Shown: piece by piece, positions 1 through 64,000 of the stretch
Numbering within the stretch: the stretch's first letter is position 1
Layout: each line of letters begins with the position of its first letter
Source: Planotetraspora mira
GTDB lineage: Bacteria; Actinomycetota; Actinomycetes; Streptosporangiales; Streptosporangiaceae
NCBI RefSeq assembly: GCF_016863275.1
Contig: NZ_BOOO01000035.1
Coordinates: forward strand, 124,001-188,000
DNA: 64,000 nucleotides
Direction of reading: 5' to 3'
Notes under the pieces: generated by a model
What the model was told of the DNA's origin: nothing
What the model saw: the letters and a program-made list of their open reading frames with translations, nothing else
Database searches by the model: none
Position numbers and translations under genes: made by a program

Positions 1-44
1 ACCGCAGCGAGCGCCATGGCTGTGTTGATCACGAGGGGCACTAG

Positions 45-2045
45 ATGACTGGTCTGATGGCTGAGGCTTTGCCTGGCTCTGTTTCCGCGGAAACTGCGGG
101 CGGGCGGCTGAGAGGTTGGCGGCGGGGCGCTCGAGTGCCTGCCGTGGCGGTGGGTTTGGTGCTGGCCGTGAGCGCTATCGGCGTGGCGGTGTCGGGCCCG
201 GCGGCGGCGGTGGCCTCCAGCGGCACCTCGTCCGCGTACGCATGGGGCAACAACGTCTGGGGGCAGTTGGGCAACGGGTCGAAAAACACCAACCCGGCCA
301 CCCGGCCCTCCCCGGCCGCTGTGCATGGGCTCAGTGACGTGACGCAGGTCGCCGCCGGCGACGCCCACAGTCTGGCGTTGCGGTCGGACGGCATCGTGTG
401 GGCGTGGGGCCGCAACTGGAACGGCGAGGTGGGAGGGGGGCCGTCAGGACCAGTGCTGGAGCCGGCACGGGTGTATGGCCTGACGGACATTGTGCAGGTT
501 GCGGCCGGCGAGTACTACAGCTTGGCATTGCGGTCGGACGGCACCGTGTGGGCGTGGGGCTACAACACCTATGGACAACTCGGCGACGGCAGCGACACCG
601 ACCGCTACGGTCCCGTGAAGGTGGCCGGGCTGACCGGGGTGACCCAGATCGCCGCCGGTGACTTCCATAGCCTGGCGTTGCGGTCGGACGGCACCGTATG
701 GGCGTGGGGCTTCAACGGCTTGGGCGGCCTCGGTGATGGCTCCGGCGCCGACCGCCATGCTCCCGTGAAGGTGGCCGGGCTGACCGGGGTGACCCGGATC
801 GCCGCCGGCGATTACCACAGCCTGGCATTGCGGTCGGACGGCACCATGCGGGCCTGGGGCTTCAATTCGGATGGGCAACTCGGCGACGGCACCACCACCG
901 ACCGCTATGCCCCCGTGAAGGTGGCCGGGCTGACCGGGGTGACCCGCATCGCCGCCGGCGACTACCACAACCTGGCGTTACGCTCGGACGGCACCGTGAT
1001 GGCCTGGGGCAACAACGCCTCCGGGCAACTCGGCGACGGCACCGTCACCCAACGGCGCAAGCCGATCACCGTGCCAGGGGTGACCAATATCGCCCAGGTC
1101 AGCGCGGGCAACGAGGACAGTTTCGCGCTCCGCTCGACCGGCACCGTGATGGCCTGGGGCTTGAACGAGAACGGGAAGCTCGGCGACAGCACCACCACGC
1201 AACGGCACAAGCCGATCACCGTGCCGGGGGTGAGTTCGGTGACCCAGGTCTCGGCCGGCGCCATTCACACGCTGGCGAAGGTGGGTCCGCCGGTGGTGAC
1301 GGCCAAGGCGGCGATCACCGGTTCCCTTGTCGTCGGAGACAAGCTGACCTGCAAGGGCACCTTCCTCGCCGCCTCCTCGGTGAAATACAGCTGGTCACGG
1401 GACACGACCACGATCTCGGGGGCGACCGCCTCCACCTACACACCGGTGGCGGGCGATGTCGGTCACAAGGTGACCTGCACCGTTTCCGGCACCAACACCC
1501 ACGGCACCACCAGCACCGCGGCGGCCACCGGCGTCTACGCCCGTTTCACCACGGGCACCCCGCCGGTCGCGCAGACCGGTAAGTACTTCATCTACCGATT
1601 CACGGCGAGCGGCTACTCCACGGCGAAGGTCGCCCTGCACTCCGGGGCACTCCCCCCGGGCCTGAAGCTGGCCGCCGGCGGCACTCTGTCCGGAACACCC
1701 ACCCAAGCGGGCGCCTACACCTTCACCCTGCAAGCGACAGGCGGCACCGCCCCCACCGCCAGAGGCACCAAGAGCGTCGTCGTCAACGGCCCGGCGAAGT
1801 TCACCACGACCACCACACCGACCGCATACGCCGGCAAGTACTACATCTACCGATTCACGACCACCGGGTACCCTGCACCGAAGGTCACTCTGTCCTCCGG
1901 GACGCTTCCCTCGGGCCTGAAGCTGGCCACCGGAGGCACCCTGTCCGGGACGGCCACGCGCAAGGGCACCTACACGTTCACCCTCAAGGCGACCAACGGC
2001 GTCGGCGCTCCCGCCACCACCACCAAGACCGTCACCGTCCGCTGA
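45..2045 (+). CDS. secreted RCC1-repeat protein with Ig-like C-terminal domains
   Basis: The 666-residue protein has a hydrophobic segment at about residues 31-56 after a basic stretch, which fits an export signal or membrane anchor. From about residue 64 to 420 there are seven RCC1 (beta-propeller) units, each marked by an AWG-N/F/Y-N motif followed by LGDG and a SLALRSDGT strand. After that come an Ig-like domain (about 425-505) and two tandem He_PIG-like domains with the pattern LPxGLKLAxGGTLSGT. Three consecutive RCC1 units are nearly identical at DNA level with a 150-base period. The ATG lies a short distance after GAGGGG. RCC1 propellers usually mediate protein binding; the target is unknown. 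It is probably a cell-surface or secreted protein. Confidence is high in the architecture and low in the role. Confidence 0.85.
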   Translation: MTGLMAEALPGSVSAETAGGRLRGWRRGARVPAVAVGLVLAVSAIGVAVSGPAAAVASSGTSSAYAWGNNVWGQLGNGSKNTNPATRPSPAAVHGLSDVTQVAAGDAHSLALRSDGIVWAWGRNWNGEVGGGPSGPVLEPARVYGLTDIVQVAAGEYYSLALRSDGTVWAWGYNTYGQLGDGSDTDRYGPVKVAGLTGVTQIAAGDFHSLALRSDGTVWAWGFNGLGGLGDGSGADRHAPVKVAGLTGVTRIAAGDYHSLALRSDGTMRAWGFNSDGQLGDGTTTDRYAPVKVAGLTGVTRIAAGDYHNLALRSDGTVMAWGNNASGQLGDGTVTQRRKPITVPGVTNIAQVSAGNEDSFALRSTGTVMAWGLNENGKLGDSTTTQRHKPITVPGVSSVTQVSAGAIHTLAKVGPPVVTAKAAITGSLVVGDKLTCKGTFLAASSVKYSWSRDTTTISGATASTYTPVAGDVGHKVTCTVSGTNTHGTTSTAAATGVYARFTTGTPPVAQTGKYFIYRFTASGYSTAKVALHSGALPPGLKLAAGGTLSGTPTQAGAYTFTLQATGGTAPTARGTKSVVVNGPAKFTTTTTPTAYAGKYYIYRFTTTGYPAPKVTLSSGTLPSGLKLATGGTLSGTATRKGTYTFTLKATNGVGAPATTTKTVTVR

Positions 2046-2055
2046 CCAGCGTGAC

Positions 2056-2090
2056 CCCTGGGGAATCGGCACACCACCGATTCCCCGGGG
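2056..2090. terminator. hairpin terminator after the RCC1 gene
   Basis: GGGGAATCGG at 2060-2069 pairs perfectly with CCGATTCCCC at 2077-2086 around a 7-base loop. Four more outer pairs (one a G-T wobble) extend the stem. It starts 10 bases after the RCC1 stop and lies between convergent genes. There is no strong T-run, as is common in high-GC actinomycetes. Confidence 0.7.
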
Positions 2091-2133
2091 CATTTCCCGA
2101 TCAAGATCGGGTACGGCGTCTCGCCCCGCGGGC

Positions 2134-2499
2134 TCATTCGCCGCTCTGCTCAGCCTCCACGTACACCCAGGCGTCGAGGCCGGACAGCAGAATCACCCGG
2201 ATGCGGGTGTAGTCCGACACCTCGTATTCGTCGGCCGCGGCCAACTCCGACGCGGAGATGTCGAACACGGTGCCCTGGACCTGGTCGGCCGGGTCTCCCG
2301 TGGCCGTCACGATCGGATGCCAGGCGGCCCCGCTGACCGCGACGACATCGGGATCGGTGACCTCCACGATGGAGGTCCGATAGCCGGGCAGGGCGTCAGG
2401 CCGTCCCTCCAGCAGCCGGCCGAAGTTGGCCGTCTGCACGGCGGGATCCTGCAGGGTGCCGTAGGAGAACAGCCGGACGTCGCGTTTCTCTTCCGTCAT
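2134..2499 (-). CDS. gamma-glutamylcyclotransferase / AIG2-like family protein
   Basis: The 121-residue protein carries the family motif FSYGTLQDP near its N terminus, where the Y-G-T-L loop binds substrate in this fold. An acidic region, LAAADEYE, is present at about 98-105, where the family has its conserved Glu. The frame stays open upstream to 2637, but homology begins only at MTEEKR, so I chose the ATG at 2499. The longer version would add about 46 residues of low-complexity, unrelated sequence. Family members act on gamma-glutamyl peptides or amines, and the exact substrate here is not evident. It is convergent with the RCC1 gene and divergent from the HxlR regulator that follows. Confidence 0.75.
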   Translation of the reverse strand: MTEEKRDVRLFSYGTLQDPAVQTANFGRLLEGRPDALPGYRTSIVEVTDPDVVAVSGAAWHPIVTATGDPADQVQGTVFDISASELAAADEYEVSDYTRIRVILLSGLDAWVYVEAEQSGE

Positions 2500-2694
2500 G
2501 AGGACATCCGTACCATCTCCTCGGCCCGCGTCGCGGCGGGACCCTTCGCCCGACAGGGCGGCGGCGCGGTCTCGGTTGTCCGGCGGCACGAGCGCAGCGC
2601 CGGAAACAGTGCTCTGTGCAGCGGGAATACGACCCAAGGTCGTCCGCTTGTAGCTCCCAATGCCGTTTTGCGGGCACCGGGGAAGCTGGTGAGC

Positions 2695-3075
2695 ATGGAA
2701 AAGTCACTGCCGGATGTGATCGGCGACATATGCGATCCCAAGGAGAGCAGTGTCGCGTTCGTGCGTGACCTCTTCGGACGTCTGGGTGAGAAGTGGTCGA
2801 TGCGGGCCCTGGACGAGCTGGCCCATGGTCCCCTTCGTTTCACGGCGCTCATGAACGCGCTTCCGGGAATCTCGCACCGCATTCTCACTGTCACGCTGCG
2901 AACGTTGGAGGGCGACGGCATGGTGAGCCGGACGGCGTATCCGGAGACACCGCCGCGCGTCGAGTACGCACTCACGCCGCTGGGCGAGAGCTTTCTCTGC
3001 CGCGCCCTCTCAATGGTCGCCTGGGCACAGGACCACCAGCAGGAGATCGAAACCAACAGGGCCGCCCGACGCTGA
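2695..3075 (+). CDS. HxlR-family winged-helix transcriptional regulator
   Basis: This 126-residue protein shows the full HxlR pattern: a Trp/Met helix (LGEKWSMRALDELAHGPLRF), the recognition helix region with ISHRILTVTLRTLEGDG, and the wing (PPRVEYALTPLGESF). HxlR proteins are small dimeric regulators, often redox- or electrophile-responsive. ATG at 2695 is chosen; a GTG two codons upstream (2689) is an alternative nearer to GGGGAAG. The frame is open much further upstream but without homology. It is convergent with the quinone oxidoreductase at 3109-4080, a classic HxlR target class, so regulation of that gene is plausible but inferred. Confidence 0.88.
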   Translation: MEKSLPDVIGDICDPKESSVAFVRDLFGRLGEKWSMRALDELAHGPLRFTALMNALPGISHRILTVTLRTLEGDGMVSRTAYPETPPRVEYALTPLGESFLCRALSMVAWAQDHQQEIETNRAARR

Positions 3076-3108
3076 GCCCGGCCCTGTCAGGATCGATGTC
3101 TTCGCCGC

Positions 3109-4080
3109 TCAGACCGTCAGGACCAGTGAACCCGTGGTGCGCCGTGACTCCAGATCGCGGTGGGCGCGGGCGATGTCCGTGAGCGGATACGTGGTGACGA
3201 CCGTCTCCCCGAGGTCACCGGAGACGACGAGCCCGAACAGTTCGTCGGCCAGCGACTGCCGTTCGTCGTGACCGGGCACGAGCGAGTCGAGGCTTGGCCG
3301 GCTCAGGGTGATTCCCCTGCGGGAGACCAGCTCTTCGTCCACGGTGGGCTGGCCGGAGGAGGCGCCGAACAGGACGACGGTGCCGTTCTCCGTCACCGCG
3401 CGGAGGGAGAGGCCGACGGTGTCGCGCCCGACGCCGTCGAACACGGCGTCCACGCCTCTGCCGCCCGTGATCCGCTGGATCTCGGCGACGACGTCCTGGC
3501 CTGAATCCAGGGCGTAGACGTGATCGGCGCCGTTCGCCTCGGCTGCGGCGGTCTTCGCCGTGGAGCCGACCGTGCCGATGACGACGGCCCCTGCCGCCTT
3601 GGCCCAGCGGATCAACAGTGACCCGACTCCGCCCGCCGCGGCGTGGACCAGGATGACGTCTCCCTCGCCGACCGGGTAGGCCTTCGTGATCAGCGCCCCG
3701 GCGGTGAGGCCCTTGGCCGTCATGGCCGCACCCTGTTCGTAGGTGATCCCGTCGGGGAGGCGGAGCAGCGACGACGCCTGGATCAGCCGCTTCTCCGCGT
3801 TGGCGCCGGGCGCCGACGTGTACGTCACGCGGTCGCCCACATTGAAGGCGGTGACGCCGGAGCCCACGGCCTCCACGTCACCGGCCGCTTCGAGTCCGAT
3901 GGTGACGGGGAAGCCGCCTCCGCCCACGGCGCCGGAACGGAACGCCAGGTCGATGTAGTTCACGCCGACGGCCCGCTGGCGCAGGCGCACCTCGCCGGGC
4001 CCGGGCTCGCCGACGGTTTCCTGTTCCGCGGTGAAGGTGCCGGCGTCGCCGAAGGCGTACTGATGGATGACGAGGCTCAT
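3109..4080 (-). CDS. zinc-independent quinone oxidoreductase (MDR superfamily)
   Basis: This 323-residue member of the medium-chain dehydrogenase/reductase superfamily resembles NADPH:quinone reductase. The N-terminal GroES-like fold includes VGVNYIDLAFRSG and a GLEAAGDVEAVGSGV segment. The cofactor-binding motif is HAAAGGVGSLLIRWAK, with the AAGGVG signature of quinone reductases. No catalytic-zinc or structural-zinc cysteine set is present. The ATG at 4080 follows AAAGGA by about 8 bases; the open frame continues upstream without homology. A probable 54-residue membrane peptide gene ends 26 bases before this start, suggesting co-transcription. The convergent HxlR gene is a likely regulator. 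Confidence 0.88.
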   Translation of the reverse strand: MSLVIHQYAFGDAGTFTAEQETVGEPGPGEVRLRQRAVGVNYIDLAFRSGAVGGGGFPVTIGLEAAGDVEAVGSGVTAFNVGDRVTYTSAPGANAEKRLIQASSLLRLPDGITYEQGAAMTAKGLTAGALITKAYPVGEGDVILVHAAAGGVGSLLIRWAKAAGAVVIGTVGSTAKTAAAEANGADHVYALDSGQDVVAEIQRITGGRGVDAVFDGVGRDTVGLSLRAVTENGTVVLFGASSGQPTVDEELVSRRGITLSRPSLDSLVPGHDERQSLADELFGLVVSGDLGETVVTTYPLTDIARAHRDLESRRTTGSLVLTV

Positions 4081-4106
4081 GGGAGCATTCCTTTCATTGG
4101 TGGGGA

Positions 4107-4271
4107 TCACACGCCGTGGCGGGCGAAGAGGGCGAAGAACCCTGATGCGATCGCGGTGATGCCGCTGACGACGAACACGAGCGAGATCACCCCCAGCCAG
4201 GCGCGTACCGAAGGGTGACGGCGTGGTGGCGTGTCGACGGCGTGCGTTGCTGCGAGATCTGACGTACTCAA
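4107..4271 (-). CDS. small single-pass membrane protein (candidate)
   Basis: A 54-codon frame starting at TTG ends 26 bases before the quinone oxidoreductase start. Its sequence has a polar, Pro/Arg-rich head and then one hydrophobic segment (about residues 24-50, containing LGVISLVFVVSGITAIAS) ending in ARHGV. The hydrophobic stretch is coded with mostly G or C third positions, as in real genes here. GGGAA lies about 9 bases before the TTG. I do not recognise a family. It could be a small partner of the oxidoreductase, or chance. The unusual start codon and small size keep confidence moderate. Confidence 0.45.
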   Translation of the reverse strand: MSTSDLAATHAVDTPPRRHPSVRAWLGVISLVFVVSGITAIASGFFALFARHGV

Positions 4272-4289
4272 AAGAACGGTTTCCCGGTT

Positions 4290-4728
4290 TCACGACAACT
4301 GTTTGACCTCACCGGGAACACGCCGGTCCGGCTCGAATTCCCCTCGGCGCCGCCGCACCTTTTTGTGCGTGACGCACCAGAAGGGAAGAAATCCGGTGGC
4401 GTCGTCAGGCACCGAAAAGTGCGTGATGGCGGAGAAGCCACGTCTTCCGGAATGACGGACACGTGGGGGATCTCGATCGACTCGCCGTCCGAACAGCCAG
4501 AAGTGTGACGCCGATCACGCCAGCCCGGGCGGTGGTCCGCTTAATGAAGATTTTTATAGAAATATGCCGATACGCGAATCGCGTCGTCGAGGGGCGACGC
4601 GTCGGGAATTCATCCGTGATGCTTAGCTGTCCGTTCCTTTCCGCTCTGCCGCCACGGGGGATGAAAGACTGACCCGATATGTCAGTAACGCGGCGGTGTG
4701 ACCTGCGACATCGGGGGGTGCAGGTTCC
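4290..4728. other. intergenic region between divergent transcription units
   Basis: No convincing gene is seen. The region serves the minus-strand membrane peptide/oxidoreductase unit and the plus-strand disulfide oxidoreductase. It holds a 13-base perfect palindrome, GTGCGTGACGCAC, at 4365-4377, which could be an operator. It also holds an AT-rich patch at about 4541-4566 that stands out from the local GC content and could contain a promoter. Confidence 0.5.
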
Positions 4729-6147
4729 ATGGCGGACGACGTCTTCGACGTGATCGTGATAGGTGCGGGACCGGTGGGGGAGATCGCCGCGGCACGTGCC
4801 GTACGGGGTGGTCTGAGCGCGGCCGTCGTCGAAAGGCGCCTGGCCGGCGGCGAGTGCGCCTACTACGCGTGCATCCCGAGTAAGGCGCTGCTGCGGCCCA
4901 TGGGGTTGTCGGCCGAGGTGAGCCGGATGCCGGGACTGGCCTTGCGCGGGCCGATCGACACCGCCGCGGTGCTGGCCCGCCGCGACGAGACCGTCTCCGG
5001 CTTCGACGACGGCGGCCAGGTGAGCTGGATCGGGAACGTCCCCGCGACGTTCGTCCGGGGCCACGGTCGCCTGGCGGGTCCGCTGCGTGCGGAGGTGACG
5101 ACGCCGGACGGCGGCGTCCGGACGCTGGGGGCCCGCCACGCCGTCATCGTGGCGACGGGCAGCGACCCCCTGATCCCCGATGTGCCCGGCCTCCGGGAGG
5201 CGCGTCCTTGGACGAACCGGGAGGCGACCAGCGTCCAGCAGGTCCCGAAACGGCTGGTCGTGATCGGCGGCGGAGTCGTCGGCTGCGAGATGTCACAGGC
5301 CCTGCACGCCCTCGGCGCCCAGGAGACGACCCTGCTCGTGCGGGGCGACCGGCTGCTCGGCCGGACCGAGCCCTTCGCGGGCGACCTGCTGGCGAAGTCG
5401 TTCCAGGAGTCGGGCATCGACGTGCGCTTCGGCCGCTCGCCCACCCGCGTCGAGCGCCCGACGCCGGACGATCCGGTGACCGTCCACCTCGACGACGGCT
5501 CGACGATCGAGGCCGACGAGATCCTCGTCGCCACCGGCCGCCGGGTGAACGTGGGGGACATCGGCCTGGAGACGATCGGGCTCGAGGCGAACGGTCCGAT
5601 CGCGGTCGACGCGAGCATGCGGGCGACGGGGCTCCCCGACGGATGGCTTTACGCCATCGGTGACGTCAACGGCCTCAACATGCTCACGCACATGGGCAAA
5701 TACCAGGCCCGGGTGTGCGGTGACGTGATCGCCGCCCGTGCCGGGGGGCTGCCCGACGACCTGCCGTCGCACCGTGACTCCGCCGACTATCGTGGTGCCC
5801 CGCAGGTCATCTTCACCGACCCCGAGGTCTGCGTGGTCGGGCGCACGGAGTCCCAGGCCCGCGCCGACGGCTTCACCGTGCGCACCGTCGAATACGACAT
5901 GAGCGCGGTCGAGGGGGCCTACCTCATGGCCGAGAACTACACCGGAAGGGCGAAGATGGTCGTCGACGAGGACCGCCGCGTGCTCCTCGGCGTCACCTTC
6001 GTCGCCCCCGCGGTCGTCGACCTCCTCCACTCGGCCACCATCGCGGTGAACGCCGAGGTCCCGATCGACGTGCTGTGGCATGCCGTGCCGTCGTTCCCGA
6101 CCGTGAGCGAGGTCTGGCTCAACCTCCTGGAGGGGTACGGCCTGTGA
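4729..6147 (+). CDS. FAD-dependent pyridine nucleotide-disulfide oxidoreductase
   Basis: The 472-residue enzyme has an N-terminal FAD Rossmann motif (VIGAGPVGEIAAARA, about 10-24) and a redox-active disulfide C43-A-Y-Y-A-C48 inside GGECAYYACIPSK. A second nucleotide-binding motif (VVIGGGVVGCEM) lies near residue 185. The C-terminal dimerisation domain carries the His-Glu pair in WHAVPSFPTVSE (H451, E461). This places it in the class I disulfide reductases with dihydrolipoamide dehydrogenase and mercuric reductase. It lacks the usual GGTCxNxGC wording and the N-terminal metal-binding domain of MerA. No lipoyl enzyme is adjacent, so the true substrate is open. It stands alone at the head of a plus-strand pair with the DUF488 gene. 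Confidence 0.88.
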   Translation: MADDVFDVIVIGAGPVGEIAAARAVRGGLSAAVVERRLAGGECAYYACIPSKALLRPMGLSAEVSRMPGLALRGPIDTAAVLARRDETVSGFDDGGQVSWIGNVPATFVRGHGRLAGPLRAEVTTPDGGVRTLGARHAVIVATGSDPLIPDVPGLREARPWTNREATSVQQVPKRLVVIGGGVVGCEMSQALHALGAQETTLLVRGDRLLGRTEPFAGDLLAKSFQESGIDVRFGRSPTRVERPTPDDPVTVHLDDGSTIEADEILVATGRRVNVGDIGLETIGLEANGPIAVDASMRATGLPDGWLYAIGDVNGLNMLTHMGKYQARVCGDVIAARAGGLPDDLPSHRDSADYRGAPQVIFTDPEVCVVGRTESQARADGFTVRTVEYDMSAVEGAYLMAENYTGRAKMVVDEDRRVLLGVTFVAPAVVDLLHSATIAVNAEVPIDVLWHAVPSFPTVSEVWLNLLEGYGL

Positions 6148-6186
6148 TCGCGTCCCGGTCCCGGCTTGTCAGGGGGTGAGCGTGCG

Positions 6187-6576
6187 ATGCCGGACGATCA
6201 TCGGGTGGAGGTGTCCCCGGGCGTGCGGGTGGCGCGGGTGTACGACGGACCCGAGCCGGAGGACGGAGCGCGGGTGCTCGTGGACCGGCTGTGGCCGCGC
6301 GGGCTGGCCAAGGACGCCGCCGCGCTCGACGACTGGTGCAAGCAGATCGCGCCGTCCACGGAACTGCGCATCTGGTACGGACACGATCCCGCCCGCTTCG
6401 ACGAGTTCGTCAGCAGATACCGCGACGAACTCGACGATCCTGAGCGGGTCGCCGCGCTGGCCGAGCTCACCGAGCGCAGTCGCCGGGGAACGCTGACGCT
6501 GCTGACCGCGGTCAAGGCGCTCGACATCAGTCACGCGGTCGTGCTGGCCCGGCTGATCTCCAGCCACGCGGCATGA
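6187..6576 (+). CDS. DUF488 family protein
   Basis: A 129-residue protein with the DUF488 hallmark VLVDRLWPRG (about 32-41), then DDWCKQIAPSTELRIWYGHD and a C-terminal LTLLTAVKALDISHAVVL strand-helix unit. ATG at 6187 has AGGGGGTGA about 7 bases upstream, so it is preferred over a TTG at 6166. DUF488 proteins are widespread small cytoplasmic proteins of unproved function. The stop codon falls inside the first copy of a 26-base direct repeat. Confidence 0.85.
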   Translation: MPDDHRVEVSPGVRVARVYDGPEPEDGARVLVDRLWPRGLAKDAAALDDWCKQIAPSTELRIWYGHDPARFDEFVSRYRDELDDPERVAALAELTERSRRGTLTLLTAVKALDISHAVVLARLISSHAA

Positions 6577-6645
6577 GGCGACCCGCCGGGCCGGGCGGCC
6601 ACGTCTTCGGCCGGCCACTCGGCATGAGGCGACCCGCCGGGCCGG
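6569..6645. repeat. 26-base direct repeat, 51-base spacing
   Basis: Identical 26-base copies lie at 6569-6594 and 6620-6645, beginning CGGCATGAGGCG. The first contains the stop codon of the DUF488 gene and the second lies just before the end of the convergent gene. It looks like a recent short duplication. Confidence 0.85.
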
Positions 6646-6653
6646 ACCGTCGG

Positions 6654-7448
6654 TCAGAACCCGGGGAAGATCCGGCGCAGGTCGTCCAGGGTGACCGCGT
6701 CTCCGGTGATCTCCACGGTGACCGGGGTGTGCTCCGGGGCATGACGGCCCGAGACCAGGCGCAGCCACCACTCCGCGGGGGCGGTCAGGACGGCGTCCGG
6801 CTCGGACGGAACGTCGACGACGGCCACGGCCTCCCGGATGTCGAGGCCGAAGGACCGCTCCGGAGCGGTGACGTGCACGGCCACGGTCGCCTGGCGGCCG
6901 CCGAGCCCTTCCGGCTTGCCGAGGAAACCGACGAAGGCGTCGCCGCCGGCGATCAGCAGGTCGAGGGCCTCCGGGTCCAGCGTCGCCGCCGGGTCGAACG
7001 CCACCTTGACGTCCCAGGTGTGGTGGGCGAACTCACTGAGCCGCATGCCCGCGTACCCGGCGACGTCCACGGGCGGGGCCGGGAACCAGAGCTCGACCTG
7101 CAGGTCTTCCCTGGTCTTCGGGTCCAGGCCCTCGAAGCGGCGCACCAGCGCCTCGTTCGCGGTGACGACCTCCTCGGCCCGCTGGGCGCGCGACATGGCG
7201 TCCCACCGCGCCCACACGCCCTGGATGAACTCGAAGTTCGGAGATCCGGTGCCCTGCAACGCTCCCTCAAGGGCGGCGAGGCTGATCTCCGCGCCGCTGC
7301 CCAGGTGGCTCAGCACCTGGGAGACGTCCCATTCCGCGGCTCCGGACTGACGGGCGAGGTCGTCGGCGCCGAAGCCGCCGACCAGCGCGGCGAGCTCGTC
7401 GAGCTCGGAACGCAGGACCTTGATCGTCTGATCCGCTCGGTCGGTCAT
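6654..7448 (-). CDS. maleylpyruvate isomerase N-terminal / DinB-like family protein
   Basis: The 264-residue protein has the four-helix DinB-like N-terminal fold. The conserved WDVSQVLSHLGSGAE carries the first metal-ligand-type His, and the later SEFAHHTWDV carries the paired His. A C-terminal domain follows, as in the actinobacterial mycothiol-dependent maleylpyruvate isomerase family. Start MTDRAD at 7448 is preferred because GGAGA lies about 7 bases upstream; METTM at 7460 would bury that site in the coding sequence. Relatives bind a divalent metal and use mycothiol, and the substrate here is unknown. It is on the minus strand in the same orientation as the deacetylase gene upstream. Confidence 0.82.
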   Translation of the reverse strand: MTDRADQTIKVLRSELDELAALVGGFGADDLARQSGAAEWDVSQVLSHLGSGAEISLAALEGALQGTGSPNFEFIQGVWARWDAMSRAQRAEEVVTANEALVRRFEGLDPKTREDLQVELWFPAPPVDVAGYAGMRLSEFAHHTWDVKVAFDPAATLDPEALDLLIAGGDAFVGFLGKPEGLGGRQATVAVHVTAPERSFGLDIREAVAVVDVPSEPDAVLTAPAEWWLRLVSGRHAPEHTPVTVEITGDAVTLDDLRRIFPGF

Positions 7449-7579
7449 CGTGGTCTCCATTTGATCGGTCCGTCCAACGGCATCACAAGTGCGCGGACCA
7501 CGATAACGGAGCTTCCTCCGCATCCGCCGGGTGGGAATCCGGGGAGAAGCGGACGAGGCGAAGGCCCGCGGACCGTCCA

Positions 7580-8449
7580 CTAACGAGGGGCGGCGGCCTC
7601 CAGCGCGGCCGCACTGATCGGCGGGTGCACCGGACCACCGATGACCTGCCCTGTCGTACGGATGATGATCGACCCGTCGTCCACGCGCTTGCGTAGCCAC
7701 GTCAGCAGGTCGGCGAAATCCGAAGGCGGCATCGAGTATGAGGGGCAGGTGTCGCAGATGTGATGGAGGTAGATGTTGTACCAGCCCCCGCCGTGGCTCT
7801 GCGCGGCCGTGATGCCGGCCTTGATCTGACCCAGGACTTCCTTCGGCGGGTAGTTCGTGCTGTGAGCCCTCAGACGGGCGGGCGTCCGGGGCGGGATGGT
7901 CTCCGCGAACGTCGTCTTGTCGTCCACACCCCCCACCAACCGCGCGCTGTTGTACCCGCACGCGCTGGCGGCCGCGGTCGCGGCGTCGTCGAACGAGCCG
8001 AACGGGTAGGCGAAAGAAACCGGGGCGTAGCCCTTGTCGAAGAGGGCGACGCGATCGTCGCAGATCTCCTGGTGAAGTTTCGTTCGGTCCATGCCGGCGA
8101 GCCGGGCGTGATTCAGGGTGTGCCCGCCGATCTCGTGGCCGGCCGCCGCCACCTCGGCGACCTGCTTCCACGTCATGGAGCCCTTCTTGCCGATGGTGCC
8201 GCTGTTGATGTAGTAAGTGGCCGGGAATCCATGCGCGCGAAGCATCGGCAGCGTCTGCATCTGATCGGCGTCGCCGTCGTCGAATCCGATGGTGACAATC
8301 GTCAGGGAGGTTTCCGGCGCCGGCGGCAGCGCGATCGCCGACGGATCGTCGTCCGTGACCGCGCGGGCGGTCCAGCCGGCGACGGCCGCGACGAGCAGGA
8401 CGACCACGGCCGACAATGCCTGGATCCAGCGCGATCGGATCTTGCTCAT
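7580..8449 (-). CDS. membrane-anchored polysaccharide deacetylase (NodB/CE4)
   Basis: The 289-residue protein has an N-terminal hydrophobic anchor (about residues 10-27) and a NodB homology domain. Motif 1 is IGFDDGDAD (D57-D58), motif 2 is HEIGGHTLNH (metal ligands H110 and H114), and motif 3 is FAYPFG. This is the metal triad of carbohydrate esterase family 4, which removes acetyl groups from peptidoglycan, chitin or other N-acetylglucosamine polymers outside the membrane. The start is either ATG at 8449 or TTG at 8452; GGAGAGA precedes both. The GT-rich leader runs toward the methyltransferase gene. Confidence 0.88.
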   Translation of the reverse strand: MSKIRSRWIQALSAVVVLLVAAVAGWTARAVTDDDPSAIALPPAPETSLTIVTIGFDDGDADQMQTLPMLRAHGFPATYYINSGTIGKKGSMTWKQVAEVAAAGHEIGGHTLNHARLAGMDRTKLHQEICDDRVALFDKGYAPVSFAYPFGSFDDAATAAASACGYNSARLVGGVDDKTTFAETIPPRTPARLRAHSTNYPPKEVLGQIKAGITAAQSHGGGWYNIYLHHICDTCPSYSMPPSDFADLLTWLRKRVDDGSIIIRTTGQVIGGPVHPPISAAALEAAAPR

Positions 8450-8624
8450 CAACGTGGTCTCTCCGTATACCGCTGGACCGTGCCGATCCCATGTCCGGCA
8501 TGGTGTGCTGACGCCTGCTCACGAGCGTCCCGGAATGATAGCCGCCACGAGTTGAATGGGAGAATCAGGTAATACGCGGATTTCCTGCCGCACTCCCTGG
8601 GTGTCGTAAGGTCGAAGCGTCGCC

Positions 8625-9773
8625 TCAGCGTTTTACGGCCCGCAGCACGACGAACTTCGGGTCGCTCGCGGCGACCTCGCAGTTGCCGAAGAGCCGGCGG
8701 AGTTTCGCGTGGTAGCCAAGGTGCCGGTTGCCGACCACCCACAGCTCCCCACCTCGGCGCAACGCGGCCCGTGCACCGTTGAACATGCGCCAGGCCGTCG
8801 CGTCGGTCGTCGCCCGATGCGTGTGGAACGGCGGATTGTTCAGCACCAGGTCCACCGATCCGGCAGGAACGCCCGCCAGGCCGTCGCCCGCGAGGAACTC
8901 CATCGGGGCGTCGAGGTTGGCCCGGCACGTGGCCTCCGCGGACGCCAGCGCCTGGTAGGACTCGTCGACGAAGACCACCTCGGCCTCTCCGTTGTCCAGT
9001 GCCGCCGCCATCCCGAGCACTCCGTTGCCGCAGCCCAGGTCCACGACGCGCTCCCGGCCGCTGCGGTGCGGGAGGTTCCGCAGGAAGAAGCGGGTGCCGA
9101 CGTCGAGGCGGTCGGCGCAGAAGATGCCCGCGTGGTTGACGACGGTCAGGCCCGAGGCCGGTCCGATTCCCGTGGGGAGCGCGTAGCTTCGCGGCCACGG
9201 GTCGGCGTCCCTGGCGAGCATCGGATCAGGGGAGCAGAAGATGAGCCGGGCCTTCTTCGCCGCCAGCGACGTCCTGGTCGGCCCGAGGATCCGCTCGAAC
9301 AACCGCAACGTCGACGTGTGGATCTCGGTGACCATTCCCGCGCCGACGACGACCGTGTCCGCGTGCACGTGGGGTGCGAGGCGGTGCAACTGGTCCTCCA
9401 GGAGCGCGAGGCTCTTGGGCACCCGGATCAGCAGCACGTCGATCCGGTCCGGGGGAGTGTCCCGGGTCGTCAGGAGCCGTACCGCGTCCGCGTCGACGCC
9501 GTTGCGCTCCAGGTTCGCCCGGGTCGCCTCCTGGGCGAGGAAGGAGTCGGTGACCTGCGTGGGGCGATGATCGGCGAGCGCGGCGACCAGGGCGCCCCAC
9601 CGGTCGCCCAGGACGACCACGGTGCCCGACAGGTCGGCGGGTTCGCGGTCGATCCCGTCGAGGTGCCGCAGCAGGTACTCGTCGGCGGCGTCCCACGCGC
9701 GCAGCGGGTCGCGGGGATCCTCGGGGAAGCGGGCGAGCTCGAGTTCGCCCCTCGACGTCGTCAAACGGTTCAT
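8625..9773 (-). CDS. RlmG/RsmC-type rRNA guanine-N2 methyltransferase
   Basis: At 382 residues this matches the length of RlmG, the enzyme that makes m2G in 23S rRNA. The N-terminal half is a degenerate methyltransferase-like domain. The C-terminal half is a Rossmann methyltransferase with the SAM motif DLGCGNG (245-251) and catalytic NPPFH (313-317), followed by the ATDATAWRMF segment typical of RlmG/RsmC. The exact target base cannot be told from sequence alone. It is the first gene of a minus-strand run and is divergent from the kinase gene at 9932. Confidence 0.88.
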   Translation of the reverse strand: MNRLTTSRGELELARFPEDPRDPLRAWDAADEYLLRHLDGIDREPADLSGTVVVLGDRWGALVAALADHRPTQVTDSFLAQEATRANLERNGVDADAVRLLTTRDTPPDRIDVLLIRVPKSLALLEDQLHRLAPHVHADTVVVGAGMVTEIHTSTLRLFERILGPTRTSLAAKKARLIFCSPDPMLARDADPWPRSYALPTGIGPASGLTVVNHAGIFCADRLDVGTRFFLRNLPHRSGRERVVDLGCGNGVLGMAAALDNGEAEVVFVDESYQALASAEATCRANLDAPMEFLAGDGLAGVPAGSVDLVLNNPPFHTHRATTDATAWRMFNGARAALRRGGELWVVGNRHLGYHAKLRRLFGNCEVAASDPKFVVLRAVKR

Positions 9774-9931
9774 CGCGCCTCAGGCTAGCGAGTCATGCGA
9801 GGTGCACGGACAATCCCGCGTCCGGTCGCCGCCCCGCCCTCGCCTCGCGCCCAAGGGTCCCGCGTCCGGCCGCCGCCCCGCCCGGGGGAACCGTCTCGGA
9901 ACAGGGCGGAGCACTAGGATTTCGTCCTGGT

Positions 9932-12019
9932 ATGCGAATTCGGGGAGATCGGCAGCCCGCCCTTGCGCGGGGCATCGTCACCGTCGTGCTGGCCGGATTC
10001 GCGGGTGTCTACGTCCTTGCCGGATCGCCGCTGGCGATCGTGGTGTTCGGGCTCCAGCTCATCTACGTGTTCCCCGGCCTGCGGAAGTCGCGAGGGTGGT
10101 GGCTGCTCGCCGTACAGGCTGTGGTCGTCTACACCGCGACGCTCGGTTTCGGCACCTCCGTCGGGATCGCCGGCTTCCTGGGCGGGTCCCTGCTGCTCAC
10201 CGCGTGGTGGCCGCTCGCCGTGCCGGTCGCGGTCGGCGCCGTGCTGATCGGGCCGGCCGATTCGGCGATCAGCATGGTGCTGATCAGTCTGGTGATCTAC
10301 GGCCTGACCAGGCTCACCGAGCGGGTCGACGAGGTGCACGCCGCGCGGATGGCCCTGGCGATGGCCGCGGTGGCGGAGGAGCGGCTGCGGATCTCCGCGG
10401 AGCTCAGCCAGGGCCTGGGCAACGGACTCGTTGAGATCACCAAGGGCGTGCGGCTGGCTCTCGCGGACCCGGGCCGCGCGGGAGAGGTGCTCGGCGAGAT
10501 CACGGGGGCCGCTCGCGCCTTCCTCGCCGACGCCAGGAACGCCGCCGCGAGCTACCGCGCGACGTCGCTGGCGCCGGAGGTCGCCACCGCCCGCGCGATG
10601 CTGACGGCCGCAGGGGTGACGACGGACGTGCGAGTGGGCGACGTCGAGCCGGTGGGCCCCACGGGGGCACTGCTCGCCACGGTGCTGCGCGAGGCGGTGA
10701 CCGAGATCCTTCGGCGGGCCATGGCGCGCACCTGTGCGATCGAGGTCGTGTCCGCCGGAGGGACGGTACGGCTCCGCGTCGTCAGCGACGACGCCAGGAC
10801 CGCCGAGGACGAGGGCTTCGGCGACCTGCCCGGCCGGATCGCCGCGGTGGGCGGCACCCTGTCCACCGGGCTCACTCCCGAGGGCCGGCTGGTCGTCGAG
10901 GCCGTGGTCCCCGAGGTCCGGCGGCCGGTGGAGGCCGCCGAGGAGCGGGGAGCATACGTGCTCTCCGTCGCCCTGCTGGCCGCGGTGCTGGTGGGCTTCT
11001 CGGTCAAGGCGCTGCTCATCGTCCCGGGCGCCGGGATCCTCGCCGCGGCCGTCTGCCTCGTGGTCATCCTCGTCGTGCAGCTCAGGTCGGTCGACGGGCG
11101 TCACATGGTGGCACTGGCACTGATGGCGCTGCTCACCTACCTGCCGATCCTCGCGTTCGGCCGCGCGTGGCTCGGCGTGGCCGGGTTCCTCGCGGGCCCC
11201 CTGCTGCTCGTCTTCCCATGGGCGGTGGCCTGGCCGCTGGTCGCGTGCGTGATGGCGAGCACCGCGTTGATCGCGGTACGGCTCGGCCTGCCGCTCGCGA
11301 TGACGCTCAACTACACCGTGAGCACGCTGGTGACCGGTCTCGTCGTCTACGGCCTGATCCGTCTGGCCCGGCAGGTGAGGGAACTGCAGGCCGTACGGCG
11401 TGAGCTCGCTCGTGCGGCGGTCGTCGAGGAACGCCTGCGCGCCGCCCGCGACCTGCACGACCTGCTCGGGCACAGCCTCGCCGCGATCCTGCTCAAATGC
11501 GAGCTGGCGCGTCGCCTGGACCCGGTGCGGGCCCGAGCCGAGTTGGAGGACGTGCTGGTCATGGCGGAGCGGGCCGAGGCGGACATGCGTGCCGTGTCGG
11601 GTGAGGCGCAGGGAATGTCACTGGACGCGGAGGCGCGTTCGGCGCGGTCGGTGTTGTCGGCCGCGGGCATCGAGACCGAGGTCGACCTCGTGGAGCAGGA
11701 GCTTCCCGCCGAGGTGGAGTACGTGCTCGGTGTGGTGTTGCGCGAGGCGGTGACCAACGTGCTGAGGCACAGCACCGCCGGTTTCTGCCGGATCTCGACC
11801 ATGCAGGCGGACGGGGGGGTATGGCTCCGGGTCCGCAACGACGGGGCGCGTCCGGCCGCCCGCGGACGAGGCTCGTCCGGGATCGGCAACCTCACCGTCC
11901 GCCTCGCCGCCTTGGGGGGAACGCTTACGACCGGAGCGGACGACGGCTGGTTCGAACTCGACGCCTGGGCTCCCGTGTCATGCGTGGGCGGTCCCGTGGT
12001 CGTCGGCGGGCCGGGCTAG
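9932..12019 (+). CDS. tandem-duplicated NarL/DesK-type sensor histidine kinase, first module degenerate
   Basis: The 695-residue protein is two homologous halves, each with several membrane segments, a dimerisation helix and an ATPase-like domain. The second half (about 341-695) has a standard HisKA_3 helix, VEERLRAARDLHDLLGHSL with H509, and an N-box EAVTNVLRHS (N609). The first half keeps the same framing (VAEERLRISAELSQGLGNGL and EAVTEILRRA) but has Ser159 where H509 aligns and Glu258 where N609 aligns. The first module is therefore unlikely to autophosphorylate. A TAGGAT box ends 11 bases before the ATG. Its stop overlaps by four bases the stop of the convergent response regulator at 12016, its likely partner. 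Confidence 0.88.
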   Translation: MRIRGDRQPALARGIVTVVLAGFAGVYVLAGSPLAIVVFGLQLIYVFPGLRKSRGWWLLAVQAVVVYTATLGFGTSVGIAGFLGGSLLLTAWWPLAVPVAVGAVLIGPADSAISMVLISLVIYGLTRLTERVDEVHAARMALAMAAVAEERLRISAELSQGLGNGLVEITKGVRLALADPGRAGEVLGEITGAARAFLADARNAAASYRATSLAPEVATARAMLTAAGVTTDVRVGDVEPVGPTGALLATVLREAVTEILRRAMARTCAIEVVSAGGTVRLRVVSDDARTAEDEGFGDLPGRIAAVGGTLSTGLTPEGRLVVEAVVPEVRRPVEAAEERGAYVLSVALLAAVLVGFSVKALLIVPGAGILAAAVCLVVILVVQLRSVDGRHMVALALMALLTYLPILAFGRAWLGVAGFLAGPLLLVFPWAVAWPLVACVMASTALIAVRLGLPLAMTLNYTVSTLVTGLVVYGLIRLARQVRELQAVRRELARAAVVEERLRAARDLHDLLGHSLAAILLKCELARRLDPVRARAELEDVLVMAERAEADMRAVSGEAQGMSLDAEARSARSVLSAAGIETEVDLVEQELPAEVEYVLGVVLREAVTNVLRHSTAGFCRISTMQADGGVWLRVRNDGARPAARGRGSSGIGNLTVRLAALGGTLTTGADDGWFELDAWAPVSCVGGPVVVGGPG

Positions 12020-12624
12020 ATCCAGCCGGCCTCGGTCGCGATGCGGACCGCGTCCGTGCGGTTGCGGGCGTTGAGCTTGCCGACGATCGTGGTGAGGTAG
12101 TTGCGAACGGTCCCCGCACTGAGGAAGAGCCGCCCGGCTATCTCGGTGGCCTCCGCGCCCTCGGCCACCAGACGGAGCACGTCCGCCTCGCGCGGGGTCA
12201 GCGGGTTGTCGGCCAGGTCCCATGCGGTGAGCGCCAGCGACGGGTCGAGCACCCGCCTGCCCGCCGCCACCTCGCGGATCGCCTCCACCAGCCGCTCGGG
12301 TGCCGCCGTCTTGAGCAGGAAGCCGTCCACCTGCGCACTGAGCGCCCTGCGCAGATGCCCCGGCTTGCCGTAGCCGGTCAGCATGAGCACACGGCAGCCG
12401 GGCAGCTTCGCGCGCAGCTCTGCCGCGGCGCCCAGGCCGTCCAGCGTGCCGGGCATGTCGATGTCGAGCACCGCGACGTCGGGACGGTGCACCAGGGCCG
12501 CGGGGACGACGGCGTCGCCCGACTCGACCGAGTCGACGACCTCCAGGTCGGGTTCGAGACCGAGCAACGCGACCAGGGCGCCCCTGATGATGTGCTGATC
12601 CTCCGCCAGAAGCACATGAATCAC
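12016..12624 (-). CDS. NarL/LuxR-family response regulator
   Basis: This 202-residue regulator has a receiver domain (AEDQHIIRGAL at the acidic pocket, phospho-acceptor D54 in VAVLDIDMPG, and the K in GFLLKTAAP). A linker and a C-terminal LuxR HTH follow (LTPREADVLRLVAEGAEATEIAGRL). It resembles DesR. It is convergent with the duplicated kinase, and both genes share the palindromic CTAG (12016-12019) as stop codons on opposite strands. Being placed tail-to-tail is unusual for a kinase/regulator pair but makes it the obvious cognate. Divergent from it is the ABC transporter at 12723, a likely target. Confidence 0.9.
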   Translation of the reverse strand: MIHVLLAEDQHIIRGALVALLGLEPDLEVVDSVESGDAVVPAALVHRPDVAVLDIDMPGTLDGLGAAAELRAKLPGCRVLMLTGYGKPGHLRRALSAQVDGFLLKTAAPERLVEAIREVAAGRRVLDPSLALTAWDLADNPLTPREADVLRLVAEGAEATEIAGRLFLSAGTVRNYLTTIVGKLNARNRTDAVRIATEAGWI

Positions 12625-12722
12625 AGGGGAATGTCTATCAGTGTCCGATTCATGATGACGTCATGGTGCATCGGTGATCGTGTCCCTGGCTCGTCCTCAC
12701 ACAGGTCAGCAGGGTGGAAGCC

Positions 12723-13454
12723 ATGACAGACGTGGTTTCTTTGGACGCGGTGAGCAAGGTCTACGGCAAGGGACAGGGCGCGGTCGCCGCCCTGCGAGAG
12801 GTGTCGGCAGGTATCCCGGGAGGCAGTTTCACGGCGGTGATGGGCCCCTCCGGATCGGGCAAGAGCACACTCCTGCACTGCGCCGCCGGGCTGGACACGC
12901 CCACCTCCGGATCCGTACGGCTCGGCGGTACAGAGCTCGCAGGCATGAACGAGACGCGGCTGACCGAGCTGCGCAGACGCCGCGTCGGATTCGTGTTCCA
13001 GGCGTTCAACCTGGTCTCGTCGCTGACAGTGGTCGAGAACATCACGCTTCCCCTGCGGCTGGCCGGCGTCACCGTGGACCGGGCGTGGCTGAAGGAGATC
13101 GTCGAACGGGTGGGCCTCGCCGGCCGCACCGGTCACCGCCCGGCGCAGCTGTCGGGCGGGCAGCAGCAGCGCGTGGCCATCGCCCGTGCGCTGGTCACCA
13201 GGCCGGAGGTGGTGTTCGGCGACGAGCCGACCGGCGCGCTCGACACCATGACCGCCCGTGACGTGCTCGTACTGCTGCGCCAGGTCGTCGACGGGATGGG
13301 CCAGACGGTCGTCATGGTGACGCACGACCCGGTGGCGGCGTCGTACGCGGACACGATCCTGTTCCTGGCCGACGGCCGGATCGTGGACGAGATGACGGAC
13401 CCGACCTCGGAGAAGGTCGCCGAGCGGATGACCCGGCTGGGAGCGTGGAACTGA
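12723..13454 (+). CDS. ABC transporter ATP-binding protein (MacB/LolD type)
   Basis: A 243-residue ATPase with Walker A GPSGSGKST (41-49), Q-loop Gln93, signature LSGGQQQR (143-150), Walker B VVFGDEP (163-169) and an H-loop VTHD. The order and spacing match the MacB/LolD/FtsE-type group that drives FtsX-like permeases. ATG at 12723 is used, with GGTGGAAG just upstream. The next gene starts on the last base of this stop (TGATG), so the two are translationally coupled. The divergent response regulator suggests two-component control, perhaps of antimicrobial peptide or cell-envelope stress export. Confidence 0.93.
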   Translation: MTDVVSLDAVSKVYGKGQGAVAALREVSAGIPGGSFTAVMGPSGSGKSTLLHCAAGLDTPTSGSVRLGGTELAGMNETRLTELRRRRVGFVFQAFNLVSSLTVVENITLPLRLAGVTVDRAWLKEIVERVGLAGRTGHRPAQLSGGQQQRVAIARALVTRPEVVFGDEPTGALDTMTARDVLVLLRQVVDGMGQTVVMVTHDPVAASYADTILFLADGRIVDEMTDPTSEKVAERMTRLGAWN

Positions 13455-15904
13455 TGATCGGATTCGCTCTCAGGACCCTGCGGCACCGCAAGGCCGGATT
13501 CGCGGGCTCGTTCGTCGCCCTGCTGTGCGCCGCCATGCTGGTCTGCGCCTGCGGGATGTTGCTGGAGACCGGGTTGCGCGGCGAGGTCGCCCCCGAGCGC
13601 TACGCCGGCACGCCGGTGATCGTGGCGGGCGACCAGTTCGTCCGGCAGACCGTCCAGAAGTCCGGCGGCAAGTCGAAGACCAAGGCCAAGCCGCACGCCG
13701 AGCACGCCTGGCTGCCCGCATCGCTCGCCACGGCGTTGGGCGAGGTCGCCGGTGTCACCAAGGTGATCAGTGAGGTGACCTTCCCGGTCTACGTCGGGAA
13801 CGGCCGGGCGAGTGGGCACGGGTGGGAGTCGGCGGGGCTCACGCCGTTCACACTGCGTGCCGGAAGCGCCCCGGCGGCCGCCGACGAGGTGGTCGTGGAC
13901 GCCCGCTCCGGCCTCGCCGTCGGCGCTCGGCTGGACGCGGTGACCGCCGCGGGCGCGCGGACCTACCGGGTGACCGGCGTCACCGCGCAGTCCCTGCCCA
14001 GCCAGGACACGCTCTTCTTCAGCACCGCTGAGGCGCGCCGCCTGGCCGGACGGCCCGGCCAGGTGAGCGCCATCGGCGTCTTTCCGCGAGGGGAGGCCTC
14101 CGCCGTGGCGTCGAACGCGTCGGCCGTGCTGAAGGCCGCCCGGGCCTTCGCCCAAACAGGCGACGACCGCGGCACCATCGAGTTCCCCGACGCGGAGCAG
14201 GCGCGGGTGCGCCTGATCAGCCTCGGCGGAGCCCTGGGCGGCACGTCGCTGCTGGTCGCCATCCTCGTGGTGGTGGGCACGTTCGCCCTGTCCATCCAGC
14301 AGCGCGAGAGGGAGATCGCCCTGTTGCGGGCCGTCGCGGCCACCCCCCGGCAGGTGGGCCGGATGCTCGGAGGCGAGGCACTCCTGGTCGCCGCCCTCGC
14401 CGGGTCGGCCGGCTCCGTCGCGGGCATCGGGCTGGGCTTCTGGCTGCGCGACAGGTTCGTCGCGCTGGGCGCCATGCCTGAGCACCTGCGGCTTGTGGTC
14501 AGCCCGTTCCCCACGCTGGCGGCACTGCTGGCCACCATGTTCGCCGCCTGGGCGGCGGCCAGGCTCTCGGCCCGCAGGGCCGCCAGGATCCGCCCCGTTG
14601 AGGCGCTCGGTGAGGCGGCCCTGCCGGGGACCAGGCCGTCCTGGGGGCGGATGATCGCCGGTCTGGTCTGTGTGGGCGGCGGCGTGGCGCTGACCATCGT
14701 GTTGTCGGCGTTGTCGGTGGAGGCCGCGTCGAGTCCGGTGACCATGCTCACCGCACTGGTCTGGACGACCGCCGTGGCGCTGCTCGGCCCGGTCGTCGCC
14801 CGAGCCGCGACCGGTCTGCTCGGCGTGCCGTTGCGTCTTTCCAGAGTCGGCGGCCACCTGGCCGCCGCGAACCTGCGAACCGGGTCCAGGCGACTGGCGT
14901 CCGTCATCACGCCGCTCACCCTGCTGACGGCGATGACCTGCACGATCCTGTTCGTCCAGACCACGATGGGGCACGCCGCCGAGCGGGAGGCCGCAGCCGG
15001 GGGCCGCGCCGACTACGTCCTCGGCCCCCACCTCCCGGGGTCCGCCGCGCAGGCGCTGCGCGAGACGCCCGGTGTGCTCGCGGTCACCGAGGTGCTGCGC
15101 ACGTCGGTGCGGGTCGGCCTGGAGAAGTACGGCGCGCAGGCGGTCACCCCGGAAGGGCTGGACCGGACCGTCGACCTGGGTGTGGTGGCGGGCTCGCTCA
15201 GGGACCTCGGCCAGGACGGCGTCGCGGTGAGCGAGACCGCGGCCGCACGCCTGGGCGTCGCGGTGGGCGGGCGGATCCCCCTCACCCTGGGCGACGGAAC
15301 GCCCATGACGCCGACCGTCGTGGCGATCTATGCCAGGGGTCTGGGATACGGCGACCTCACGCTCTCCCACGCGCTGGTCGCACCGCACGTGGACGACGCG
15401 CTCGGCACCCTGCTCGTCTCCGCTCCCACCCTCCCGCGGGCCGCGATCACCGCGGCCGTTCCGGGGGCCGCCGTGCTCGACCAGGCTCAGGCGGTGGAAA
15501 CGGCCGCGCCCAACGCCGAGGTCAACTACGTGGCCATGGGCCTGATCATCGCGTTCACCGCGATCGCCGTGGTCAACACCCTGGCGATGTCGACGTCGGA
15601 CAGGTCGCGTGAGCTCGCGCTGCTCCGCCTGGTCGGCACCACCCGCCGCCAGGTGCTGCGCATGCTGAGGCTGGAGACGCTCACGGCGGTCGTGGTCGCC
15701 GTGGTCCTCGGAACCGGGATCTCGCTGGTCACGCTGTCGGCGTTCAGTGCGGGCATGACCGGGTCGGCCGTGCCGTACGTTCCGCCGTTCACCTACCTGG
15801 CGGTGGTCGCCGTCGCGGCGATCCTGGCGCTGGCCGCCACCGCGATCCCGGCCAGGCTCGTCCTCCGGCAGCGGCCCGCGGACGCGATCGGGGCGCGTCA
15901 GTGA
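13454..15904 (+). CDS. FtsX-like ABC transporter permease
   Basis: An 816-residue permease with an N-terminal membrane helix and a large extracytoplasmic domain. Two FtsX cores follow: one around residues 255-400 with LSIQQREREIALLRAVAATPRQVGRML, and one at the C terminus with RELALLRLVGTTRRQVLRMLRLE. About eight to ten membrane helices are expected. This is the single-chain form of the MacB-type permease common in actinomycetes. ATG at 13454 overlaps the ATPase stop by one base; GTG at 13445 is an alternative. It forms the transporter with the preceding ATPase, substrate unknown. Confidence 0.92.
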   Translation: MIGFALRTLRHRKAGFAGSFVALLCAAMLVCACGMLLETGLRGEVAPERYAGTPVIVAGDQFVRQTVQKSGGKSKTKAKPHAEHAWLPASLATALGEVAGVTKVISEVTFPVYVGNGRASGHGWESAGLTPFTLRAGSAPAAADEVVVDARSGLAVGARLDAVTAAGARTYRVTGVTAQSLPSQDTLFFSTAEARRLAGRPGQVSAIGVFPRGEASAVASNASAVLKAARAFAQTGDDRGTIEFPDAEQARVRLISLGGALGGTSLLVAILVVVGTFALSIQQREREIALLRAVAATPRQVGRMLGGEALLVAALAGSAGSVAGIGLGFWLRDRFVALGAMPEHLRLVVSPFPTLAALLATMFAAWAAARLSARRAARIRPVEALGEAALPGTRPSWGRMIAGLVCVGGGVALTIVLSALSVEAASSPVTMLTALVWTTAVALLGPVVARAATGLLGVPLRLSRVGGHLAAANLRTGSRRLASVITPLTLLTAMTCTILFVQTTMGHAAEREAAAGGRADYVLGPHLPGSAAQALRETPGVLAVTEVLRTSVRVGLEKYGAQAVTPEGLDRTVDLGVVAGSLRDLGQDGVAVSETAAARLGVAVGGRIPLTLGDGTPMTPTVVAIYARGLGYGDLTLSHALVAPHVDDALGTLLVSAPTLPRAAITAAVPGAAVLDQAQAVETAAPNAEVNYVAMGLIIAFTAIAVVNTLAMSTSDRSRELALLRLVGTTRRQVLRMLRLETLTAVVVAVVLGTGISLVTLSAFSAGMTGSAVPYVPPFTYLAVVAVAAILALAATAIPARLVLRQRPADAIGARQ

Positions 15905-16001
15905 CCGGGCCGAAAATCTTTTTTGGAGTTGTTTGTAACACTTAGGGGTCTCGGCCCACTTCCTCCTGTCGGAACAAACACCGGGACGAAGGGGGCAGGC
16001 G

Positions 16002-16529
16002 GTGACGGACGATTCTCAACGGTTCACCACCATCTATGACGAGTGCCGCCAGCGAGTATGGGCCTACGTGGTCAGCCAAGCGGGCCGGCAAGTCGCGGAT
16101 GAGGTGGTGAGCGAGACGTTCGCGATCGCCTGGCGGCGGTTCGACGACGTGCCCGACCCCGCCCTGCCGTGGCTGCTCGGCGTCGCCCGCAACGTGCTGC
16201 GTGACAACATCCGCGCCGAGATCAGGCGCGAGTCGCTCGCCGCCGAGCTGCGGGCCTGGACCGAAGAGGACCACGCCGAGTGGGTGGCCGAACGACTGGC
16301 CGTCGTCAACGCGCTGGCCGCCTTGACCCAGGAGGAGCGCGAGCTCCTGATCCTCGTGGCCTGGCAGGGGCTCACCCCCCGCGACGCGGCGCGTGTCATC
16401 GGCTGCTCACCGGCGGCCTTCCGCGTGCGCCTGCACCGTGCCCGCAAGCGGCTGGTCCAGGCGATGAAGACGGCCCCGGTGGCCCGTTCCCAGTCCCGAG
16501 TGCGCAATCTCAGTGAGGAGTGGTCATGA
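16002..16529 (+). CDS. ECF-type RNA polymerase sigma factor
   Basis: The 175-residue protein has sigma region 2 (VADEVVSETFAIAWRRFDDVPDPALPWLLGVARNVL) and region 4 (LTQEERELLILVAWQGLTPRDAARVIGCSPAAFRVRLHRARKRL), with nothing else. GTG at 16002 follows AAGGGGGCAGG. The ATG of the next gene overlaps this stop (ATGA), so the sigma factor and the CU044_5270 membrane protein are made together. No classic zinc-binding anti-sigma factor is present, so the partner may be the regulator. The upstream TTTGTAACACTT segment at about 15930-15941 could be part of a promoter, which I infer only from its position. Confidence 0.9.
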   Translation: MTDDSQRFTTIYDECRQRVWAYVVSQAGRQVADEVVSETFAIAWRRFDDVPDPALPWLLGVARNVLRDNIRAEIRRESLAAELRAWTEEDHAEWVAERLAVVNALAALTQEERELLILVAWQGLTPRDAARVIGCSPAAFRVRLHRARKRLVQAMKTAPVARSQSRVRNLSEEWS

Positions 16530-17677
16530 ACCCGATGGATCAGCTGCGGTCGGCGCGCCCGGCTCACCTCGACACCCCGGTGGACGAGGGAACGAGGGCC
16601 GCCGAGCTCACCCACGCCATGGCGCAGTTCAGGCAGACCAAGCCTGCCCACGCCCGGAAGATCGCCAAGCCGGTGTGGGGTCTCGGCCTGGCCGGCGTCG
16701 CGGCGGCGACCGCCGTCGCGGTCGGGGTCACCGCGACCGGTGGAACGACCTCGGCGCCGAGCGCGCCGGCCGTCGCCCAGGGCGGCACGCAGGGTGGCAC
16801 GCAGTCGCCCGCCGTCAAGCTCTCCGCGAAGCAGGTCCTCCTGGTCGCGGCCGAGTCGTCGCTGAAGGCCAAGGCGGGCAGTGGCGCGTACTGGCACATC
16901 GAGAGCACGAGCGGCAACGCCACCACTGTGGGCACCAAGGTGCAGTACATGGTGAACAGCCTTGGCAAGAGCGAGACGTGGATCGCCCGTTCACCGAAGG
17001 TCGACAGCTGGTGGGTCTCACAGAACCTGGGCACCAAGGCCGCCCCCGGCTCGGAGGCCGCCTGGAAGCAGGACGGCTCGCCGACCAAGTGGACGGTGAA
17101 GATGCCCAAGAATGGCGGCACCGCCAAGCTGCTGATCGACGCGAAGGGCGGCAAGCCCTTCGGCAACCCGATCAACGTCGGCGACAAGGTCGCCGACCTG
17201 GCCGGGAAGAACGTCTCGTTCGCCGAGCTCCAGAAGCTGCCCACGACCGCGGCCGCGCTGAAGGCGCGTCTGCTGAAGGGATACACCGGCAACAGCACCG
17301 AGGCCGACGTGCCACAGGAGAAGGACGCCTGGCTCTTCCAGGTGACCGCCGGCGTGCTGAGCGACATGCCCGTGAAGCCGGCCGTCCGGGCCGCGGCCTA
17401 CGAGGTGCTCGCCGGGCTGAACGACGTCCGGTCCCTCGGCGAGGTGACCGACGCCCTCGGACGCAAGGGCCAGGGCATCGGCAGGTCGGAGAGCTGGCCC
17501 AACGGTCAGTACGAGCGGCAGCTCATCATCGACCCGCAGACCGGCCTTCTGCTGACCGACCAGATCGTGGCCGTGCACGCCGGCGGCAACTGGGCCGGGG
17601 CGAAGCCGGGCACCGTCGTCAACTACAACGCGATCACCAAGGCCGCGTGGACGGACGAGAAGCCCGTCAAGCCGTAA
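16526..17677 (+). CDS. CU044_5270 family membrane protein, sigma-factor partner
   Basis: This 383-residue protein starts with MNPMDQLRSARPAHLDTP, the N-terminal wording typical of the CU044_5270 family. It has an Arg/Lys-rich cytoplasmic head and one membrane helix (about 54-74, LGLAGVAAATAVAVGVTATG). A long extracytoplasmic domain follows, with repeated Trp- and Lys-rich strands. The ATG overlaps the sigma-factor stop. This topology, with a small cytoplasmic head, one helix and an outer domain, is what a membrane anti-sigma factor would need, but no anti-sigma domain is recognisable. It is followed by a strong hairpin terminator. Confidence 0.85.
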   Translation: MNPMDQLRSARPAHLDTPVDEGTRAAELTHAMAQFRQTKPAHARKIAKPVWGLGLAGVAAATAVAVGVTATGGTTSAPSAPAVAQGGTQGGTQSPAVKLSAKQVLLVAAESSLKAKAGSGAYWHIESTSGNATTVGTKVQYMVNSLGKSETWIARSPKVDSWWVSQNLGTKAAPGSEAAWKQDGSPTKWTVKMPKNGGTAKLLIDAKGGKPFGNPINVGDKVADLAGKNVSFAELQKLPTTAAALKARLLKGYTGNSTEADVPQEKDAWLFQVTAGVLSDMPVKPAVRAAAYEVLAGLNDVRSLGEVTDALGRKGQGIGRSESWPNGQYERQLIIDPQTGLLLTDQIVAVHAGGNWAGAKPGTVVNYNAITKAAWTDEKPVKP

Positions 17678-17738
17678 CAGGGCGCTCCCGTTCGTGAACC
17701 GGGGGCCGATCAGGCGGGCTGAACTCCTCTGACAGGGG

Positions 17739-17772
17739 CCCCACCGGATGTTCGTGACGTCATCCGGTGGGG
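17739..17772. terminator. bidirectional hairpin terminator
   Basis: CCCCACCGGATG (17739-17750) and CATCCGGTGGGG (17761-17772) form a perfect 12-bp stem with a 10-base loop. It lies between the convergent sigma-partner and acyltransferase genes. Confidence 0.85.
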
Positions 17773-17820
17773 AGAGGAACGGGGGTCACCCGAGATCTCG
17801 AACGCGGTCCGGCCGGCGAA

Positions 17821-19134
17821 TCAGAGCTCGCCCCTCTGAGTCGCCGCACCGGACCGCGTTCGAACCATTTCCGGGGCGGGCCGGCCGCGCATGCCGAACA
17901 GGAACCGGGTCGGGCGCGTGCGGCGCACCAGCAGGTCGTACGCGACGACGGTCAGGATGAGTGAGGCTCCGACGATCGCGAGGTACTTGACCCCGATGGG
18001 CGCGTCCCAGCGGACCACGCCGTACGCGACGGCGACGACGATCGGCTGGTGGAGGATGTACAGCGGCAACACCGCGGCGGCCAGGTAACCGTACAGCCGC
18101 TTCCCCACACCGCTCCGCGAACCAGAGCCGGTGTCCGGCGCGGCCTCGGAGCCGGCCCGCCGTGCAGACCGGCGGCGGTCGAGGAGGCCGAGGATCGCGA
18201 CCAGGCAGCACCATCCCGCCGCGCCGTACAGGACGCGGACGCCGATCGCGAACGCGGTCATGTCGGTGAAGGGGTCCGCGCCCGGGTTGCCCGCCACGAT
18301 CAGGAAGCCCGGCATGCCGATCGCGAGCAGGGCGAGGGCGCACCCCAGGGCGATGATCGCGTCGCGGCGCATCGCCGTACGGAACCTCTCGTCCGAGGCG
18401 AGAACGAAGCCGTACAGGAAGAACAGCAGGTAGGCCCAGCGACTCCAGCCGGCGAACGCCTCCTCCATGCCGTGGAGGGCGGTGATCAGCGCGATCGGCA
18501 CGGCCGGCAGCAGCACCACGGCGCCGCGCCGCCGTGCCGTCACCGCGAGACGTTCGCGGATCCGGCGGCCGAGGTCGCGGGGAAGCCGGTGGGCCAGCAG
18601 GAGCAGCAGGGCCAGCAGGAGCGCGTAGGCGAGCAGCATCACGACGAACCACAGGTGCCCGGACTCGAAATGCTCGCCCTGGAGGATGAAGGGGAACTCG
18701 GACAGATCGAGGCGGACGGACAGGAAGCGCGGCAGGAATTCCAGGTAGGACTCGTGGTAGGCGGGGTCGGCCCGCAGCCGGATCCACGGAGCCACCGGCA
18801 GCAGCGCCAGCGTCGCGAAGACGAGGGGCACGCCGAGCCGGAGCAGCCGTTCCACGGCGAATCCGCCGGCGCCGCGGCGGCGCAGCGAGAACCACGAGCC
18901 GAGGCCGGCGATGAGGAACAACGCCGGCATCGCCCACACCACGCAGAAACCGGCCACGATCGTGGTCGCGTCGGTCGTCTCCGCGTTCTTCACGTAGAAG
19001 TCGTCGCGGGAGTCGAAGACCAGCCCGGAATGGAAGAACACCAGGCCGACCACGACCAGCGCTCGGATCGCGTCCAGTTCGGGCCGTCGCTCGGGCCTGG
19101 TCGCCTGTGATGGATCGATGGGCGTTGCCGTCAT
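17821..19134 (-). CDS. acyltransferase family 3 membrane protein
   Basis: The 437-residue protein has about ten to twelve hydrophobic helices. The family-3 features include RPELDAIRALVVVGLVFFHSG near the N terminus (the helix-1 His region), ALFLIAGLGSWFSLRRRG, and a C-terminal VLPLYILHQPIVV. Members transfer acyl groups to sugars, lipids or antibiotics at the membrane. ATG at 19134 is chosen because GGAGG precedes it; the open frame extends 26 codons further without homology. It is convergent with the sigma-factor pair and shares the terminator at 17739. The M48 peptidase lies upstream on the same strand. Confidence 0.88.
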   Translation of the reverse strand: MTATPIDPSQATRPERRPELDAIRALVVVGLVFFHSGLVFDSRDDFYVKNAETTDATTIVAGFCVVWAMPALFLIAGLGSWFSLRRRGAGGFAVERLLRLGVPLVFATLALLPVAPWIRLRADPAYHESYLEFLPRFLSVRLDLSEFPFILQGEHFESGHLWFVVMLLAYALLLALLLLLAHRLPRDLGRRIRERLAVTARRRGAVVLLPAVPIALITALHGMEEAFAGWSRWAYLLFFLYGFVLASDERFRTAMRRDAIIALGCALALLAIGMPGFLIVAGNPGADPFTDMTAFAIGVRVLYGAAGWCCLVAILGLLDRRRSARRAGSEAAPDTGSGSRSGVGKRLYGYLAAAVLPLYILHQPIVVAVAYGVVRWDAPIGVKYLAIVGASLILTVVAYDLLVRRTRPTRFLFGMRGRPAPEMVRTRSGAATQRGEL

Positions 19135-19240
19135 CGCCGCCTCCGCCGCCGTCCGTGACAGGCCCCAGTCTGTGGTCTCCCGGCGCCCGCGCCAAGGGGG
19201 ATTTTCGATCAAGTCACAGGGTGGGCGCAGGCGGGCCGCA

Positions 19241-20563
19241 CTAACCGGTGGTGATGATCACGCGGGCGGCGCGGGCGCGGACCTTGGTGAGTTCGCTCTC
19301 TATGGCGTCCATCTCCGGCTCCGTCACGGTGACCGCCGCCGGCCGGGCTTCACGTGTCGCGACCAGTCGGGCCCGCAGATGAGTGGGCGGATGAGCCGTG
19401 TCCACGGAGGTCATGTGCAGAGCCGACAAACAGAAGCGCCGCACCCGTTCGGTCTCTGGGATCGAGGCGATGTACTCCCGCAACTCCTGCCACAGCGCGA
19501 GGTCGTCCGCCTCCCTGGAGTCGGCGGAGACGGACCGCTTGTTCCGATGGGCGGCCGCCTGGCGCTGGAGCGACGTCTCCACGCTCTGTCCGAGCATCGT
19601 GGTGTCCATCGCGGATCGTGCCGCCGCCGGCGAGGCCACGCGTACGGAGAGATCGTCCGCCTGGTACTCGGCGCGCTGGCCGTCGCGCAGGGTGAAACGG
19701 TGCAGCAGCGACAGGGCCAGGGCCGCGATCAGGTGGGGAACGATCAGCAGCACGGTGAAGACGACGTCGGCGATGGGGTTGGACGTTTCGGATCCACGCG
19801 AAGCCGAGCTTGGCCGGGTGAGCACGTACCAGCGGATCAGCGCCTCAGAGGCCGACCCGAGCCACAGACCGCGACGGGAATCGCCGTTGACGCCGTGTCC
19901 GAACTCGTGCCCGAGCACCGCGACGCGCGCCTGAGGAGTGAGCAACTCCCACAGGGCCAGACCGATGGTGAGGACGCTGCGTCTGCGCAGTCCGGCCCGG
20001 CCGTAGGAGGCGTTGAACTCCGGAGTGACCCGGATCAGGTCGACGGGACGCCCCCCGAGTTCCGCGGCGACCCGGTCTGCCAGGCCGTAGAGGTGGGGTG
20101 CCTCGGCGCGGGTCAACGACCATTCGTCGTGCGGGAACCGGCCCAGGCGCGGCCGGATGAGAAAGGCGACGGCGAGCCCCACCACGCCGATGAAGCGCGT
20201 CACGAGGTTTCCGGTGACCAGGAGCCAGCCGGAGCCTGCCGTCAGGGCGACGGTGATGAGGTGGACCAACCCGGCGATGCTCATCGCCGCGAACCACGCC
20301 CCGCCCCGCCCGGGTCGCATGCTCGTTCCGCCGGAGACCTCCGCGAACAGGCGCTCGACCACCGCGCGATCGGCCGCGCGTCGTGCCTCCTGCCGCCGGG
20401 CCTTGCGCCCGGTCGTGGAGGAGGTCTCCGCCGTGGGATCGACGTTCCAATCGCATGCGGAACACCAGGAGGAGAACCGTGGATCGGCGGCGACGGGGGC
20501 CGAGCAGGAGGGGCACAGACCATCGGCTGTGGCGGTGGGGGCCGACATCATGGGAGAGATCAT
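19241..20563 (-). CDS. M48-family zinc metallopeptidase with N-terminal zinc ribbon
   Basis: The 440-residue membrane protein opens with a zinc ribbon (CPSC...CSAC, about 17-37) and has membrane helices near 90-140. It carries the catalytic VLGHEFGHGVNGDS motif (HExxH), with a later AEYQADDLS giving the third zinc ligand Glu. Further hydrophobic segments lie between these motifs. This matches HtpX/M48-type membrane peptidases, which handle misfolded membrane proteins, fused to a ribbon domain as is seen in actinomycetes. ATG at 20563 is used; MMSAP at 20551 is possible. The gene stands between the acyltransferase and PPOX genes on the same strand. Confidence 0.88.
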   Translation of the reverse strand: MISPMMSAPTATADGLCPSCSAPVAADPRFSSWCSACDWNVDPTAETSSTTGRKARRQEARRAADRAVVERLFAEVSGGTSMRPGRGGAWFAAMSIAGLVHLITVALTAGSGWLLVTGNLVTRFIGVVGLAVAFLIRPRLGRFPHDEWSLTRAEAPHLYGLADRVAAELGGRPVDLIRVTPEFNASYGRAGLRRRSVLTIGLALWELLTPQARVAVLGHEFGHGVNGDSRRGLWLGSASEALIRWYVLTRPSSASRGSETSNPIADVVFTVLLIVPHLIAALALSLLHRFTLRDGQRAEYQADDLSVRVASPAAARSAMDTTMLGQSVETSLQRQAAAHRNKRSVSADSREADDLALWQELREYIASIPETERVRRFCLSALHMTSVDTAHPPTHLRARLVATREARPAAVTVTEPEMDAIESELTKVRARAARVIITTG

Positions 20564-20732
20564 GCCGTACCTGGATGTCTCGGTCGTAGCCCCGTGACCA
20601 AGTGCAGGCGGGGACGCAGAGGGAAACGTCCCCGCGCGCGGCGGGTCAGGTCATGTCCCCTGGCAAGGGAGCGGTGAAGGCGTGGGTGCCCGAGCCGACC
20701 TCGACAGGTGTGCCCTCGGGGAGGTCCACCGG

Positions 20733-21125
20733 TCAGCGCATGCCGACGACCCTCTCGGGCTCGATGACGAAGATCACCCGCACCTGGTCGCGGCCTCCGT
20801 ACCAGGGGTAGGGCTTGCCGAGGTACTTCTTGGCGAGCGCGTCGATGTGCTCCGCCGCGCCGTCGGTGGTGACCTCGAGGACACGGCCGCGCACCTGGAA
20901 GTAGCGCGTGGGGTCGGCCGGGTCGGAGACGGTCAGGGCCACCCGTGGGTCCCGCTCGATGTTCCGCGTCTTCACATGTGTCTGCACGCTGTTGATGAGC
21001 ACGTGCTCGCCGTCGGTGTCGACCCACGTCTGGGTCAGCTGCGGTGAGCCGTCGGCCATCGACGTGGCGAGATAGCAGAGGCTCGGCCTGCGCAGCAGTT
21101 CGAGCAGTTCTTCGCTGAGTTTCAC
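20733..21125 (-). CDS. F420/FMN-type PPOX-class oxidoreductase
   Basis: This 130-residue split-barrel protein carries CYLATSMADGSPQLTQTWVDTDG at its N terminus. NSVQTHVKTRNIERDPRVALTV follows, then YFQVRGRVLEVTTDGAAEHIDALAKKYLG, the pattern of the FDOR-B group of the PNPOx-like superfamily. Actinomycete members often reduce or bind F420 or haem-like cofactors. The start is GTG at 21125 with no clear ribosome site. The upstream side carries remnants rather than a partner gene. Confidence 0.85.
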   Translation of the reverse strand: MKLSEELLELLRRPSLCYLATSMADGSPQLTQTWVDTDGEHVLINSVQTHVKTRNIERDPRVALTVSDPADPTRYFQVRGRVLEVTTDGAAEHIDALAKKYLGKPYPWYGGRDQVRVIFVIEPERVVGMR

Positions 21126-21195
21126 GGCACAGTTCTACGGCATCAGCCTGGACGGGCGGAATCGAGATCCAGGTGTGTCGCTCAGGGCTCGAGGA

Positions 21196-21345
21196 GCCTC
21201 TAAGCGCGTCGAGTCGCTCGCGCCAGTAGGCCTTCAGCCGCGCGGCGGTCTCGGCGTCGGGCAGCCCCTCGTGCGCAAGCGCCACCTGGGCTTGATCGCT
21301 CGCCCTGAAATTCGGTGGCGGGGCCCAGCGGTGTTGCTTAGCCTC
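21196..21345 (-). pseudogene. remnant of an AHSA1/SRPBCC-family gene
   Basis: On the minus strand the frame from 21345 (directly after a stop at 21346-21348) reads into VALAHEGLPDAETAARLKAY and then WRERLDALR. This is the C-terminal strand and long helix of AHSA1-like SRPBCC proteins, where the usual wording is HxGLPDEEAxxxHxxGWxxxLxxL. The rest of the roughly 140-residue domain is missing and the frame runs on without its own stop. I read it as a decayed 3' end, not a functional gene. Confidence 0.45.
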
Positions 21346-21375
21346 CTACATGTCCGACTCGTCAGGGAGGCCGAC

Positions 21376-21441
21376 ATGATGTGCATGGTCGTCAGCGAGG
21401 TAGCCGTCACCGCTACGACGCGGGAGCCGATCGCGGTCTGA
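21376..21441 (+). CDS. 21-residue upstream reading frame (possible leader peptide)
   Basis: ATG at 21376 is preceded by GGGAGG at optimal spacing and opens a 21-codon frame (MMCMVVSEVAVTATTREPIAV). It ends 148 bases before the phosphotransferase start. A 10-bp hairpin lies between the two. The arrangement resembles translation-sensing leaders of inducible resistance genes, but no pause motif or alternative pairing could be shown by eye. It may equally be chance. Confidence 0.35.
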   Translation: MMCMVVSEVAVTATTREPIAV

Positions 21442-21507
21442 TTCGTCCTCTGTCGGCGCCGGTAGTGACCGGCGTAGGACGTCACTTCTCGCTTCGTAGC
21501 GGTCTGC

Positions 21508-21530
21508 CTGCCGCGGATGTTCCGCGGCAG
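21508..21530 (+). terminator. hairpin upstream of the phosphotransferase
   Basis: CTGCCGCGGA (21508-21517) pairs perfectly with TCCGCGGCAG (21521-21530) around a TGT loop. It sits between the 21-codon frame and the phosphotransferase ribosome site, with no T-run. It could act as an attenuator or just be secondary structure. Confidence 0.4.
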
Positions 21531-21589
21531 CCACCGGCGCCGTTCCGTGGTGCCGGTGTCATCACACCGTGCTGACACGAGGAGAAATC

Positions 21590-22390
21590 GTGGATTCCCC
21601 ATCGTCCTTCGAGCCCCTGACGGCGGCCGAAGGCGGACCAAGCCATGTCATCCGTACGGGCAGGACCGTCAGGCGTCCCGCCCGGCCCTGGACCGGCACC
21701 GTTCACGCGCTGCTGCGCCATCTGGAGGACGCCGGATTCACCGGCTCCCCACGGGTGGTGGGCGACGGCGTGGACGCCGACGGCAACGAGGTCCTCACCT
21801 ACATCGAGGGCGACATCATCCATCCGCGCGCGTGGTCGGATGAGGGTGTCGAACAGGTAGGCGCCTTGCTGCGCGAGTTGCACATCGCCACCGCCGGCTT
21901 CCGGCCCCCGCCGGACACCGTGTGGCAACCCTGGTGGATGCATCACGGCGGCCCCGACTCGGTCATCGGACACTGCGACGCCGGGCCGTGGCACACCGTG
22001 GTCCGCGACGGCCGGCCCGTGGCGTTCATCGACTGGACCCTCGCCGGGCCGGTCGACCGTCTGGACGAGGTCGTCGCCTCCGCCTGGTGGCACGCGCAAC
22101 TGCACGGCGACGCCGTCGCGGAGCGCAACGACCTGCCTGACGCGGCCACTCGCGCCCGGCAGTTGAGGTTGTTCCTCGACGGCTACGAACTGCCCGCCGC
22201 GGATCGGGACGGGCTCGTCGACCGGATGATCGAGTTCGCCATCCGGGACTGCGCCGCCGAGGCGGCCGACGCCGGGATCACTCCCGACTCGGCCGACCCG
22301 GGCACGGCGTGGGCGCTGGCCTGGCGGGCCGACGCCGCCGGGTGGATGATCCGCAACAGGGCCCTGCTGGAAGAGGCCATCCGGGTGTAG
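21590..22390 (+). CDS. aminoglycoside phosphotransferase-like protein
   Basis: The 266-residue protein follows the APH fold. It has an N-terminal ATP-binding lobe and a catalytic loop, VIGHCDAGPWHTVVRDGRP, followed by AFIDWTLAGP, where IDW supplies the metal-binding Asp in place of DFG. In standard APH enzymes the loop reads HGDxxxxN; here Gly is Cys and the metal-binding Asn is His. GTG at 21590 has GAGGAGAAATC just upstream. Many such proteins phosphorylate small molecules other than antibiotics. The gene lies between two gene remnants, suggesting a rearranged site. Confidence 0.82.
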   Translation: MDSPSSFEPLTAAEGGPSHVIRTGRTVRRPARPWTGTVHALLRHLEDAGFTGSPRVVGDGVDADGNEVLTYIEGDIIHPRAWSDEGVEQVGALLRELHIATAGFRPPPDTVWQPWWMHHGGPDSVIGHCDAGPWHTVVRDGRPVAFIDWTLAGPVDRLDEVVASAWWHAQLHGDAVAERNDLPDAATRARQLRLFLDGYELPAADRDGLVDRMIEFAIRDCAAEAADAGITPDSADPGTAWALAWRADAAGWMIRNRALLEEAIRV

Positions 22391-22502
22391 CCCGTGGCCG
22401 GGACCGGGGCCGTCGTATTCGCGCCGGCGGCCCCGGTGTCTCATCGTCTCGTCCCGCCCGCCGTGCCCGGGCGCTTGACGGCCTGACCGACGACGACGAC
22501 CC

Positions 22503-22637
22503 GTCGTCGGAGCCGTCCGCAACTTCGGGCCGACGTCCTGGCAGGTGGCCGACGTGGCATCGGGACGGATCGACGCCTTCTGGCAGTACGGCCGCGACGG
22601 CGGCAATGTGCTGGCCGCCGGGCCTGCGGCGGCCTAA
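22503..22637 (+). pseudogene. remnant of an inositol monophosphatase-family gene
   Basis: The frame 22503-22637 encodes VRNFGPTSWQVADVASGRI and then DAFWQYGRDGGNVLAAG before a TAA stop. This is the C-terminal RxxGxxxxxLxxVAxGRxDAFWEYG region of inositol monophosphatases. The catalytic N-terminal two-thirds is absent, and a stop lies in frame just upstream (22476-22478). The TAA overlaps the stop of the convergent HxlR gene. The fragment is too short to be active. Confidence 0.6.
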
Positions 22638-23104
22638 CGGCCGGCTGGGGGCATCATCACTTCGAGGTCCTGCCGGTTCACGGCGCGGCCGCAGTGATGG
22701 CAGACGTGGTCGACCTCCAGTCGGTGCCCGCAGTCGTGCCGGAGGACCAGCGCGGGCTTCTCGACGGCCCACTTGTCGCCCCACTCCCTCAGCGCGAGCA
22801 GCACGGGAAGCAGTTCCCGGCCGGCTTGTGTGAGGTGGTACTCGAACCGCGGGGGGTGCTCGCTGTACTGCCGCCGCTCGACGACTCCGGCGGCTTCGAG
22901 CTTGCGCAGCCGGTCGGCGAGGATGTCGCGCGACACACCGGTGAAGCCGGCGATCTGCGCGAAGCGGTGCACGCCGTACCCCATCTCCCGGATCGCCAGC
23001 AGCGACCACCGTTCGCCCAGGATGTCGAGCGAGGCGGCGAGGGAGCAGGGCCTTACCTTGACCGGCTGGTCCGCCATGACGGACAGCCCAACGTTGTTCT
23101 CCAT
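22634..23104 (-). CDS. HxlR-family transcriptional regulator with C-terminal Cys/His motif
   Basis: This 156-residue protein has the HxlR core (SLDILGERWSLLAIREMGYGVHRF, SRDILADRLRKLEAAGVV, PPRFEYHLTQAGREL). Its C-terminal tail RHDCGHRLEVDHVCHHCG carries three Cys and several His that could bind zinc or a metal. GGGAGG precedes the ATG. It is divergent from the MFS exporter at 23199, with 94 bases between, which makes it the probable repressor of that exporter. Confidence 0.9.
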   Translation of the reverse strand: MENNVGLSVMADQPVKVRPCSLAASLDILGERWSLLAIREMGYGVHRFAQIAGFTGVSRDILADRLRKLEAAGVVERRQYSEHPPRFEYHLTQAGRELLPVLLALREWGDKWAVEKPALVLRHDCGHRLEVDHVCHHCGRAVNRQDLEVMMPPAGR

Positions 23105-23198
23105 AGGCCTCCCAGCCTAGTCGGTTGTCTTTCACTACACGCTACTGTTAGCGTCATCCGGTCGGTTGGAAGTCGCAACTCACTCGATCGGGAGACGT

Positions 23199-24698
23199 AT
23201 GTCCATCTCAGAACCGGCCGCCGCCGGACAGGCGGAGCGAGGCGCGTCGGATAGGTCGGGCGCGCCGGGTGCGTCGGGCGTGATGGGTGCGTCGGGTGCG
23301 CCGGACCCGTCCACGGCCGGACGGCGTGCGCTTTGGGTGCTGATCCTCGGGAGTCTCGGCGCCTTCGTGGTGTTCCTCGACACCACGATCGTCAACATCG
23401 CCTTCGAGACGATCAGCCGGAGCTTCCACACCACGACCGACCACCTGGCCTGGGTGCTGAACGCCTACAGCCTGGTCTTCGCGGCGATGCTGATCCCGGC
23501 GGGACGGGTGGCCGACCGATACGGCAGGAAGCGGGTGTTCCTGATCGGGCTGGCCGGCTTCGCCGTGACGAGTGCGTTGTGCGGCGCGGCGCCGCAGACC
23601 GGGGTGCTGATCGCCGGACGGGCGCTGCAGGCGGTCTTCGCGGCTCTGATCGTGCCGACCTCGCTGGCCCTGATCCTTCCCGAGTTCCCGGCCGCGAGGC
23701 GCCACGTCGCGGTCGGCACGTGGGGGGCGATGGGAGCGGCGGCGGCCACCTGCGGTCCCACTCTCGGCGCCCTGCTCACCGAGTACGCCTCGTGGCGGTG
23801 GATCTTCCTGGTCAACGTCCCGATCTGCGCGGTGGTCGTCGTCTTCGGCGTGCGTCTGCTGCGGGAATCGCGCGACCAGCGCGCCGACGGACTCCCCGAC
23901 CCTCTCGGCGTCGTGCTGGTCGCCGCCATTCCCGCGCTGCTGAGCTTCGCCATCATCGAGGGGCCGGCCTGGGGCTGGTCGGACCCCTGGGTGATCGGTG
24001 GGTTGGTCCTTTCCGCGGTGCTGCTGCCCGCCTTCCTGTGGCGTTCGTCGGCCGCCGCTCAGCCGGTGATGGACCTCGACCTGTTCAGGGTCAGGCAGTT
24101 CCGCCTGGCCAACGCCGCCACCCTGCTGTTCTCGATCGCGTTCTACGGGCTGATGCTCGGCAACATCATCTTCCTGCAGACCGTGTGGCACTACTCGGTG
24201 CTGACGGCCGCGCTCGCGAGCACTCCCGGCCCCCTGGTGGTCACCCTGGTCGCCCGTCCCGCGAGCAGGCTGGCGGCCCGGATCGGGTACCGTCCCGTCC
24301 TGCTCGCGGGAGCCGCATGCTGGGCGGCCGGCTCGGTGGCCTACGCGCTCATGGTCGGCTCGGCGCCGCACTGGGCCACCCACTGGCTTCCCTGGAACCT
24401 GCTCGTCGGGCTCGGCATCGGCCTGACCCTCCCCGTCCAGTCCAGTGCCGCCGTCGAGTCGCTGCCACCGGCCCGCTACGCCATCGGCTCGGCCGTCTCA
24501 TCGAGCTTCAGGCAGTTGGGCGCCGTGCTCGGCATCAGCGTCTTCGTCGCTGTGCTGGGCACGCCTGCGCCGGGCACGGCACTGGAAGCCTTCCACCGCA
24601 CGTGGTGGGTCTTCGCGGCGGTCGGCCTGGCCAGTGGCGTCGTCCTGTTCGTGCCGCGCCTCCGCCGCGCCACGCCCACGGCGGCCGTCCCGAGCTGA
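23199..24698 (+). CDS. MFS multidrug exporter, DHA2 (14-helix) family
   Basis: The 499-residue transporter has an N-terminal acidic/Gly-rich cytoplasmic tail, then motif C/D1-type helices. VVFLDTTIVNIAFETIS is the family start, and LAWVLNAYSLVFAAMLIPAGRVADRYGRKRVF contains motif A, DRYGRKR. Length and helix count fit the 14-helix EmrB/QacA group of drug exporters. ATG at 23199 follows GGGAG. The divergent HxlR gene is the likely regulator. The stop codon lies inside an 18-base tandem repeat. Confidence 0.92.
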   Translation: MSISEPAAAGQAERGASDRSGAPGASGVMGASGAPDPSTAGRRALWVLILGSLGAFVVFLDTTIVNIAFETISRSFHTTTDHLAWVLNAYSLVFAAMLIPAGRVADRYGRKRVFLIGLAGFAVTSALCGAAPQTGVLIAGRALQAVFAALIVPTSLALILPEFPAARRHVAVGTWGAMGAAAATCGPTLGALLTEYASWRWIFLVNVPICAVVVVFGVRLLRESRDQRADGLPDPLGVVLVAAIPALLSFAIIEGPAWGWSDPWVIGGLVLSAVLLPAFLWRSSAAAQPVMDLDLFRVRQFRLANAATLLFSIAFYGLMLGNIIFLQTVWHYSVLTAALASTPGPLVVTLVARPASRLAARIGYRPVLLAGAACWAAGSVAYALMVGSAPHWATHWLPWNLLVGLGIGLTLPVQSSAAVESLPPARYAIGSAVSSSFRQLGAVLGISVFVAVLGTPAPGTALEAFHRTWWVFAAVGLASGVVLFVPRLRRATPTAAVPS

Positions 24699-24756
24699 GC
24701 GGCCATCTCGAGCTGAGCGGCCATCTCGCGCTGTGCGGCCGTCCCGCGCTCAGCGG
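24681..24756. repeat. 18-base tandem repeat across the exporter stop codon
   Basis: GAGCTGAGCGGCCATCTC is present twice exactly (24692-24709 and 24710-24727), followed by a diverged third copy (24728-24745) and partial flanking copies. The period is 18 bases. The TGA stop of the exporter (24696-24698) is in the first copy, and the repeat adds spare in-frame stop codons. Confidence 0.85.
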
Positions 24757-24766
24757 GGAGAGCAGG

Positions 24767-25600
24767 TCATGCCGGTGCGTCGAGGATCGGGATCAGCTGC
24801 TCCTCCTCGTAGGTCAGATGGCTTTCGAGCTCGTCGGTGAGCCGTTCGACCTGGGGGAGCACCAGAAGGGGATCCGAACCCTCGGCGGAGATGACCTCCC
24901 GCAACTCCTCGACGAGCGCGGCGATCGTCTGGTGCTCCCGGCGCAGCCGGTCCAGGGTCGGGGCGAGTTCGGGGCGGTTCTCGGCGAGGGCCGGGAACAC
25001 GCCGCGGTCCTCATGGATGTGGTGCTGATGCAGACCGTTGCAGACGGTCAGGCAGTTCACCCGGAGCTGGGCCCCCAGACCCGGGCCCGATTCGGCGATC
25101 TCCTTGCGGATCAGAGCGAGTTCCCGTCGGAACGCGTCGTGGATCATCTTGAGGGCCGCACCCCAGGACGCCGCTCGTGGTGGTCCGCTCGCGACCGCGC
25201 GGAGGGCGACCACGGGGATCACCCGCGTCGTCTTGGCCTGGTAGGCCGCCCACCCGGGGTCCGCCTCGACCGCGCGGGCGAAGGCGCGGTCTCGCTCGTC
25301 GCCCTCCAGGACGACGGCCTCCGCGTCGTAGGTGAACGGGCCGTCCTCGACCTGGACGCGGGGATGGGCGACCAGATTGTGGAACCAGTCCGGATGATTC
25401 GGCCCGCCGCCGGCCGAGGCGATGACCAGGACGCGTTCGCCGCCGTCGGGAAGGTAGCCGACCGGCGTCGTATGCGGAACGCCGGATCGTGCTCCGGTGG
25501 TGGTCAGCAGGAGCAGGCGGGCTCCTTCGAAGGGACCGCCGACCCGCCCGTCGTTGGCGCGGAACTCCTCGATGATCTGTCGATTGAAATCGTTCGGCAC
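24767..25600 (-). CDS. deazaflavin-dependent nitroreductase fused to a hemerythrin domain
   Basis: The 277-residue protein has two domains. Residues 1 to about 140 are a DDN-type deazaflavin (F420) nitroreductase/quinone reductase: LLLLTTTGARSGVPHTTPVG, then GGGPNHPDWFHNLVAHPRV, with the HPDWFHNL motif. Residues about 150-277 form a hemerythrin-like four-helix bundle with the expected ligand positions MIHDAF, HQHHIHEDRGVF, LRREHQTI and ESHLTYEEEQL. Hemerythrin domains bind oxygen or NO at a di-iron site. The start is GTG at 25600, with GGAG 11 bases upstream; the open frame continues upstream without homology. An 18-base palindrome lies 58 bases upstream. Confidence 0.85.
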   Translation of the reverse strand: MPNDFNRQIIEEFRANDGRVGGPFEGARLLLLTTTGARSGVPHTTPVGYLPDGGERVLVIASAGGGPNHPDWFHNLVAHPRVQVEDGPFTYDAEAVVLEGDERDRAFARAVEADPGWAAYQAKTTRVIPVVALRAVASGPPRAASWGAALKMIHDAFRRELALIRKEIAESGPGLGAQLRVNCLTVCNGLHQHHIHEDRGVFPALAENRPELAPTLDRLRREHQTIAALVEELREVISAEGSDPLLVLPQVERLTDELESHLTYEEEQLIPILDAPA

Positions 25601-26132
25601 TATTTTTCTGCTCCATGATTGTTGGGGACGCACGGATTTTCGGGCATGGCGAAGAATCGTCCGGCGTGCCGGACGAAATGTGCAGGGAATGGCCCGCGAC
25701 CATGATTCGGGAATGGCGGCATGCGGGCCGGTTCGTAAATGTCTAAGGTGCGCCGACCAGCGGAAAGAAGCACGTGGAAACGTCACACGAAACGCGCGGA
25801 TACGGCGGATGAAAAGCAAAGGCGGGCCTCTCGCCCGCCAGGCGCTCACGCCGTGGCCGGGTGCCCCACTCGCTCTTGGCCCATGGCCGACCCGGCAGTC
25901 ACGATCACCACCGTAATGCCATCGCGGTGCCGAGGCAATCGGCATTCACCCGTCCGGCGCCATGAGAGTCGAGTTCCGGCGGCGATTCGGTGCCGGAAAC
26001 GCGGCCGCTGATTCTCTCCATCGGCCCGACGTCGCTCGCCGGCCCCGCGTTCCCGACCCGCTCGCCGGCCGCGTTCCCGCCGCCGATAACGGCTCGGTCT
26101 CGTGGAGGGCCTACTCGCGCGTCGGTGGGTAG
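25601..26132. other. gene-poor intergenic region
   Basis: No gene with coding-type composition is seen in this stretch between the minus-strand nitroreductase-hemerythrin gene and the plus-strand VOC gene. It contains the operator-like palindrome at 25658-25675. It also contains a 7-bp hairpin, GGCGGGC (25821-25827) with GCCCGCC (25833-25839). A 43-codon ATG frame at 25616-25747 has mixed codon bias and no recognisable homology. Confidence 0.5.
25658..25675. promoter_or_regulatory. 18-base palindrome, candidate operator
   Basis: CGTCCGGCGTGCCGGACG is symmetric (two 8-base arms around GT). It lies 58 bases upstream of the nitroreductase-hemerythrin start, where a repressor site would sit. No matching regulator gene is adjacent. 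Confidence 0.4.
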
Positions 26133-26492
26133 GTGGCCGTCGTGACTCTCATATGGGAACAAGTTGTGATCGACGCGGCCGATCCGGTACGGCTCGGGCA
26201 GTGGTGGACCAAGGCGCTCGGCTGGACCGTCGTCAACGACGCCGAGGATGAGTACGAGATCCGGATGGCTCCCGACATCCTGCCCGGCATCGTTTTCGTC
26301 TCGGTCGGCGACGAGAAGAAGGTGAAGAACCGCCTCCATCTCGACTTCCGTCCAGACGACCAGGAGGCCGAGGTCGGCCGCCTCCTGGCACTCGGCGCCA
26401 CCCACGCCGACGTGGAACAGGGGACCCCGTCCTGGGTGGTGCTCGCCGATCCGGAAGGCAACGAATTCTGCGTGCTCGCCTCCCGGAAGTGA
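26133..26492 (+). CDS. VOC-family (glyoxalase-like) protein
   Basis: The 119-residue protein forms two beta-alpha-beta-beta-beta units: VTLIWEQVVIDAADPVRLGQWWTKALGWTVV, and then RLHLDFRPDD ... VLADPEGNEFCVL. The His and Glu positions of the metal-binding VOC face are kept (HLDF, EGNEFCV). Members include glyoxalases, dioxygenases and binding proteins, and the exact function is not evident. The start may be GTG at 26133 or 26142. A strong terminator follows. Confidence 0.82.
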   Translation: MAVVTLIWEQVVIDAADPVRLGQWWTKALGWTVVNDAEDEYEIRMAPDILPGIVFVSVGDEKKVKNRLHLDFRPDDQEAEVGRLLALGATHADVEQGTPSWVVLADPEGNEFCVLASRK

Positions 26493-26578
26493 CACAGGGA
26501 CCCGGACGCCGCAGGAACACCGAGAAAGTCCCGCACAGATCGGGTAAATCGTCGGCTACACGAATACCTGACGCGAGA

Positions 26579-26611
26579 AACGCCCCGCATCTCTGGGAGA
26601 TGAGGGGCGTT
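26579..26611. terminator. hairpin terminator after the VOC gene
   Basis: AACGCCCC plus CATCTC (26579-26593, one mismatch) pairs with GAGATG plus GGGGCGTT (26597-26611) around a TGG loop, giving a 14-bp stem. It lies 87 bases after the VOC stop. Confidence 0.8.
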
Positions 26612-26747
26612 CGCGTGCGGGGTGACCGCGCTCGGCGCCATGCGCACCCAAGATCACGTTTCGGCAGCACCCCTGATGTAACGGGTGGAGAGATCGGTAC
26701 GGTATGTCCCCATTCATGGGAACGGTCCCAAATGTGGGGAGTCTTTG

Positions 26748-27059
26748 ATGCAACCTGGGCAGGATCAGCCTGAGCAGTATCCGCAGCAGCCGTACCAGCA
26801 GCCTTACGGGCAGCCGTACCAGCAACAGCAGCCTTACGGGCACCCGTACCAGCAGCCGCAGTATGGGAACGTTCCGCCGCAGCCTGTGCCGCGCAAGGTC
26901 GTGGAGAAGCAGAGGGGGTTGTCTGCGGGATCGCACACCTTCCACCTGCTGGCGACGATCTTCACGTGCGGAGTATGGGGCCTGTTCGTGTGGCTGCCCT
27001 GGTGGCTGTTCCGTGTGATCGTGCGGCGCAAGAAGGTGACTCGCTACCACTACGAGTGA
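26748..27059 (+). CDS. Gln/Pro/Tyr-rich small membrane protein
   Basis: The 103-residue protein has an N-terminal low-complexity region of about 45 residues built from QPYQQPYGQ-like repeats. A basic linker (PVPRKVVEKQRGL) follows, then a hydrophobic C-terminal part (FHLLATIFTCGVWGLFVWLPWWLFRVIV) ending in RRKKVTRYHYE. ATG at 26748 has GGGGAG about 7 bases upstream, and the longer open frame is not supported. Many actinomycetes carry such tail-anchored peptides with a disordered head and a Trp-rich membrane helix. Function unknown. Confidence 0.8.
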   Translation: MQPGQDQPEQYPQQPYQQPYGQPYQQQQPYGHPYQQPQYGNVPPQPVPRKVVEKQRGLSAGSHTFHLLATIFTCGVWGLFVWLPWWLFRVIVRRKKVTRYHYE

Positions 27060-27354
27060 CAGCCTGACGGGCGGACCTCTCCCGCCGTTCCTCCCATGAC
27101 CTCGGCCGCCGGCGCGGGCGGGATCGATGAGCTCGTCTTTCTGGCCTCGTGCGAGGGTTTCGCGGAGGCGGAGCATGGAGACGTGATCGCCGGCCTTCGA
27201 CGCGGCGCCACTGTGTGGCGCTCGCGTCGGGCCCGGTGGGTGGAAGGCCCGCGCAGCCGCACTAACGATCCGGCATCGACTTGTGGCGATGAGTCATCCC
27301 CGTCACCGCACCGGTCGTCTTCTCGTGCGACACAGCCAGCCACCGGAGGCCCTC

Positions 27355-27804
27355 ATGCCCCGATACCTCGCACGCGTCGCGCTCGTCGCCGCGTTGGCCC
27401 TCGCCACCGCCTGCGGAACGACGACGGAACCCGCCTCGCTCTCAGCCCTCTCCTCAGACTCGGCGACGCCTACGCCGGAGATGACGACCGCCGAGGCCGC
27501 CGCGCAGCCCACAGACGCGTCCGCCACGTCCACCCCGTCGGCCACCCCGCCGGTGAGCAAGAAGACGGCTCCGAAGCCGCAGGTGACGAAGAAGCCGGTC
27601 AGAAAGCCGGTACCGAAGCCGACGAAGAAACCGGTGCCCAAGCCCGTCAAGAAGCCTCCCGCGCCGAAGCCGCCCGCCGTGCGAGCCGGCGTCCATCCCG
27701 GCGCGTTCTGCTCGCCGGAAGGCGCCTACGGCACGACGAGCAAGGGCACGCCGATGCGCTGCACCTCGCGCGGTGGGGACCAGGCCCGCTGGCGCAGCGC
27801 CTGA
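27355..27804 (+). CDS. secreted lipoprotein with Lys-Pro repeat linker
   Basis: The 149-residue protein has a signal peptide ending in a lipobox-like LATAC (Cys at about residue 20). A Ser/Thr/Pro region follows, then a charged linker of PKP-x-KKP repeats, which may span the cell wall. The C-terminal module GVHPGAFCSPEGAYGTTSKG with its two Cys recurs in actinobacterial surface proteins. ATG at 27355 has GGAGG 6 bases upstream. The function of the C-terminal module is unknown. Confidence 0.78.
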   Translation: MPRYLARVALVAALALATACGTTTEPASLSALSSDSATPTPEMTTAEAAAQPTDASATSTPSATPPVSKKTAPKPQVTKKPVRKPVPKPTKKPVPKPVKKPPAPKPPAVRAGVHPGAFCSPEGAYGTTSKGTPMRCTSRGGDQARWRSA

Positions 27805-27850
27805 GGTCCCCCCGCGCCGGAGCGGGCCGTGGCCGCGGTGGTGCCGGCCG

Positions 27851-29068
27851 TCATCCGGGCCGGCGTGGCGACAGCTCCTCGAGCCCGTTGAGGAGGCGGT
27901 CGACATCCGAACGGTCGTTGTAGTGGACGAGTCCGGCGCGTACGGCCGAGCCGGACTCGCGGATGCCGAGAGCCTTGGTCAGCTCCCACGCGTAGCAGTG
28001 GCCGTCCCAGACGTTGATCTGCCGGGCCGCGAGGTGCTCGGCGACCTGCTGCGGCGTGTGCCCGGCCACTCTGAAGTAGGCGGTGGCCGTACGACGGGCG
28101 GGTGAGCCGACGAGGTCGACGAAGGGCAGGGACGACAGCCCCTTGAGCAGGTGCGCCAGTTCGGCCTGCTCGTGGGCCTCGACCGCCGTCATCGAGGTGA
28201 GCAGTCGCGTGCGCCGGTCGCCCGTCGCCTCGGAGTCCAGGCCGGCGAGGTGGTCGACGGCGGCGGCGACCCCGGCCAGGTCCGCGAAGGGCGGCGTTCC
28301 GGTCTCGAACCGGTCCGGCACCTCATCCGGGGACGAGGCGAGCTTGTCGGGCGAGAGGCGTTCCAGCAGCTCAGGCCGGGCGATGACGGTTCCGATGTGC
28401 GGGCCCGACCACTTGTACGCGCTGGTCGCGTAGAAATCCGCGCCGAGCGCGACCATGTCGATCGGGGTGTGCGGGGTGGCGTGGACGCCGTCGACGTAGG
28501 CCAGGGCCCCCACCGCGTGCGCCCGGTCGGTGATCCGCCGGACGTCGGGCATGGTTCCCAGCACGTTGCTCGCCGCGCTGACGGCCACGAGCCGCGTGCG
28601 TTCGTTCACGAGTTCGTCGTACTGGGCGGCGGGCAACTCGCCGCTCGGCACCTCGACGGTCGCCCACCGGACGCGGGCGCCGGCGCGGGTCGCCGCCTGC
28701 ACCCACGGCCGGACGTTCGCGTCGTGGTCGAGTTGGGAGACCACGATCTCGTCTTCGGGCCCCCAGTCCTTCGCCAGGGCATAGGCGAACCGGTAGGTCA
28801 AGGTGGTCATGTTCGGGCCGAAGACCACGCCGCCCGGGTCGCCGCCCACGAGATCGGCGACGGCCTGGCGGGCCTTCGAGACGATCTCGTCGGACCTGGC
28901 GCTGGCCGGGAAGGCCCCATGCGTGTTGCCGATGCCGTGGGCGTACGCGGCGCCGATGGCGTCGATCACCGGCTGGGGCACCTGGGTGCCCGCGGCCGCG
29001 TCCAGCCAGGCATATCCGTCAGAAAGGGCGGGATAGAGAGCACGAATGCGTGAAATGTCGAGGCTCAT
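27851..29068 (-). CDS. cysteine desulfurase-like class V aminotransferase
   Basis: The 405-residue PLP enzyme fits the TIGR01976-type cysteine desulfurase-like group. It has MSLDISRIRALYPAL at the start, VVFGPNMTTLTYRFA, the SAASNVLGTMPDV cofactor segment, YVDGVHATPH, and the PLP lysine K219 in ATSAYKWSGPH. The Cys-containing loop of true SufS enzymes is not obvious, so sulfur donation is uncertain. AGGAG lies 3-4 bases before ATG 29068; the frame stays open upstream without homology. It is divergent from the SDR gene, with a promoter region of 144 bases between. Confidence 0.87.
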   Translation of the reverse strand: MSLDISRIRALYPALSDGYAWLDAAAGTQVPQPVIDAIGAAYAHGIGNTHGAFPASARSDEIVSKARQAVADLVGGDPGGVVFGPNMTTLTYRFAYALAKDWGPEDEIVVSQLDHDANVRPWVQAATRAGARVRWATVEVPSGELPAAQYDELVNERTRLVAVSAASNVLGTMPDVRRITDRAHAVGALAYVDGVHATPHTPIDMVALGADFYATSAYKWSGPHIGTVIARPELLERLSPDKLASSPDEVPDRFETGTPPFADLAGVAAAVDHLAGLDSEATGDRRTRLLTSMTAVEAHEQAELAHLLKGLSSLPFVDLVGSPARRTATAYFRVAGHTPQQVAEHLAARQINVWDGHCYAWELTKALGIRESGSAVRAGLVHYNDRSDVDRLLNGLEELSPRRPG

Positions 29069-29199
29069 GTCTCCTGAGTCTCGCTCCCCACCCCCACCGA
29101 TGGGAAGTGCGGCAGGACCGCCGTGACGGACCAGGCCTGGTCCGACGCCTCTCCGCGACGACCGAGGGACGGCGTGAAATACGCGGCATTCGCACCTGT

Positions 29200-29205
29200 T
29201 AGTCT
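29200..29205 (+). promoter_or_regulatory. -10 box of a leaderless SDR transcript
   Basis: TAGTCT ends 7 bases before the GTG start at 29213, with no ribosome site between. This is the pattern of leaderless actinomycete mRNAs. No clear -35 was found. Confidence 0.5.
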
Positions 29206-29212
29206 CCCGCAC

Positions 29213-29959
29213 GTGAGTGGACGAGCAGTGCTGGTCACCGGGGCGTCGCGTGGGATCGGACGGGCGGTCGCGACGGCGTTCGCGGCCGAGGGCGATCATG
29301 TCGCCATCCACCATCGGTCCTCACCGGACCTCGCCGAAGGGCTGCGCGCCGAACTGCCCGGACAGGGCCACGTGGTCGTCCAGGCCGACATCGCCGACCC
29401 CACCGCGGTACGCCGCATGGTCGACGAGGCCGCCGACGCACTGGGCGGGCTCGACGTCGTGGTCAACAACGCGGGCGTCTTCTTCCACCATGCGATAACC
29501 GAGGTCTCCTACGAGGAGTGGCAGACCGCCTGGCACGACACCCTCGACGTCAATCTCCTGGGCGCGGCCAACGTCGCATGGTGTGCCGTACAGCACATGA
29601 GCCGCGGCGGCAGGATCGTCAACGTCTCCTCGCGCGGCGCCTTCCGCGGTGAGCCGGACAGCCCCGCCTACGGTGCGAGCAAGGCCGGCATGAACGCCAT
29701 GGGCCAGTCGCTCGCGATCGCCCTGGCCCCGCACGGCATCACCGTGGGCACCGTGGCGCCCGGCTTCGTCGAGACCGACATGACGAACGAGCACCTCAAA
29801 GCCCCGCGAGGCGACGCCATCCGGGCACAGAGCCCCTTCGGTCGGGTCGCGCTGCCCGAGGAGATCGCCGCCGCCGTCGTGTATCTGGCCTCGCCCGCGG
29901 CCGAGTGGGCCAGCGGCACGATCATCGACTTGAACGGCGCGTCTTACCTGCGCAGCTAG
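29213..29959 (+). CDS. SDR-family oxidoreductase (3-ketoacyl reductase-like)
   Basis: The 248-residue short-chain dehydrogenase has the cofactor motif VLVTGASRGIGRAV near its N terminus, the NNAG motif (VVNNAGVFFHH) and catalytic Y153-x-x-x-K157 in AYGASKAG. The C terminus carries GTVAPGFVETDM and ASGTIIDLNG. It therefore is a classical NAD(P)-dependent SDR, close to FabG-type reductases. GTG at 29213 fits the leaderless pattern; an upstream GTG at 29123 would add 30 unrelated residues. Substrate unknown. Confidence 0.9.
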   Translation: MSGRAVLVTGASRGIGRAVATAFAAEGDHVAIHHRSSPDLAEGLRAELPGQGHVVVQADIADPTAVRRMVDEAADALGGLDVVVNNAGVFFHHAITEVSYEEWQTAWHDTLDVNLLGAANVAWCAVQHMSRGGRIVNVSSRGAFRGEPDSPAYGASKAGMNAMGQSLAIALAPHGITVGTVAPGFVETDMTNEHLKAPRGDAIRAQSPFGRVALPEEIAAAVVYLASPAAEWASGTIIDLNGASYLRS

Positions 29960-30165
29960 CGCCGCCTTCGCCGACGTGGTCCGTACAGCGGATGCCCGCA
30001 GGCGGGCGGCTCACGGACGATTGCACATTTCACGGGATTCGCCGCCCGACACGCCTGCCTATGATCGATGACCTGCGGCTCCGCGGCGAATGATGGGGTG
30101 AACAGTGTCGCGGAGAGCGGCCGTCCCACCACCGGGCGGCCCCGGACAGATGGGCAGGGCGTGTT

Positions 30166-30567
30166 ATGAGCGATCTCGAGACGCGGATCAGTTCGTACGG
30201 CCACGCAGAGACGGTGCGGCGGCTGGAGCAGGAGATCGGGAGCCGCGGCGCGACGATCTACGGACGTGTCGACCATGCCGCCAACGCGGTTTCCGCGGGG
30301 CTGGAGATGCCGCCGACCATGGTGCTGATCTTCGGCAATCCGCGCGGCGGCACGTTGATCATGCAGAGCGCCCCGGCGGCCGCCTACGACCTGCCCCTGC
30401 GGCTCCTGATCCGTGAGGCGGGTCCGGAGGTGCTGGTCGAGTATCGGCGGCCGGAACTGCTCGCCGCCGCCTTCGGGCTGGCCGCCGAGGCGGTCGCACC
30501 GCTGCACGTGATCGACGACATCGTCCTCGCGGCGACGGCGCCGCCTCCGCCGGCGGGCCGGGACTGA
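30166..30567 (+). CDS. DUF302 domain protein
   Basis: The 133-residue protein carries the DUF302 fold pattern: an N-terminal YGHAETVRRLEQEIGSRGATIYGRVDHA, the central PPTMVLIFGNPRGGTLIMQSAP, and ALDLPLRLLI-like and VLVEY strands. DUF302 proteins are small, often secreted or metal-associated, without a proved function. It lies between the SDR and AraC genes with no clear operon link. The family assignment is from motif wording. Confidence 0.8.
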   Translation: MSDLETRISSYGHAETVRRLEQEIGSRGATIYGRVDHAANAVSAGLEMPPTMVLIFGNPRGGTLIMQSAPAAAYDLPLRLLIREAGPEVLVEYRRPELLAAAFGLAAEAVAPLHVIDDIVLAATAPPPPAGRD

Positions 30568-30801
30568 GCGGAGCCGCCGGGATCCGCCGTGCCCGCGAGA
30601 ACGGCCGGAGCGCGGCTCCCGACCGAACTCGTGACCCCCTGTGGGGCGGCCTGCGAGGGGCGGGTTGAATACAGAGGTGGCAGGTAAACCGACACGCCGT
30701 GACAGGGAGACGGTGATGACCCGAATCGACCCGCCCGCTCAGAGCATGACCGACGTGACGAAGCGAGGGAGTGCCGAGACGCTCCTCGGCTGACCGGAGT
30801 C

Positions 30802-31722
30802 GTGGACGAGACCCACCCGTTCCAGTCGCTCGATCTCGATCAGAGCGCCTACGCGGACCGTACGTTCTGCAGCTGGCACGAGGCCGGCTGGCGGTCGGTC
30901 CTGCTGCGGCGCTTCGACGATCACCCCGTCGCCGACGACGTCTATCTCCCTCCCACAGACGACCAGCATCTCGTCCTCGTCACCGCGGGCGAATCCACGA
31001 TCGAGTCCTTCGGGGCGGGGGGCCGGCGCCGGGCCCAGTACGTCCCGGGGCAGATCGGGCTCACTCCGCCGGGCGTGCCGACCCGGTTGCGATGGCGGTC
31101 GGACGTCTCCCCGCGGACGCTCCACCTCTACCTGCCCGCCCGCCTGATGGCCCGCACCGGACGGGAACTGTGGGGGAGCGAGGAGGCCCCGTCGAGTCGG
31201 CTGGACGCGCTGGCGATCACCGATCCCGTCGTCGAGCAGGTCATGCTGGCTCTGGACGCCGCGGCCGCCGCGGCCATGGACGACTTCTACGCCGAGTCCG
31301 CCGCGCACTTCCTCGCCGTCCACCTGCTGACCCGGCACTGCGGGATGCCCGTCCCGCGACCGTCCCGGCATGAGGACGCCCGGATACGGCAGGCCATCGA
31401 GATCATGCGGGACGGCCTGCACCTGCCGCTGACCTTGACCGACATCGCGAGCCAGGTCTGGCTGAGCACCTTCCACTTCGTGCGGGTCTTCAAGGCGACG
31501 ACGGGGGAGACCCCGCATCGTTATCTCACCCGGCTGCGGATCCAGGCGGCGTGCCGGCAACTGGCCAGTGGAACCGGCTCGATCAGTGAGATCGCCCAGA
31601 TCTGCGGATTCAGCAGCCCGTCGCACCTGTCCGCGGCCTTCACCCGGGAGATGGGGATGTCGCCCTCGGCATACCGGCGCGTCCAGAGACGCGACCGCGG
31701 CGTCCACGGACGGGACCACTGA
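30802..31722 (+). CDS. AraC-family transcriptional regulator
   Basis: The 306-residue regulator has an N-terminal cupin-like sensing region (about 20-160) and a C-terminal double-HTH domain. The HTH carries LTDIASQVWLSTFHFVRVFKATTG, PHRYLTRLRIQAACRQLAS and SISEIAQICGFSSPSHLSAAFTREMGMSPSAYRR, the full AraC signature. The GTG start at 30802 has a modest ribosome site. It ends 15 bases before a strong GGAGGAG site and directly precedes the molybdenum oxidoreductase operon on the same strand, so it is the probable regulator of that operon. Confidence 0.9.
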   Translation: MDETHPFQSLDLDQSAYADRTFCSWHEAGWRSVLLRRFDDHPVADDVYLPPTDDQHLVLVTAGESTIESFGAGGRRRAQYVPGQIGLTPPGVPTRLRWRSDVSPRTLHLYLPARLMARTGRELWGSEEAPSSRLDALAITDPVVEQVMLALDAAAAAAMDDFYAESAAHFLAVHLLTRHCGMPVPRPSRHEDARIRQAIEIMRDGLHLPLTLTDIASQVWLSTFHFVRVFKATTGETPHRYLTRLRIQAACRQLASGTGSISEIAQICGFSSPSHLSAAFTREMGMSPSAYRRVQRRDRGVHGRDH

Positions 31723-31801
31723 ACGGAGGAGCCCACGATGACCGCAATTGTTCGACGGTCCGGCGGCAATCCTACGAATGCGCCAGATGGCGGCCTCTGC
31801 C

Positions 31802-31807
31802 TAGCGT
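31802..31807 (+). promoter_or_regulatory. candidate -10 box for the aldehyde oxidoreductase operon
   Basis: TAGCGT ends 8 bases before the ATG at 31816, fitting a leaderless start. It lies within 31738-31815, a stretch whose codon bias is too weak for coding sequence. Confidence 0.4.
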
Positions 31808-31815
31808 TGGGCGAC

Positions 31816-32337
31816 ATGGGGAGTTCTGAAGCGACACTCTCGTCCGCCATCCGCACGGAGACGGCGTTCACGGTCAACGGCCTGCGCGTGAAGATGGAAC
31901 TCGACCCGCGAGAGTCGCTGCTCGACGTACTGCGGGAGCGGCTGGGGCTGACCGGGACCAAGAAGGGCTGTGACCACGGCCAGTGCGGCGCGTGCACGGT
32001 CCATCTGGACGGGCGCAGGATCGTGTCCTGCCTGACGCCGGCCGTTCAGGTGAACGGCCAGGCCGTGACGACGATCGAAGGGGTGGCAGCCCCTGACGGG
32101 ACGCTCCACCCGCTTCAGGAGGCGTTCATCGACAACGACGCGCTGCAGTGTGGTTACTGTACGCCCGGCCAGGTGATGTCCGGGCTCGCCTGCATCGCCG
32201 AGGGCCATGCAGGCGACGACGACGAGATCCGCGAATACCTCAGCGGCAACCTGTGCCGCTGCGGCGCGTACGCCGGGATCCTGGCCGCCGTCAGGGAGAC
32301 GGCCCGCCGCACGGATCCGCGCGTGGGGGAGGGCTGA
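31816..32337 (+). CDS. [2Fe-2S] subunit of molybdenum aldehyde oxidoreductase (PaoA/YagT-like)
   Basis: The protein has an N-terminal plant-type ferredoxin cluster (GCDHGQCGACTVHLDG plus a fourth Cys in SCLTP) and a second cluster (QCGYCTPGQVMSG with LCRCGAYAGI). These are the two [2Fe-2S] centres of the xanthine oxidase-family electron-transfer subunit. ATG at 31816 gives 173 residues. An alternative ATG at 31738 has a much better ribosome site (GGAGGAG), but its first 26 codons show weak G/C bias at position three, so I prefer the downstream start. It is followed after 3 bases by the FAD subunit. Confidence 0.9.
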   Translation: MGSSEATLSSAIRTETAFTVNGLRVKMELDPRESLLDVLRERLGLTGTKKGCDHGQCGACTVHLDGRRIVSCLTPAVQVNGQAVTTIEGVAAPDGTLHPLQEAFIDNDALQCGYCTPGQVMSGLACIAEGHAGDDDEIREYLSGNLCRCGAYAGILAAVRETARRTDPRVGEG

Positions 32338-32340
32338 TCG

Positions 32341-33345
32341 ATGCGCCCCTTCAGCTACACGGCGCCCGCCACCGTCGCCGAGGCCGTCGACGCCCTCGCC
32401 GCGTCCGGCCCGGGCACGAAGATCCTCGCCGGCGGCACCACGCTGTACGACCTGATGAAGCTCGACATCGAGGCGCCCGCGGCGGTCGTCGACGTCCACC
32501 GCCTCACCGAGATCGCCGCCATCGACACGACAGATCCCGGCGAGTTCTCCTTCGGCGCCGCCGCCCGGATGGCCGACGTGGCCGACGATCCGGTGCTGCG
32601 GCGCGACTTTCCCGCACTGGCCGAGTCGCTGGCCAAGGCCGCCTCCCAGCAACTGCGCAACATGGCCACGGTCGGGGGCAACCTGCTCCAGCGCACCCGT
32701 TGCGGCTATTTCCGCGGCGGACCGGCGTTCCCGTGCAACAAGCGGGAACCGGGGAGCGGATGCGCCGCCCTCGGCGGCCTCGACCGAGGCCATGCCATCT
32801 TCGGCGGCAGTGACACGTGCGTCGCCACCTATCCGGGTGACTGGGCGGTCGCCCTGCGCGCGTTCGACGCCGTGGTCGACGTCATCGGTCCTCGTGGTGA
32901 GCGCACCGTGGCGATCGCGGACCTCCACGTCGAGCCGGGCGACACTCCGCAGCGTGAGCACACCCTCGCCGGTGACGAGCTCATCGTCCGGATCCGCGTC
33001 CCGGTCGCTCCGTCCAGCCGCGGCTCGACGTATCACAAGATCCGGGACCGGGAGTCGTACGCCTTCGCGCTCGTGTCGGTCGCGGCCGGGGTGGCCTTCG
33101 ACGATCAGGGCGCGGTCGAGGACTGCCGTATCGCCCTCGGCGGGGTCGCCACCCTGCCGTGGCGGTGCCCGGCCGCCGAGATGGTCCTGACCGGCGAGCG
33201 GCTGACCGAGGAGTCCGCCCTCCGGGCCGGTGAGGCGGCTTTCGCGGGCGCCCGCCCAAGAGCCCACAACGTGTTCAAGATCGAGCTTGGCATCCGCACG
33301 GTGGCCGACGCGCTGCGGATCGCCGGAGAGCGAGCGGTCCGATGA
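32341..33345 (+). CDS. FAD-binding subunit of molybdenum aldehyde oxidoreductase (PaoB/YagS-like)
   Basis: The 334-residue protein has the FAD-PP binding segment KILAGGTTLYDLMK and the conserved ASQQLRNMATVGGNLLQRTRC. Cys residues in RTRCGYFRG, FPCNKREPGSGCAA and SDTCVATYP match the extra [4Fe-4S] ligands of the PaoB/YagS branch, which ordinary FAD subunits lack. Electrons would pass from the Mo centre through the two [2Fe-2S] centres to FAD. Its stop overlaps the start of the next gene by four bases, so it is an operon with 32341-35519. Confidence 0.92.
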   Translation: MRPFSYTAPATVAEAVDALAASGPGTKILAGGTTLYDLMKLDIEAPAAVVDVHRLTEIAAIDTTDPGEFSFGAAARMADVADDPVLRRDFPALAESLAKAASQQLRNMATVGGNLLQRTRCGYFRGGPAFPCNKREPGSGCAALGGLDRGHAIFGGSDTCVATYPGDWAVALRAFDAVVDVIGPRGERTVAIADLHVEPGDTPQREHTLAGDELIVRIRVPVAPSSRGSTYHKIRDRESYAFALVSVAAGVAFDDQGAVEDCRIALGGVATLPWRCPAAEMVLTGERLTEESALRAGEAAFAGARPRAHNVFKIELGIRTVADALRIAGERAVR

Positions 33346-35519
33346 GCGCTCCCACCCAGCGGGTGGACGCCCGCCTCAAGGTCACCGGTGCGGCACGTTA
33401 CGGGGCGGACCTGACCTCTCCGAACCTCGCGCACGCCGTGTTCGCCGTCTCGACCATCGGCAAGGGCCGCGTGGTGAACGTCGAGACCGCCGCCGCCGAG
33501 GCCGTTCCCGGCGTGCTGATGGTGCTGACCCGCTTCGACGCGTCCGACCTGGGCTCGCCCGGCTTCCTCATGGGCCACGGCTACGGCTTCCAGAGCCTGC
33601 AACCGCTCGTCGACGACCGCATCGCCTATCGGGGGCAGCCCATCGCCCTTGTCGTGGCGGACACGCTCATCGCCGCGACCGAGGCGGCGAACCTCATCCG
33701 GGCGGACTACGAGATCGAGCCGATCGCGGTGGCTCTCGACGCGGAAGGCGCCGAGACGCTGTCGCAGCAGGAGGCCATCCCGCTTCCGTTCCTCGCCGAC
33801 ATCGTCGTGGGCGACGCCGGCGCGGCCTTCGACGCGAGCCCGGTGCGGATCGAGGCGACCTTCGACCTTCCCCAGCAGCACCAGGTGCCGATGGAGCTGA
33901 TCGGCGGAGTGGTGGGCTGGCGTGGCGACACGCTGGTGGTGCACGAGGGCACCCAGAACGCCGGCGCCCTGCGCGGTGGCCTGGCTCGGCAACTCGGCCT
34001 CGACCCCGCGAAGATCGAGATCATCTCTCCCTACACGGGAGGCGGGTTCGGCCAGAAGAACTCCCTCCAGCCTCACGTTGGGCCACTCGCCCTGGCCTCG
34101 CGCCGGCTCGGACGGCCGATCAAGTTCGTCATGCCCCGGACGCAGACGTTCCACCAGGCCAGCTTCCGACCGGCCAGCCGCCAACTCGTACGGCTCGGCG
34201 CCGATGAGACGGGCCGGCTGCTGGCCGCCGTCCACGAGGTGGACCAGCAGACTTCCCGGCACGACCTGTTCCCCGCCCTGTACACCGAGATCACCAGTCG
34301 TCTCTACGGGATCGGCCAGTTCCGGGGCCGCCATCGGCTGGTCCGCACCGATGTGCAGACGCCCGGGTTCATGCGCGCGCCGTGGGAGCAGGCCGCCGCG
34401 TTCGCGTTCGAGTCGGTCGTCGACGAGATCGCCTACGCCCTGGGGCAGGACCCCGTGGCGCTGCGCCTGGCCAACGACGCCGACGTCGATCCGGTCACCG
34501 GCCAGCCGTTCTCGTCCCGGCATCTCGCCGAGTGCCTGCGGCGCGGGGCCGACATGTTCGGCTGGGCCGGCCGTACCCACGAGCCCGGTTCGATGCGCGG
34601 GGCGGACGGAACGCAGATCGGCTGGGGCGTCGCGTCCGGCGCCTACCCCGCCTCGATCGCCCCGGCCGTCGCCCGGTTGTCGGCCGCCGCGGACGGAAAG
34701 GTCACCGTCGGGGTGGACGGCCACGAGATGGGCCAGGGCATCCGCACCGCGATCGTCCGGCTGATCTCCGAGGACCTTTCCGTCGCGGCCGAAGACGTGA
34801 TCGTGTACGTCGGCGACACCAGGGTCGCGCCGCAACATCTCACCGCCGGCTCGTGGGGCACGGCCACGGCGCTGCAGGCGGTGCACGCCGCGCTGCGCGA
34901 CCTGCGCAAGCGCCTCAACGTGGCGGACTCCGATCCTGTCGACGTGGAGGCGCTGGTCGCGGCGACCGGGCAGGCGACCGTCGACGTGGAGGCGACCACC
35001 GTCGCACCCGGGCAGCCACCCGAGATCATCGAACAGTCGCGCGCGGGGCTGGTCTCCTTCGCCGGCCCGGTCTACCCCGGCTTCACCGCCTTCAGTTTCA
35101 TCGCGCACTTCGCCGAGGTGCGGATCGAGCCGACGACCCGGCGCATCCGGGTTCCGCGCGTGGTCAGCGTGGTCGACTGCGGCAGGGTCGCCAGTCCGGT
35201 GACCGCCGTGAGCCAGGTCCGCGGCGGCGTGGTGTGGGGAATCGGGGGAGCGTTGCGGGAGCGCAGCGAGGTCGATCCCCGATACGGAGGGTTCGCCAAC
35301 GCGACCATGGAGGAGTACCCGATCCCGGTCAACGCCGACATCGGCGAGGTCGAGGTCGGTTTCGTGGACGAGCCCGACCTGCTGCTGAATCCGGTCGGCG
35401 TCAAGGGCCTCGGCGAGGTGTCCATGGTGGGCGTGGCCGCCGCCATCGCGAACGCCGTCTTCCACGCCACAGGCCGGCGCCATCGACGGTTGCCGATCCG
35501 TATCGAAGACGTGCTCTGA
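33342..35519 (+). CDS. molybdopterin-binding catalytic subunit, aldehyde oxidoreductase (PaoC/YagR-like)
   Basis: The 725-residue protein carries the xanthine oxidase-family pattern: a short first domain (RVDARLKVTGAARYGAD), the GGGFGQKN loop, PWEQAAAFAFESVVDEIA, and the catalytic Glu692 in GVKGLGEVSMVG. The length is about 30 residues or more shorter than typical large subunits and fits the YagR branch. With the two upstream subunits it would oxidise an aldehyde. No PaoD/XdhC-type cofactor insertion gene is in the window. ATG at 33342 overlaps the preceding stop. Confidence 0.92.
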   Translation: MSAPTQRVDARLKVTGAARYGADLTSPNLAHAVFAVSTIGKGRVVNVETAAAEAVPGVLMVLTRFDASDLGSPGFLMGHGYGFQSLQPLVDDRIAYRGQPIALVVADTLIAATEAANLIRADYEIEPIAVALDAEGAETLSQQEAIPLPFLADIVVGDAGAAFDASPVRIEATFDLPQQHQVPMELIGGVVGWRGDTLVVHEGTQNAGALRGGLARQLGLDPAKIEIISPYTGGGFGQKNSLQPHVGPLALASRRLGRPIKFVMPRTQTFHQASFRPASRQLVRLGADETGRLLAAVHEVDQQTSRHDLFPALYTEITSRLYGIGQFRGRHRLVRTDVQTPGFMRAPWEQAAAFAFESVVDEIAYALGQDPVALRLANDADVDPVTGQPFSSRHLAECLRRGADMFGWAGRTHEPGSMRGADGTQIGWGVASGAYPASIAPAVARLSAAADGKVTVGVDGHEMGQGIRTAIVRLISEDLSVAAEDVIVYVGDTRVAPQHLTAGSWGTATALQAVHAALRDLRKRLNVADSDPVDVEALVAATGQATVDVEATTVAPGQPPEIIEQSRAGLVSFAGPVYPGFTAFSFIAHFAEVRIEPTTRRIRVPRVVSVVDCGRVASPVTAVSQVRGGVVWGIGGALRERSEVDPRYGGFANATMEEYPIPVNADIGEVEVGFVDEPDLLLNPVGVKGLGEVSMVGVAAAIANAVFHATGRRHRRLPIRIEDVL

Positions 35520-35566
35520 GGTTCTGGGCCGAGCCACATCGATCACTGTCGTGGTAGGCATGGCAC

Positions 35567-37111
35567 ATGGCACCACCCGCCCCCCTGCGCGCCGATGACC
35601 CCCGGCGCCTCGGCGTTTATCGTCTGGCCGGGCGGGTCGGCCAGGGGGGACAGGGAGTGGTGTTCCTGGGCACCGCCCCCGGCGGCGCCCAGGTCGCGGT
35701 GAAGCGCATGCACCTGGAGTTGGACGGCGAGAAGGCCAGAAAACGGTTCATCGCCGAGGTGGAGGCTGTGCGGCGGGTCGCGCCCTTCTGCACGGCGCAG
35801 GTGCTCGACGCCGATCTCGACGAAGAGCGTCCCTACATCGTCAGCGAGTACATCGACGGGCCGTCCCTCCGCGAGGACATCGCGACCTCGGGCCCCCGCT
35901 CAGGAGGATCGCTCGATCGGGTCGCCGTGGCCACAGCCACCGCGCTCGCGGCGATACACGAGGCCGGCGTGGTCCACCGGGACTTCAAACCGGGCAACGT
36001 CCTGCTCGGCCCCGACGGACCGCGCGTGATCGACTTCGGCATCTCCCGGCTCCTGGACAAGACGGAGACCGTGACGCTGACGCCCGTCGGCACGCCTGCG
36101 TACATCTCTCCCGAGCAGCTCAGAGGAGAAAGGGCGAGTCCCGCGGCCGACATGTTCGGCTGGGCGCTCACGGTCGCCTACACCGCGAGCGGACGCCACG
36201 CATACAGCGGTGAATCCTTCGAGGCGATCCTCGGCCGCATCCTGTTCGGCACGGCCGACCTCGGGCCTCTCGCCGGGCGGTTACGCGAGGTCGTCGTCGC
36301 CTGCCTCGCGGCGGACCCGTCCGACCGTCCGACGGCGGACGAGGTGCTGCGGCACCTCATCGGACGTGGAGAGCTCGCCCTTCCGGACAAGACGCCCGGC
36401 GGTGTGCTCGAGGCCGGAGGTGTGCTCGCGGCCGGAGCGATCCTGGCCGCCGGCACACGGCCGAGCGGCGACGAGCCCTCAGCGGCGGCGGCCGTCTCCC
36501 CGGACGCCGTCACCGATCCCCTGAACGCGGAGGACGGCGAGGAGGCGGCCGCGCCGGATCCGGAAAGGGCCGAGCTCACCCGCCCCGCCGTCGTCCCGCC
36601 ATGGTTCCTGCGGCGGTCCGCCGTCGCGGCGGGGGGCGTTGTTCTCATGGCCGGTGTCATCGGGGCGACCCTGTGGTGGGCGGACCACGGCCGGACGAGC
36701 CCCGCCCCCTCAACGCCCGTCTCCGCCTCCGTCTCCGCCTCCGTCTCCGTGTCTCCCTCCATCACCCCCTCCTCGCCGGGAGCGTTCTCGTACGCGGGCA
36801 GGTGGACGGGAAGCGCCGAGTATCCCTCGTCCGACCTGGTGTTCTCCGTGGAACTGCTCCTTGCCGAGAACATGGCCAAGGCAGGCTCCATGAGGTGGGG
36901 GGCCAACCTTCAGTGCTCGGGACGGCTGAGCCGGGTGCGCGAGACGGCCACGACCACGACCATGCGGCTCAGCCGGGTCGGCGGCCCCACCGGGTGCTAT
37001 CCGGGCACGGTCGAGCTCTCCCCACAGGGGCTCGACAAGATGACCTTCCAGGTCACCCGCACGGGAGAGACGAAGCCCCGGTACTTCGGCATCGTCGTCC
37101 TGACGCCGTGA
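35567..37111 (+). CDS. membrane Ser/Thr protein kinase (PknB-type)
   Basis: The 514-residue protein has a kinase domain: glycine loop RVGQGGQGVVFLG, Lys46 in VAVKRMHL, catalytic HRDFKPGNV (D139), DFG at 156-158 and the TPAYISPEQL activation segment. A Pro/Ala-rich linker follows, then one membrane helix (about 352-370) and a C-terminal extracytoplasmic domain of about 110 residues that has no PASTA repeats. The topology suggests a sensor kinase, but the outer domain is not recognised. The stop codon lies inside an 8-base tandem repeat. Confidence 0.93.
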   Translation: MAPPAPLRADDPRRLGVYRLAGRVGQGGQGVVFLGTAPGGAQVAVKRMHLELDGEKARKRFIAEVEAVRRVAPFCTAQVLDADLDEERPYIVSEYIDGPSLREDIATSGPRSGGSLDRVAVATATALAAIHEAGVVHRDFKPGNVLLGPDGPRVIDFGISRLLDKTETVTLTPVGTPAYISPEQLRGERASPAADMFGWALTVAYTASGRHAYSGESFEAILGRILFGTADLGPLAGRLREVVVACLAADPSDRPTADEVLRHLIGRGELALPDKTPGGVLEAGGVLAAGAILAAGTRPSGDEPSAAAAVSPDAVTDPLNAEDGEEAAAPDPERAELTRPAVVPPWFLRRSAVAAGGVVLMAGVIGATLWWADHGRTSPAPSTPVSASVSASVSVSPSITPSSPGAFSYAGRWTGSAEYPSSDLVFSVELLLAENMAKAGSMRWGANLQCSGRLSRVRETATTTTMRLSRVGGPTGCYPGTVELSPQGLDKMTFQVTRTGETKPRYFGIVVLTP

Positions 37112-37132
37112 CGCCGTGACGCCGTGACGCCG
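37101..37132. repeat. 8-base tandem repeat across the kinase stop
   Basis: TGACGCCG is repeated four times exactly. The kinase stop (TGA, 37109-37111) is the start of the second copy. Gain or loss of units would change the final residues and stop position. Confidence 0.9.
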
Positions 37133-37181
37133 GCGATCCTTCCGCCGCCCCCATACGTGACCGCTCCACGAGGCCACCCGC

Positions 37182-37565
37182 GTGACCGCCCCGCGCGACC
37201 CGCTCGAGCCCCGAGGTGAGACACCGGGCTGGTTTGTGAGCTCATGTCCACTTCTCGCGCAGGAGACCGAGCTCGGGGCAAGTCCTCTGTCCCCGGTGGT
37301 GGAGTGGCCGCCCACCGGCCCCGTGAAGGTCTGGCATGCCGAGCGGGCGGGCGGTTTCGACGCGGTTCTCGCGCACATCGCCCGCGACGCCGTCGACGTC
37401 GTCACCGGACCGCGCGCACAGACGATCAGCCGCTGCGAGGTGCCCGGTTGCGTACGGATCTTCCTGCGCGAGCACGCCCGGCGCATCTCGTGCTCCACGA
37501 CCTGCGGGGACCGGGTGCGCGCCGAGCGCCACTACCGGCTCCACCAGGCCGGCCGAGACGGCTGA
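37182..37565 (+). CDS. CGNR zinc-finger protein, apparently short at the N terminus
   Basis: The 127-residue frame ends in the CGNR-type zinc finger: CEVPGCVRIFLREHARRISC followed by STTCGDRVRAERHYRLHQ, with four Cys. Here CGDR replaces CGNR. The helix before it (FDAVLAHIARDAVDVVTGP) is as in family members, but typical CGNR proteins are about 180-200 residues with an N-terminal ABATE domain that is missing or unrecognisable here. CGNR proteins are transcription regulators. The gene may be truncated. It is located just before the efeO gene. Confidence 0.7.
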   Translation: MTAPRDPLEPRGETPGWFVSSCPLLAQETELGASPLSPVVEWPPTGPVKVWHAERAGGFDAVLAHIARDAVDVVTGPRAQTISRCEVPGCVRIFLREHARRISCSTTCGDRVRAERHYRLHQAGRDG

Positions 37566-37713
37566 GTCCGGCCCGCGAGCGCGCAACCTCAAAGGGGAAC
37601 GGCAGGTGAGAACTTCGTGAACAAGGTGGCTTATGGGGTCGATTAAGGCTTCTACTGCTAATCGCGTGACTAATCTGTTTTTGCCCTTTTCAGGTCCTCC
37701 GAAGGGGAGATCA

Positions 37714-38877
37714 GTGCACGTCAGGCGGGTGAGCACGGTGATCGCATCGTCGCTGCTCTTCGTGGCCGGATGCTCGAATTCCGGTGTCAAAGCGGCGCCC
37801 GCTCAGCCGGCGGCCGATCCTTCCATCCAGATATCGACCAGTCACTGCGGCGAAGGCTGGGCCCATCCCGCCGCGGGCTCCCAGACGCTGTCGATCACCA
37901 ACACCGGCACCACGACGGCGGACGCCGACGTGATCGGCGTGCCCGGCGGCGCTGTCTACGGCGAGCTCGAAGGGGTGGCACCCGGCGTCACAAGGTCGCT
38001 GCCGATCACGCTCGGCCAGGGCACCTACGCCATCCGGTGCCAGCCGGAGGACGGCGCCCTCATCGTCGGCCCCTCGGTCCGCGTCGCCGGATCCGCGAAG
38101 TCCGGCCCGGCCGCGGTCCCGGTCACCTACAACGACCTGTACGGCCCGACGCGCGAGTACCAGGACTACGTCGCCGGCGGAGTGAAGACACTTCTGGCCA
38201 GGACGAAGACGCTGGTGGCGGCCGTCGACCGCAAGGACCTCAAGGCCGCTAAGAAGGCCTGGCTGCCCGCCCATCTGGCCTACGAGAAGCTGGGCGCGGC
38301 CTACGACACCTTCGGCGACTTCGGCGACGCGATCGACGGCCTTCCGCAGGGTCTGCCGAAGGGCGTGCACGATCCGGACTTCGCCGGTTTCCACCGCGTG
38401 GAGTACGGCCTCTGGCACGGCGAGTCCGCGGCCTCGCTGCGGTCGCCGGCCGATCGCCTGCTCAAGGACGTCAAGGGGCTGAAGGCCGACCTGCCCAACG
38501 AGGACATGGAGCCCGGCGACCTTCCGCTGCGCGCGCACGAGATCATGGAGAACACCCTCCAGTTCGAGCTCACAGAGAAGGCCGACCAGGGCAGCGGCAC
38601 CTCGCTGGCCACGGCTTCGGCGAACCTCGACGGCACACGCCAGGCGGTCGAGGTCCTGCGGCCGCTGCTCAAGTCCCGCTACACCGGGCTGTCGCAGATG
38701 GACGCGGATCTGGACCGGGTCCAGAAGTTGCTCGACGCGCAGAAGCACGGCGACTCGTGGACATCCGTGGCGGGTCTCGGCACGTCGGACCGCGAGTCCA
38801 TCGACGGTGCGGTGGGCGAGCTGCTCGAGCGCCTGGCCCCGATCGCCTCCATCTGCTACCCAAGGCGGACCTCATGA
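37714..38877 (+). CDS. efeO: EfeO-family iron-uptake lipoprotein (cupredoxin + M75 domain)
   Basis: The 387-residue protein has a signal peptide with lipobox VAGC and a cupredoxin-like N-terminal domain. Its C-terminal imelysin/M75 domain carries WLPAHLAYEKLGAAYDTFGD, DAIDGLPQGL and FHRVEYGLWHGES (the HxxE-type pair). It is the EfeO subunit of the ferrous/ferric iron import system EfeUOB. GTG at 37714 has GGGGAG about 5 bases upstream. Its last bases overlap the efeB start (ATGA), so the two are co-translated. The expected EfeU permease gene is not in the window. Confidence 0.9.
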   Translation: MHVRRVSTVIASSLLFVAGCSNSGVKAAPAQPAADPSIQISTSHCGEGWAHPAAGSQTLSITNTGTTTADADVIGVPGGAVYGELEGVAPGVTRSLPITLGQGTYAIRCQPEDGALIVGPSVRVAGSAKSGPAAVPVTYNDLYGPTREYQDYVAGGVKTLLARTKTLVAAVDRKDLKAAKKAWLPAHLAYEKLGAAYDTFGDFGDAIDGLPQGLPKGVHDPDFAGFHRVEYGLWHGESAASLRSPADRLLKDVKGLKADLPNEDMEPGDLPLRAHEIMENTLQFELTEKADQGSGTSLATASANLDGTRQAVEVLRPLLKSRYTGLSQMDADLDRVQKLLDAQKHGDSWTSVAGLGTSDRESIDGAVGELLERLAPIASICYPRRTS

Positions 38878-40103
38878 GCGGCTACGACCGCAGGATGTTC
38901 CTTCGCGGCGCCCTCGCGACCGGGATCGCCGGCTCCGTGGCCGGAGTGGCCGCGGGTAAGGCGGTCGCGGAGACCTCCACGACTCCCGAGGCCGGTGCGC
39001 CGCCGATCCCTCCCTTCCACGGCCCACACCAGGCGGGGATCCTGGCGCCCGCCCGGCGCAGGACGATCGTCGCCGCCTTCGACGTCATGGCGGACGGCCG
39101 TGACGACCTCGCGGACCTGTTGCAGACCCTGACCGATCGGGCGCGCGCCCTCACGTCGGGGGGAATACCTGAGCAGGTCGGTATCACCGCACCGTCGTCC
39201 GACTCCGGCATCCTCGGGCCGGACATCCCGGGTGGCGACCTGATGCTCACGGTGGGCGTCGGCGCCTCCCTGTTCGACGACCGGTACGGCCTGGCCTCGC
39301 GCAAGCCGTCCCGGCTGACGCGGATGCCGACGTTCCCCAACGACGATCTCGACCCCGCGTGGTGTCACGGCGACCTGAGCCTGCAGTTGGAGGCGGACGA
39401 CGACGACACGCTGCTGCACGCGCTGCGCGACATCGCCAAGCACACGCGCGGCGGGATGCAGGTCCGCTGGCGCATGAACGGGTTCTCCAACCCGCCCAGA
39501 CCGACCGGAACGCAGCGGAACCTTCTGGGCTTCAAGGACGGCATCGCCAACCCGGACGCCACGAAGGCCGCCGAGATGGACCGGCGCGTCTGGGCAAGCG
39601 GTAAGGCGCCTGAGCCGGCCTGGACGGCGGGCGGCAGCTACCTCGTCGTCCGGCTCATCCGGATGCTCGTGGAGTTCTGGGACCGCGTCGGGCTCGACGA
39701 GCAGGAGAAGATGTTCGGCCGCGCCAAGGACACCGGTGCCCCGCTGGACGGCGCTCACGAGCAGGACGCACCCCAGTACCAGAACGACCCCGAGGGCTTG
39801 GTCATCCCGCTCGACAGCCACATCCGGCGGGCGAACCCGCGTACGCCCCAGACGGACGACAGCCGGATCCTGCGGCGGGGCTTCAACTACGACCGGGGCA
39901 TGGACTCCGTCGGGAACCTCGACGTCGGCCTGATCTTCACCTGCTACCAGCAGGATCTCCAGCGGCAGTTCGAGGCGACCCAGAAGCGGCTGGCGGACGA
40001 GCCCCTCGTCGACTACATCTCGCCGTTCGGCGGCGGGTATTTCTTCGCACTTCCGGGCGTACAGGATTCATCCAGGTCATTTGGAGGATTTCTGAAGGTT
40101 TGA
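38874..40103 (+). CDS. efeB: EfeB-type DyP peroxidase / deferrochelatase
   Basis: The 409-residue protein starts with a twin-arginine signal (YDRRMFLRGALATG), so it is exported folded. The dye-decolorising peroxidase fold includes the GFKDGIANPD (GXXDG) motif and the haem-ligand His in LDSHIRRANPR. EfeB removes or peroxidises haem at the cell surface and works with EfeO in iron acquisition. ATG at 38874 overlaps the efeO stop. There is a T-rich region just after the gene, but no clear hairpin. Confidence 0.92.
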   Translation: MSGYDRRMFLRGALATGIAGSVAGVAAGKAVAETSTTPEAGAPPIPPFHGPHQAGILAPARRRTIVAAFDVMADGRDDLADLLQTLTDRARALTSGGIPEQVGITAPSSDSGILGPDIPGGDLMLTVGVGASLFDDRYGLASRKPSRLTRMPTFPNDDLDPAWCHGDLSLQLEADDDDTLLHALRDIAKHTRGGMQVRWRMNGFSNPPRPTGTQRNLLGFKDGIANPDATKAAEMDRRVWASGKAPEPAWTAGGSYLVVRLIRMLVEFWDRVGLDEQEKMFGRAKDTGAPLDGAHEQDAPQYQNDPEGLVIPLDSHIRRANPRTPQTDDSRILRRGFNYDRGMDSVGNLDVGLIFTCYQQDLQRQFEATQKRLADEPLVDYISPFGGGYFFALPGVQDSSRSFGGFLKV

Positions 40104-40254
40104 CCGTTTTTATCCTTTGTTTAGGTGGATGTCACTTTTTTAGCTGATACTCGTCGATCGCCTCCGATGGGATTTCGTAGGCACCCTGGGGGCCACGTGT
40201 CTCCGGTGCCATCCGGGCCGAAACCTGGTTCGGGCATCGTCAGTAGGAGGCATT

Positions 40255-41913
40255 GTGGGCATTCGCCCAGACAAGAAGACGGCACTGCGCTGGTCCGCGG
40301 TCGCGACCAGCGTGGTGGCCGCCGGGGTCCTGGTCGTCACGACCATGTCGCCCGGCTCAGCCGCCACCGGGACGGCGGCTCCCCAGACCAAGGGGGCTCC
40401 GGTCGCCCTGTACAAGAACGACACGAAGACCACGACCCCCATCAAGCACGTCGTGGTGCTGTTCGACGAGAACGTGTCGTTCGACCACTACTTCGGCACG
40501 TACCCGAACGCGGCCAACACCGACGGCACCTCGTTCAAGGCCGACAAGGGCACTCCGTCCGTCGACGGGCTGACCAGCAAGCTGCTCACCAAGAACCCGA
40601 ACCAGTACAACCCGAAGCGCCTGACGCACGAGCAGGCCCTGACCTGCAGCCAGGGCCACGCGTACGGTGCGGAGCAGCTCGCCTACAACGGCGGCAAGAT
40701 GGACAAGTTCGTCGAGAACACCGAGCACAGCACGTGCGGCGGCAACAACATCTTCACCACGCCCGGCATCGTCATGGACTACTTCGACGGCAACACCGTC
40801 ACCGGTATGTGGAACTACGCTCAGCACTACGCGATGAGCGACAACTCCTACAACACCAACTTCGGTCCGTCGACCCCCGGTGCGCTCAACCTCATCTCGG
40901 GGCAGACGCACGGTATCTACGCGGTCGACCCGGTGAAGCACACGGCGGTCAACGACCCCAGCGTGGCGACCTCCCCGGACGCCAATGGCGTCGGCACGGT
41001 CATCAACGACCCCGACCCCGCGTTCGACGACTGCTCGGACAACAACCACACCTCGACGAACAACCTCGCGCAGGCCACCGGCCCCAACGTCGGTGACCTG
41101 CTCAACCGGAACCACGTCACGTGGGGCTGGTTCCAGGGCGGCTTCAAGCCGACCGACGCGTCGGGCAACTACGTGGTGTGCGGTGCCACGCACCAGAACA
41201 TCGGCGGCAACTCGGTCGTGGACTACAGCCCGCACCACTCGCCGTTCCAGTACTACGCGTCGACGGCCAACCCGAAGCACCTGCCGCCGTCCTCGGTCGC
41301 GGCGATCGGGCACACCGACCAGGCGAACCACAACTACGACCTGACGGACTTCGACGCCGCCCTCGCCGCGGGCAACCTGCCGGCGGTCAGCTTCCTCAAG
41401 GCCAGCGCCTACCAGGACGGTCACCCGGGCAACTCCGACCCTCTGGATGAGCAGACCTTCGTGGTCAACACGATCAACAAGATCCAGAAGTCGAAGGACT
41501 GGGCGTCGACCGCGATCGTCATCGCCTACGACGACTCGGACGGCTGGTACGACCACAAGGCCGCCCCGATCGTCAACGGCTCCGCGGACCCGGCGCAGGA
41601 CAGCGCCGCGCTCTGCGGCAAGGCCAAGGTGGCCGGCGGCTACGACGACCGCTGTGGCTACGGCCCCCGGACGCCGCTGCTCGTGATCTCGCCTTACAGC
41701 AAGGTGAACCACGTCGACCACACCCTCACCGACCAGACCTCGGTCCTGAAGTTCATCGAGGACAACTGGAACCTCGGCCGGATCGGCGACTCCTCCTACG
41801 ACTCGCGCGCGGGCTCCCTGAAGGGCATGTTCGACTTCGGCAAGCCGAAGGCGGACACCGTCATCCTCAACCCGACCACGGGCGCGGTGGCCTCGCTCAC
41901 CCACCACAAGTGA
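40255..41913 (+). CDS. secreted phospholipase C / acid phosphatase-type phosphoesterase
   Basis: The 552-residue protein has a signal peptide (about 1-37) and a phosphoesterase domain starting IKHVVVLFDENVSFDHYFGTYP (E72, N73, S75, D77). It has metal-binding Asp/His pockets downstream (QDGHPGNSDP, YDDSDGWYDHK) and PLLVISPYSKVNHVDHT near the end. This matches bacterial non-haemolytic phospholipase C / AcpA-like enzymes. GTG at 40255 has AGGAGG 5 bases upstream. A very stable terminator follows. Such genes are often induced by low phosphate, but I could not see a clear PHO box. Confidence 0.93.
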   Translation: MGIRPDKKTALRWSAVATSVVAAGVLVVTTMSPGSAATGTAAPQTKGAPVALYKNDTKTTTPIKHVVVLFDENVSFDHYFGTYPNAANTDGTSFKADKGTPSVDGLTSKLLTKNPNQYNPKRLTHEQALTCSQGHAYGAEQLAYNGGKMDKFVENTEHSTCGGNNIFTTPGIVMDYFDGNTVTGMWNYAQHYAMSDNSYNTNFGPSTPGALNLISGQTHGIYAVDPVKHTAVNDPSVATSPDANGVGTVINDPDPAFDDCSDNNHTSTNNLAQATGPNVGDLLNRNHVTWGWFQGGFKPTDASGNYVVCGATHQNIGGNSVVDYSPHHSPFQYYASTANPKHLPPSSVAAIGHTDQANHNYDLTDFDAALAAGNLPAVSFLKASAYQDGHPGNSDPLDEQTFVVNTINKIQKSKDWASTAIVIAYDDSDGWYDHKAAPIVNGSADPAQDSAALCGKAKVAGGYDDRCGYGPRTPLLVISPYSKVNHVDHTLTDQTSVLKFIEDNWNLGRIGDSSYDSRAGSLKGMFDFGKPKADTVILNPTTGAVASLTHHK

Positions 41914-41940
41914 TCTCTTCCTGAAGAGGGTCACCTGAAA

Positions 41941-41972
41941 GAAGGGCCCGCACCTCCCGGTGCGGGCCCTTC
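41941..41972. terminator. hairpin terminator after phospholipase C
   Basis: GAAGGGCCCGCACC (41941-41954) and GGTGCGGGCCCTTC (41959-41972) form a perfect 14-bp stem with a TCCC loop, located 28 bases after the stop. Confidence 0.9.
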
Positions 41973-42026
41973 CGCGTTTGTCCGTTCTCATCCGCCCGTG
42001 GCGGTCTCATCTCCCCGTGGCGAGCC

Positions 42027-43246
<1,220 letters not shown>

Positions 43247-43250
<4 letters not shown>

Positions 43251-43729
43251 ACTTCCTCCATCAGTGCCGCACGCCTGCCGACGCGCAGCTTGTCGAGGGC
43301 CCGCGAAGCCTGGCTCCGCACGGTTCCGGTCGAGACGCCGAGGATCGCGGCGATCTCCGCGTCCGGCAGGTCCTCGTAGTAGCGCAGGACCAGCACGGCC
43401 CGCTGTCGTGGCGGGAGGGTTCCGAGCTCGGCCCACAACGCGTCGTCCCCGTCGAGCCGTGCGTCGGTGTAGCCGCGATCCGGTGCGTCCGCCATCAGAC
43501 GCTCGCGCCGGCGGCGTCGCCACCAGCTGATGTGCTGCCGTGCCATGATCGTCCGGACGTAGCCTTCCGGATCGTCCTTGCGGATCACCCGGTGCCAGGT
43601 GTCGCCCAGGCGAAGCAGCGCCTCCTGCACGAGGTCCGCCGCGTCGTCCGCGTCGCCCGTCAGGACGAATCCGTATCGGAACAACGCACTGCCGCGTCCC
43701 CGGACGAAGTCGTCGAAGGTGTCGTCCAT
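43247..43729 (-). CDS. SigE-family ECF RNA polymerase sigma factor
   Basis: The 160-residue protein has region 2 (DAADLVQEALLRLGDTWHRV, EGYVRTIMARQHISWWRRRRRE) and region 4 (LPPRQRAVLVLRYYEDLPDAEIAAILGVSTGTVRSQASRALDKLR), the pattern of the SigE-family (TIGR02983) ECF factors that respond to envelope stress in streptomycetes. It is co-translated with the membrane protein at 42027-43250, whose GTG overlaps this stop. The gene starts with ATG at 43729; it is divergent from the two-component kinase at 43856. Confidence 0.9.
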
Positions 43730-43842
43730 GACAACATGGACGTCTCATCGCCGAAAAATGTTGCACGCGGTCGCGCAATGGTGGGGTTTACCCCACCATG
43801 GATTCGGATGACCGGCCCATGTCGCCGGGCGTACCCGATCTC

Positions 43843-43848
43843 TACCGT
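43843..43848 (+). promoter_or_regulatory. -10 box of a leaderless kinase transcript
   Basis: TACCGT ends 7 bases before the ATG at 43856 and no ribosome site intervenes. A clear -35 was not found. Confidence 0.5.
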
Positions 43849-43855
43849 TGTCATC

Positions 43856-45100
43856 ATGACCGCCACCGACCTGAGCACTCCTTGGGACAGGGTCCGCGTC
43901 CACTGGTCCGCACCGACCTGGCTTCGCACCGTCCACGTGGCGACGGGCCTTCCGATCGCGCTCGCCGCCGTCGGTGTGATCGGGGGACTGGCCGCCGTGT
44001 CGGTGGTGTTCTCCTGGACCGTGGTGGCGCCGCTGGTCGGCCTTCCGCTGCTCTTCTCGTCGGTGACGGTCTTCACCCGGCTGCAGCGCAAACGCTTCGC
44101 GGCCTATCTGGGTGTGGACATCGCCCCGGTGCCGCGCCCCGCCGCCGGCCGTGATCCGGTGCGGCGCCTGTTCCGCGACATGCGGTCGAGGAGTGTGTGG
44201 CGGCAGGTCGCCTACCACGTCGTCGCGCCGGTGATCAGCGTGGCCGGGTTCGTCGCGGTGATCGTGGCCTGGTCGGCGTGCCTGGTCGCGGCGGGGCTCG
44301 CCCTGCGTCTGTGGCTGGTGGGAAGCGGATGGACGGGGTCCCTTCTCGCCCTGCTCGCGTTCGCGGTGTTCGTGGTCGTCCCCTGGGTGGTGCAGGGTGT
44401 CACCTCGCTCGACGTCGTCGCGGCGGAGGCCCTGCTCGGGCCCAGCCTCAACGACCAGCTCGCCGAGCGGGTGGAGACCCTGCGGGAGAGCCGCGCCGAG
44501 GTGGTCGAGGCGGCGGACGCCGAACGCCGCCGGATCGAGCGCGACCTGCACGACGGCACTCAGCAGCGGCTCCTCGGGCTGGCCATGAACCTGGGCATGG
44601 CCCGCGCCACCCTCACCGATCTGCCCGAACCGGTCCGGGAAGTGCTCGCCCAGGCGCACGAGGACTCCAAGCTCGTCCTGAAGGAGTTGCGCGACGTCGT
44701 GCGTGGCCTCCATCCGGCCGTGCTCACCGAGGAGGGTCTCGACGCCGCACTGTCCGGACTGGCCGCGCGGGCGTCCTTCCCCGTACGGCTCCACGTCGAC
44801 GTGGCGGAACGAGCCTCGCCTACGGTGGAGGCCGTGGCGTTCTTCGTCGTGTCCGAGGCCCTGACCAACATCTCCAAGCACGCCCAGGCGAACAGTGCGC
44901 AGATCGTCGTACGGCGTGCGGGTGACCGCCTTCACCTCACGGTCATCGACGACGGCAGGGGAGGGGCCGCACCGGACGCGGGGGGCGGCACGGGGCTGCG
45001 CGGCCTGACGCAGAGAGTCGGCTCGGTCGACGGGGTGCTGCGCATCGACAGCCCTCCCGGCGGTCCGACGAGGATCGAGGCGGAGCTTCCGTGCGCGTAG
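43856..45100 (+). CDS. NarL/LuxR-type sensor histidine kinase
   Basis: The 414-residue kinase has about four to five membrane helices in its first half and a HisKA_3 helix, AERRRIERDLHDGTQQRLLGL, with phospho-acceptor H232. The ATPase domain has the N-box SEALTNISKHA and G-boxes DDGRGG and GGTGLRGL. The ATG at 43856 fits a leaderless start. It overlaps the response regulator by 10 bases, so the two are co-expressed. The long open frame upstream is without homology. It is part of a three-gene operon with a membrane protein. Confidence 0.93.
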   Translation: MTATDLSTPWDRVRVHWSAPTWLRTVHVATGLPIALAAVGVIGGLAAVSVVFSWTVVAPLVGLPLLFSSVTVFTRLQRKRFAAYLGVDIAPVPRPAAGRDPVRRLFRDMRSRSVWRQVAYHVVAPVISVAGFVAVIVAWSACLVAAGLALRLWLVGSGWTGSLLALLAFAVFVVVPWVVQGVTSLDVVAAEALLGPSLNDQLAERVETLRESRAEVVEAADAERRRIERDLHDGTQQRLLGLAMNLGMARATLTDLPEPVREVLAQAHEDSKLVLKELRDVVRGLHPAVLTEEGLDAALSGLAARASFPVRLHVDVAERASPTVEAVAFFVVSEALTNISKHAQANSAQIVVRRAGDRLHLTVIDDGRGGAAPDAGGGTGLRGLTQRVGSVDGVLRIDSPPGGPTRIEAELPCA

Positions 45101-45732
45101 TCCTGGCGGAGGACTCCGTACTGCTCAGGGAGGGGCTCGTGCGATTGCTCGGCGCCGGAGGCATGGAGGTGGTGGCGGCGGTCGGCGACGCCGAGGACCT
45201 GCTGCGCGCGGTCGACGAGCACGAGCCCGATCTGGTCGTCACCGACGTCCGCATGCCGCCGTCACACACCGACGAGGGTCTGCGGGCGGCGCTCGTACTG
45301 CGCCGCCAGCGGCCGGATCTCGCGATCGTCGTGCTGTCCCAATGGGTCGAGGAACGTTACGCGAGCCGGTTGTTGTCCACGGCGACGAGCGGCATCGGAT
45401 ACCTGCTCAAGGACCGGGTGGCCGACGTCACCGAGTTCTTCGACGCGCTCCGCAGGGTGGCGGGCGGAGGCACCGCCCTCGACCCGGAGGTGGTCGCCCA
45501 GCTTCTCCTGCGCAGGAACAGCGACCCGCTGGAACGGCTGACACCCCGCGAGCACGAGGTGCTGGCACTGATCGCGGAGGGCAGGTCGAACGCCGGGATC
45601 GCCGAGGCCCTGGTCGTGTCGGAGAGCGCCGTCGGCAAGCACATCAACAACATCTTCACCAAGCTCGACCTGCCCAGCGCCGACAAGGACCATCGCCGGG
45701 TCCTGGCCGTACTGCGATTCCTGAAGGTCTGA
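45091..45732 (+). CDS. NarL/LuxR-family response regulator
   Basis: This 213-residue regulator has a receiver domain (AEDSVLLREGL, phospho-acceptor D52 in DLVVTDVRMP, and K in GYLLKDRVADV). The C-terminal HTH is LTPREHEVLALIAEGRSNAGIAEALVVSESAVGKHI. GTG at 45091 lies within the 3' end of the kinase gene (10-base overlap), which strongly supports it as the cognate pair. It is followed after 13 bases by a small membrane-protein gene. Confidence 0.93.
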   Translation: MRVVLAEDSVLLREGLVRLLGAGGMEVVAAVGDAEDLLRAVDEHEPDLVVTDVRMPPSHTDEGLRAALVLRRQRPDLAIVVLSQWVEERYASRLLSTATSGIGYLLKDRVADVTEFFDALRRVAGGGTALDPEVVAQLLLRRNSDPLERLTPREHEVLALIAEGRSNAGIAEALVVSESAVGKHINNIFTKLDLPSADKDHRRVLAVLRFLKV

Positions 45733-45745
45733 AAGGCGCGTGCAG

Positions 45746-46267
45746 ATGCGAAGCAGGGTCAGAGCCGCCTGGATCGTCGTGGGCGGCGCGTTCACCGCCG
45801 CCGTCGTGGTCGCGATGGCCCTCGCGGTGCTGACGGACATCCGCGTCCAGCCCGACGGCGACCTCCTCCGTTCGTCCTCGGAGTACGGTCCCGTCGGCCC
45901 GACGACCGAGATCACCACGTACGCCTACGAGACCTCCACGCCGATGATCATCGTCAGGACGATCGGGAACGTCGAGGTCAAGCTGGTGGCGGGCACGCCC
46001 GGACGGCTGTCCATCAAGCGCACGCTCACCTGGCGCGAGGAGGGGCGCCGTTTCGAGGAGTCATGGCGTGACGGCCGCACGCTGGACGTCGCCACGAGCT
46101 GTGAGACGGGGTGCCGTGCCGAGTACGTCCTGGGTGTGCCGCCGGGCGTCGGGGTCATGGCGGGCGGTCCCGCGGACCTGATGCCATGTCCCCGGCCGGT
46201 GGACGCGGAGGTCGAGTGTCTTCCTCCCGAACGGGTCCCCGCGCCTACGCCTGGAAGAGGCCGATGA
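45746..46267 (+). CDS. membrane-anchored DUF4097-like protein
   Basis: The 173-residue protein has one N-terminal membrane helix (about 8-28) and an outer beta-rich domain with VRTIGNVEVKLVAGTPGRLSIKRTLTWREEGRRFEESWRDGRTLDV. Two pairs of Cys (CETGC, then two single Cys) follow. The beta-strand pattern and the LGVPPGVGVM turn resemble the DUF4097 beta-helix proteins that often follow two-component systems, though the region here is shorter than usual. ATG at 45746 is preferred over GTG at 45740 for ribosome-site spacing. The role is unknown; it is likely the third gene of the kinase operon. Confidence 0.65.
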   Translation: MRSRVRAAWIVVGGAFTAAVVVAMALAVLTDIRVQPDGDLLRSSSEYGPVGPTTEITTYAYETSTPMIIVRTIGNVEVKLVAGTPGRLSIKRTLTWREEGRRFEESWRDGRTLDVATSCETGCRAEYVLGVPPGVGVMAGGPADLMPCPRPVDAEVECLPPERVPAPTPGRGR

Positions 46268-46312
46268 GGTCGCCGCGGCCGTCCTGGTCGCCGGCCACGA
46301 ACCCAGCGTCCG

Positions 46313-46322
46313 CTTATATAAG
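46313..46322. promoter_or_regulatory. AT-rich palindrome
   Basis: CTTATATAAG is a perfect 10-base palindrome in very GC-rich surroundings, 84 bases before the SRPBCC start. It could be a promoter -10 or an operator. Confidence 0.35.
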
Positions 46323-46405
46323 TCAAGCGTGAATGTCTGGGGCCGGATGGAGCGGCCCTCGGAGGGTAAGGGCGCGGTACGTACCAGAGTGAGGAGGACG
46401 AACCG

Positions 46406-46807
46406 ATGAGCGAATTCGAGCGGTCGCGCAGGATGCCGGCCTCCGCCGAGCAGGTGTTCGACCAGGCGTGCGACCTCGACCGGCTCGACGAGTGGCTGCC
46501 AGGCGACCTGCACGTCCACCCGGAGGAACTGCCCGCCGTGACGGTCCACGAGGACAGGACCGGACACGACGCCCGCGCGCTGCTCCGGGAGGACCGTGAT
46601 CAGCTCCGGCTCGAGTGGGGCACCCGCGACGACGACCGGTACGCCGGATGGCTGCAGGTGGCCGGAATCGACGACCGCGGGAGCGAGGCGACGGTCCATC
46701 TGTCGTTCTTCGGCCGGGGGCACACGCCGCCCGCCGCTCTCGTGGAGAAGTCCCTCGAGGAGAGCCTGGCGCGGCTGGAGGAGCAGGTGCGCGGGCGGAC
46801 AGGCTGA
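46406..46807 (+). CDS. SRPBCC (polyketide cyclase/START-like) family protein
   Basis: The 133-residue protein follows the SRPBCC helix-grip pattern: SRRMPASAEQVFDQACDLDRLDEWLP at the N terminus, several beta strands (LRLEWGTRDDDRYAGWLQVAGI) and a long C-terminal helix (EKSLEESLARLEEQVR). Such proteins bind lipids or small molecules. A ribosome site (GTGAGGAGG) lies about 9 bases before the ATG. The ligand is unknown. Confidence 0.82.
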   Translation: MSEFERSRRMPASAEQVFDQACDLDRLDEWLPGDLHVHPEELPAVTVHEDRTGHDARALLREDRDQLRLEWGTRDDDRYAGWLQVAGIDDRGSEATVHLSFFGRGHTPPAALVEKSLEESLARLEEQVRGRTG

Positions 46808-46848
46808 GCGGGATCCCCCGCCGTCCGAGGACAGGCGGCGTTCCCGGC

Positions 46849-47052
46849 CTACCGTCCGTCCGGCGGATCCGCCGTCTCCGCCGACGGCCTGGGGGCTTCG
46901 GGCAACAGCGGAGCGAACGACGAGACGCGGGGGCCGGCGAGACCCAGGACCTGGCGGATCCACGTCTCGAGTCCCGTCGGGTCCGGTGGGGTGAGGCCCG
47001 GCGTCTCGCCGTCCTGGTCGTGCGGTGCCGCATCCGGCCGTGCCGTACTCAC
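46849..47052 (-). CDS. small hypothetical protein after the LLM oxidoreductase
   Basis: GTG at 47052 starts a 67-codon frame four bases after the LLM oxidoreductase stop, on the same strand. The peptide (VSTARPDAAPHDQDGETPG ... TWIRQVLGLAGPRVSSFAPLL) has a Gly/Asp-rich head and a short amphipathic stretch. Codon bias is strong. No family is recognised. The tight spacing suggests it is part of the LLM gene's transcript. Confidence 0.45.
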   Translation of the reverse strand: MSTARPDAAPHDQDGETPGLTPPDPTGLETWIRQVLGLAGPRVSSFAPLLPEAPRPSAETADPPDGR

Positions 47053-47056
47053 AGGA

Positions 47057-47977
47057 TCAGCCGGTGATGACGGGGGCGAGCAGGCGCAGGTGCTCGAGTT
47101 GCTCCGCGAGTGTGCCGGCGATTGGTTGAACGCAGACGTGGTCGGCTCCTGCCTGGTGATGGGCGCGGACGTGCTCGCCGATGGTCTCCGGGTCTCCACT
47201 GGGGATGACGGCGTCGATGAGCGCGTCGCTGCCGCCGCCCTCGAAGTCGCGATCGGAGAAGCCGAGTTCGCGCAGGTTGTTGAGGTAGTTGGGCATGGCC
47301 AGGTAGACCGCGGCGTACTTCCGTGCGATGGCCCGGCCCTCGTCGACGTCCGTGGTCACCACGACGGCCTGCTCGGGGGCGAGCACGGGGTCGGGTCCGA
47401 GGACGTCACGCGCCATCGCGGTGTGCTCAGGGGTGATGAAGTACGGATGTGCCCCCTGCGCCCTGGTGGCCGCCAGTTCGAGCATCTTGCGCCGCAGGGC
47501 CGCGAGGAGCCGCGGCGGTTCGGGCGCCGAGGGCAGGCCGAACGAGGTGGCGTCCATTCCGTCGAGGTAGGCGCGCATGGTGGCCACCGGCTTGCTGTAG
47601 TCGTGGCCCCGCGTGGTCACGAGCGGGGCGTGGCTCACTCCCAGGCCGAGGACGAACCGGTCTCCCCACGCCTCCGTCAGGGTCCTCGCCCCGTTGGCCG
47701 CGGCCACCGCGTCACGCGCGTAGATGTTGGCGATGCCGGTCGCGATCTGAAGGCGTTGCGTGGCCGACAGCAGCAGAGCGGCCTGCGTCAGGGCCTCCCG
47801 GCTCGTCGGGGTCTCGCCGAACCACAGCGTCCCGTAGCCGAGGCCCTCGATCTCGGCGGCCGCCCGGCGCACCGTCTCCGCGGGCACGGAGGAGAACGAG
47901 GCCAGCCACACGCCCGTGCGGCCGAGGCGTCGCTTGACGGTGGACGGGTCCGCGGGTCGCGCCGTACGGTCGGCCAT
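47057..47977 (-). CDS. F420-type LLM-class oxidoreductase
   Basis: The 306-residue TIM-barrel protein opens with RRLGRTGVWLASFSSVPAETVRRAAAEIEGLGYGTLWFGETP. It has the LLM markers IATGIANIYARDAVAAANGARTL and RFVLGLGVSHAPLVTTRGHDYSKPV, as in the F420-dependent TIGR03620-type group. These enzymes transfer hydride from F420H2 or flavin to diverse substrates. Two other F420/flavin-type proteins (PPOX, DDN) are in the window. It is on the minus strand with the small gene at 46849. Substrate unknown. Confidence 0.88.
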   Translation of the reverse strand: MADRTARPADPSTVKRRLGRTGVWLASFSSVPAETVRRAAAEIEGLGYGTLWFGETPTSREALTQAALLLSATQRLQIATGIANIYARDAVAAANGARTLTEAWGDRFVLGLGVSHAPLVTTRGHDYSKPVATMRAYLDGMDATSFGLPSAPEPPRLLAALRRKMLELAATRAQGAHPYFITPEHTAMARDVLGPDPVLAPEQAVVVTTDVDEGRAIARKYAAVYLAMPNYLNNLRELGFSDRDFEGGGSDALIDAVIPSGDPETIGEHVRAHHQAGADHVCVQPIAGTLAEQLEHLRLLAPVITG

Positions 47978-48096
47978 CCGGAGTGCTCCTTCGTGTGTCG
48001 TGCCCGGTCATCGACCGGCGCCGGGGCATCTCAGCATTGCACTGCCGATGTCGCGGCGCAGGGCAGGGGTGCCCGATCGGGGGTGCGTGTCGGGAG

Positions 48097-48930
48097 TCAG
48101 AGCATCTCAAGGGGCTGCCCGGCGCGCGGAGGCGGGAACGCCGTGTCCAGCACGAGCAGGTCCTCCTCGGCCAGCCGGATCTCGAGTGCGGCCTGGTTCT
48201 CGCGCACATGGGAGGCCTTCGCCGCCTTCGGGATGGCGATGACGCCGTTGTCCCTGAGCGCCCACGCGAGGGCCACCTGAGCCGGGGTGGCCTCGTGCCG
48301 CTCCGCCACTCCGCGGAGCGCCGGATGCCCCAGCAGCCGGCCCTGCTCGACCGGCGAGTACGCCATGATCGGGATGCCGCGTTCATGGCACCAGGGGGCG
48401 AGCTCGAACTCGGACCCGCGCCGGGCCAGGTTGTACAGGATCTGATCGCTCTGTACGGCCTGGCCGCCCGCGAGAGCCACGAGTTCCGTCATGTCACCGA
48501 CGTCGAAGTTGCTCACACCCCAGTGCCGGATGTGCCCGGAGGCGGTGAGCCGTTCGAAGGCCGACAACGTCTCCTCCAGTGGCACGCCTCCCCGCCAGTG
48601 CAGCAGATAGAGGTCGATCCTGTCGGTGCCGAGGCGCCGGAGGCTCTCCTCGCAGGCCGCCACCGTGCCCCTGAGTGTGGCGTGGTCCGGCAGCACCTTG
48701 CCGACCAGGAACACCTCGTCGCGCCGTCCGGCGATCGCCTCACCGGTGAGCCGTTCCGCCTCGCCCTCGGCGTACAACTCGGCGGTGTCGATCAGCGTCA
48801 TGCCCAGGTCGAGGCCCACCTGGAGCGTCGCGATCTCTTCGTCCCGCGATGAGCGGTTCTCGCCCATGTGCCAGGTGCCCTGACCCAGGGCGGCGACCTC
48901 CTCGCCCGACGGAAGTCTGGTCATGCGCAT
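48097..48930 (-). CDS. aldo/keto reductase
   Basis: The 277-residue enzyme has the full catalytic tetrad: D48 and Y53 in LIDTAELYAEG, K78 in FLVGKVLP and H111 in DLYLLHWRGG. It also has the AKR C-terminal NADPH motif region VIAIPKAAKASHVRENQAA. ATG at 48930 has GGAGGACGTC immediately upstream. Members reduce aldehydes and ketones with NADPH. It is on the minus strand before the LLM gene, 119 bases apart. Confidence 0.92.
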   Translation of the reverse strand: MRMTRLPSGEEVAALGQGTWHMGENRSSRDEEIATLQVGLDLGMTLIDTAELYAEGEAERLTGEAIAGRRDEVFLVGKVLPDHATLRGTVAACEESLRRLGTDRIDLYLLHWRGGVPLEETLSAFERLTASGHIRHWGVSNFDVGDMTELVALAGGQAVQSDQILYNLARRGSEFELAPWCHERGIPIMAYSPVEQGRLLGHPALRGVAERHEATPAQVALAWALRDNGVIAIPKAAKASHVRENQAALEIRLAEEDLLVLDTAFPPPRAGQPLEML

Positions 48931-49130
48931 GACGTCCTCCCCGTCCGACTTCGCGTCTGTCTGCGCTTACCTGTTTTCGCCTCCCTTCCCCGGCCAGGAC
49001 GGTGATTGGGCCAGGCGCGGGCCAAGACCAGGCAAAGTCATGTCGCCACGGTCCGTGTCGGAGCGACGCTCTATCGTCGCCGCGTGTCTCCTTGGACGCG
49101 GTGCTCGCCTATTTCCCTGGAGACCACAAG

Positions 49131-49700
49131 ATGAAGAAACTGCTGTGCGCCGGCGCGGTCATGGCCGGCCTGCTGGCGTCCGGATGCGGGGGATCGGACA
49201 ACTCCTCCAGTCCCGTCGCCGCGGACGAGTACAACGCATCGCCGACCTCGCCGGCGAACCCGTCAGAGGGCGAGTCCGGCATGATGTCGCCGGGCTACTC
49301 GGCATCCCCGACCTCGCCCATCATGATGGCGCCGACGGGCCCCGCGAAGATCGAGGTAGCGGACACGAAGCTCGGCAAGGTCCTCGTGGGCCTTGAGGGC
49401 CGCACGCTCTACCTCTTCACGAAGGACAAGGCCGGCACGTCGATGTGCACCGGCGCCTGCGCGACCGCGTGGCCGCCGGCTCTCACCCTCGGTGCGCCTA
49501 CGGCCGGAACGGCCCTCAAGCCCGAACTCCTCAAGACGATCAAGCGCGACGACGGCATGACCCAGGTCGTCTACAACGACCACCCGCTGTACTACTACGC
49601 CAAGGACGAGAAGGCCGGCGACGTCAAGGGCCAGGACGTCAAGGACTTCGGCGGCGAGTGGTACGCCGTGACGCCGGAAGGCAAGAAGGCCAAGCACTAG
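49131..49700 (+). CDS. lipoprotein with COG4315-type Yx(F/W/Y)xxD repeats
   Basis: The 189-residue protein has a signal peptide with lipobox LLASGC, a Ser/Pro/Met linker and two related repeats. One carries KVLVGLEGRTLYLFTKDK with C-x-G-x-C-ATAWPP (SMCTGACATAW), and the other is VVYNDHPLYYYAKDEKAGD. This is the pattern of COG4315 lipoproteins, in which the motif YxxxxD recurs. Members have been linked to electron transfer or cell-surface functions but have no firm role. ATG at 49131 has GGAGA about 9 bases upstream. A perfect 18-bp terminator follows. Confidence 0.83.
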   Translation: MKKLLCAGAVMAGLLASGCGGSDNSSSPVAADEYNASPTSPANPSEGESGMMSPGYSASPTSPIMMAPTGPAKIEVADTKLGKVLVGLEGRTLYLFTKDKAGTSMCTGACATAWPPALTLGAPTAGTALKPELLKTIKRDDGMTQVVYNDHPLYYYAKDEKAGDVKGQDVKDFGGEWYAVTPEGKKAKH

Positions 49701-49795
49701 CCAGGTCCTTCCGGCTCGCGGTCCGACCCCCTCGCCCCGGCCTTCGCCGGACGACTCCACGGCCCCGGTCTCTCGACCGGGTCCGGCTCGGCATC

Positions 49796-49835
49796 ACGAC
49801 CGCCCCGGAGCGCACTCGCGCTCCGGGGCGGTCGT
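49796..49835. terminator. very stable hairpin terminator
   Basis: An 18-base arm at 49796-49813 (starting ACGACCGCCCC) pairs perfectly with 49818-49835 around an ACTC loop, 96 bases after the lipoprotein stop. Among the strongest hairpins in the window. Confidence 0.92.
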
Positions 49836-49950
49836 CGTCGTAGGGTGAAACAAAGTCGGGTTCGCCTCGCCTGCGCTGTCGGCGGCCCACTAGGCTTAGC
49901 TGTCAGTCCGCCCTGTGTCCGCGGCCGTTTCTACATGGAGATGGCATGTC

Positions 49951-50421
49951 ATGGCACAGGCGCCTGTGGTTCTCGAGAACGTTCTCGTCGGCATGGCCGA
50001 CCTCTTCGGGGTCGACGGAGCCGCTCTCATGTTGCTCGACGGGCAGGATCGCCTGCGGGCGGTCGGTGCCTCCGACGACGTCGGCATCGCGCTGGAATCC
50101 GCGCAGGAGTCCGTCGGAGACGGTCCGGCCATAGCGAGCGCGGTCCGCGGCGACCTCGTCGCGATCAACGATCTTCACGCGGCGATTCCACTGGGATTCC
50201 CTCATGTGGCGGCGCACGCGATGCCGGTGCGGGCCGTCATGTCCGTGCCGCTCGTCGAGGGCACGGAACTCATCGGCGTCCTCGACTTCTACGCCCGGAT
50301 CGGGCGCGAATGGGACCCCGCGGCGGTGGAGACGGGCTCGTGTCTCGGCGAGCTCATGGTGATCGTCCTGCGGGTCCTTGCGGAGAGCAGGACTGATTCC
50401 TCCCCGTCTGGGCAGGTGTGA
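49951..50421 (+). CDS. GAF-domain signalling protein
   Basis: The 156-residue protein is a single GAF domain: VLVGMADLFGVDGAALMLLDGQDRLRAVGASDDV, ESVGDGPAIASA, VRAVMSVPLVEGTELIGVLDFYARIGREW. It lacks an output domain. Its stop overlaps a possible ATG (50421) of the next gene, which carries GAF and ANTAR domains, so the first protein may sense or bind to a partner. The start is ATG at 49951, with GTG at 49915 as an alternative. Confidence 0.85.
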   Translation: MAQAPVVLENVLVGMADLFGVDGAALMLLDGQDRLRAVGASDDVGIALESAQESVGDGPAIASAVRGDLVAINDLHAAIPLGFPHVAAHAMPVRAVMSVPLVEGTELIGVLDFYARIGREWDPAAVETGSCLGELMVIVLRVLAESRTDSSPSGQV

Positions 50422-50486
50422 TGGCCGAGTCGCCAACTCTCCGCGACCGCGCCGGCGCTGAGGTGAGGTTCACGAGAGGATACGGA

Positions 50487-51215
50487 ATGACCCATATCGA
50501 TCCGGAGGCGCTCGTCGCCAGTCTGCGTCGTCTGCAGAAGAACACGACGGCGACCGGGATCGTGCAGCACCTCGAGCGCATCGTGCAGGTCGTCGACCGG
50601 ATCTTCGGATATTCGGGGGCCGGTCTGATGTTCGCCGAGGAGGATCGCACTCTCCGGTATCTCTTCGCGACCGACGAGCGTGGCCGCAGCTTGGAGCACG
50701 CGCAGGCGATGACGGGCCAGGGGCCCTGCGTCGCCGCGTACGCGGGTGACACCGAGGTGACCACCGTTGACGTGAGGAGCGATCGACGCTGGCCCGAACT
50801 GCCCGAATTGCTGCACCCGGAGGTGCGAGCCGTGGCGGGCGTCCCGATAAGGCTGGGCGGAGTGCCCGTGGGCACGCTGAACGTCTATCAGGACGCCCCG
50901 CATGAGTGGGAGGACTCCGACGTCCAGGCGCTCCACGCGTACGCGCATGTGATCGAGCAGGTCCTGGTGGCCTCGATCGAGGCGGACGAGAAGGCGGTGC
51001 TCGCCGACCAGTTGCAGTACGCGCTGGACTACCGCGTGGTCATCGAGCGCGCCATCGGCTACCTCATGGGAAAGCACGACCTGACCGCCACACAGGCGTT
51101 CACCGGCCTGCGCAAACAGGCGAGGGACAGCAGGCGGAGAGTCTCCGACCTGGCGGCCGAACTGTTGGGCGAACAGGGTCCGCATGATGTTGCGAATCCA
51201 GATCACGCCGTCTGA
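50487..51215 (+). CDS. GAF-ANTAR transcription antitermination regulator
   Basis: The 242-residue protein has an N-terminal GAF domain (MTHIDPEALVASLRRLQKNT ... GPCVAAYAGDTEVTTVDVRSDRRWPEL ... GVPVGTLNVYQDAP) and a C-terminal ANTAR RNA-binding helix bundle. The ANTAR reads LDYRVVIERAIGYLMGKHDLTATQAFTGLRKQARDSRRRVSDLAAELL. ANTAR proteins bind a paired-hexaloop RNA and prevent termination. ATG at 50487 has AGAGGA 6 bases upstream; an upstream ATG at 50421 would add 22 residues that resemble linker sequence. It overlaps the STAS gene by 32 bases. Confidence 0.86.
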   Translation: MTHIDPEALVASLRRLQKNTTATGIVQHLERIVQVVDRIFGYSGAGLMFAEEDRTLRYLFATDERGRSLEHAQAMTGQGPCVAAYAGDTEVTTVDVRSDRRWPELPELLHPEVRAVAGVPIRLGGVPVGTLNVYQDAPHEWEDSDVQALHAYAHVIEQVLVASIEADEKAVLADQLQYALDYRVVIERAIGYLMGKHDLTATQAFTGLRKQARDSRRRVSDLAAELLGEQGPHDVANPDHAV

Positions 51216-51549
51216 CGGCGGAATCTCGATGGCGGTCCGGGGCGATCTCGACATGGAGGGGTCAGGAGAGCTGCGCGTGTGCGTCTCCGAGGCCCTGCAG
51301 ACGTATCGTCCCGGGCACATCGATCTCGAACTCTCGGGCGTCGCCTTCATCGACTGCTCGGGCTGCAGGACACTGCTCTGGGTCCAGCGGCGGATGCGCG
51401 GGCGAGGGGGGACGGCGACCGTCGTCCGCCCGTCGTCGCTGGTTCTGCGCCTGCTCCGGCTCCTGGAGTTCGACCATGAGCTGACCATCCGGAGCACATC
51501 CGAGGACACGACATCCGTGAGCCTGGAGGCGAAGCCCGGTCTCAACTGA
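51184..51549 (+). CDS. STAS-domain anti-sigma factor antagonist
   Basis: The 121-residue STAS domain protein ([44 protein letters not shown], and a C-terminal HELTIRSTS strand) fits the anti-anti-sigma family. The phosphorylation-site loop reads DCSGC, with Ser as acceptor. It overlaps the GAF-ANTAR gene by 32 bases, so the three signalling genes (GAF, GAF-ANTAR, STAS) form one operon. Its kinase and sigma-factor partners are not adjacent. The start is one of two adjacent ATG codons. Confidence 0.87.
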
Positions 51550-51558
51550 CGCGGGCGA

Positions 51559-51564
51559 TAGTCT
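51559..51564 (+). promoter_or_regulatory. -10 box of a leaderless pyrD transcript
   Basis: TAGTCT ends 8 bases before the pyrD ATG (51573), with no ribosome site between. The box lies only 10 bases after the STAS gene stop, so pyrD may have its own promoter at the operon end. Confidence 0.5.
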
Positions 51565-51572
51565 GGGCCGCG

Positions 51573-52625
51573 ATGTATCGATTCGTGTTCACGCAGGTCC
51601 TGAGCCGCTTCGACGCGGAGGCGGTCCACCATCTGACGATGAGACTGCTCCGCGTCCTTTCCGCGCTCCCCATTCTGAAGCGGGTGCTGCACGCCCTGCT
51701 CGCCCCGCGCGACGACTCCCTCAGAGTCGAGGCCTTCGGCGTCCGGTTCCCCGGGCCGCTGGGGCTCGCCGCGGGGTTCGACAAGGACGCCCGGTGCGTC
51801 GAGGCGCTCGCCGCCTTCGGCTTCGGCCACGTCGAGGTGGGCACGATCACCGCCCGGGCGCAGCCAGGCAACCCCCGGCCGCGGCTCTTCCGGCTCGTGG
51901 ACAGCCGGGCGATCATCAATCGGATGGGCTTCAACAACGACGGCGCGGCGGCGGCGGCCGTACGGCTCCGCAGGCCCCGTGTCATCCCCGCCGTCGTCGG
52001 GGTCAACATCGGCAAGACCAAGGTGGTGCCGGAGGCCGAGGCCGTAGAGGACTACGTGACCGGTGCCCGGCTGCTCGCGCCTCTGGCGGACTACCTCGTG
52101 GTCAACGTGAGCTCGCCGAACACGCCTGGGCTGCGCGACCTGCAGGCGGTCGAACTCCTCCGGCCTCTCCTGACCGCGGTCAAGGAGGTGGCGGGACGGA
52201 CCCCGCTGCTGGTGAAGATCGCCCCCGACCTGGCCGACGAGGACGTCGACGCGGTCGCGGATCTCGCCGTCGATCTCGGCCTGGCCGGGATCATCGCCAC
52301 CAACACCACGATCAGCCGCGCCGGAGTCGCCAGCACCGAGACGGGGGGCCTGTCGGGCCGGCCGCTCAAGGAGCGGTCGCTCGAGGTGCTGCGGCGGTTG
52401 CACAAGAAGGTGGGCGGCCGGCTGACGATCGTGTCCGTCGGCGGCGTCGAGAACGCCGACGACGTGTGGGACCGGCTGTGCGCGGGCGCCGGCCTCGTCC
52501 AGGGTTACACCGGAATGATCTATGAGGGCCCGCTGTGGGCGTCGAGGATCCACCGCGAGCTCGCCCGCCGTGTCCGGCGTCAGGGACTCGCATCGATCGG
52601 CGAGGTCATCGGGACATCTGTCTGA
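51573..52625 (+). CDS. pyrD: dihydroorotate dehydrogenase (quinone), class 2
   Basis: This 350-residue enzyme oxidises dihydroorotate to orotate in pyrimidine synthesis, at the membrane with quinone as acceptor. Class 2 features are the N-terminal helix ([20 protein letters not shown]), the FMN-binding [13 protein letters not shown], the [15 protein letters not shown] segment, the catalytic Ser region [11 protein letters not shown], and [17 protein letters not shown] near the end. The FMN domain and length are standard. It starts with ATG at 51573, probably leaderless. Confidence 0.97.
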
Positions 52626-52634
52626 GTCATGGAA

Positions 52635-52649
52635 TACCCTTGGGGGGTA
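52635..52649. promoter_or_regulatory. CsoR-like copper operator
   Basis: TACCC, 5 bases, GGGTA (52635-52649) forms the inverted G-rich repeat typical of CsoR sites upstream of copper genes. It is 20 bases before the copZ start, so binding would block transcription. The csoR gene is not in the window. Confidence 0.6.
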
Positions 52650-52669
52650 CCGGTACCGGAAGGATGGAC

Positions 52670-52873
52670 ATGAGCGTGAAGACCTACACCGTCCAAGGCA
52701 TGACCTGCGGCCACTGCGTCAGCTCCGTCAAGGAGGAGGTCGGCGAGCTCGCCGGAGTGACCGGCGTGGAGGTCGACCTCGCGTCCGGGCGGCTGGACGT
52801 CGCCGGTGAGGGCGTCACCGACGACGCCGTACGGCTGGCCGTCCAGGAGGCCGGTTACGAGATCGTCGCCTGA
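52670..52873 (+). CDS. copZ: copper chaperone CopZ (HMA domain)
   Basis: The 67-residue ferredoxin-like protein has the metal-binding MTCGHC (GMTCGHCVSSVKEE) and the typical heavy-metal-associated fold. It hands Cu(I) to the copA exporter that follows after 33 bases. ATG at 52670 has GGAAGG 6 bases upstream and is preferred over an ATG at 52664. A CsoR-like operator lies directly upstream, so the unit is likely copper-induced. Confidence 0.93.
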   Translation: MSVKTYTVQGMTCGHCVSSVKEEVGELAGVTGVEVDLASGRLDVAGEGVTDDAVRLAVQEAGYEIVA

Positions 52874-52906
52874 GCCGTCTCGCGCGGCGCGGGTCCCGGG
52901 GGAGAC

Positions 52907-55048
52907 ATGACAGCGCGGATCGAGCTCGACATCGCCGGCATGACGTGCGCCTCCTGCGCGGGCAGGATCGAGCGCAAGCTCAACAAGCTCGACGGCGTGA
53001 GCGCCGCGGTCAACTACGCCACGGAGAAGGCCAGCGTGGTCTTCCCGGACGATCTCGACCACCGTGAGCTGATCGCTCAGATCGAGAAGGCCGGGTACTC
53101 GGCCGCACTGCCCGAGGCGGAGCCCGTCACGCCGCGCGACACGCTGGAAGACCGCCTGATCCTGTCGCTCCTGCTGGCCGTCCCGGTCATCGCGGTGGGC
53201 ATGGTCCCGGCGTTCCGGTTCCCCGGATGGGAGTGGTTCTCCCTGACGCTCACCACGCCCGTCGTCGCCTACGGCGGCCGGCCGTTCCACCAGGCCGCCT
53301 GGGTCAACCTCCGGCACGGTGCCGCGACGATGGACACCCTGATCTCGCTCGGCACCCTCGCCGCGTACGCCTGGTCGTCATGGGCCCTGCTCGCCGGGCC
53401 CCCGTCGGGCCACACCTATCTCGAGGTGGCGGCGGGTGTGACGGTGTTCATCCTGGCCGGGCGGTACTTCGAGGCGAGGGCCAGGCGCCGGGCGGGAAGC
53501 GCGCTGCGCGAGCTGATGGAACTGGGCGCAAAGGACGTCACGGTGATCCGTCAGGGCGCCGAGACTCGCGTCCCGATCGGGATGCTGCAGGTCGGCGACG
53601 AGTTCGTCGTACGGCCGGGCGAGAAGATCGCCACTGACGGCGTCATCGTCGAAGGGGTGTCGGCCGTCGACGCGGGCATGCTCACCGGCGAGTCGGTGCC
53701 GGCCGAGGTCGGGCCGGGTGACATGGTCACCGGCGCCACGCTGAACGAGAGCGGCAGGCTCGTCGTCCGGGCCGCACGGGTCGGTGCGGACACCCAGCTC
53801 GCGCGGATCGCGGCTCTCGTGGCCGAGGCCCAGTCGGGCAAGGCCGCGGTCCAGCGCCTCGCCGACCGGGTCTCCGGCGTCTTCGTGCCCGTCGTGATCG
53901 TGCTGGCGGCCGCCACGCTCGTGTCCTGGCTCGCCGCGGGCGGCGGGGTGGTGCACGCCTTCACCGCGGCCGTCGCGGTGCTGATCATCGCCTGCCCGTG
54001 CGCGCTCGGCCTCGCGACTCCCACGGCCCTGCTCGTCGGCACGGGCCGGGGTGCGCGGCTCGGCATCCTGATCAAGGGCCCGGAGGTCCTCGAACGGGCA
54101 AGGAAGATCGACACTGTGGTCCTGGACAAGACCGGGACGGTGACCACCGGCCGGATGTCGCTGACGGCGGTCATGGCCGCCGACGGTGAGTCGGCCGGGG
54201 AGGTCCTGCGGATGGCGGGAGCCGTCGAGCACGCGTCCGAGCATCCCGTCGCCAGGGCTGTCGCCGCCGCCGCCCGTGAGGCGGGTCACCGGCTCCCCGC
54301 GGTCGAGGAGTTCGAGAGCCTTCCCGGGCTCGGCGTCCGGGGTGTCGTGGAGGGCCGGGTCGTGCTGGCCGGCCGCCGTGCGCTGCTCGCGGGGACACGG
54401 CACCTGCCGCCCGCGGTCGAGGAGGCGCTCGCCGCCGCCGAGGCCGCAGGAGGTACGGCCGTGGCCGTCGGCTGGGACGGCGTCCCCCGAGGCGTCCTCG
54501 TCGTGTCCGACACGATCAAGGAGACGTCGGCGAGAGCCGTACGGGATCTGCGGGACCTCGGGCTGGTCCCGATCCTGCTCACCGGGGACAACCGCGCCGC
54601 CGCCGACGCCGTGGCGGGCTCCGTCGGCATCGAGCAGGTGATCGCCGAGGTGCTGCCCGCGGACAAGGTCGAGGTGGTCAAGCGGCTCCAGGCCGAGGGA
54701 CGCGTGGTGGCCATGGTCGGCGACGGGGTCAACGACGCCGCGGCGCTGGCCCAGGCGGACCTGGGTCTGGCCATGGGCACGGGGGCCGACGCGGCGATCG
54801 AGGCCGCCGACGTGACCCTCGTCAGAGGCGACCTCCGCGTGGCCGCGGACGCCGTCCGACTGTCCCGCCGGACGCTGAGGACCATCAGAGGCAACCTCTT
54901 CTGGGCCTTCGCCTACAACGTGGCCGCGCTCCCGATGGCGGCGGCCGGATGGCTCAACCCCATGATCGCCGGTGCCGCCATGGCCCTGTCGAGCGCGTTC
55001 GTCGTCACCAACAGCCTCCGCCTCCGCCACTTCCACCCCCACCCATGA
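52907..55048 (+). CDS. copA: copper-exporting P-type ATPase CopA
   Basis: The 713-residue P1B-ATPase has one N-terminal HMA domain with C14-A-S-C17 and membrane helices. The CPC metal-transport motif is at 363-365 ([10 protein letters not shown]), the phosphorylation site DKTGT at D407, and the HP motif is in [10 protein letters not shown]. It pumps Cu(I) out of the cell. Only one HMA domain is present; some homologues have two. It is in an operon with copZ under the CsoR-like site, and its 3' end runs into the tandem array at 55066. Confidence 0.97.
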
Positions 55049-55065
55049 TCACACCCTCCCTTGCC

Positions 55066-55247
55066 CGTGATCATGCACAGGTTCGTGGAAATGCGGTGTG
55101 ACGTGCGCCAACCTCGCGCGTGATCATGCACAGGTTCGTGGGGATGCGGTGTGACGTGCGCCAACCCCGTCCGTGATCATGCGCACATTCGTGAACATGC
55201 CCCGCGACCTGGGCGAATCCCCGCCGTGATCATGCACGTACGGGTCA
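55066..55247 (+). repeat. 53-bp-period tandem array (left arm)
   Basis: Units start at 55066, 55119, 55172 and 55225, an exact 53-base period. Units 1 and 2 share the core CGTGATCATGCACAGGTTCG followed by TG and are nearly identical over the full unit; unit 3 is diverged, and unit 4 keeps only about the first 14 bases and is cut by the GH20 stop. It lies between the convergent copA and GH20 genes. The same array exists in inverted orientation on the other side of the GH20 gene (56887-57098). Confidence 0.93.
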
Positions 55248-56879
55248 CATGCTGGGACGGGTGGACTCGGCCGAGTGGGTCATCTCGTCGAGGTGGTTCA
55301 TCACCTCGTGGACGAGCACGACCTCCGGCCGGTGCCGCCGCCACCCCGTCCCGCCCCGCTGCCAGGGATGAGGGCCCGCCAGAGGCCGGTACTCCACGCC
55401 GAAGGCGTCCAGCCGTACGAGATGGGCGCCGAGACGCCGCAGGAAATCCGCGCCTACGGCAGGCTCTCCCGCCCAGGTGATCTCGGCCGCGGCGCACCCG
55501 CGAGGCCACGCACGATAGTCCAGCGTGCGGCTGTCGGGGATGCGCTCGCTCCAGAGTTGGAACTGCGCGCCGATCACCCGGGCACGCTCGTCCGGCGTCC
55601 ATTCGGCGGGCGCCGGAGCGAAGCCGGCGACGTCCTCGACGGTGACCGTGTCGCCGATCCCCACGGGCTCCTCGTCGGAGGCGGCCTCGGTGTAGTCGAA
55701 GTACATCGGGAAGACGGACGTCGCCACGACATCGTGTCCCGCGGCCGCCGCGCGGCGGCCGACTCCCTGACCGCGCCACGGCATGACGACCGTGTCCTGT
55801 CGCAACAGGCCGCTGACGAACGCCTCGTCCCATACGACGGCACGGCTGCCGCGCTCGGCCAGCACGTCCGCAAGCCGCCTCAGGAACCAGGCGTGCATGT
55901 CACCGGGTGTTTCCAGGCCCAGCTCCGCTTGGTACGCGGAGATCTCGGGGGAGGACGCCCAGTCGTCCAGCACGCATTCGTCTCCGCCGATGTGGAAGTA
56001 CGGAACCGAGCCCAGCGCCCCGATGATCTCATCGAACACCGTGGCCAGGAACTCGACGGTGGCGGGCAGCGGAGAGAGGATCGCCGGCGAGACGCCCCAG
56101 CGGTCGAGGACCTCGTACGGCTCGCCGGGCTTGGCGCCGAGCGACGGATAGGCGGCCAGGATCGCCGAAGCGTGCCCGGGCACGTCGATCTCCGGGACGA
56201 TCGTGACCGCCCGGGCCCGCGCGTAGGCGGAGATCTCCGTCAGATCGGACAGCGTGTAGAAGCCGCCGTGCGGCATTCCGTCGAAGGTGGACTCTTCGCC
56301 GAAGGGGCTGGTCGTGGTCTGCGCCCGGTGGGACCCGACCTCGTGCAGCAGCGGGAACGCCCGGCTCTCGACCCGCCATCCCTGGTCGTCGACCAGATGG
56401 AGGTGGAGCCGGTTGAGCTTGTGGAGCGCCAGCAGATCGATCATCCGCAGCACATCACGCTTAGGAAGGAAATGTCGGGAGATATCCATGTGGGCGCCTC
56501 GCCACGAGAACCCCGGAGCATCCTCAATGCGGCCTGCAGGGAGCGTCCATGAAGTTCCGGGCAATTGTGCGGACCGGAACGCCTCGGCGGGCAGAAGCTG
56601 CCTCAGCGTCTGCCCCGCGTAGAAGGCGCCCGCGGACCCGCCCGCGACGATCAGCACCGATTCCGCCGTGATCGTGACGCGGTACGCCTCGTCCCCCAGG
56701 CCGGGGTCCTGTTCCACCCGCACCGCCGCCGTCTCAGCAGGTCGCAGGTCCAGTACGGCCAGAGCCAGCCGTACGGAGTCGACGAGATGACCGGGACCGG
56801 AGACGCCGGCGCCGGGCGCGAGCACGAACGATCCCGGCGCCTTTTCGGCCAGCTTGGGACGGGGAAGCAGGTAATCCAT
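55245..56879 (-). CDS. glycoside hydrolase family 20 beta-N-acetylhexosaminidase
   Basis: The 544-residue enzyme has an N-terminal GH20b domain (VLAPGAGVSGPG ... AGGSAGAFYAGQTLRQLL) and a GH20 barrel. The catalytic Asp-Glu pair lies in PYFHIGGDECVLDDW, and HMDISRHFLPKRDVLRMIDLLALHKLNRLHLHLVDDQGWR is the family signature. It releases terminal N-acetylglucosamine or N-acetylgalactosamine. No signal peptide is evident, suggesting it works on imported sugars, for example from chitin or peptidoglycan recycling. Start MDYLLPRPK at 56879 has only a weak ribosome site. The gene is bracketed by inverted 53-bp arrays. Confidence 0.93.
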   Translation of the reverse strand: MDYLLPRPKLAEKAPGSFVLAPGAGVSGPGHLVDSVRLALAVLDLRPAETAAVRVEQDPGLGDEAYRVTITAESVLIVAGGSAGAFYAGQTLRQLLPAEAFRSAQLPGTSWTLPAGRIEDAPGFSWRGAHMDISRHFLPKRDVLRMIDLLALHKLNRLHLHLVDDQGWRVESRAFPLLHEVGSHRAQTTTSPFGEESTFDGMPHGGFYTLSDLTEISAYARARAVTIVPEIDVPGHASAILAAYPSLGAKPGEPYEVLDRWGVSPAILSPLPATVEFLATVFDEIIGALGSVPYFHIGGDECVLDDWASSPEISAYQAELGLETPGDMHAWFLRRLADVLAERGSRAVVWDEAFVSGLLRQDTVVMPWRGQGVGRRAAAAGHDVVATSVFPMYFDYTEAASDEEPVGIGDTVTVEDVAGFAPAPAEWTPDERARVIGAQFQLWSERIPDSRTLDYRAWPRGCAAAEITWAGEPAVGADFLRRLGAHLVRLDAFGVEYRPLAGPHPWQRGGTGWRRHRPEVVLVHEVMNHLDEMTHSAESTRPSM

Positions 56880-56886
56880 ACCCCAG

Positions 56887-57098
56887 ATCATGCCAAACGG
56901 CCCGAATCGCCTTGACACCCGCTTCCTCGCATGATCACGAAATGGAAAGCGCCAGGTCAGAGAGCCTGCGACCGAACTTGCGCATGATCACGAATCGAGA
57001 AAGCCCAGCTAGGGCCGCATATTCACGAACCTGTGCATGATCACGCCCAGGGTTGGGGCACGTCAGGAGGCATTTCCACGAACCTGTGCATGATCACG
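56887..57098 (-). repeat. 53-bp-period tandem array (right arm, inverted)
   Basis: Reading the minus strand, units begin at 57098, 57045, 56992 and 56939, again an exact 53-base period. The two outermost units carry the full core CGTGATCATGCACAGGTTCG plus TG; the inner units are degraded. Compared with the left arm, the outermost units match over most of the 53 bases. The array lies between the amidase stop and the GH20 start and so includes the GH20 promoter region. Confidence 0.93.
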
Positions 57099-57123
57099 CG
57101 CGAGGGGGTGGGGTGACCTGGGG

Positions 57124-57984
57124 TCAGGTGAGGTAGTTCTGGAGGCCCTTGGCGAGGGATTCGGCGATGCGCTGGCGGAAGGCGGCGCTCTTGAACTTGG
57201 CCGCCTCGCTCGCGTTGCGCATGTTCCCGCACTCGATGAAGATCTTAGGAACGGTCGAAAGGTTGAGCCCGCCGAGGTCCTTCCGGTAGTCGAGCGCGCT
57301 CTTCCCGATGTAGGTCGAGTACGGCAGGCCCGTCCCCGAGTGGAACGCGTTTCTGACGTCGATGCCGAGCTTCTTGGAGGCGCCCACGACCGGGTCGACC
57401 GGCCCGTGGATCTTCTGCGGCATGATGATGTGGAAGCCGTGCGCGCTCGCCGGGGCGCCGTCCCCATGGATGGAGATCGCGGCGTTGGCCTTGGCCTTGT
57501 TGCCGATCGCCGCCCTCTGGGTGATGCACGGGCCCGCGCCGGTGTTGTTCTTGCGCGTCAGCTTGACCGTGGCGCCCTTGGCCTTGAGAAGTTTGGCCAG
57601 CCGGTTCGAGACGTCCCAGGTGAACGAGGCTTCGGAATACCCGTCGTTCGTCGCCGTCCCTGTGGTGTCGCAGGCCTTCCACTGGGTGAGGACGTTGACC
57701 TGCTTGTTGATGATCTCAGGGTGCTTGAAGTTGCCCCCGTTGTGGCCGGGGTCGATCACGATGACCTTGCCGGCGAGGGGGCGTGTCGGCCTCTTCTTGG
57801 CGGCTTTCGACGGAAGGGTCTTGGCCGGGTTCGCGTTCTGATCGGTCACCCCTGTGACCTGGGAGGTCGCGGCCGCAGGCTCCGTGACAGCCTTGGTCGC
57901 GTCCGAGTTCGCCGTGCCGCCGCAGGAGGCGGCTCCCAGCCCGGCCAGGACGAGAGCTGCGGCGGCAAGTTTGCGACTGGTCAC
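57124..57984 (-). CDS. N-acetylmuramoyl-L-alanine amidase (Amidase_3) lipoprotein
   Basis: The 286-residue protein has a signal peptide with lipobox AASC (Cys21), a Thr/Ala/Lys linker and an Amidase_3 catalytic domain. Zinc ligands are H81 in VIDPGHNGG, E118 in YSEASFTW and H173 in ISIHGDGAP; the catalytic Glu is E250 in FIECGNMRN. It cleaves the amide between muramic acid and L-alanine, splitting or remodelling peptidoglycan at the cell surface. GTG at 57984 has GAAGGGA upstream. It is on the same strand as GH20, separated by the right arm of the array. Confidence 0.93.
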   Translation of the reverse strand: MTSRKLAAAALVLAGLGAASCGGTANSDATKAVTEPAAATSQVTGVTDQNANPAKTLPSKAAKKRPTRPLAGKVIVIDPGHNGGNFKHPEIINKQVNVLTQWKACDTTGTATNDGYSEASFTWDVSNRLAKLLKAKGATVKLTRKNNTGAGPCITQRAAIGNKAKANAAISIHGDGAPASAHGFHIIMPQKIHGPVDPVVGASKKLGIDVRNAFHSGTGLPYSTYIGKSALDYRKDLGGLNLSTVPKIFIECGNMRNASEAAKFKSAAFRQRIAESLAKGLQNYLT

Positions 57985-58050
57985 GGCAAGATCCCTTCAC
58001 GGAGGTCTGTCGCTTCCCAACCTACGTGTAGAAGGGGCGTAATCAGACCG

Positions 58051-58317
58051 TTATGCCGTGAAACGAGATTCCCAAACAGGCTCCGCGACGTCTTGCTTGT
58101 GCAAGAGGGCGGCCAATTCCCGGGCATCTTCCGCGTCGAGCCCCAGCACCACGCGCGGCCGTCCCCAGGGATGGTCGATCGAATGGGCGACGTAGCTCGC
58201 CACGGACTCGGCTATGTCCTCGGCGTGCAGCCCACGAGCCTCGCGCCAGTAGGCCCACGCCCGCTCGAGCTCACCCGCGGCACGCTGGGCGCAGGAGACC
58301 AACTCCGGATCACGCAT
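58051..58317 (-). CDS. small conserved hypothetical protein
   Basis: The 88-residue protein reads MRDPELVSCAQRAAGELERA ... LGLDAEDARELAALLHKQDV and is mostly helical with an Ala/Glu/Arg pattern. ATG at 58317 has GGGGGG about 5 bases upstream. I do not recognise a domain family. It lies between the amidase and LacI genes on the same strand. Confidence 0.7.
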   Translation of the reverse strand: MRDPELVSCAQRAAGELERAWAYWREARGLHAEDIAESVASYVAHSIDHPWGRPRVVLGLDAEDARELAALLHKQDVAEPVWESRFTA

Positions 58318-58375
58318 GAATCCCCCCGATTTTCGTGGAAATAGTCGCCGACCTGACGGGTCCCCCCGATGTCTG

Positions 58376-58392
58376 CGACCCGCCGGGGGTCG
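58376..58392. terminator. short hairpin after the LacI gene
   Basis: CGACCC (58376-58381) pairs with GGGTCG (58387-58392) around a five-base loop, between the LacI stop and the next minus-strand gene. The short stem makes it a weak candidate. Confidence 0.35.
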
Positions 58393-58444
58393 GCGTCACA
58401 GTCGGAGTCAACACCGTCCGCGATTCGACACGTCGGCGGTTGAC

Positions 58445-59548
58445 CTAGCTTTGGGGATCGCTTGGAACGGGGCAGGTGCTCCGGCGGACGATCAGCTGAG
58501 GGGTCACCTGGCGCAGGCGGGCGGCCTTGCCCGGCTCGGTGATGCGGTCGCTGAGCAGAGCGGCGGCCGAACGGCCCATCGCTCTGCGGGGCTGGTCGAC
58601 GCTGGTCAGCGAGATGTGGTTGACCGCCGCAAGATGAGTGTTGTCGTATCCGACGACGGACAGGTCCTCGGGGACGCGCAGGCCCAACTCGCTCGCCGCG
58701 GTGAGAACGCCCATGGCCACGATGTCGTTCGCCGCGAATATGGCGGTGGGGCGTGGGTCGCGGGCCAGCAGTGCACGCGCCGCGCGCCGTCCGCCCTCTT
58801 CGGTGAAGTCTCCGTGCTCGACCATGATGTACGGCGCCAGCGCGTGGCGGCGCATGGCCACCAGATAACCCTCACAGCGGTAACGGGCCGCGGAGGAGGG
58901 GGTGCCCTCGATGTGGGCGATGCGCCGGTGGCCCAACTCGACCAGGTGATCGATCGCGAGTCGGGCGCCTAATTGGTCGTCGTCCACGACGATGTCGACG
59001 CCGCCGAGCGAGACGTCGCGCTCGCCGACCACGACCGTGGGCGTGTACGCGGAGGCCTCCGCGAGCGTGGAGCTTGAGGGAGCGACGCCGAGCAGGACGA
59101 GCCCGTCGACCCGGAGTTCGAGAAAGGCCTCCACGGCCTCGTCCTCGAACGCGGGGTCCCAGCGCCCGCTGCCGATCAACAGCCGGAGGCCGTCGCCGTG
59201 CAGGCTCTCCTGGAGGCCGTCGAGGAACTCGGCGTAGAAGGGGTTGTGGAGGTCGGCCACCAGAGCGCCCACGAGGTGGGTCCGGCCCTCGACCAGGCTG
59301 CGGGCCACGGCGTTGGGGCGGTAACCGAGCTCTCTGGCGGCCTGCAGGACCGCCTCCCGGCGATGCTCGCTGACGTGTGACGAACCCCTGAGCACGAGGG
59401 ACACCAGCGACTTCGAGACGCCGGCGCGCTCAGCCACGTTGCGGATCGTCGGCCGTGGCCGCGGACTGAACCCCTCGGACAAGCCACCGTCGGGCAGCGA
59501 ACCCGCGACGTCGTTCCGGGCAGTGGTCTGCATGGACGGTCCTGACAT
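58445..59548 (-). CDS. LacI-family transcriptional regulator
   Basis: The 367-residue regulator has an N-terminal LacI HTH (PTIRNVAERAGVSKSLVSLVLRGSSHVSEHRREAVLQAARELGYRPN). A periplasmic-binding-protein-like sugar-binding domain follows (VGALVADLHNPFYAEFLDGLQE, IFAANDIVAMGVLTAASELGLRVPEDLSVVGYDN). ATG at 59548 (MSGPSM) is chosen because GGGGAGAACC precedes it. Divergent from the TetR gene at 59796. It has no adjacent sugar operon in the window, so its target is unknown. Confidence 0.92.
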   Translation of the reverse strand: MSGPSMQTTARNDVAGSLPDGGLSEGFSPRPRPTIRNVAERAGVSKSLVSLVLRGSSHVSEHRREAVLQAARELGYRPNAVARSLVEGRTHLVGALVADLHNPFYAEFLDGLQESLHGDGLRLLIGSGRWDPAFEDEAVEAFLELRVDGLVLLGVAPSSSTLAEASAYTPTVVVGERDVSLGGVDIVVDDDQLGARLAIDHLVELGHRRIAHIEGTPSSAARYRCEGYLVAMRRHALAPYIMVEHGDFTEEGGRRAARALLARDPRPTAIFAANDIVAMGVLTAASELGLRVPEDLSVVGYDNTHLAAVNHISLTSVDQPRRAMGRSAAALLSDRITEPGKAARLRQVTPQLIVRRSTCPVPSDPQS

Positions 59549-59759
59549 GGTTCTCCCCACGATGCGTGGACGTGCACCTGACACAACAAACGATCGAGTT
59601 GCCCGTAGGGTACGGGCAGCTCACAGTTGTGTTGCTTCTTTCCGGTCTGTTCGCATCTCTCAGAGAGCGATCTCAGGCCCTCGCACTACGTCTGATCGGC
59701 GCAAATGCCAATCCGAGGAAAATGTGGATCCTTCCATATTCGCATCTTGATCAACTAGC

Positions 59760-59778
59760 GTCGTCATGCTGGGACGAC
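59760..59778. promoter_or_regulatory. inverted repeat, candidate TetR operator
   Basis: GTCGTC, 7 bases, GACGAC (59760-59778) ends just before the -10 box (59783) of the TetR gene. An autorepression site is likely by position. Confidence 0.45.
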
Positions 59779-59782
59779 CCGA

Positions 59783-59788
59783 TAGTGT
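59783..59788 (+). promoter_or_regulatory. -10 box of a leaderless TetR transcript
   Basis: TAGTGT ends 7 bases before the GTG at 59796, with no ribosome site. Together with the inverted repeat just upstream it forms a compact regulated promoter. Confidence 0.5.
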
Positions 59789-59795
59789 GCGATCT

Positions 59796-60500
59796 GTGGG
59801 TGCCACATCCCAGGCCGAAAACGACCCGGATCGGGCGGCCGGAGCGCGGCCCGCGCGGCGCCGGCTCAGCGTCGACCGCAGGCGCGAGGAACTGATCGCG
59901 GCCGCGCTGGAGCTGTTCAGCAGGCGCGACGCGGAGGATGTCTCGATAGATGACGTCGCCACCGCGGCGGGTGCCTCGCGAGCGCTCGTCTACCACTACT
60001 TCGGTGGCAAGCAGGAGCTCTATGTGGCGGCGCTGCGCAGCGCGGCGAAGGAGCTCGAGGCCCGGCTCAGGCCGCAGGAAGGCGGAAACCCTCTCGATGA
60101 GTTGTCGCGCGGGCTGGCGCGATACTTCGACTTCGTGGAAGAGCACGCGGCGGGCTTCGCGGCGCTGCTCAGAGGCGGCCCGGCGAACCGGGCGGGGGAG
60201 ATCGGCGAGATCGTCGACGGGGTACGGCAGCGCCTCTTCCGGCTCGTCATGAACCAGCTTCGTGTCGGCGTGCCCGGACCCGTCTTGCGGATCACCCTCA
60301 GATCGTGGATCGCATCAGTGGAGACGGCCGGCCTCGACTGGCTGGAGCATCGGGACATCGACCGGCCCGAACTGGAGCGGCTGCTCATGGACCAGATGGT
60401 CGCCCTGCTCGAGGTGGCGGCACGTCGTGATCAGGACGCGGAACACCTGCTCGAATCTCCAAGGCGGAGGACCGACCGGGTGACGTCTGACGATCAGTGA
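59796..60500 (+). CDS. TetR-family transcriptional regulator
   Basis: The 234-residue regulator has an N-terminal Arg-rich tail and a TetR HTH (REELIAAALELFSRRDAEDVSIDDVATAAGASRALVYHYFGGKQELYVAAL). A C-terminal ligand-binding/dimerisation domain follows with FDFVEEHAAGFAALLRGG and the GLDWLEHRDIDRPELERLL helix. GTG at 59796 fits a leaderless start. It is divergent from the LacI gene. The target gene is not known; autoregulation is likely. Confidence 0.92.
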   Translation: MGATSQAENDPDRAAGARPARRRLSVDRRREELIAAALELFSRRDAEDVSIDDVATAAGASRALVYHYFGGKQELYVAALRSAAKELEARLRPQEGGNPLDELSRGLARYFDFVEEHAAGFAALLRGGPANRAGEIGEIVDGVRQRLFRLVMNQLRVGVPGPVLRITLRSWIASVETAGLDWLEHRDIDRPELERLLMDQMVALLEVAARRDQDAEHLLESPRRRTDRVTSDDQ

Positions 60501-60648
60501 GCGCAGTGCCGGGGAGGCGCCGGGCGGGCGGCGCCGACCCCACAACTTCCCGTGACCCATGGTGGCCACGGGCGTGTGGTCGACGCGCTCACATCTCTGA
60601 CGCGAGCGCGTCTTTTCTTCCCCCCTGCTTCGGCGATGACCGGGTGGT

Positions 60649-60852
60649 CTACTCGGAGCGCTGCTGCGGTATCCCCGCGAGCAGCGCCCGGACCTCGGTC
60701 TCCCGGTAGCGCCGGTGTCCGCCGAGCGTGCGGATAGATGTCAACTTGCCCGCCTTCGCCCACCGGGTGACGGTCTTGGGGTCGACGCGGAACATGGTTG
60801 CGACCTCCGCCGGGGTCAGCAATGGCTCGGCCTCGGGTGTACGAGCTGACAT
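60649..60852 (-). CDS. bldC: BldC-like MerR-type DNA-binding protein
   Basis: The 67-residue protein is a single winged-HTH of the BldC group: LLTPAEVATMFRVDPKTVTRWAKAGKLTSIRTLGGHRRYRETEV. It matches the length (68) and wording of BldC from Streptomyces, which binds head-to-tail as an asymmetric multimer and controls development. ATG at 60852 has GGAGAGG about 9 bases upstream. It stands in the conserved neighbourhood of vdh and purM. Confidence 0.93.
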   Translation of the reverse strand: MSARTPEAEPLLTPAEVATMFRVDPKTVTRWAKAGKLTSIRTLGGHRRYRETEVRALLAGIPQQRSE

Positions 60853-61170
60853 TTGTGCGGCCTCTCCTCCGTGTGGACCGGCGACAGCGATCCTGCGACT
60901 TTTCTGCGCTTGTCACGGATGTCCCCCAATGATCCATAAGGTGCGGTTTCAGGATCATTTGCGGTATCACCCGATGTGACCATACAGCCACGTAGTGCGA
61001 TTGGCGAGCCCTCTGGGCGCAACGTCTCGACCACGTGTTGTTGTCACGCTCGGTGATTCTAGCGACACGTTTCGTGGTATCGCAGTGAAAACGGCAAACT
61101 ACTCAGTTCGTAGATGTGAGATCGAAGGTTCCGTGACCTGATTTGGCAGGTCACAGACCTGTCTTTACCG
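60853..61170. other. intergenic region upstream of bldC
   Basis: No gene is seen. It is the bldC promoter side and the 3' side of the conserved hypothetical gene. It holds an 8-bp hairpin (61133-61154) that fits a terminator for the latter gene. The region is relatively AT-rich and could contain several promoters. Confidence 0.5.
61133..61154. terminator. hairpin after the conserved hypothetical gene
   Basis: GTGACCTG (61133-61140) pairs with CAGGTCAC (61147-61154) around an ATTTGG loop, 17 bases past the stop of the minus-strand gene at 61171. Confidence 0.55.
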
Positions 61171-62082
61171 TCAGTTTGCGAATTGCAGAGCTTGGACTGA
61201 TCTCCAGCGGACTATCACTCGCTGGTACATCGCGAAGGCAAGTTCTTCCTGACCGTTGTCCAAACCGCCGAGGGCGGTCGCCACCTCGGCGACGGACTGG
61301 TCGTTCTGCAGAGTCTCGTCGTCCATGAGATGGACGAGGCCGCCGTAGTCGAGTTCCACGAGCGAGTGCGGGTGGAATTCCTCGAGCCACCGGCCGACCT
61401 CCTCCACCTCGCCGAGCGTGGTGACCTGGCCGACGTGCCGCCGAATCACGACCAGCGCCCTAGCGACCCTGCGCCTGGCCTGGGCCATCGACGTGACGTA
61501 GAGCATGTTCCGGGGTGGAGCGGTCGTCGTCTGCGCGGCCGGCTCGGTGGTCTCGCCCTGCTCGGCGCCGAGGACCAGCCAGCGCTCGGCCGAGTCGAAC
61601 GGCACGAACCACGAGGTCGGGACGTGCCAGGTGTTCGTCCGGATGTGGGTCCTCAGCGAGTGCTCGTATCGCTTGAACCGGTCGAAGGCGTCCGCCGTAC
61701 GTTCGGCGACGGTCTGGGGGACGAACCGGTCCGCGAGCTTGATCGACATGCTGCCGCGGAACGTGGTGAACGCCAGCCAGGACCGCAGCCTGCTCTGCCA
61801 CGGGCAGACGTAGAGCGTGTCGCCCAGGCGGCGGAGGTAGGCGTTGACGCTTTCCTGCTCGGGAGCCGGCATCGGCGGCACGTACATGAGCCTCCGTACG
61901 GACTCCCCGTGCTCGACTTCCAGCGCATGGGCCCGGCGCGGCCGGTCCCGGGACTCGGCGTAACCGGTCCACGCCTCCTGGTCTCGTGGAGCGAAGGCCG
62001 TCAACGGTTCGTACACACGGAGGTAGGCGGCGTAGGGGAGCACACGAGAATCGTGCCATGTCGGCGCGAAGATGTGGCGCAC
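61171..62082 (-). CDS. conserved actinobacterial protein of unknown function
   Basis: The 303-residue protein begins with MRHIFAPTWHDSRVLPYAAYLRVYEPLTAF and has a central RRLGDTLYVCPWQSRLRSWLAF, then MSIKLADRFVPQTVAERTADAFDRFKRYEHS. It continues with a Thr/Pro segment and an all-helical C terminus. No catalytic motif is recognised. In actinomycetes a gene of this type commonly lies between bldC and the amino-acid dehydrogenase, which makes it a stable neighbour. The start is GTG at 62082. Confidence 0.8.
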   Translation of the reverse strand: MRHIFAPTWHDSRVLPYAAYLRVYEPLTAFAPRDQEAWTGYAESRDRPRRAHALEVEHGESVRRLMYVPPMPAPEQESVNAYLRRLGDTLYVCPWQSRLRSWLAFTTFRGSMSIKLADRFVPQTVAERTADAFDRFKRYEHSLRTHIRTNTWHVPTSWFVPFDSAERWLVLGAEQGETTEPAAQTTTAPPRNMLYVTSMAQARRRVARALVVIRRHVGQVTTLGEVEEVGRWLEEFHPHSLVELDYGGLVHLMDDETLQNDQSVAEVATALGGLDNGQEELAFAMYQRVIVRWRSVQALQFAN

Positions 62083-62180
62083 TGTCCCGATTTTCCATGA
62101 TCACTTTGCAATGGCGTCGGTAAGCTGAGCGGGAATCGCCGCAACGAGGCGGCGTACATAGGCGATCAGGAGTCACCACC

Positions 62181-63284
62181 GTGACTGACGTCTTCGGGCT
62201 TTCTCACAAGGACCCCAGCCCGGTCGTCCAATCAGGCAAGCATGAGCAGGTCGTGTTCTGCTCCGATGAGCGCAGCGGCCTGCACGCGATCATCGCGATC
62301 TACAGCACCGCCCTCGGGCCGGGACTGGGGGGTACCCGGTTCTATCCCTATGGCAACGAGCAGGCCGCTCTGGCCGATGTGCTCAATCTCTCACGCGCCA
62401 TGGCGTACAAGAACTCGCTCGCGGGGCTCGACCACGGCGGCGCCAAGGCCGTGATCATCGGAGATCCGGCGACGGACAAGAGCGAGGCCCTGCTCCGGGC
62501 CTACGGCCGGTTCATCGAGTCGCTCGGCGGCCGCTACTACACCGCCTGTGACGTGGGCACCTACAGCGAGGACATGGACGTCGTCGCCCGGGAGAGCTCC
62601 TACGTCACCGGGCGCACCGAAGCCCACGGCGGCGCGGGCGACTCCTCGATCCTCACCGCCTTCGGCGTCTTCCAGGGCATGCTCGCCGCCGCCGAGCACG
62701 TGTACGGCGCGCCGTCGCTGAAGGGCAGGCGCGTCGGGGTCGAGGGTGTGGGCAAGGTGGGCCACCGGCTGGTCGACCACCTGATCGAAGAAGGCGCCGA
62801 GGTCGTGATCTGTGATGTGAACGACATCGCCGTCGATCACGTACGGCGCCGCCACCCCTCGATCGACGTCGTGGCGGACGCCGTCGCGCTCTCCTCGGCC
62901 GACATCGACGTCTACGCCCCCTGTGCGCTGGGCGGCGCCCTGGATGACGCCACCGTGGCCCGGCTCAACGCCAAAATCGTGTGCGGCGGCGCGAACAACC
63001 AGCTCGCCCACCCCGGTGTGGACAAGCAGCTCGCCGAGCGCGGGATCGCCTACGCCCCCGACTACGTGGTGAACTCCGGTGGGGTCATCCAGGTCGCCGA
63101 CGAGATCGAAGGCTTCAACATGGCCAGGGCGCGCGCCAGGGCGGCAAAGATCTTCGACACCACATCGAAGATCTTTAAGCTGGCTGACGAGGAAGGCGTT
63201 CCCCCGAGCGCCGCAGCGGATAGGCTGGCGGAGCGCAGAATGTCCGAAATAGGACGTCTGAGGGGCATTTGGCTCCGGCGCTGA
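62181..63284 (+). CDS. vdh: valine/leucine/glutamate-type dehydrogenase
   Basis: The 367-residue enzyme fits the Glu/Leu/Phe/Val dehydrogenase family: [13 protein letters not shown], the catalytic Lys region [37 protein letters not shown] and the NAD motif [18 protein letters not shown]. It oxidatively deaminates branched-chain amino acids, feeding precursors for branched fatty acids and polyketides. GTG at 62181 has AGGAG 8 bases upstream. It is divergent from the conserved hypothetical gene and is followed by DUF3073 and purM, a widely kept order. Confidence 0.93.
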
Positions 63285-63435
63285 CCGGCGACGTCCGTAC
63301 GACGTACCGAGCAGCGCGCAAAACAGGTACGGTAATAGGCGAACGAGAGACTGGCGCCTGAAGTCAGGTGGCGTCGGTGCGCGGTGCGTTAGCGACGAGG
63401 GGTCGGGCACGACCCCGCATGAGGGGGTCGAGCCA

Positions 63436-63672
63436 ATGGGGCGCGGCCGAGCCAAGGCCAAGCAGGTCAAGGTCGCCCGCCAGCTGAAGTACAACAGCGG
63501 CGGCACGGATCTTGAGCGCCTGCGCGCGGAGCTCGGAGTCGTGGATGAGGACGATTCCGGCCACAGCGACGAGCATGACCCTTACGACGAGCTGGCTGAT
63601 CGCTATGCCGATTATGCGGACGTCGACGATGACGAGGATGACGGTGACAGCGGTCGCTCCGGCCGCCGTTGA
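63436..63672 (+). CDS. DUF3073 family protein
   Basis: The 78-residue protein starts with MGRGRAKAKQVKVARQLKYN and ends in a very acidic tail (DEHDPYDELADRYADYADVDDDEDDGD). This basic-head, acidic-tail design is the DUF3073 family, small actinobacterial proteins of unknown function that usually lie beside purM. GAGGGGG is about 9 bases before ATG 63436. It is convergent with purM, with a strong hairpin between. Confidence 0.92.
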   Translation: MGRGRAKAKQVKVARQLKYNSGGTDLERLRAELGVVDEDDSGHSDEHDPYDELADRYADYADVDDDEDDGDSGRSGRR

Positions 63673-63696
63673 TTCCGCTCTGAATGCCAGGTGAGA

Positions 63697-63726
63697 CACC
63701 CGGCGGGAGAATCTTCCCGCCGGGTG
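63697..63726. terminator. bidirectional hairpin terminator between DUF3073 and purM
   Basis: CACCCGGCGGGA (63697-63708) and TCCCGCCGGGTG (63715-63726) form a perfect 12-bp stem with a GAATCT loop. Confidence 0.88.
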
Positions 63727-63822
63727 CCTTCGTCCTGTGTGGAGCCGGATGCGTGTCCCCGGCACACGTGGCGGGGACACGGCTTTGTCGTGCCGGTCAT
63801 GTCAGCTCGTGATCAATCGCGA

Positions 63823-64000
63823 TCAGACGAATCGGGCCTCGCCGGAACCTTCGACGATCTCGCCGAGGACCCAGGTCGGCACTCCACGCCCGGAGAGCAG
63901 CGCTGTCGCCCTGTCGGCCTCCTCGGCCGGGACGATCGCGCACATCCCCACGCCGAGGTTGAACGTCTTGTCCATTTCGGCCTGCGGCACCGCGCCGTGG
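63823..64000 (-). CDS. purM: phosphoribosylformylglycinamidine cyclo-ligase (C-terminal fragment, cut by window)
   Basis: The minus-strand frame entering at 64000 reads EMDKTFNLGVGMCAIVPAEE and later VPTWVLGEIVEGSGEARFV before a TGA at 63823-63825. This is the C-terminal end of PurM (AIR synthetase), which closes the imidazole ring in purine synthesis. The rest lies beyond the window. Convergent with DUF3073, as in other actinomycetes. Confidence 0.9.
   Translation of the reverse strand, partial: HGAVPQAEMDKTFNLGVGMCAIVPAEEADRATALLSGRGVPTWVLGEIVEGSGEARFV

Follow-up and report, generated by a model that had tools for sequence, protein, structure and literature searches.

Inward-facing 53-bp arrays form a dispersed intergenic family in Planotetraspora that includes the two arms around a GH20 gene

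Results

Two inverted arrays at a GH20 locus

The window analysed here was a stretch of 64,000 nucleotides from Planotetraspora mira (contig NZ_BOOO01000035.1, positions 124,001 to 188,000), in which a gene for a beta-N-acetylhexosaminidase-like protein lay between two oppositely directed arrays of 53-bp units (Table 1). An earlier note, made from the letters alone, had assigned this gene to GH20, and a PF00728 match with an E value of 1.4e-97 confirmed it. The array coordinates, the exact spacing of 53, the common period and the inverted symmetry of the two arms were also read correctly there. The count of four units per arm had to be reduced to three full units, since the fourth, on the gene side, was only a short core followed by unrelated sequence. 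The outermost units had been described as alike between the arms; this was true of P. mira, where the best left-right linker identity was 0.76, but not of five relatives (0.45-0.64, which are upper bounds with a few off-register core matches included).

A 14-base core (CGTGATCATGCACA, at most 2 mismatches) matched 7 times in the window, every time inside the two GH20 arms, and shuffled sequence gave 0.45 matches on average and 3 at most. The two arms were the sole arrays with at least 2 cores on the window's contig, of which 224,000 of 224,322 bases were read. Elsewhere in the window, positions 504-1213 held a tandem repeat with a 150-bp unit, presumably of the RCC1-type beta-propeller kind.

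Table 1. Features of the GH20 locus, in window coordinates
Feature	Position	Strand	Remarks
Heavy-metal P-type ATPase gene	52907..55048	+	17 bp from stop to left arm
C-rich leader before left arm	55049..55065	+	From the window sequence and the composition of arms as a class
Left arm	55066..55236	+	Three 53-bp units (55066, 55119, 55172) and a closing bare 12-bp core at 55225
GH20 beta-N-acetylhexosaminidase-like gene between the arms	55245..56918	-	PF00728, PF02838; by synteny an ordinary gene, ancestral here
Right arm	56928..57098	-	Three 53-bp units (57098, 57045, 56992) and a closing bare 12-bp core at 56939
C-rich leader before right arm	57099..57123	-	
N-acetylmuramoyl-L-alanine amidase gene	57124..57984	-	25 bp from stop to right arm

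Architecture of the arms

Read 5' to 3' on its own strand, an arm consisted of a C-rich leader, units at a 53-bp pitch and a bare core at the inner end. The unit was composed of CGTGATCATGCACAggTTCG, a linker, a second box (box 2, YGACCtGC) at positions 34-41 and a second linker, with the next core at 53. The 12-bp core of the arm (R12) was CGTGATCATGCA, with TTCG after it. Arrays had 2-6 detected cores, with 3-5 in 84 of 87 arrays (a stretch from P. kaengkrachanensis included), and the spacing of cores was exactly 53 in 263 of 271 cases; single spacings of 51-53 were seen in the genome G176 and in Planotetraspora sp. A-T 1434. Linkers of adjacent units were 53% identical, versus about 46% between unrelated units. 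Because adjacent linkers were barely more alike than unrelated ones, the units appeared to be old, and yet their pitch had not drifted. A length of 53 bp corresponds to about five turns of B-DNA.

The leader (about 60 nt on the arm strand) had a C content of 0.41-0.57 and a G content of 0.16-0.25 and ended roughly in CCCtccgG. Over 25 nt in 78 arms the values were 0.54 for C and 0.18 for G, compared with 0.36 and 0.34 after 1,680 predicted stops. Isolated copies of GTGATCATGC outside arrays numbered 9 in 1.919 Mb, 7 of them within coding sequence.

Several familiar identities were considered and rejected. A protein-coding repeat was incompatible with a period indivisible by three and with the position of the arrays between predicted genes. 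A CRISPR array did not fit either, since the linkers were not unrelated but had a common consensus (YGACCtGC and others) at fixed positions. A hairpin within the unit between AGGTTCG and YGACCTG lost its partner in 12 sampled P. thailandica units, where box 1 was GAAGTTCG and box 2 was unchanged. Avoidance of the TGATCA site was contradicted by 731 sites outside arrays versus 249 expected in all. Carriage by phages or plasmids was not indicated: three matches in the viral_contigs set were, by inspection, unrelated low-complexity repeats, and 4 plasmid records gave short matches over 10-16% of the query.

The earlier note knew of no named element of this form, and none was found. A search of Rfam with window positions 54000-58500 (E up to 1) gave no match to the arrays; its sole match, at chance level, was to Flavivirus_SLIV within the ATPase gene. 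Nine other element loci (E up to 0.5) likewise gave no array match, with one sub-threshold ZMP/ZTP match about 1.3 kb off. This riboswitch-like match, at 2829-2933 on the minus strand of locus L029, scored 37.3 bits versus a gathering score of 39.

Distribution in the genus and the order

The consensus search across this genome and its relatives that the earlier note had proposed returned hundreds of copies in Planotetraspora and in G176. Namely, a 20-base core (at most 3 mismatches) had 717 copies in P. mira, 663 in P. kaengkrachanensis, 259 in P. phitsanulokensis, 735 in P. silvatica and 744 in P. thailandica, with 0-1 matches for reversed-pattern controls. Among 200 genomes drawn from the order, hundreds of copies beyond Planotetraspora occurred only in G176 (507), and the other 194 genomes had 0-14. 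The GH20 arrays are two single arms of this dispersed intergenic family, which we call inward-facing 53-bp arrays. The count in P. phitsanulokensis was about one third of the 663-744 of its congeners, and natural loss of a putative binding factor is a possible cause of this low copy number.

A looser pattern (GTGATCWNGYA...GTGATCWNGYA at 52-54 bp) was matched in 16 of 345 genomes of the order, and its reversed control in 0. There were 99 to 728 matches in the five Planotetraspora genomes, 382 in G176, 29 in G127, 135 in G283 and 2 in G172. Among 15 genomes of a Microbispora-type genus (g2), 5 had matches (54, 63, 36, 195 and 6); the array-bearing g2 genomes are G018, G100, G104, G136 and G162. 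Single matches in G214 and G080 look like chance, and G127 and G283 resemble Sphaerimonospora. A Sphaerimonospora locus (L092) had two cores 53 bp apart (CGTGATCTTGCA and CGTGATCTCGCA) located 3' of GH20 and pointing at it. Consensus cores drawn from only 72 printed rows were GTGATCTTGcAG...CTCGCA in the genus g34 and GTGATCtTGtAgtttgtCgca in g2; ACCTG, matched by a loose motif, stood at the place of box 2 in 18 of 22 g34 rows and in 36 of 50 g2 rows. Judged from these sequences, arrays with other cores and the same layout occur in Sphaerimonospora, in a Microbispora-type genus and in a further genus, and the layout appears to be retained while the putative recognition letters differ by genus.

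Orientation and genomic setting

We surveyed 1.919 Mb of six P. mira contigs (parts of C1, C2, C4, C15, C35 and C13) and defined a compact element as a plus-strand array followed by a minus-strand array with at most 200 bp between the innermost detected cores. The survey contained 24 compact elements, each within one intergenic gap, and 21 single arms, giving 45 array positions among 1,435 intergenic gaps. Neighbouring arrays faced inwards: all 24 pairs within 1 kb were inward and 0 were outward, and within 5 kb there were 27 inward pairs, one ++ and one --. In other sets, where five pairs from P. kaengkrachanensis were mostly counterparts of P. mira elements and some stretches had been picked for listed core matches, 17 of 18 neighbours within 1 kb were inward and the remaining one was ++. 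Single arms alternated in direction along contigs at 13 of 16 neighbours (one-sided p 0.011), which is suggestive only.

The earlier note asked whether other copies flank single genes. Bracketing proved to be a minority form, since inward pairs 1.0-1.8 kb apart numbered 3 in the 1.919 Mb versus 24 compact pairs. The arrays had no special tie to GH20; this gene sits between two single arms. The left and right gene ends around compact elements were start/stop in 8 cases, stop/stop in 7, stop/start in 5 and start/start in 4, and a gene stop faced the outer side of 14 of the 21 single arms and the inner side of 11. Since the flanking ends were so mixed, arrays were not strictly tied to gene direction. 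A gene start, not a stop, lay on the outer side of 28 of 69 arms. The flanking genes were themselves mixed, and no common function emerged. Among 78 proteins from five contigs, encoded by genes of 150-4,500 bases that lay complete within the stretches, any one Pfam family was found in two at most. The inner distances of elements were spread when judged by eye, and phasing of one arm relative to the other on the helix was rejected as well.

A compact element of the Microbispora type (L183, G100:C10, about 5362-5600) formed a near-perfect palindrome around its cores and had identical 22-bp outer ends; it may show a young form of the element.

Left-right similarity and strand pairing

Left and right units of equal rank were 0.55 identical, versus 0.486 for different rank and 0.458 for random pairs, and a few near-identical pairs drove the excess. 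For five short brackets, two of which (C8a and C20) had been fetched for looking like brackets, the mean identity between partners was 0.554, compared with 0.464 for unrelated arms. The strongest of them, C8a, held a stretch in which we read a transposase-like fragment. Array pairs 15-149 kb apart had no similarity between partners and were rejected as brackets. At locus L141 (about 13400-17560), arms bracketed 3.8 kb with a transposase-like fragment inside, and one unit pair had identical linkers; the bracketed DNA may have entered a compact element by insertion.

It had also been suggested that a read-through transcript could fold into a long duplex. More generally, the arms might act by strand pairing, with a transcript or extruded DNA forming a long hairpin or with the GH20 arms pairing to each other. 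Strong pairing was predicted for the GH20 arms (-225 kcal/mol versus -96 for shuffled arms), and some central hairpins were perfect over 16-21 bp. Two of them (C15:257005 and C4:176688) carried, by eye, the identical core change in both arms, a better fit to strand pairing, or to templated correction of a palindrome, than to free protein sites. The palindromic Microbispora-type element agrees with pairing as well. However, left-right matching of linkers across the family was 0.42-0.48 versus 0.34-0.42 expected and was not confined to stem positions. Because this barely exceeded expectation, the predicted pairing stems mainly from the repeated core, and the RNA duplex was not supported. Moreover, 14 one-arm changes were found versus 0 matched ones in 1,420 cells, a count over detected cores only that drops altered cores and so misses the two matched cases. 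The arrays had no Rfam match, and single arms are unable to fold in this manner. Strand pairing is thus disfavoured overall, and we consider it improbable.

Conservation in place and the mobile-element alternative

Array positions were mostly conserved between P. mira and P. kaengkrachanensis. Of the 13 positions on contig C1, 12 had a counterpart, 7 between the same two orthologs, 3 with one common ortholog and 2 by order and distance only; the exception, at 60117, had an ortholog for only one of its flanking genes. The type of array (compact or single) and its direction agreed at all 12 counterparts. In 39 paired units, the two species differed by 3.2% in R12, 4.5% in TTCG, 20.2% in box 2 and 41% in the linker, the core value being biased low because detection relied on R12 and each unit was matched to the partner with the highest overall identity; TTCG had no part in detection. 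Positions 13-16 differed by 25.6% in these units.

The core letters were lineage-specific. P. thailandica had G at position 13 and A at position 15 in 12 of 12 units (a small sample from one 96-kb contig), and the type found in G176 and sp. A-T 1434 had C at position 20 in 22 of 22 units (also a small sample). The GH20 arms agreed: CAGAAGTTCG was present in 4 of 6 full units of P. thailandica and TTCC in 3 of 3 full units of sp. A-T 1434. Long gene-conversion tracts between loci hardly explain such letters, because the linkers were mostly unique to each unit; very short tracts may be a source. Cores that followed a changed, putative binding protein would account for lineage letters at common places.

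The strongest rival to protein-bound sites is a fixed, formerly mobile element, a history that would allow its later recruitment as binding sites. Compact elements would then be the remains of a MITE-like non-autonomous transposon with multi-site ends that spread long ago. Tn7, Mu and IS21-type elements have ends with several transposase-binding sites each, and the arms resemble them in carrying several directly repeated, putative protein sites per end, with the ends mutually inverted. The high copy number and the uneven occurrence within a single genus (5 of 15 g2 genomes) point the same way, as does GTTTGTCGC, which followed the GTGATCTTGTA start in 19 of 22 printed Microbispora-type units versus 4 of 28 others, like a terminal repeat. 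Against this stand the 12 of 13 positions common to two species and the lack of target-site duplications in 41 compact elements (lengths 3, 4, 5, 6, 8 and 9, offsets -8 to +4; the largest excess was 3 versus 1.9 expected). Inverted repeats at two ends were found in the 24 compact elements but not in the 21 single arms, which make up 21 of 45 positions. The letters were lineage-specific at common places, and both the core and TTCG seem to be under constraint. In four of the five short brackets, those other than C13, the contents were ordinary genes plus, in C8a, one transposase-like fragment. In contrast to the ends of Tn7, Mu or IS21, the arrays are mostly fixed in position, often single, without target duplication and without a common cargo gene. 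We regard a former transposon as a serious but clearly less probable reading.

History of the GH20 locus

Arms flanked GH20 on both sides in six Planotetraspora genomes (five species and sp. A-T 1434), which disposed of an assembly artefact, the danger raised in the earlier note. The amidase and GH20 genes were adjacent at 18 of 18 named loci, with LacI next in 17 (the remaining one, L101, was too short). Thirteen of the 18 came from Sphaerimonospora, Microbispora, Microtetraspora and Nonomuraea; 12 of these 13 had no GTGATCWNGYA core, and L092 had only its 3' arm. Since the adjacency was common to outgroup loci mostly without cores, it predates the arms. A metal ATPase neighbour was present at four named Planotetraspora loci, and sp. 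A-T 1434 had the left arm without it. Because the outgroup loci had one arm or none and this left arm persisted without the ATPase, the arms belong to two intergenic gaps and were, judging from these sequences, probably gained separately. A single unit copied and inverted around GH20, as first proposed, did not agree with this record. The one-armed state in Sphaerimonospora may be due to loss of an arm. Near the LacI gene of sp. A-T 1434 (L091, 1091-1336) there was a second, compact element, which was not seen at the four other named Planotetraspora loci.

The number of cores per GH20 arm varied from 2 to 5 across the six genomes, so this locus has an intergenic tandem repeat with a variable unit number. 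Neutral repeats of the VNTR or MIRU-like kind, expanding and shrinking in intergenic gaps, would behave in this way. MIRUs, likewise intergenic tandem repeats of actinobacteria, have units of similar length in variable copy number and abut flanking genes; our comparison with them is by description. However, strict inward pairing, a fixed period with unrelated linkers and constraint on the core are not expected of neutral repeats. To our knowledge, MIRUs do not form inward-facing pairs as the 53-bp arrays do, and neutral expansion is an improbable account of the family.

Comparison with REP elements and ArgR sites

REP and BIME elements, which a RAYT (Y1) transposase mobilizes and which serve as binding sites, have the same general look. 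In the part of the literature consulted (PMC2817692), they are extragenic, inverted and lineage-specific, exceed 100 copies, are bound by IHF, gyrase and Pol I, and help Rho to terminate transcription; for our arrays, binding by host proteins is putative. They differ in being short palindromes, compared with a directional 53-bp unit that is not palindromic as a whole, direct arrays of units pointing one way within each arm, and inward neighbours. Furthermore, seven of the eight genomes searched (P. mira, P. kaengkrachanensis, P. phitsanulokensis, P. silvatica, G176, G100 and G162) had no PF01797 (Y1) match with an E value of 0.001 or below, and a REP/RAYT origin is weakened because P. mira and G176, with hundreds of arrays, have no Y1 match. 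We consider such an origin very improbable. P. thailandica was the only one of the eight genomes with Y1 matches (4, one with internal stops).

Another likeness concerned arginine repressor sites. According to the portion of PMC5839063 drawn on here, the 12-mer GTGATCATGCAC of the array core also occurs in the Streptomyces coelicolor ARG box at SCO5864, and Streptomyces ARG boxes are 20 bp long and single, contiguous or separated by 1 nt, or by 10 nt at one promoter. Unlike our arrays, the sites described there do not form 53-bp arrays, and other array lineages carry GTGATCTTG cores. ArgR-like recognition is a lead, and such a protein a candidate for the array-binding factor.

Discussion

We propose that the arms are DNA binding arrays for a lineage-specific putative protein, most likely serving as a boundary or transcription insulator, and we give this proposal an even chance of being right. 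A sequence-specific protein would bind each core on the same helix face and multimerise along the arm. The C-rich, G-poor strand entering the arm from outside, which we take to resemble a Rho-loading site, could load Rho, and an inward pair would halt transcription from both outsides. At GH20, the arms would shield the gene from read-through of the ATPase and amidase genes. The boundary or insulator role appears the likeliest given the inward orientation of nearby arms and the Rho-site-like leader on the entering strand. Protein-bound arrays at the DNA level would explain the conserved core and pitch, the free linkers, the indifference to gene direction and the lineage-specific cores. The sequences themselves establish the family, its architecture, its conservation in place, the lineage letters at common positions and the inward orientation; protein binding, phasing, insulation and the role of Rho are what we infer.

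Some observations do not favour this proposal. The gene starts outside 28 of 69 arms are not explained by insulation from read-through, and such an insulator would have no need of them. The restriction of arrays to 45 of 1,435 gaps counts against an insulator. Patchiness within one genus (5 of 15 g2 genomes) fits a mobile element equally, and the C-rich leader could reflect a preference for certain sites of insertion.

Among the matches listed by literature searches there was no paper on a 53-bp array family, and a word search of the genus genome paper (PMC11431748) gave no match to words for repeats, palindromes or intergenic sequence. Repeats that are abundant, extragenic and bound by host proteins are known as a class from REP and BIME elements, at least as covered in the consulted part of PMC2817692. 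As far as the literature and Rfam searches go, the array architecture and the inward rule are apparently new.

In this group of soil actinobacteria, hundreds of directional arrays with a strict 53-bp pitch, inward pairing, positions retained between species and lineage-specific letters point to a trans-acting factor. More speculatively, and by analogy, they might constitute a lineage-wide actinobacterial chromosome boundary system, in which a dedicated, fast-evolving putative protein would bridge inward partners, or recognise them jointly, over distances from a few dozen bp up to several kb; we hold this broader reading to be rather unlikely. It would be an analogue, in logic and not by homology, of convergent insulator sites. 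Thus, the arrays raise testable questions, namely what reads them and whether convergent pairs of sites serve bacteria as boundaries. The array-bearing species and ten array-free species within the single genus g2 provide a natural experiment for finding the factor.
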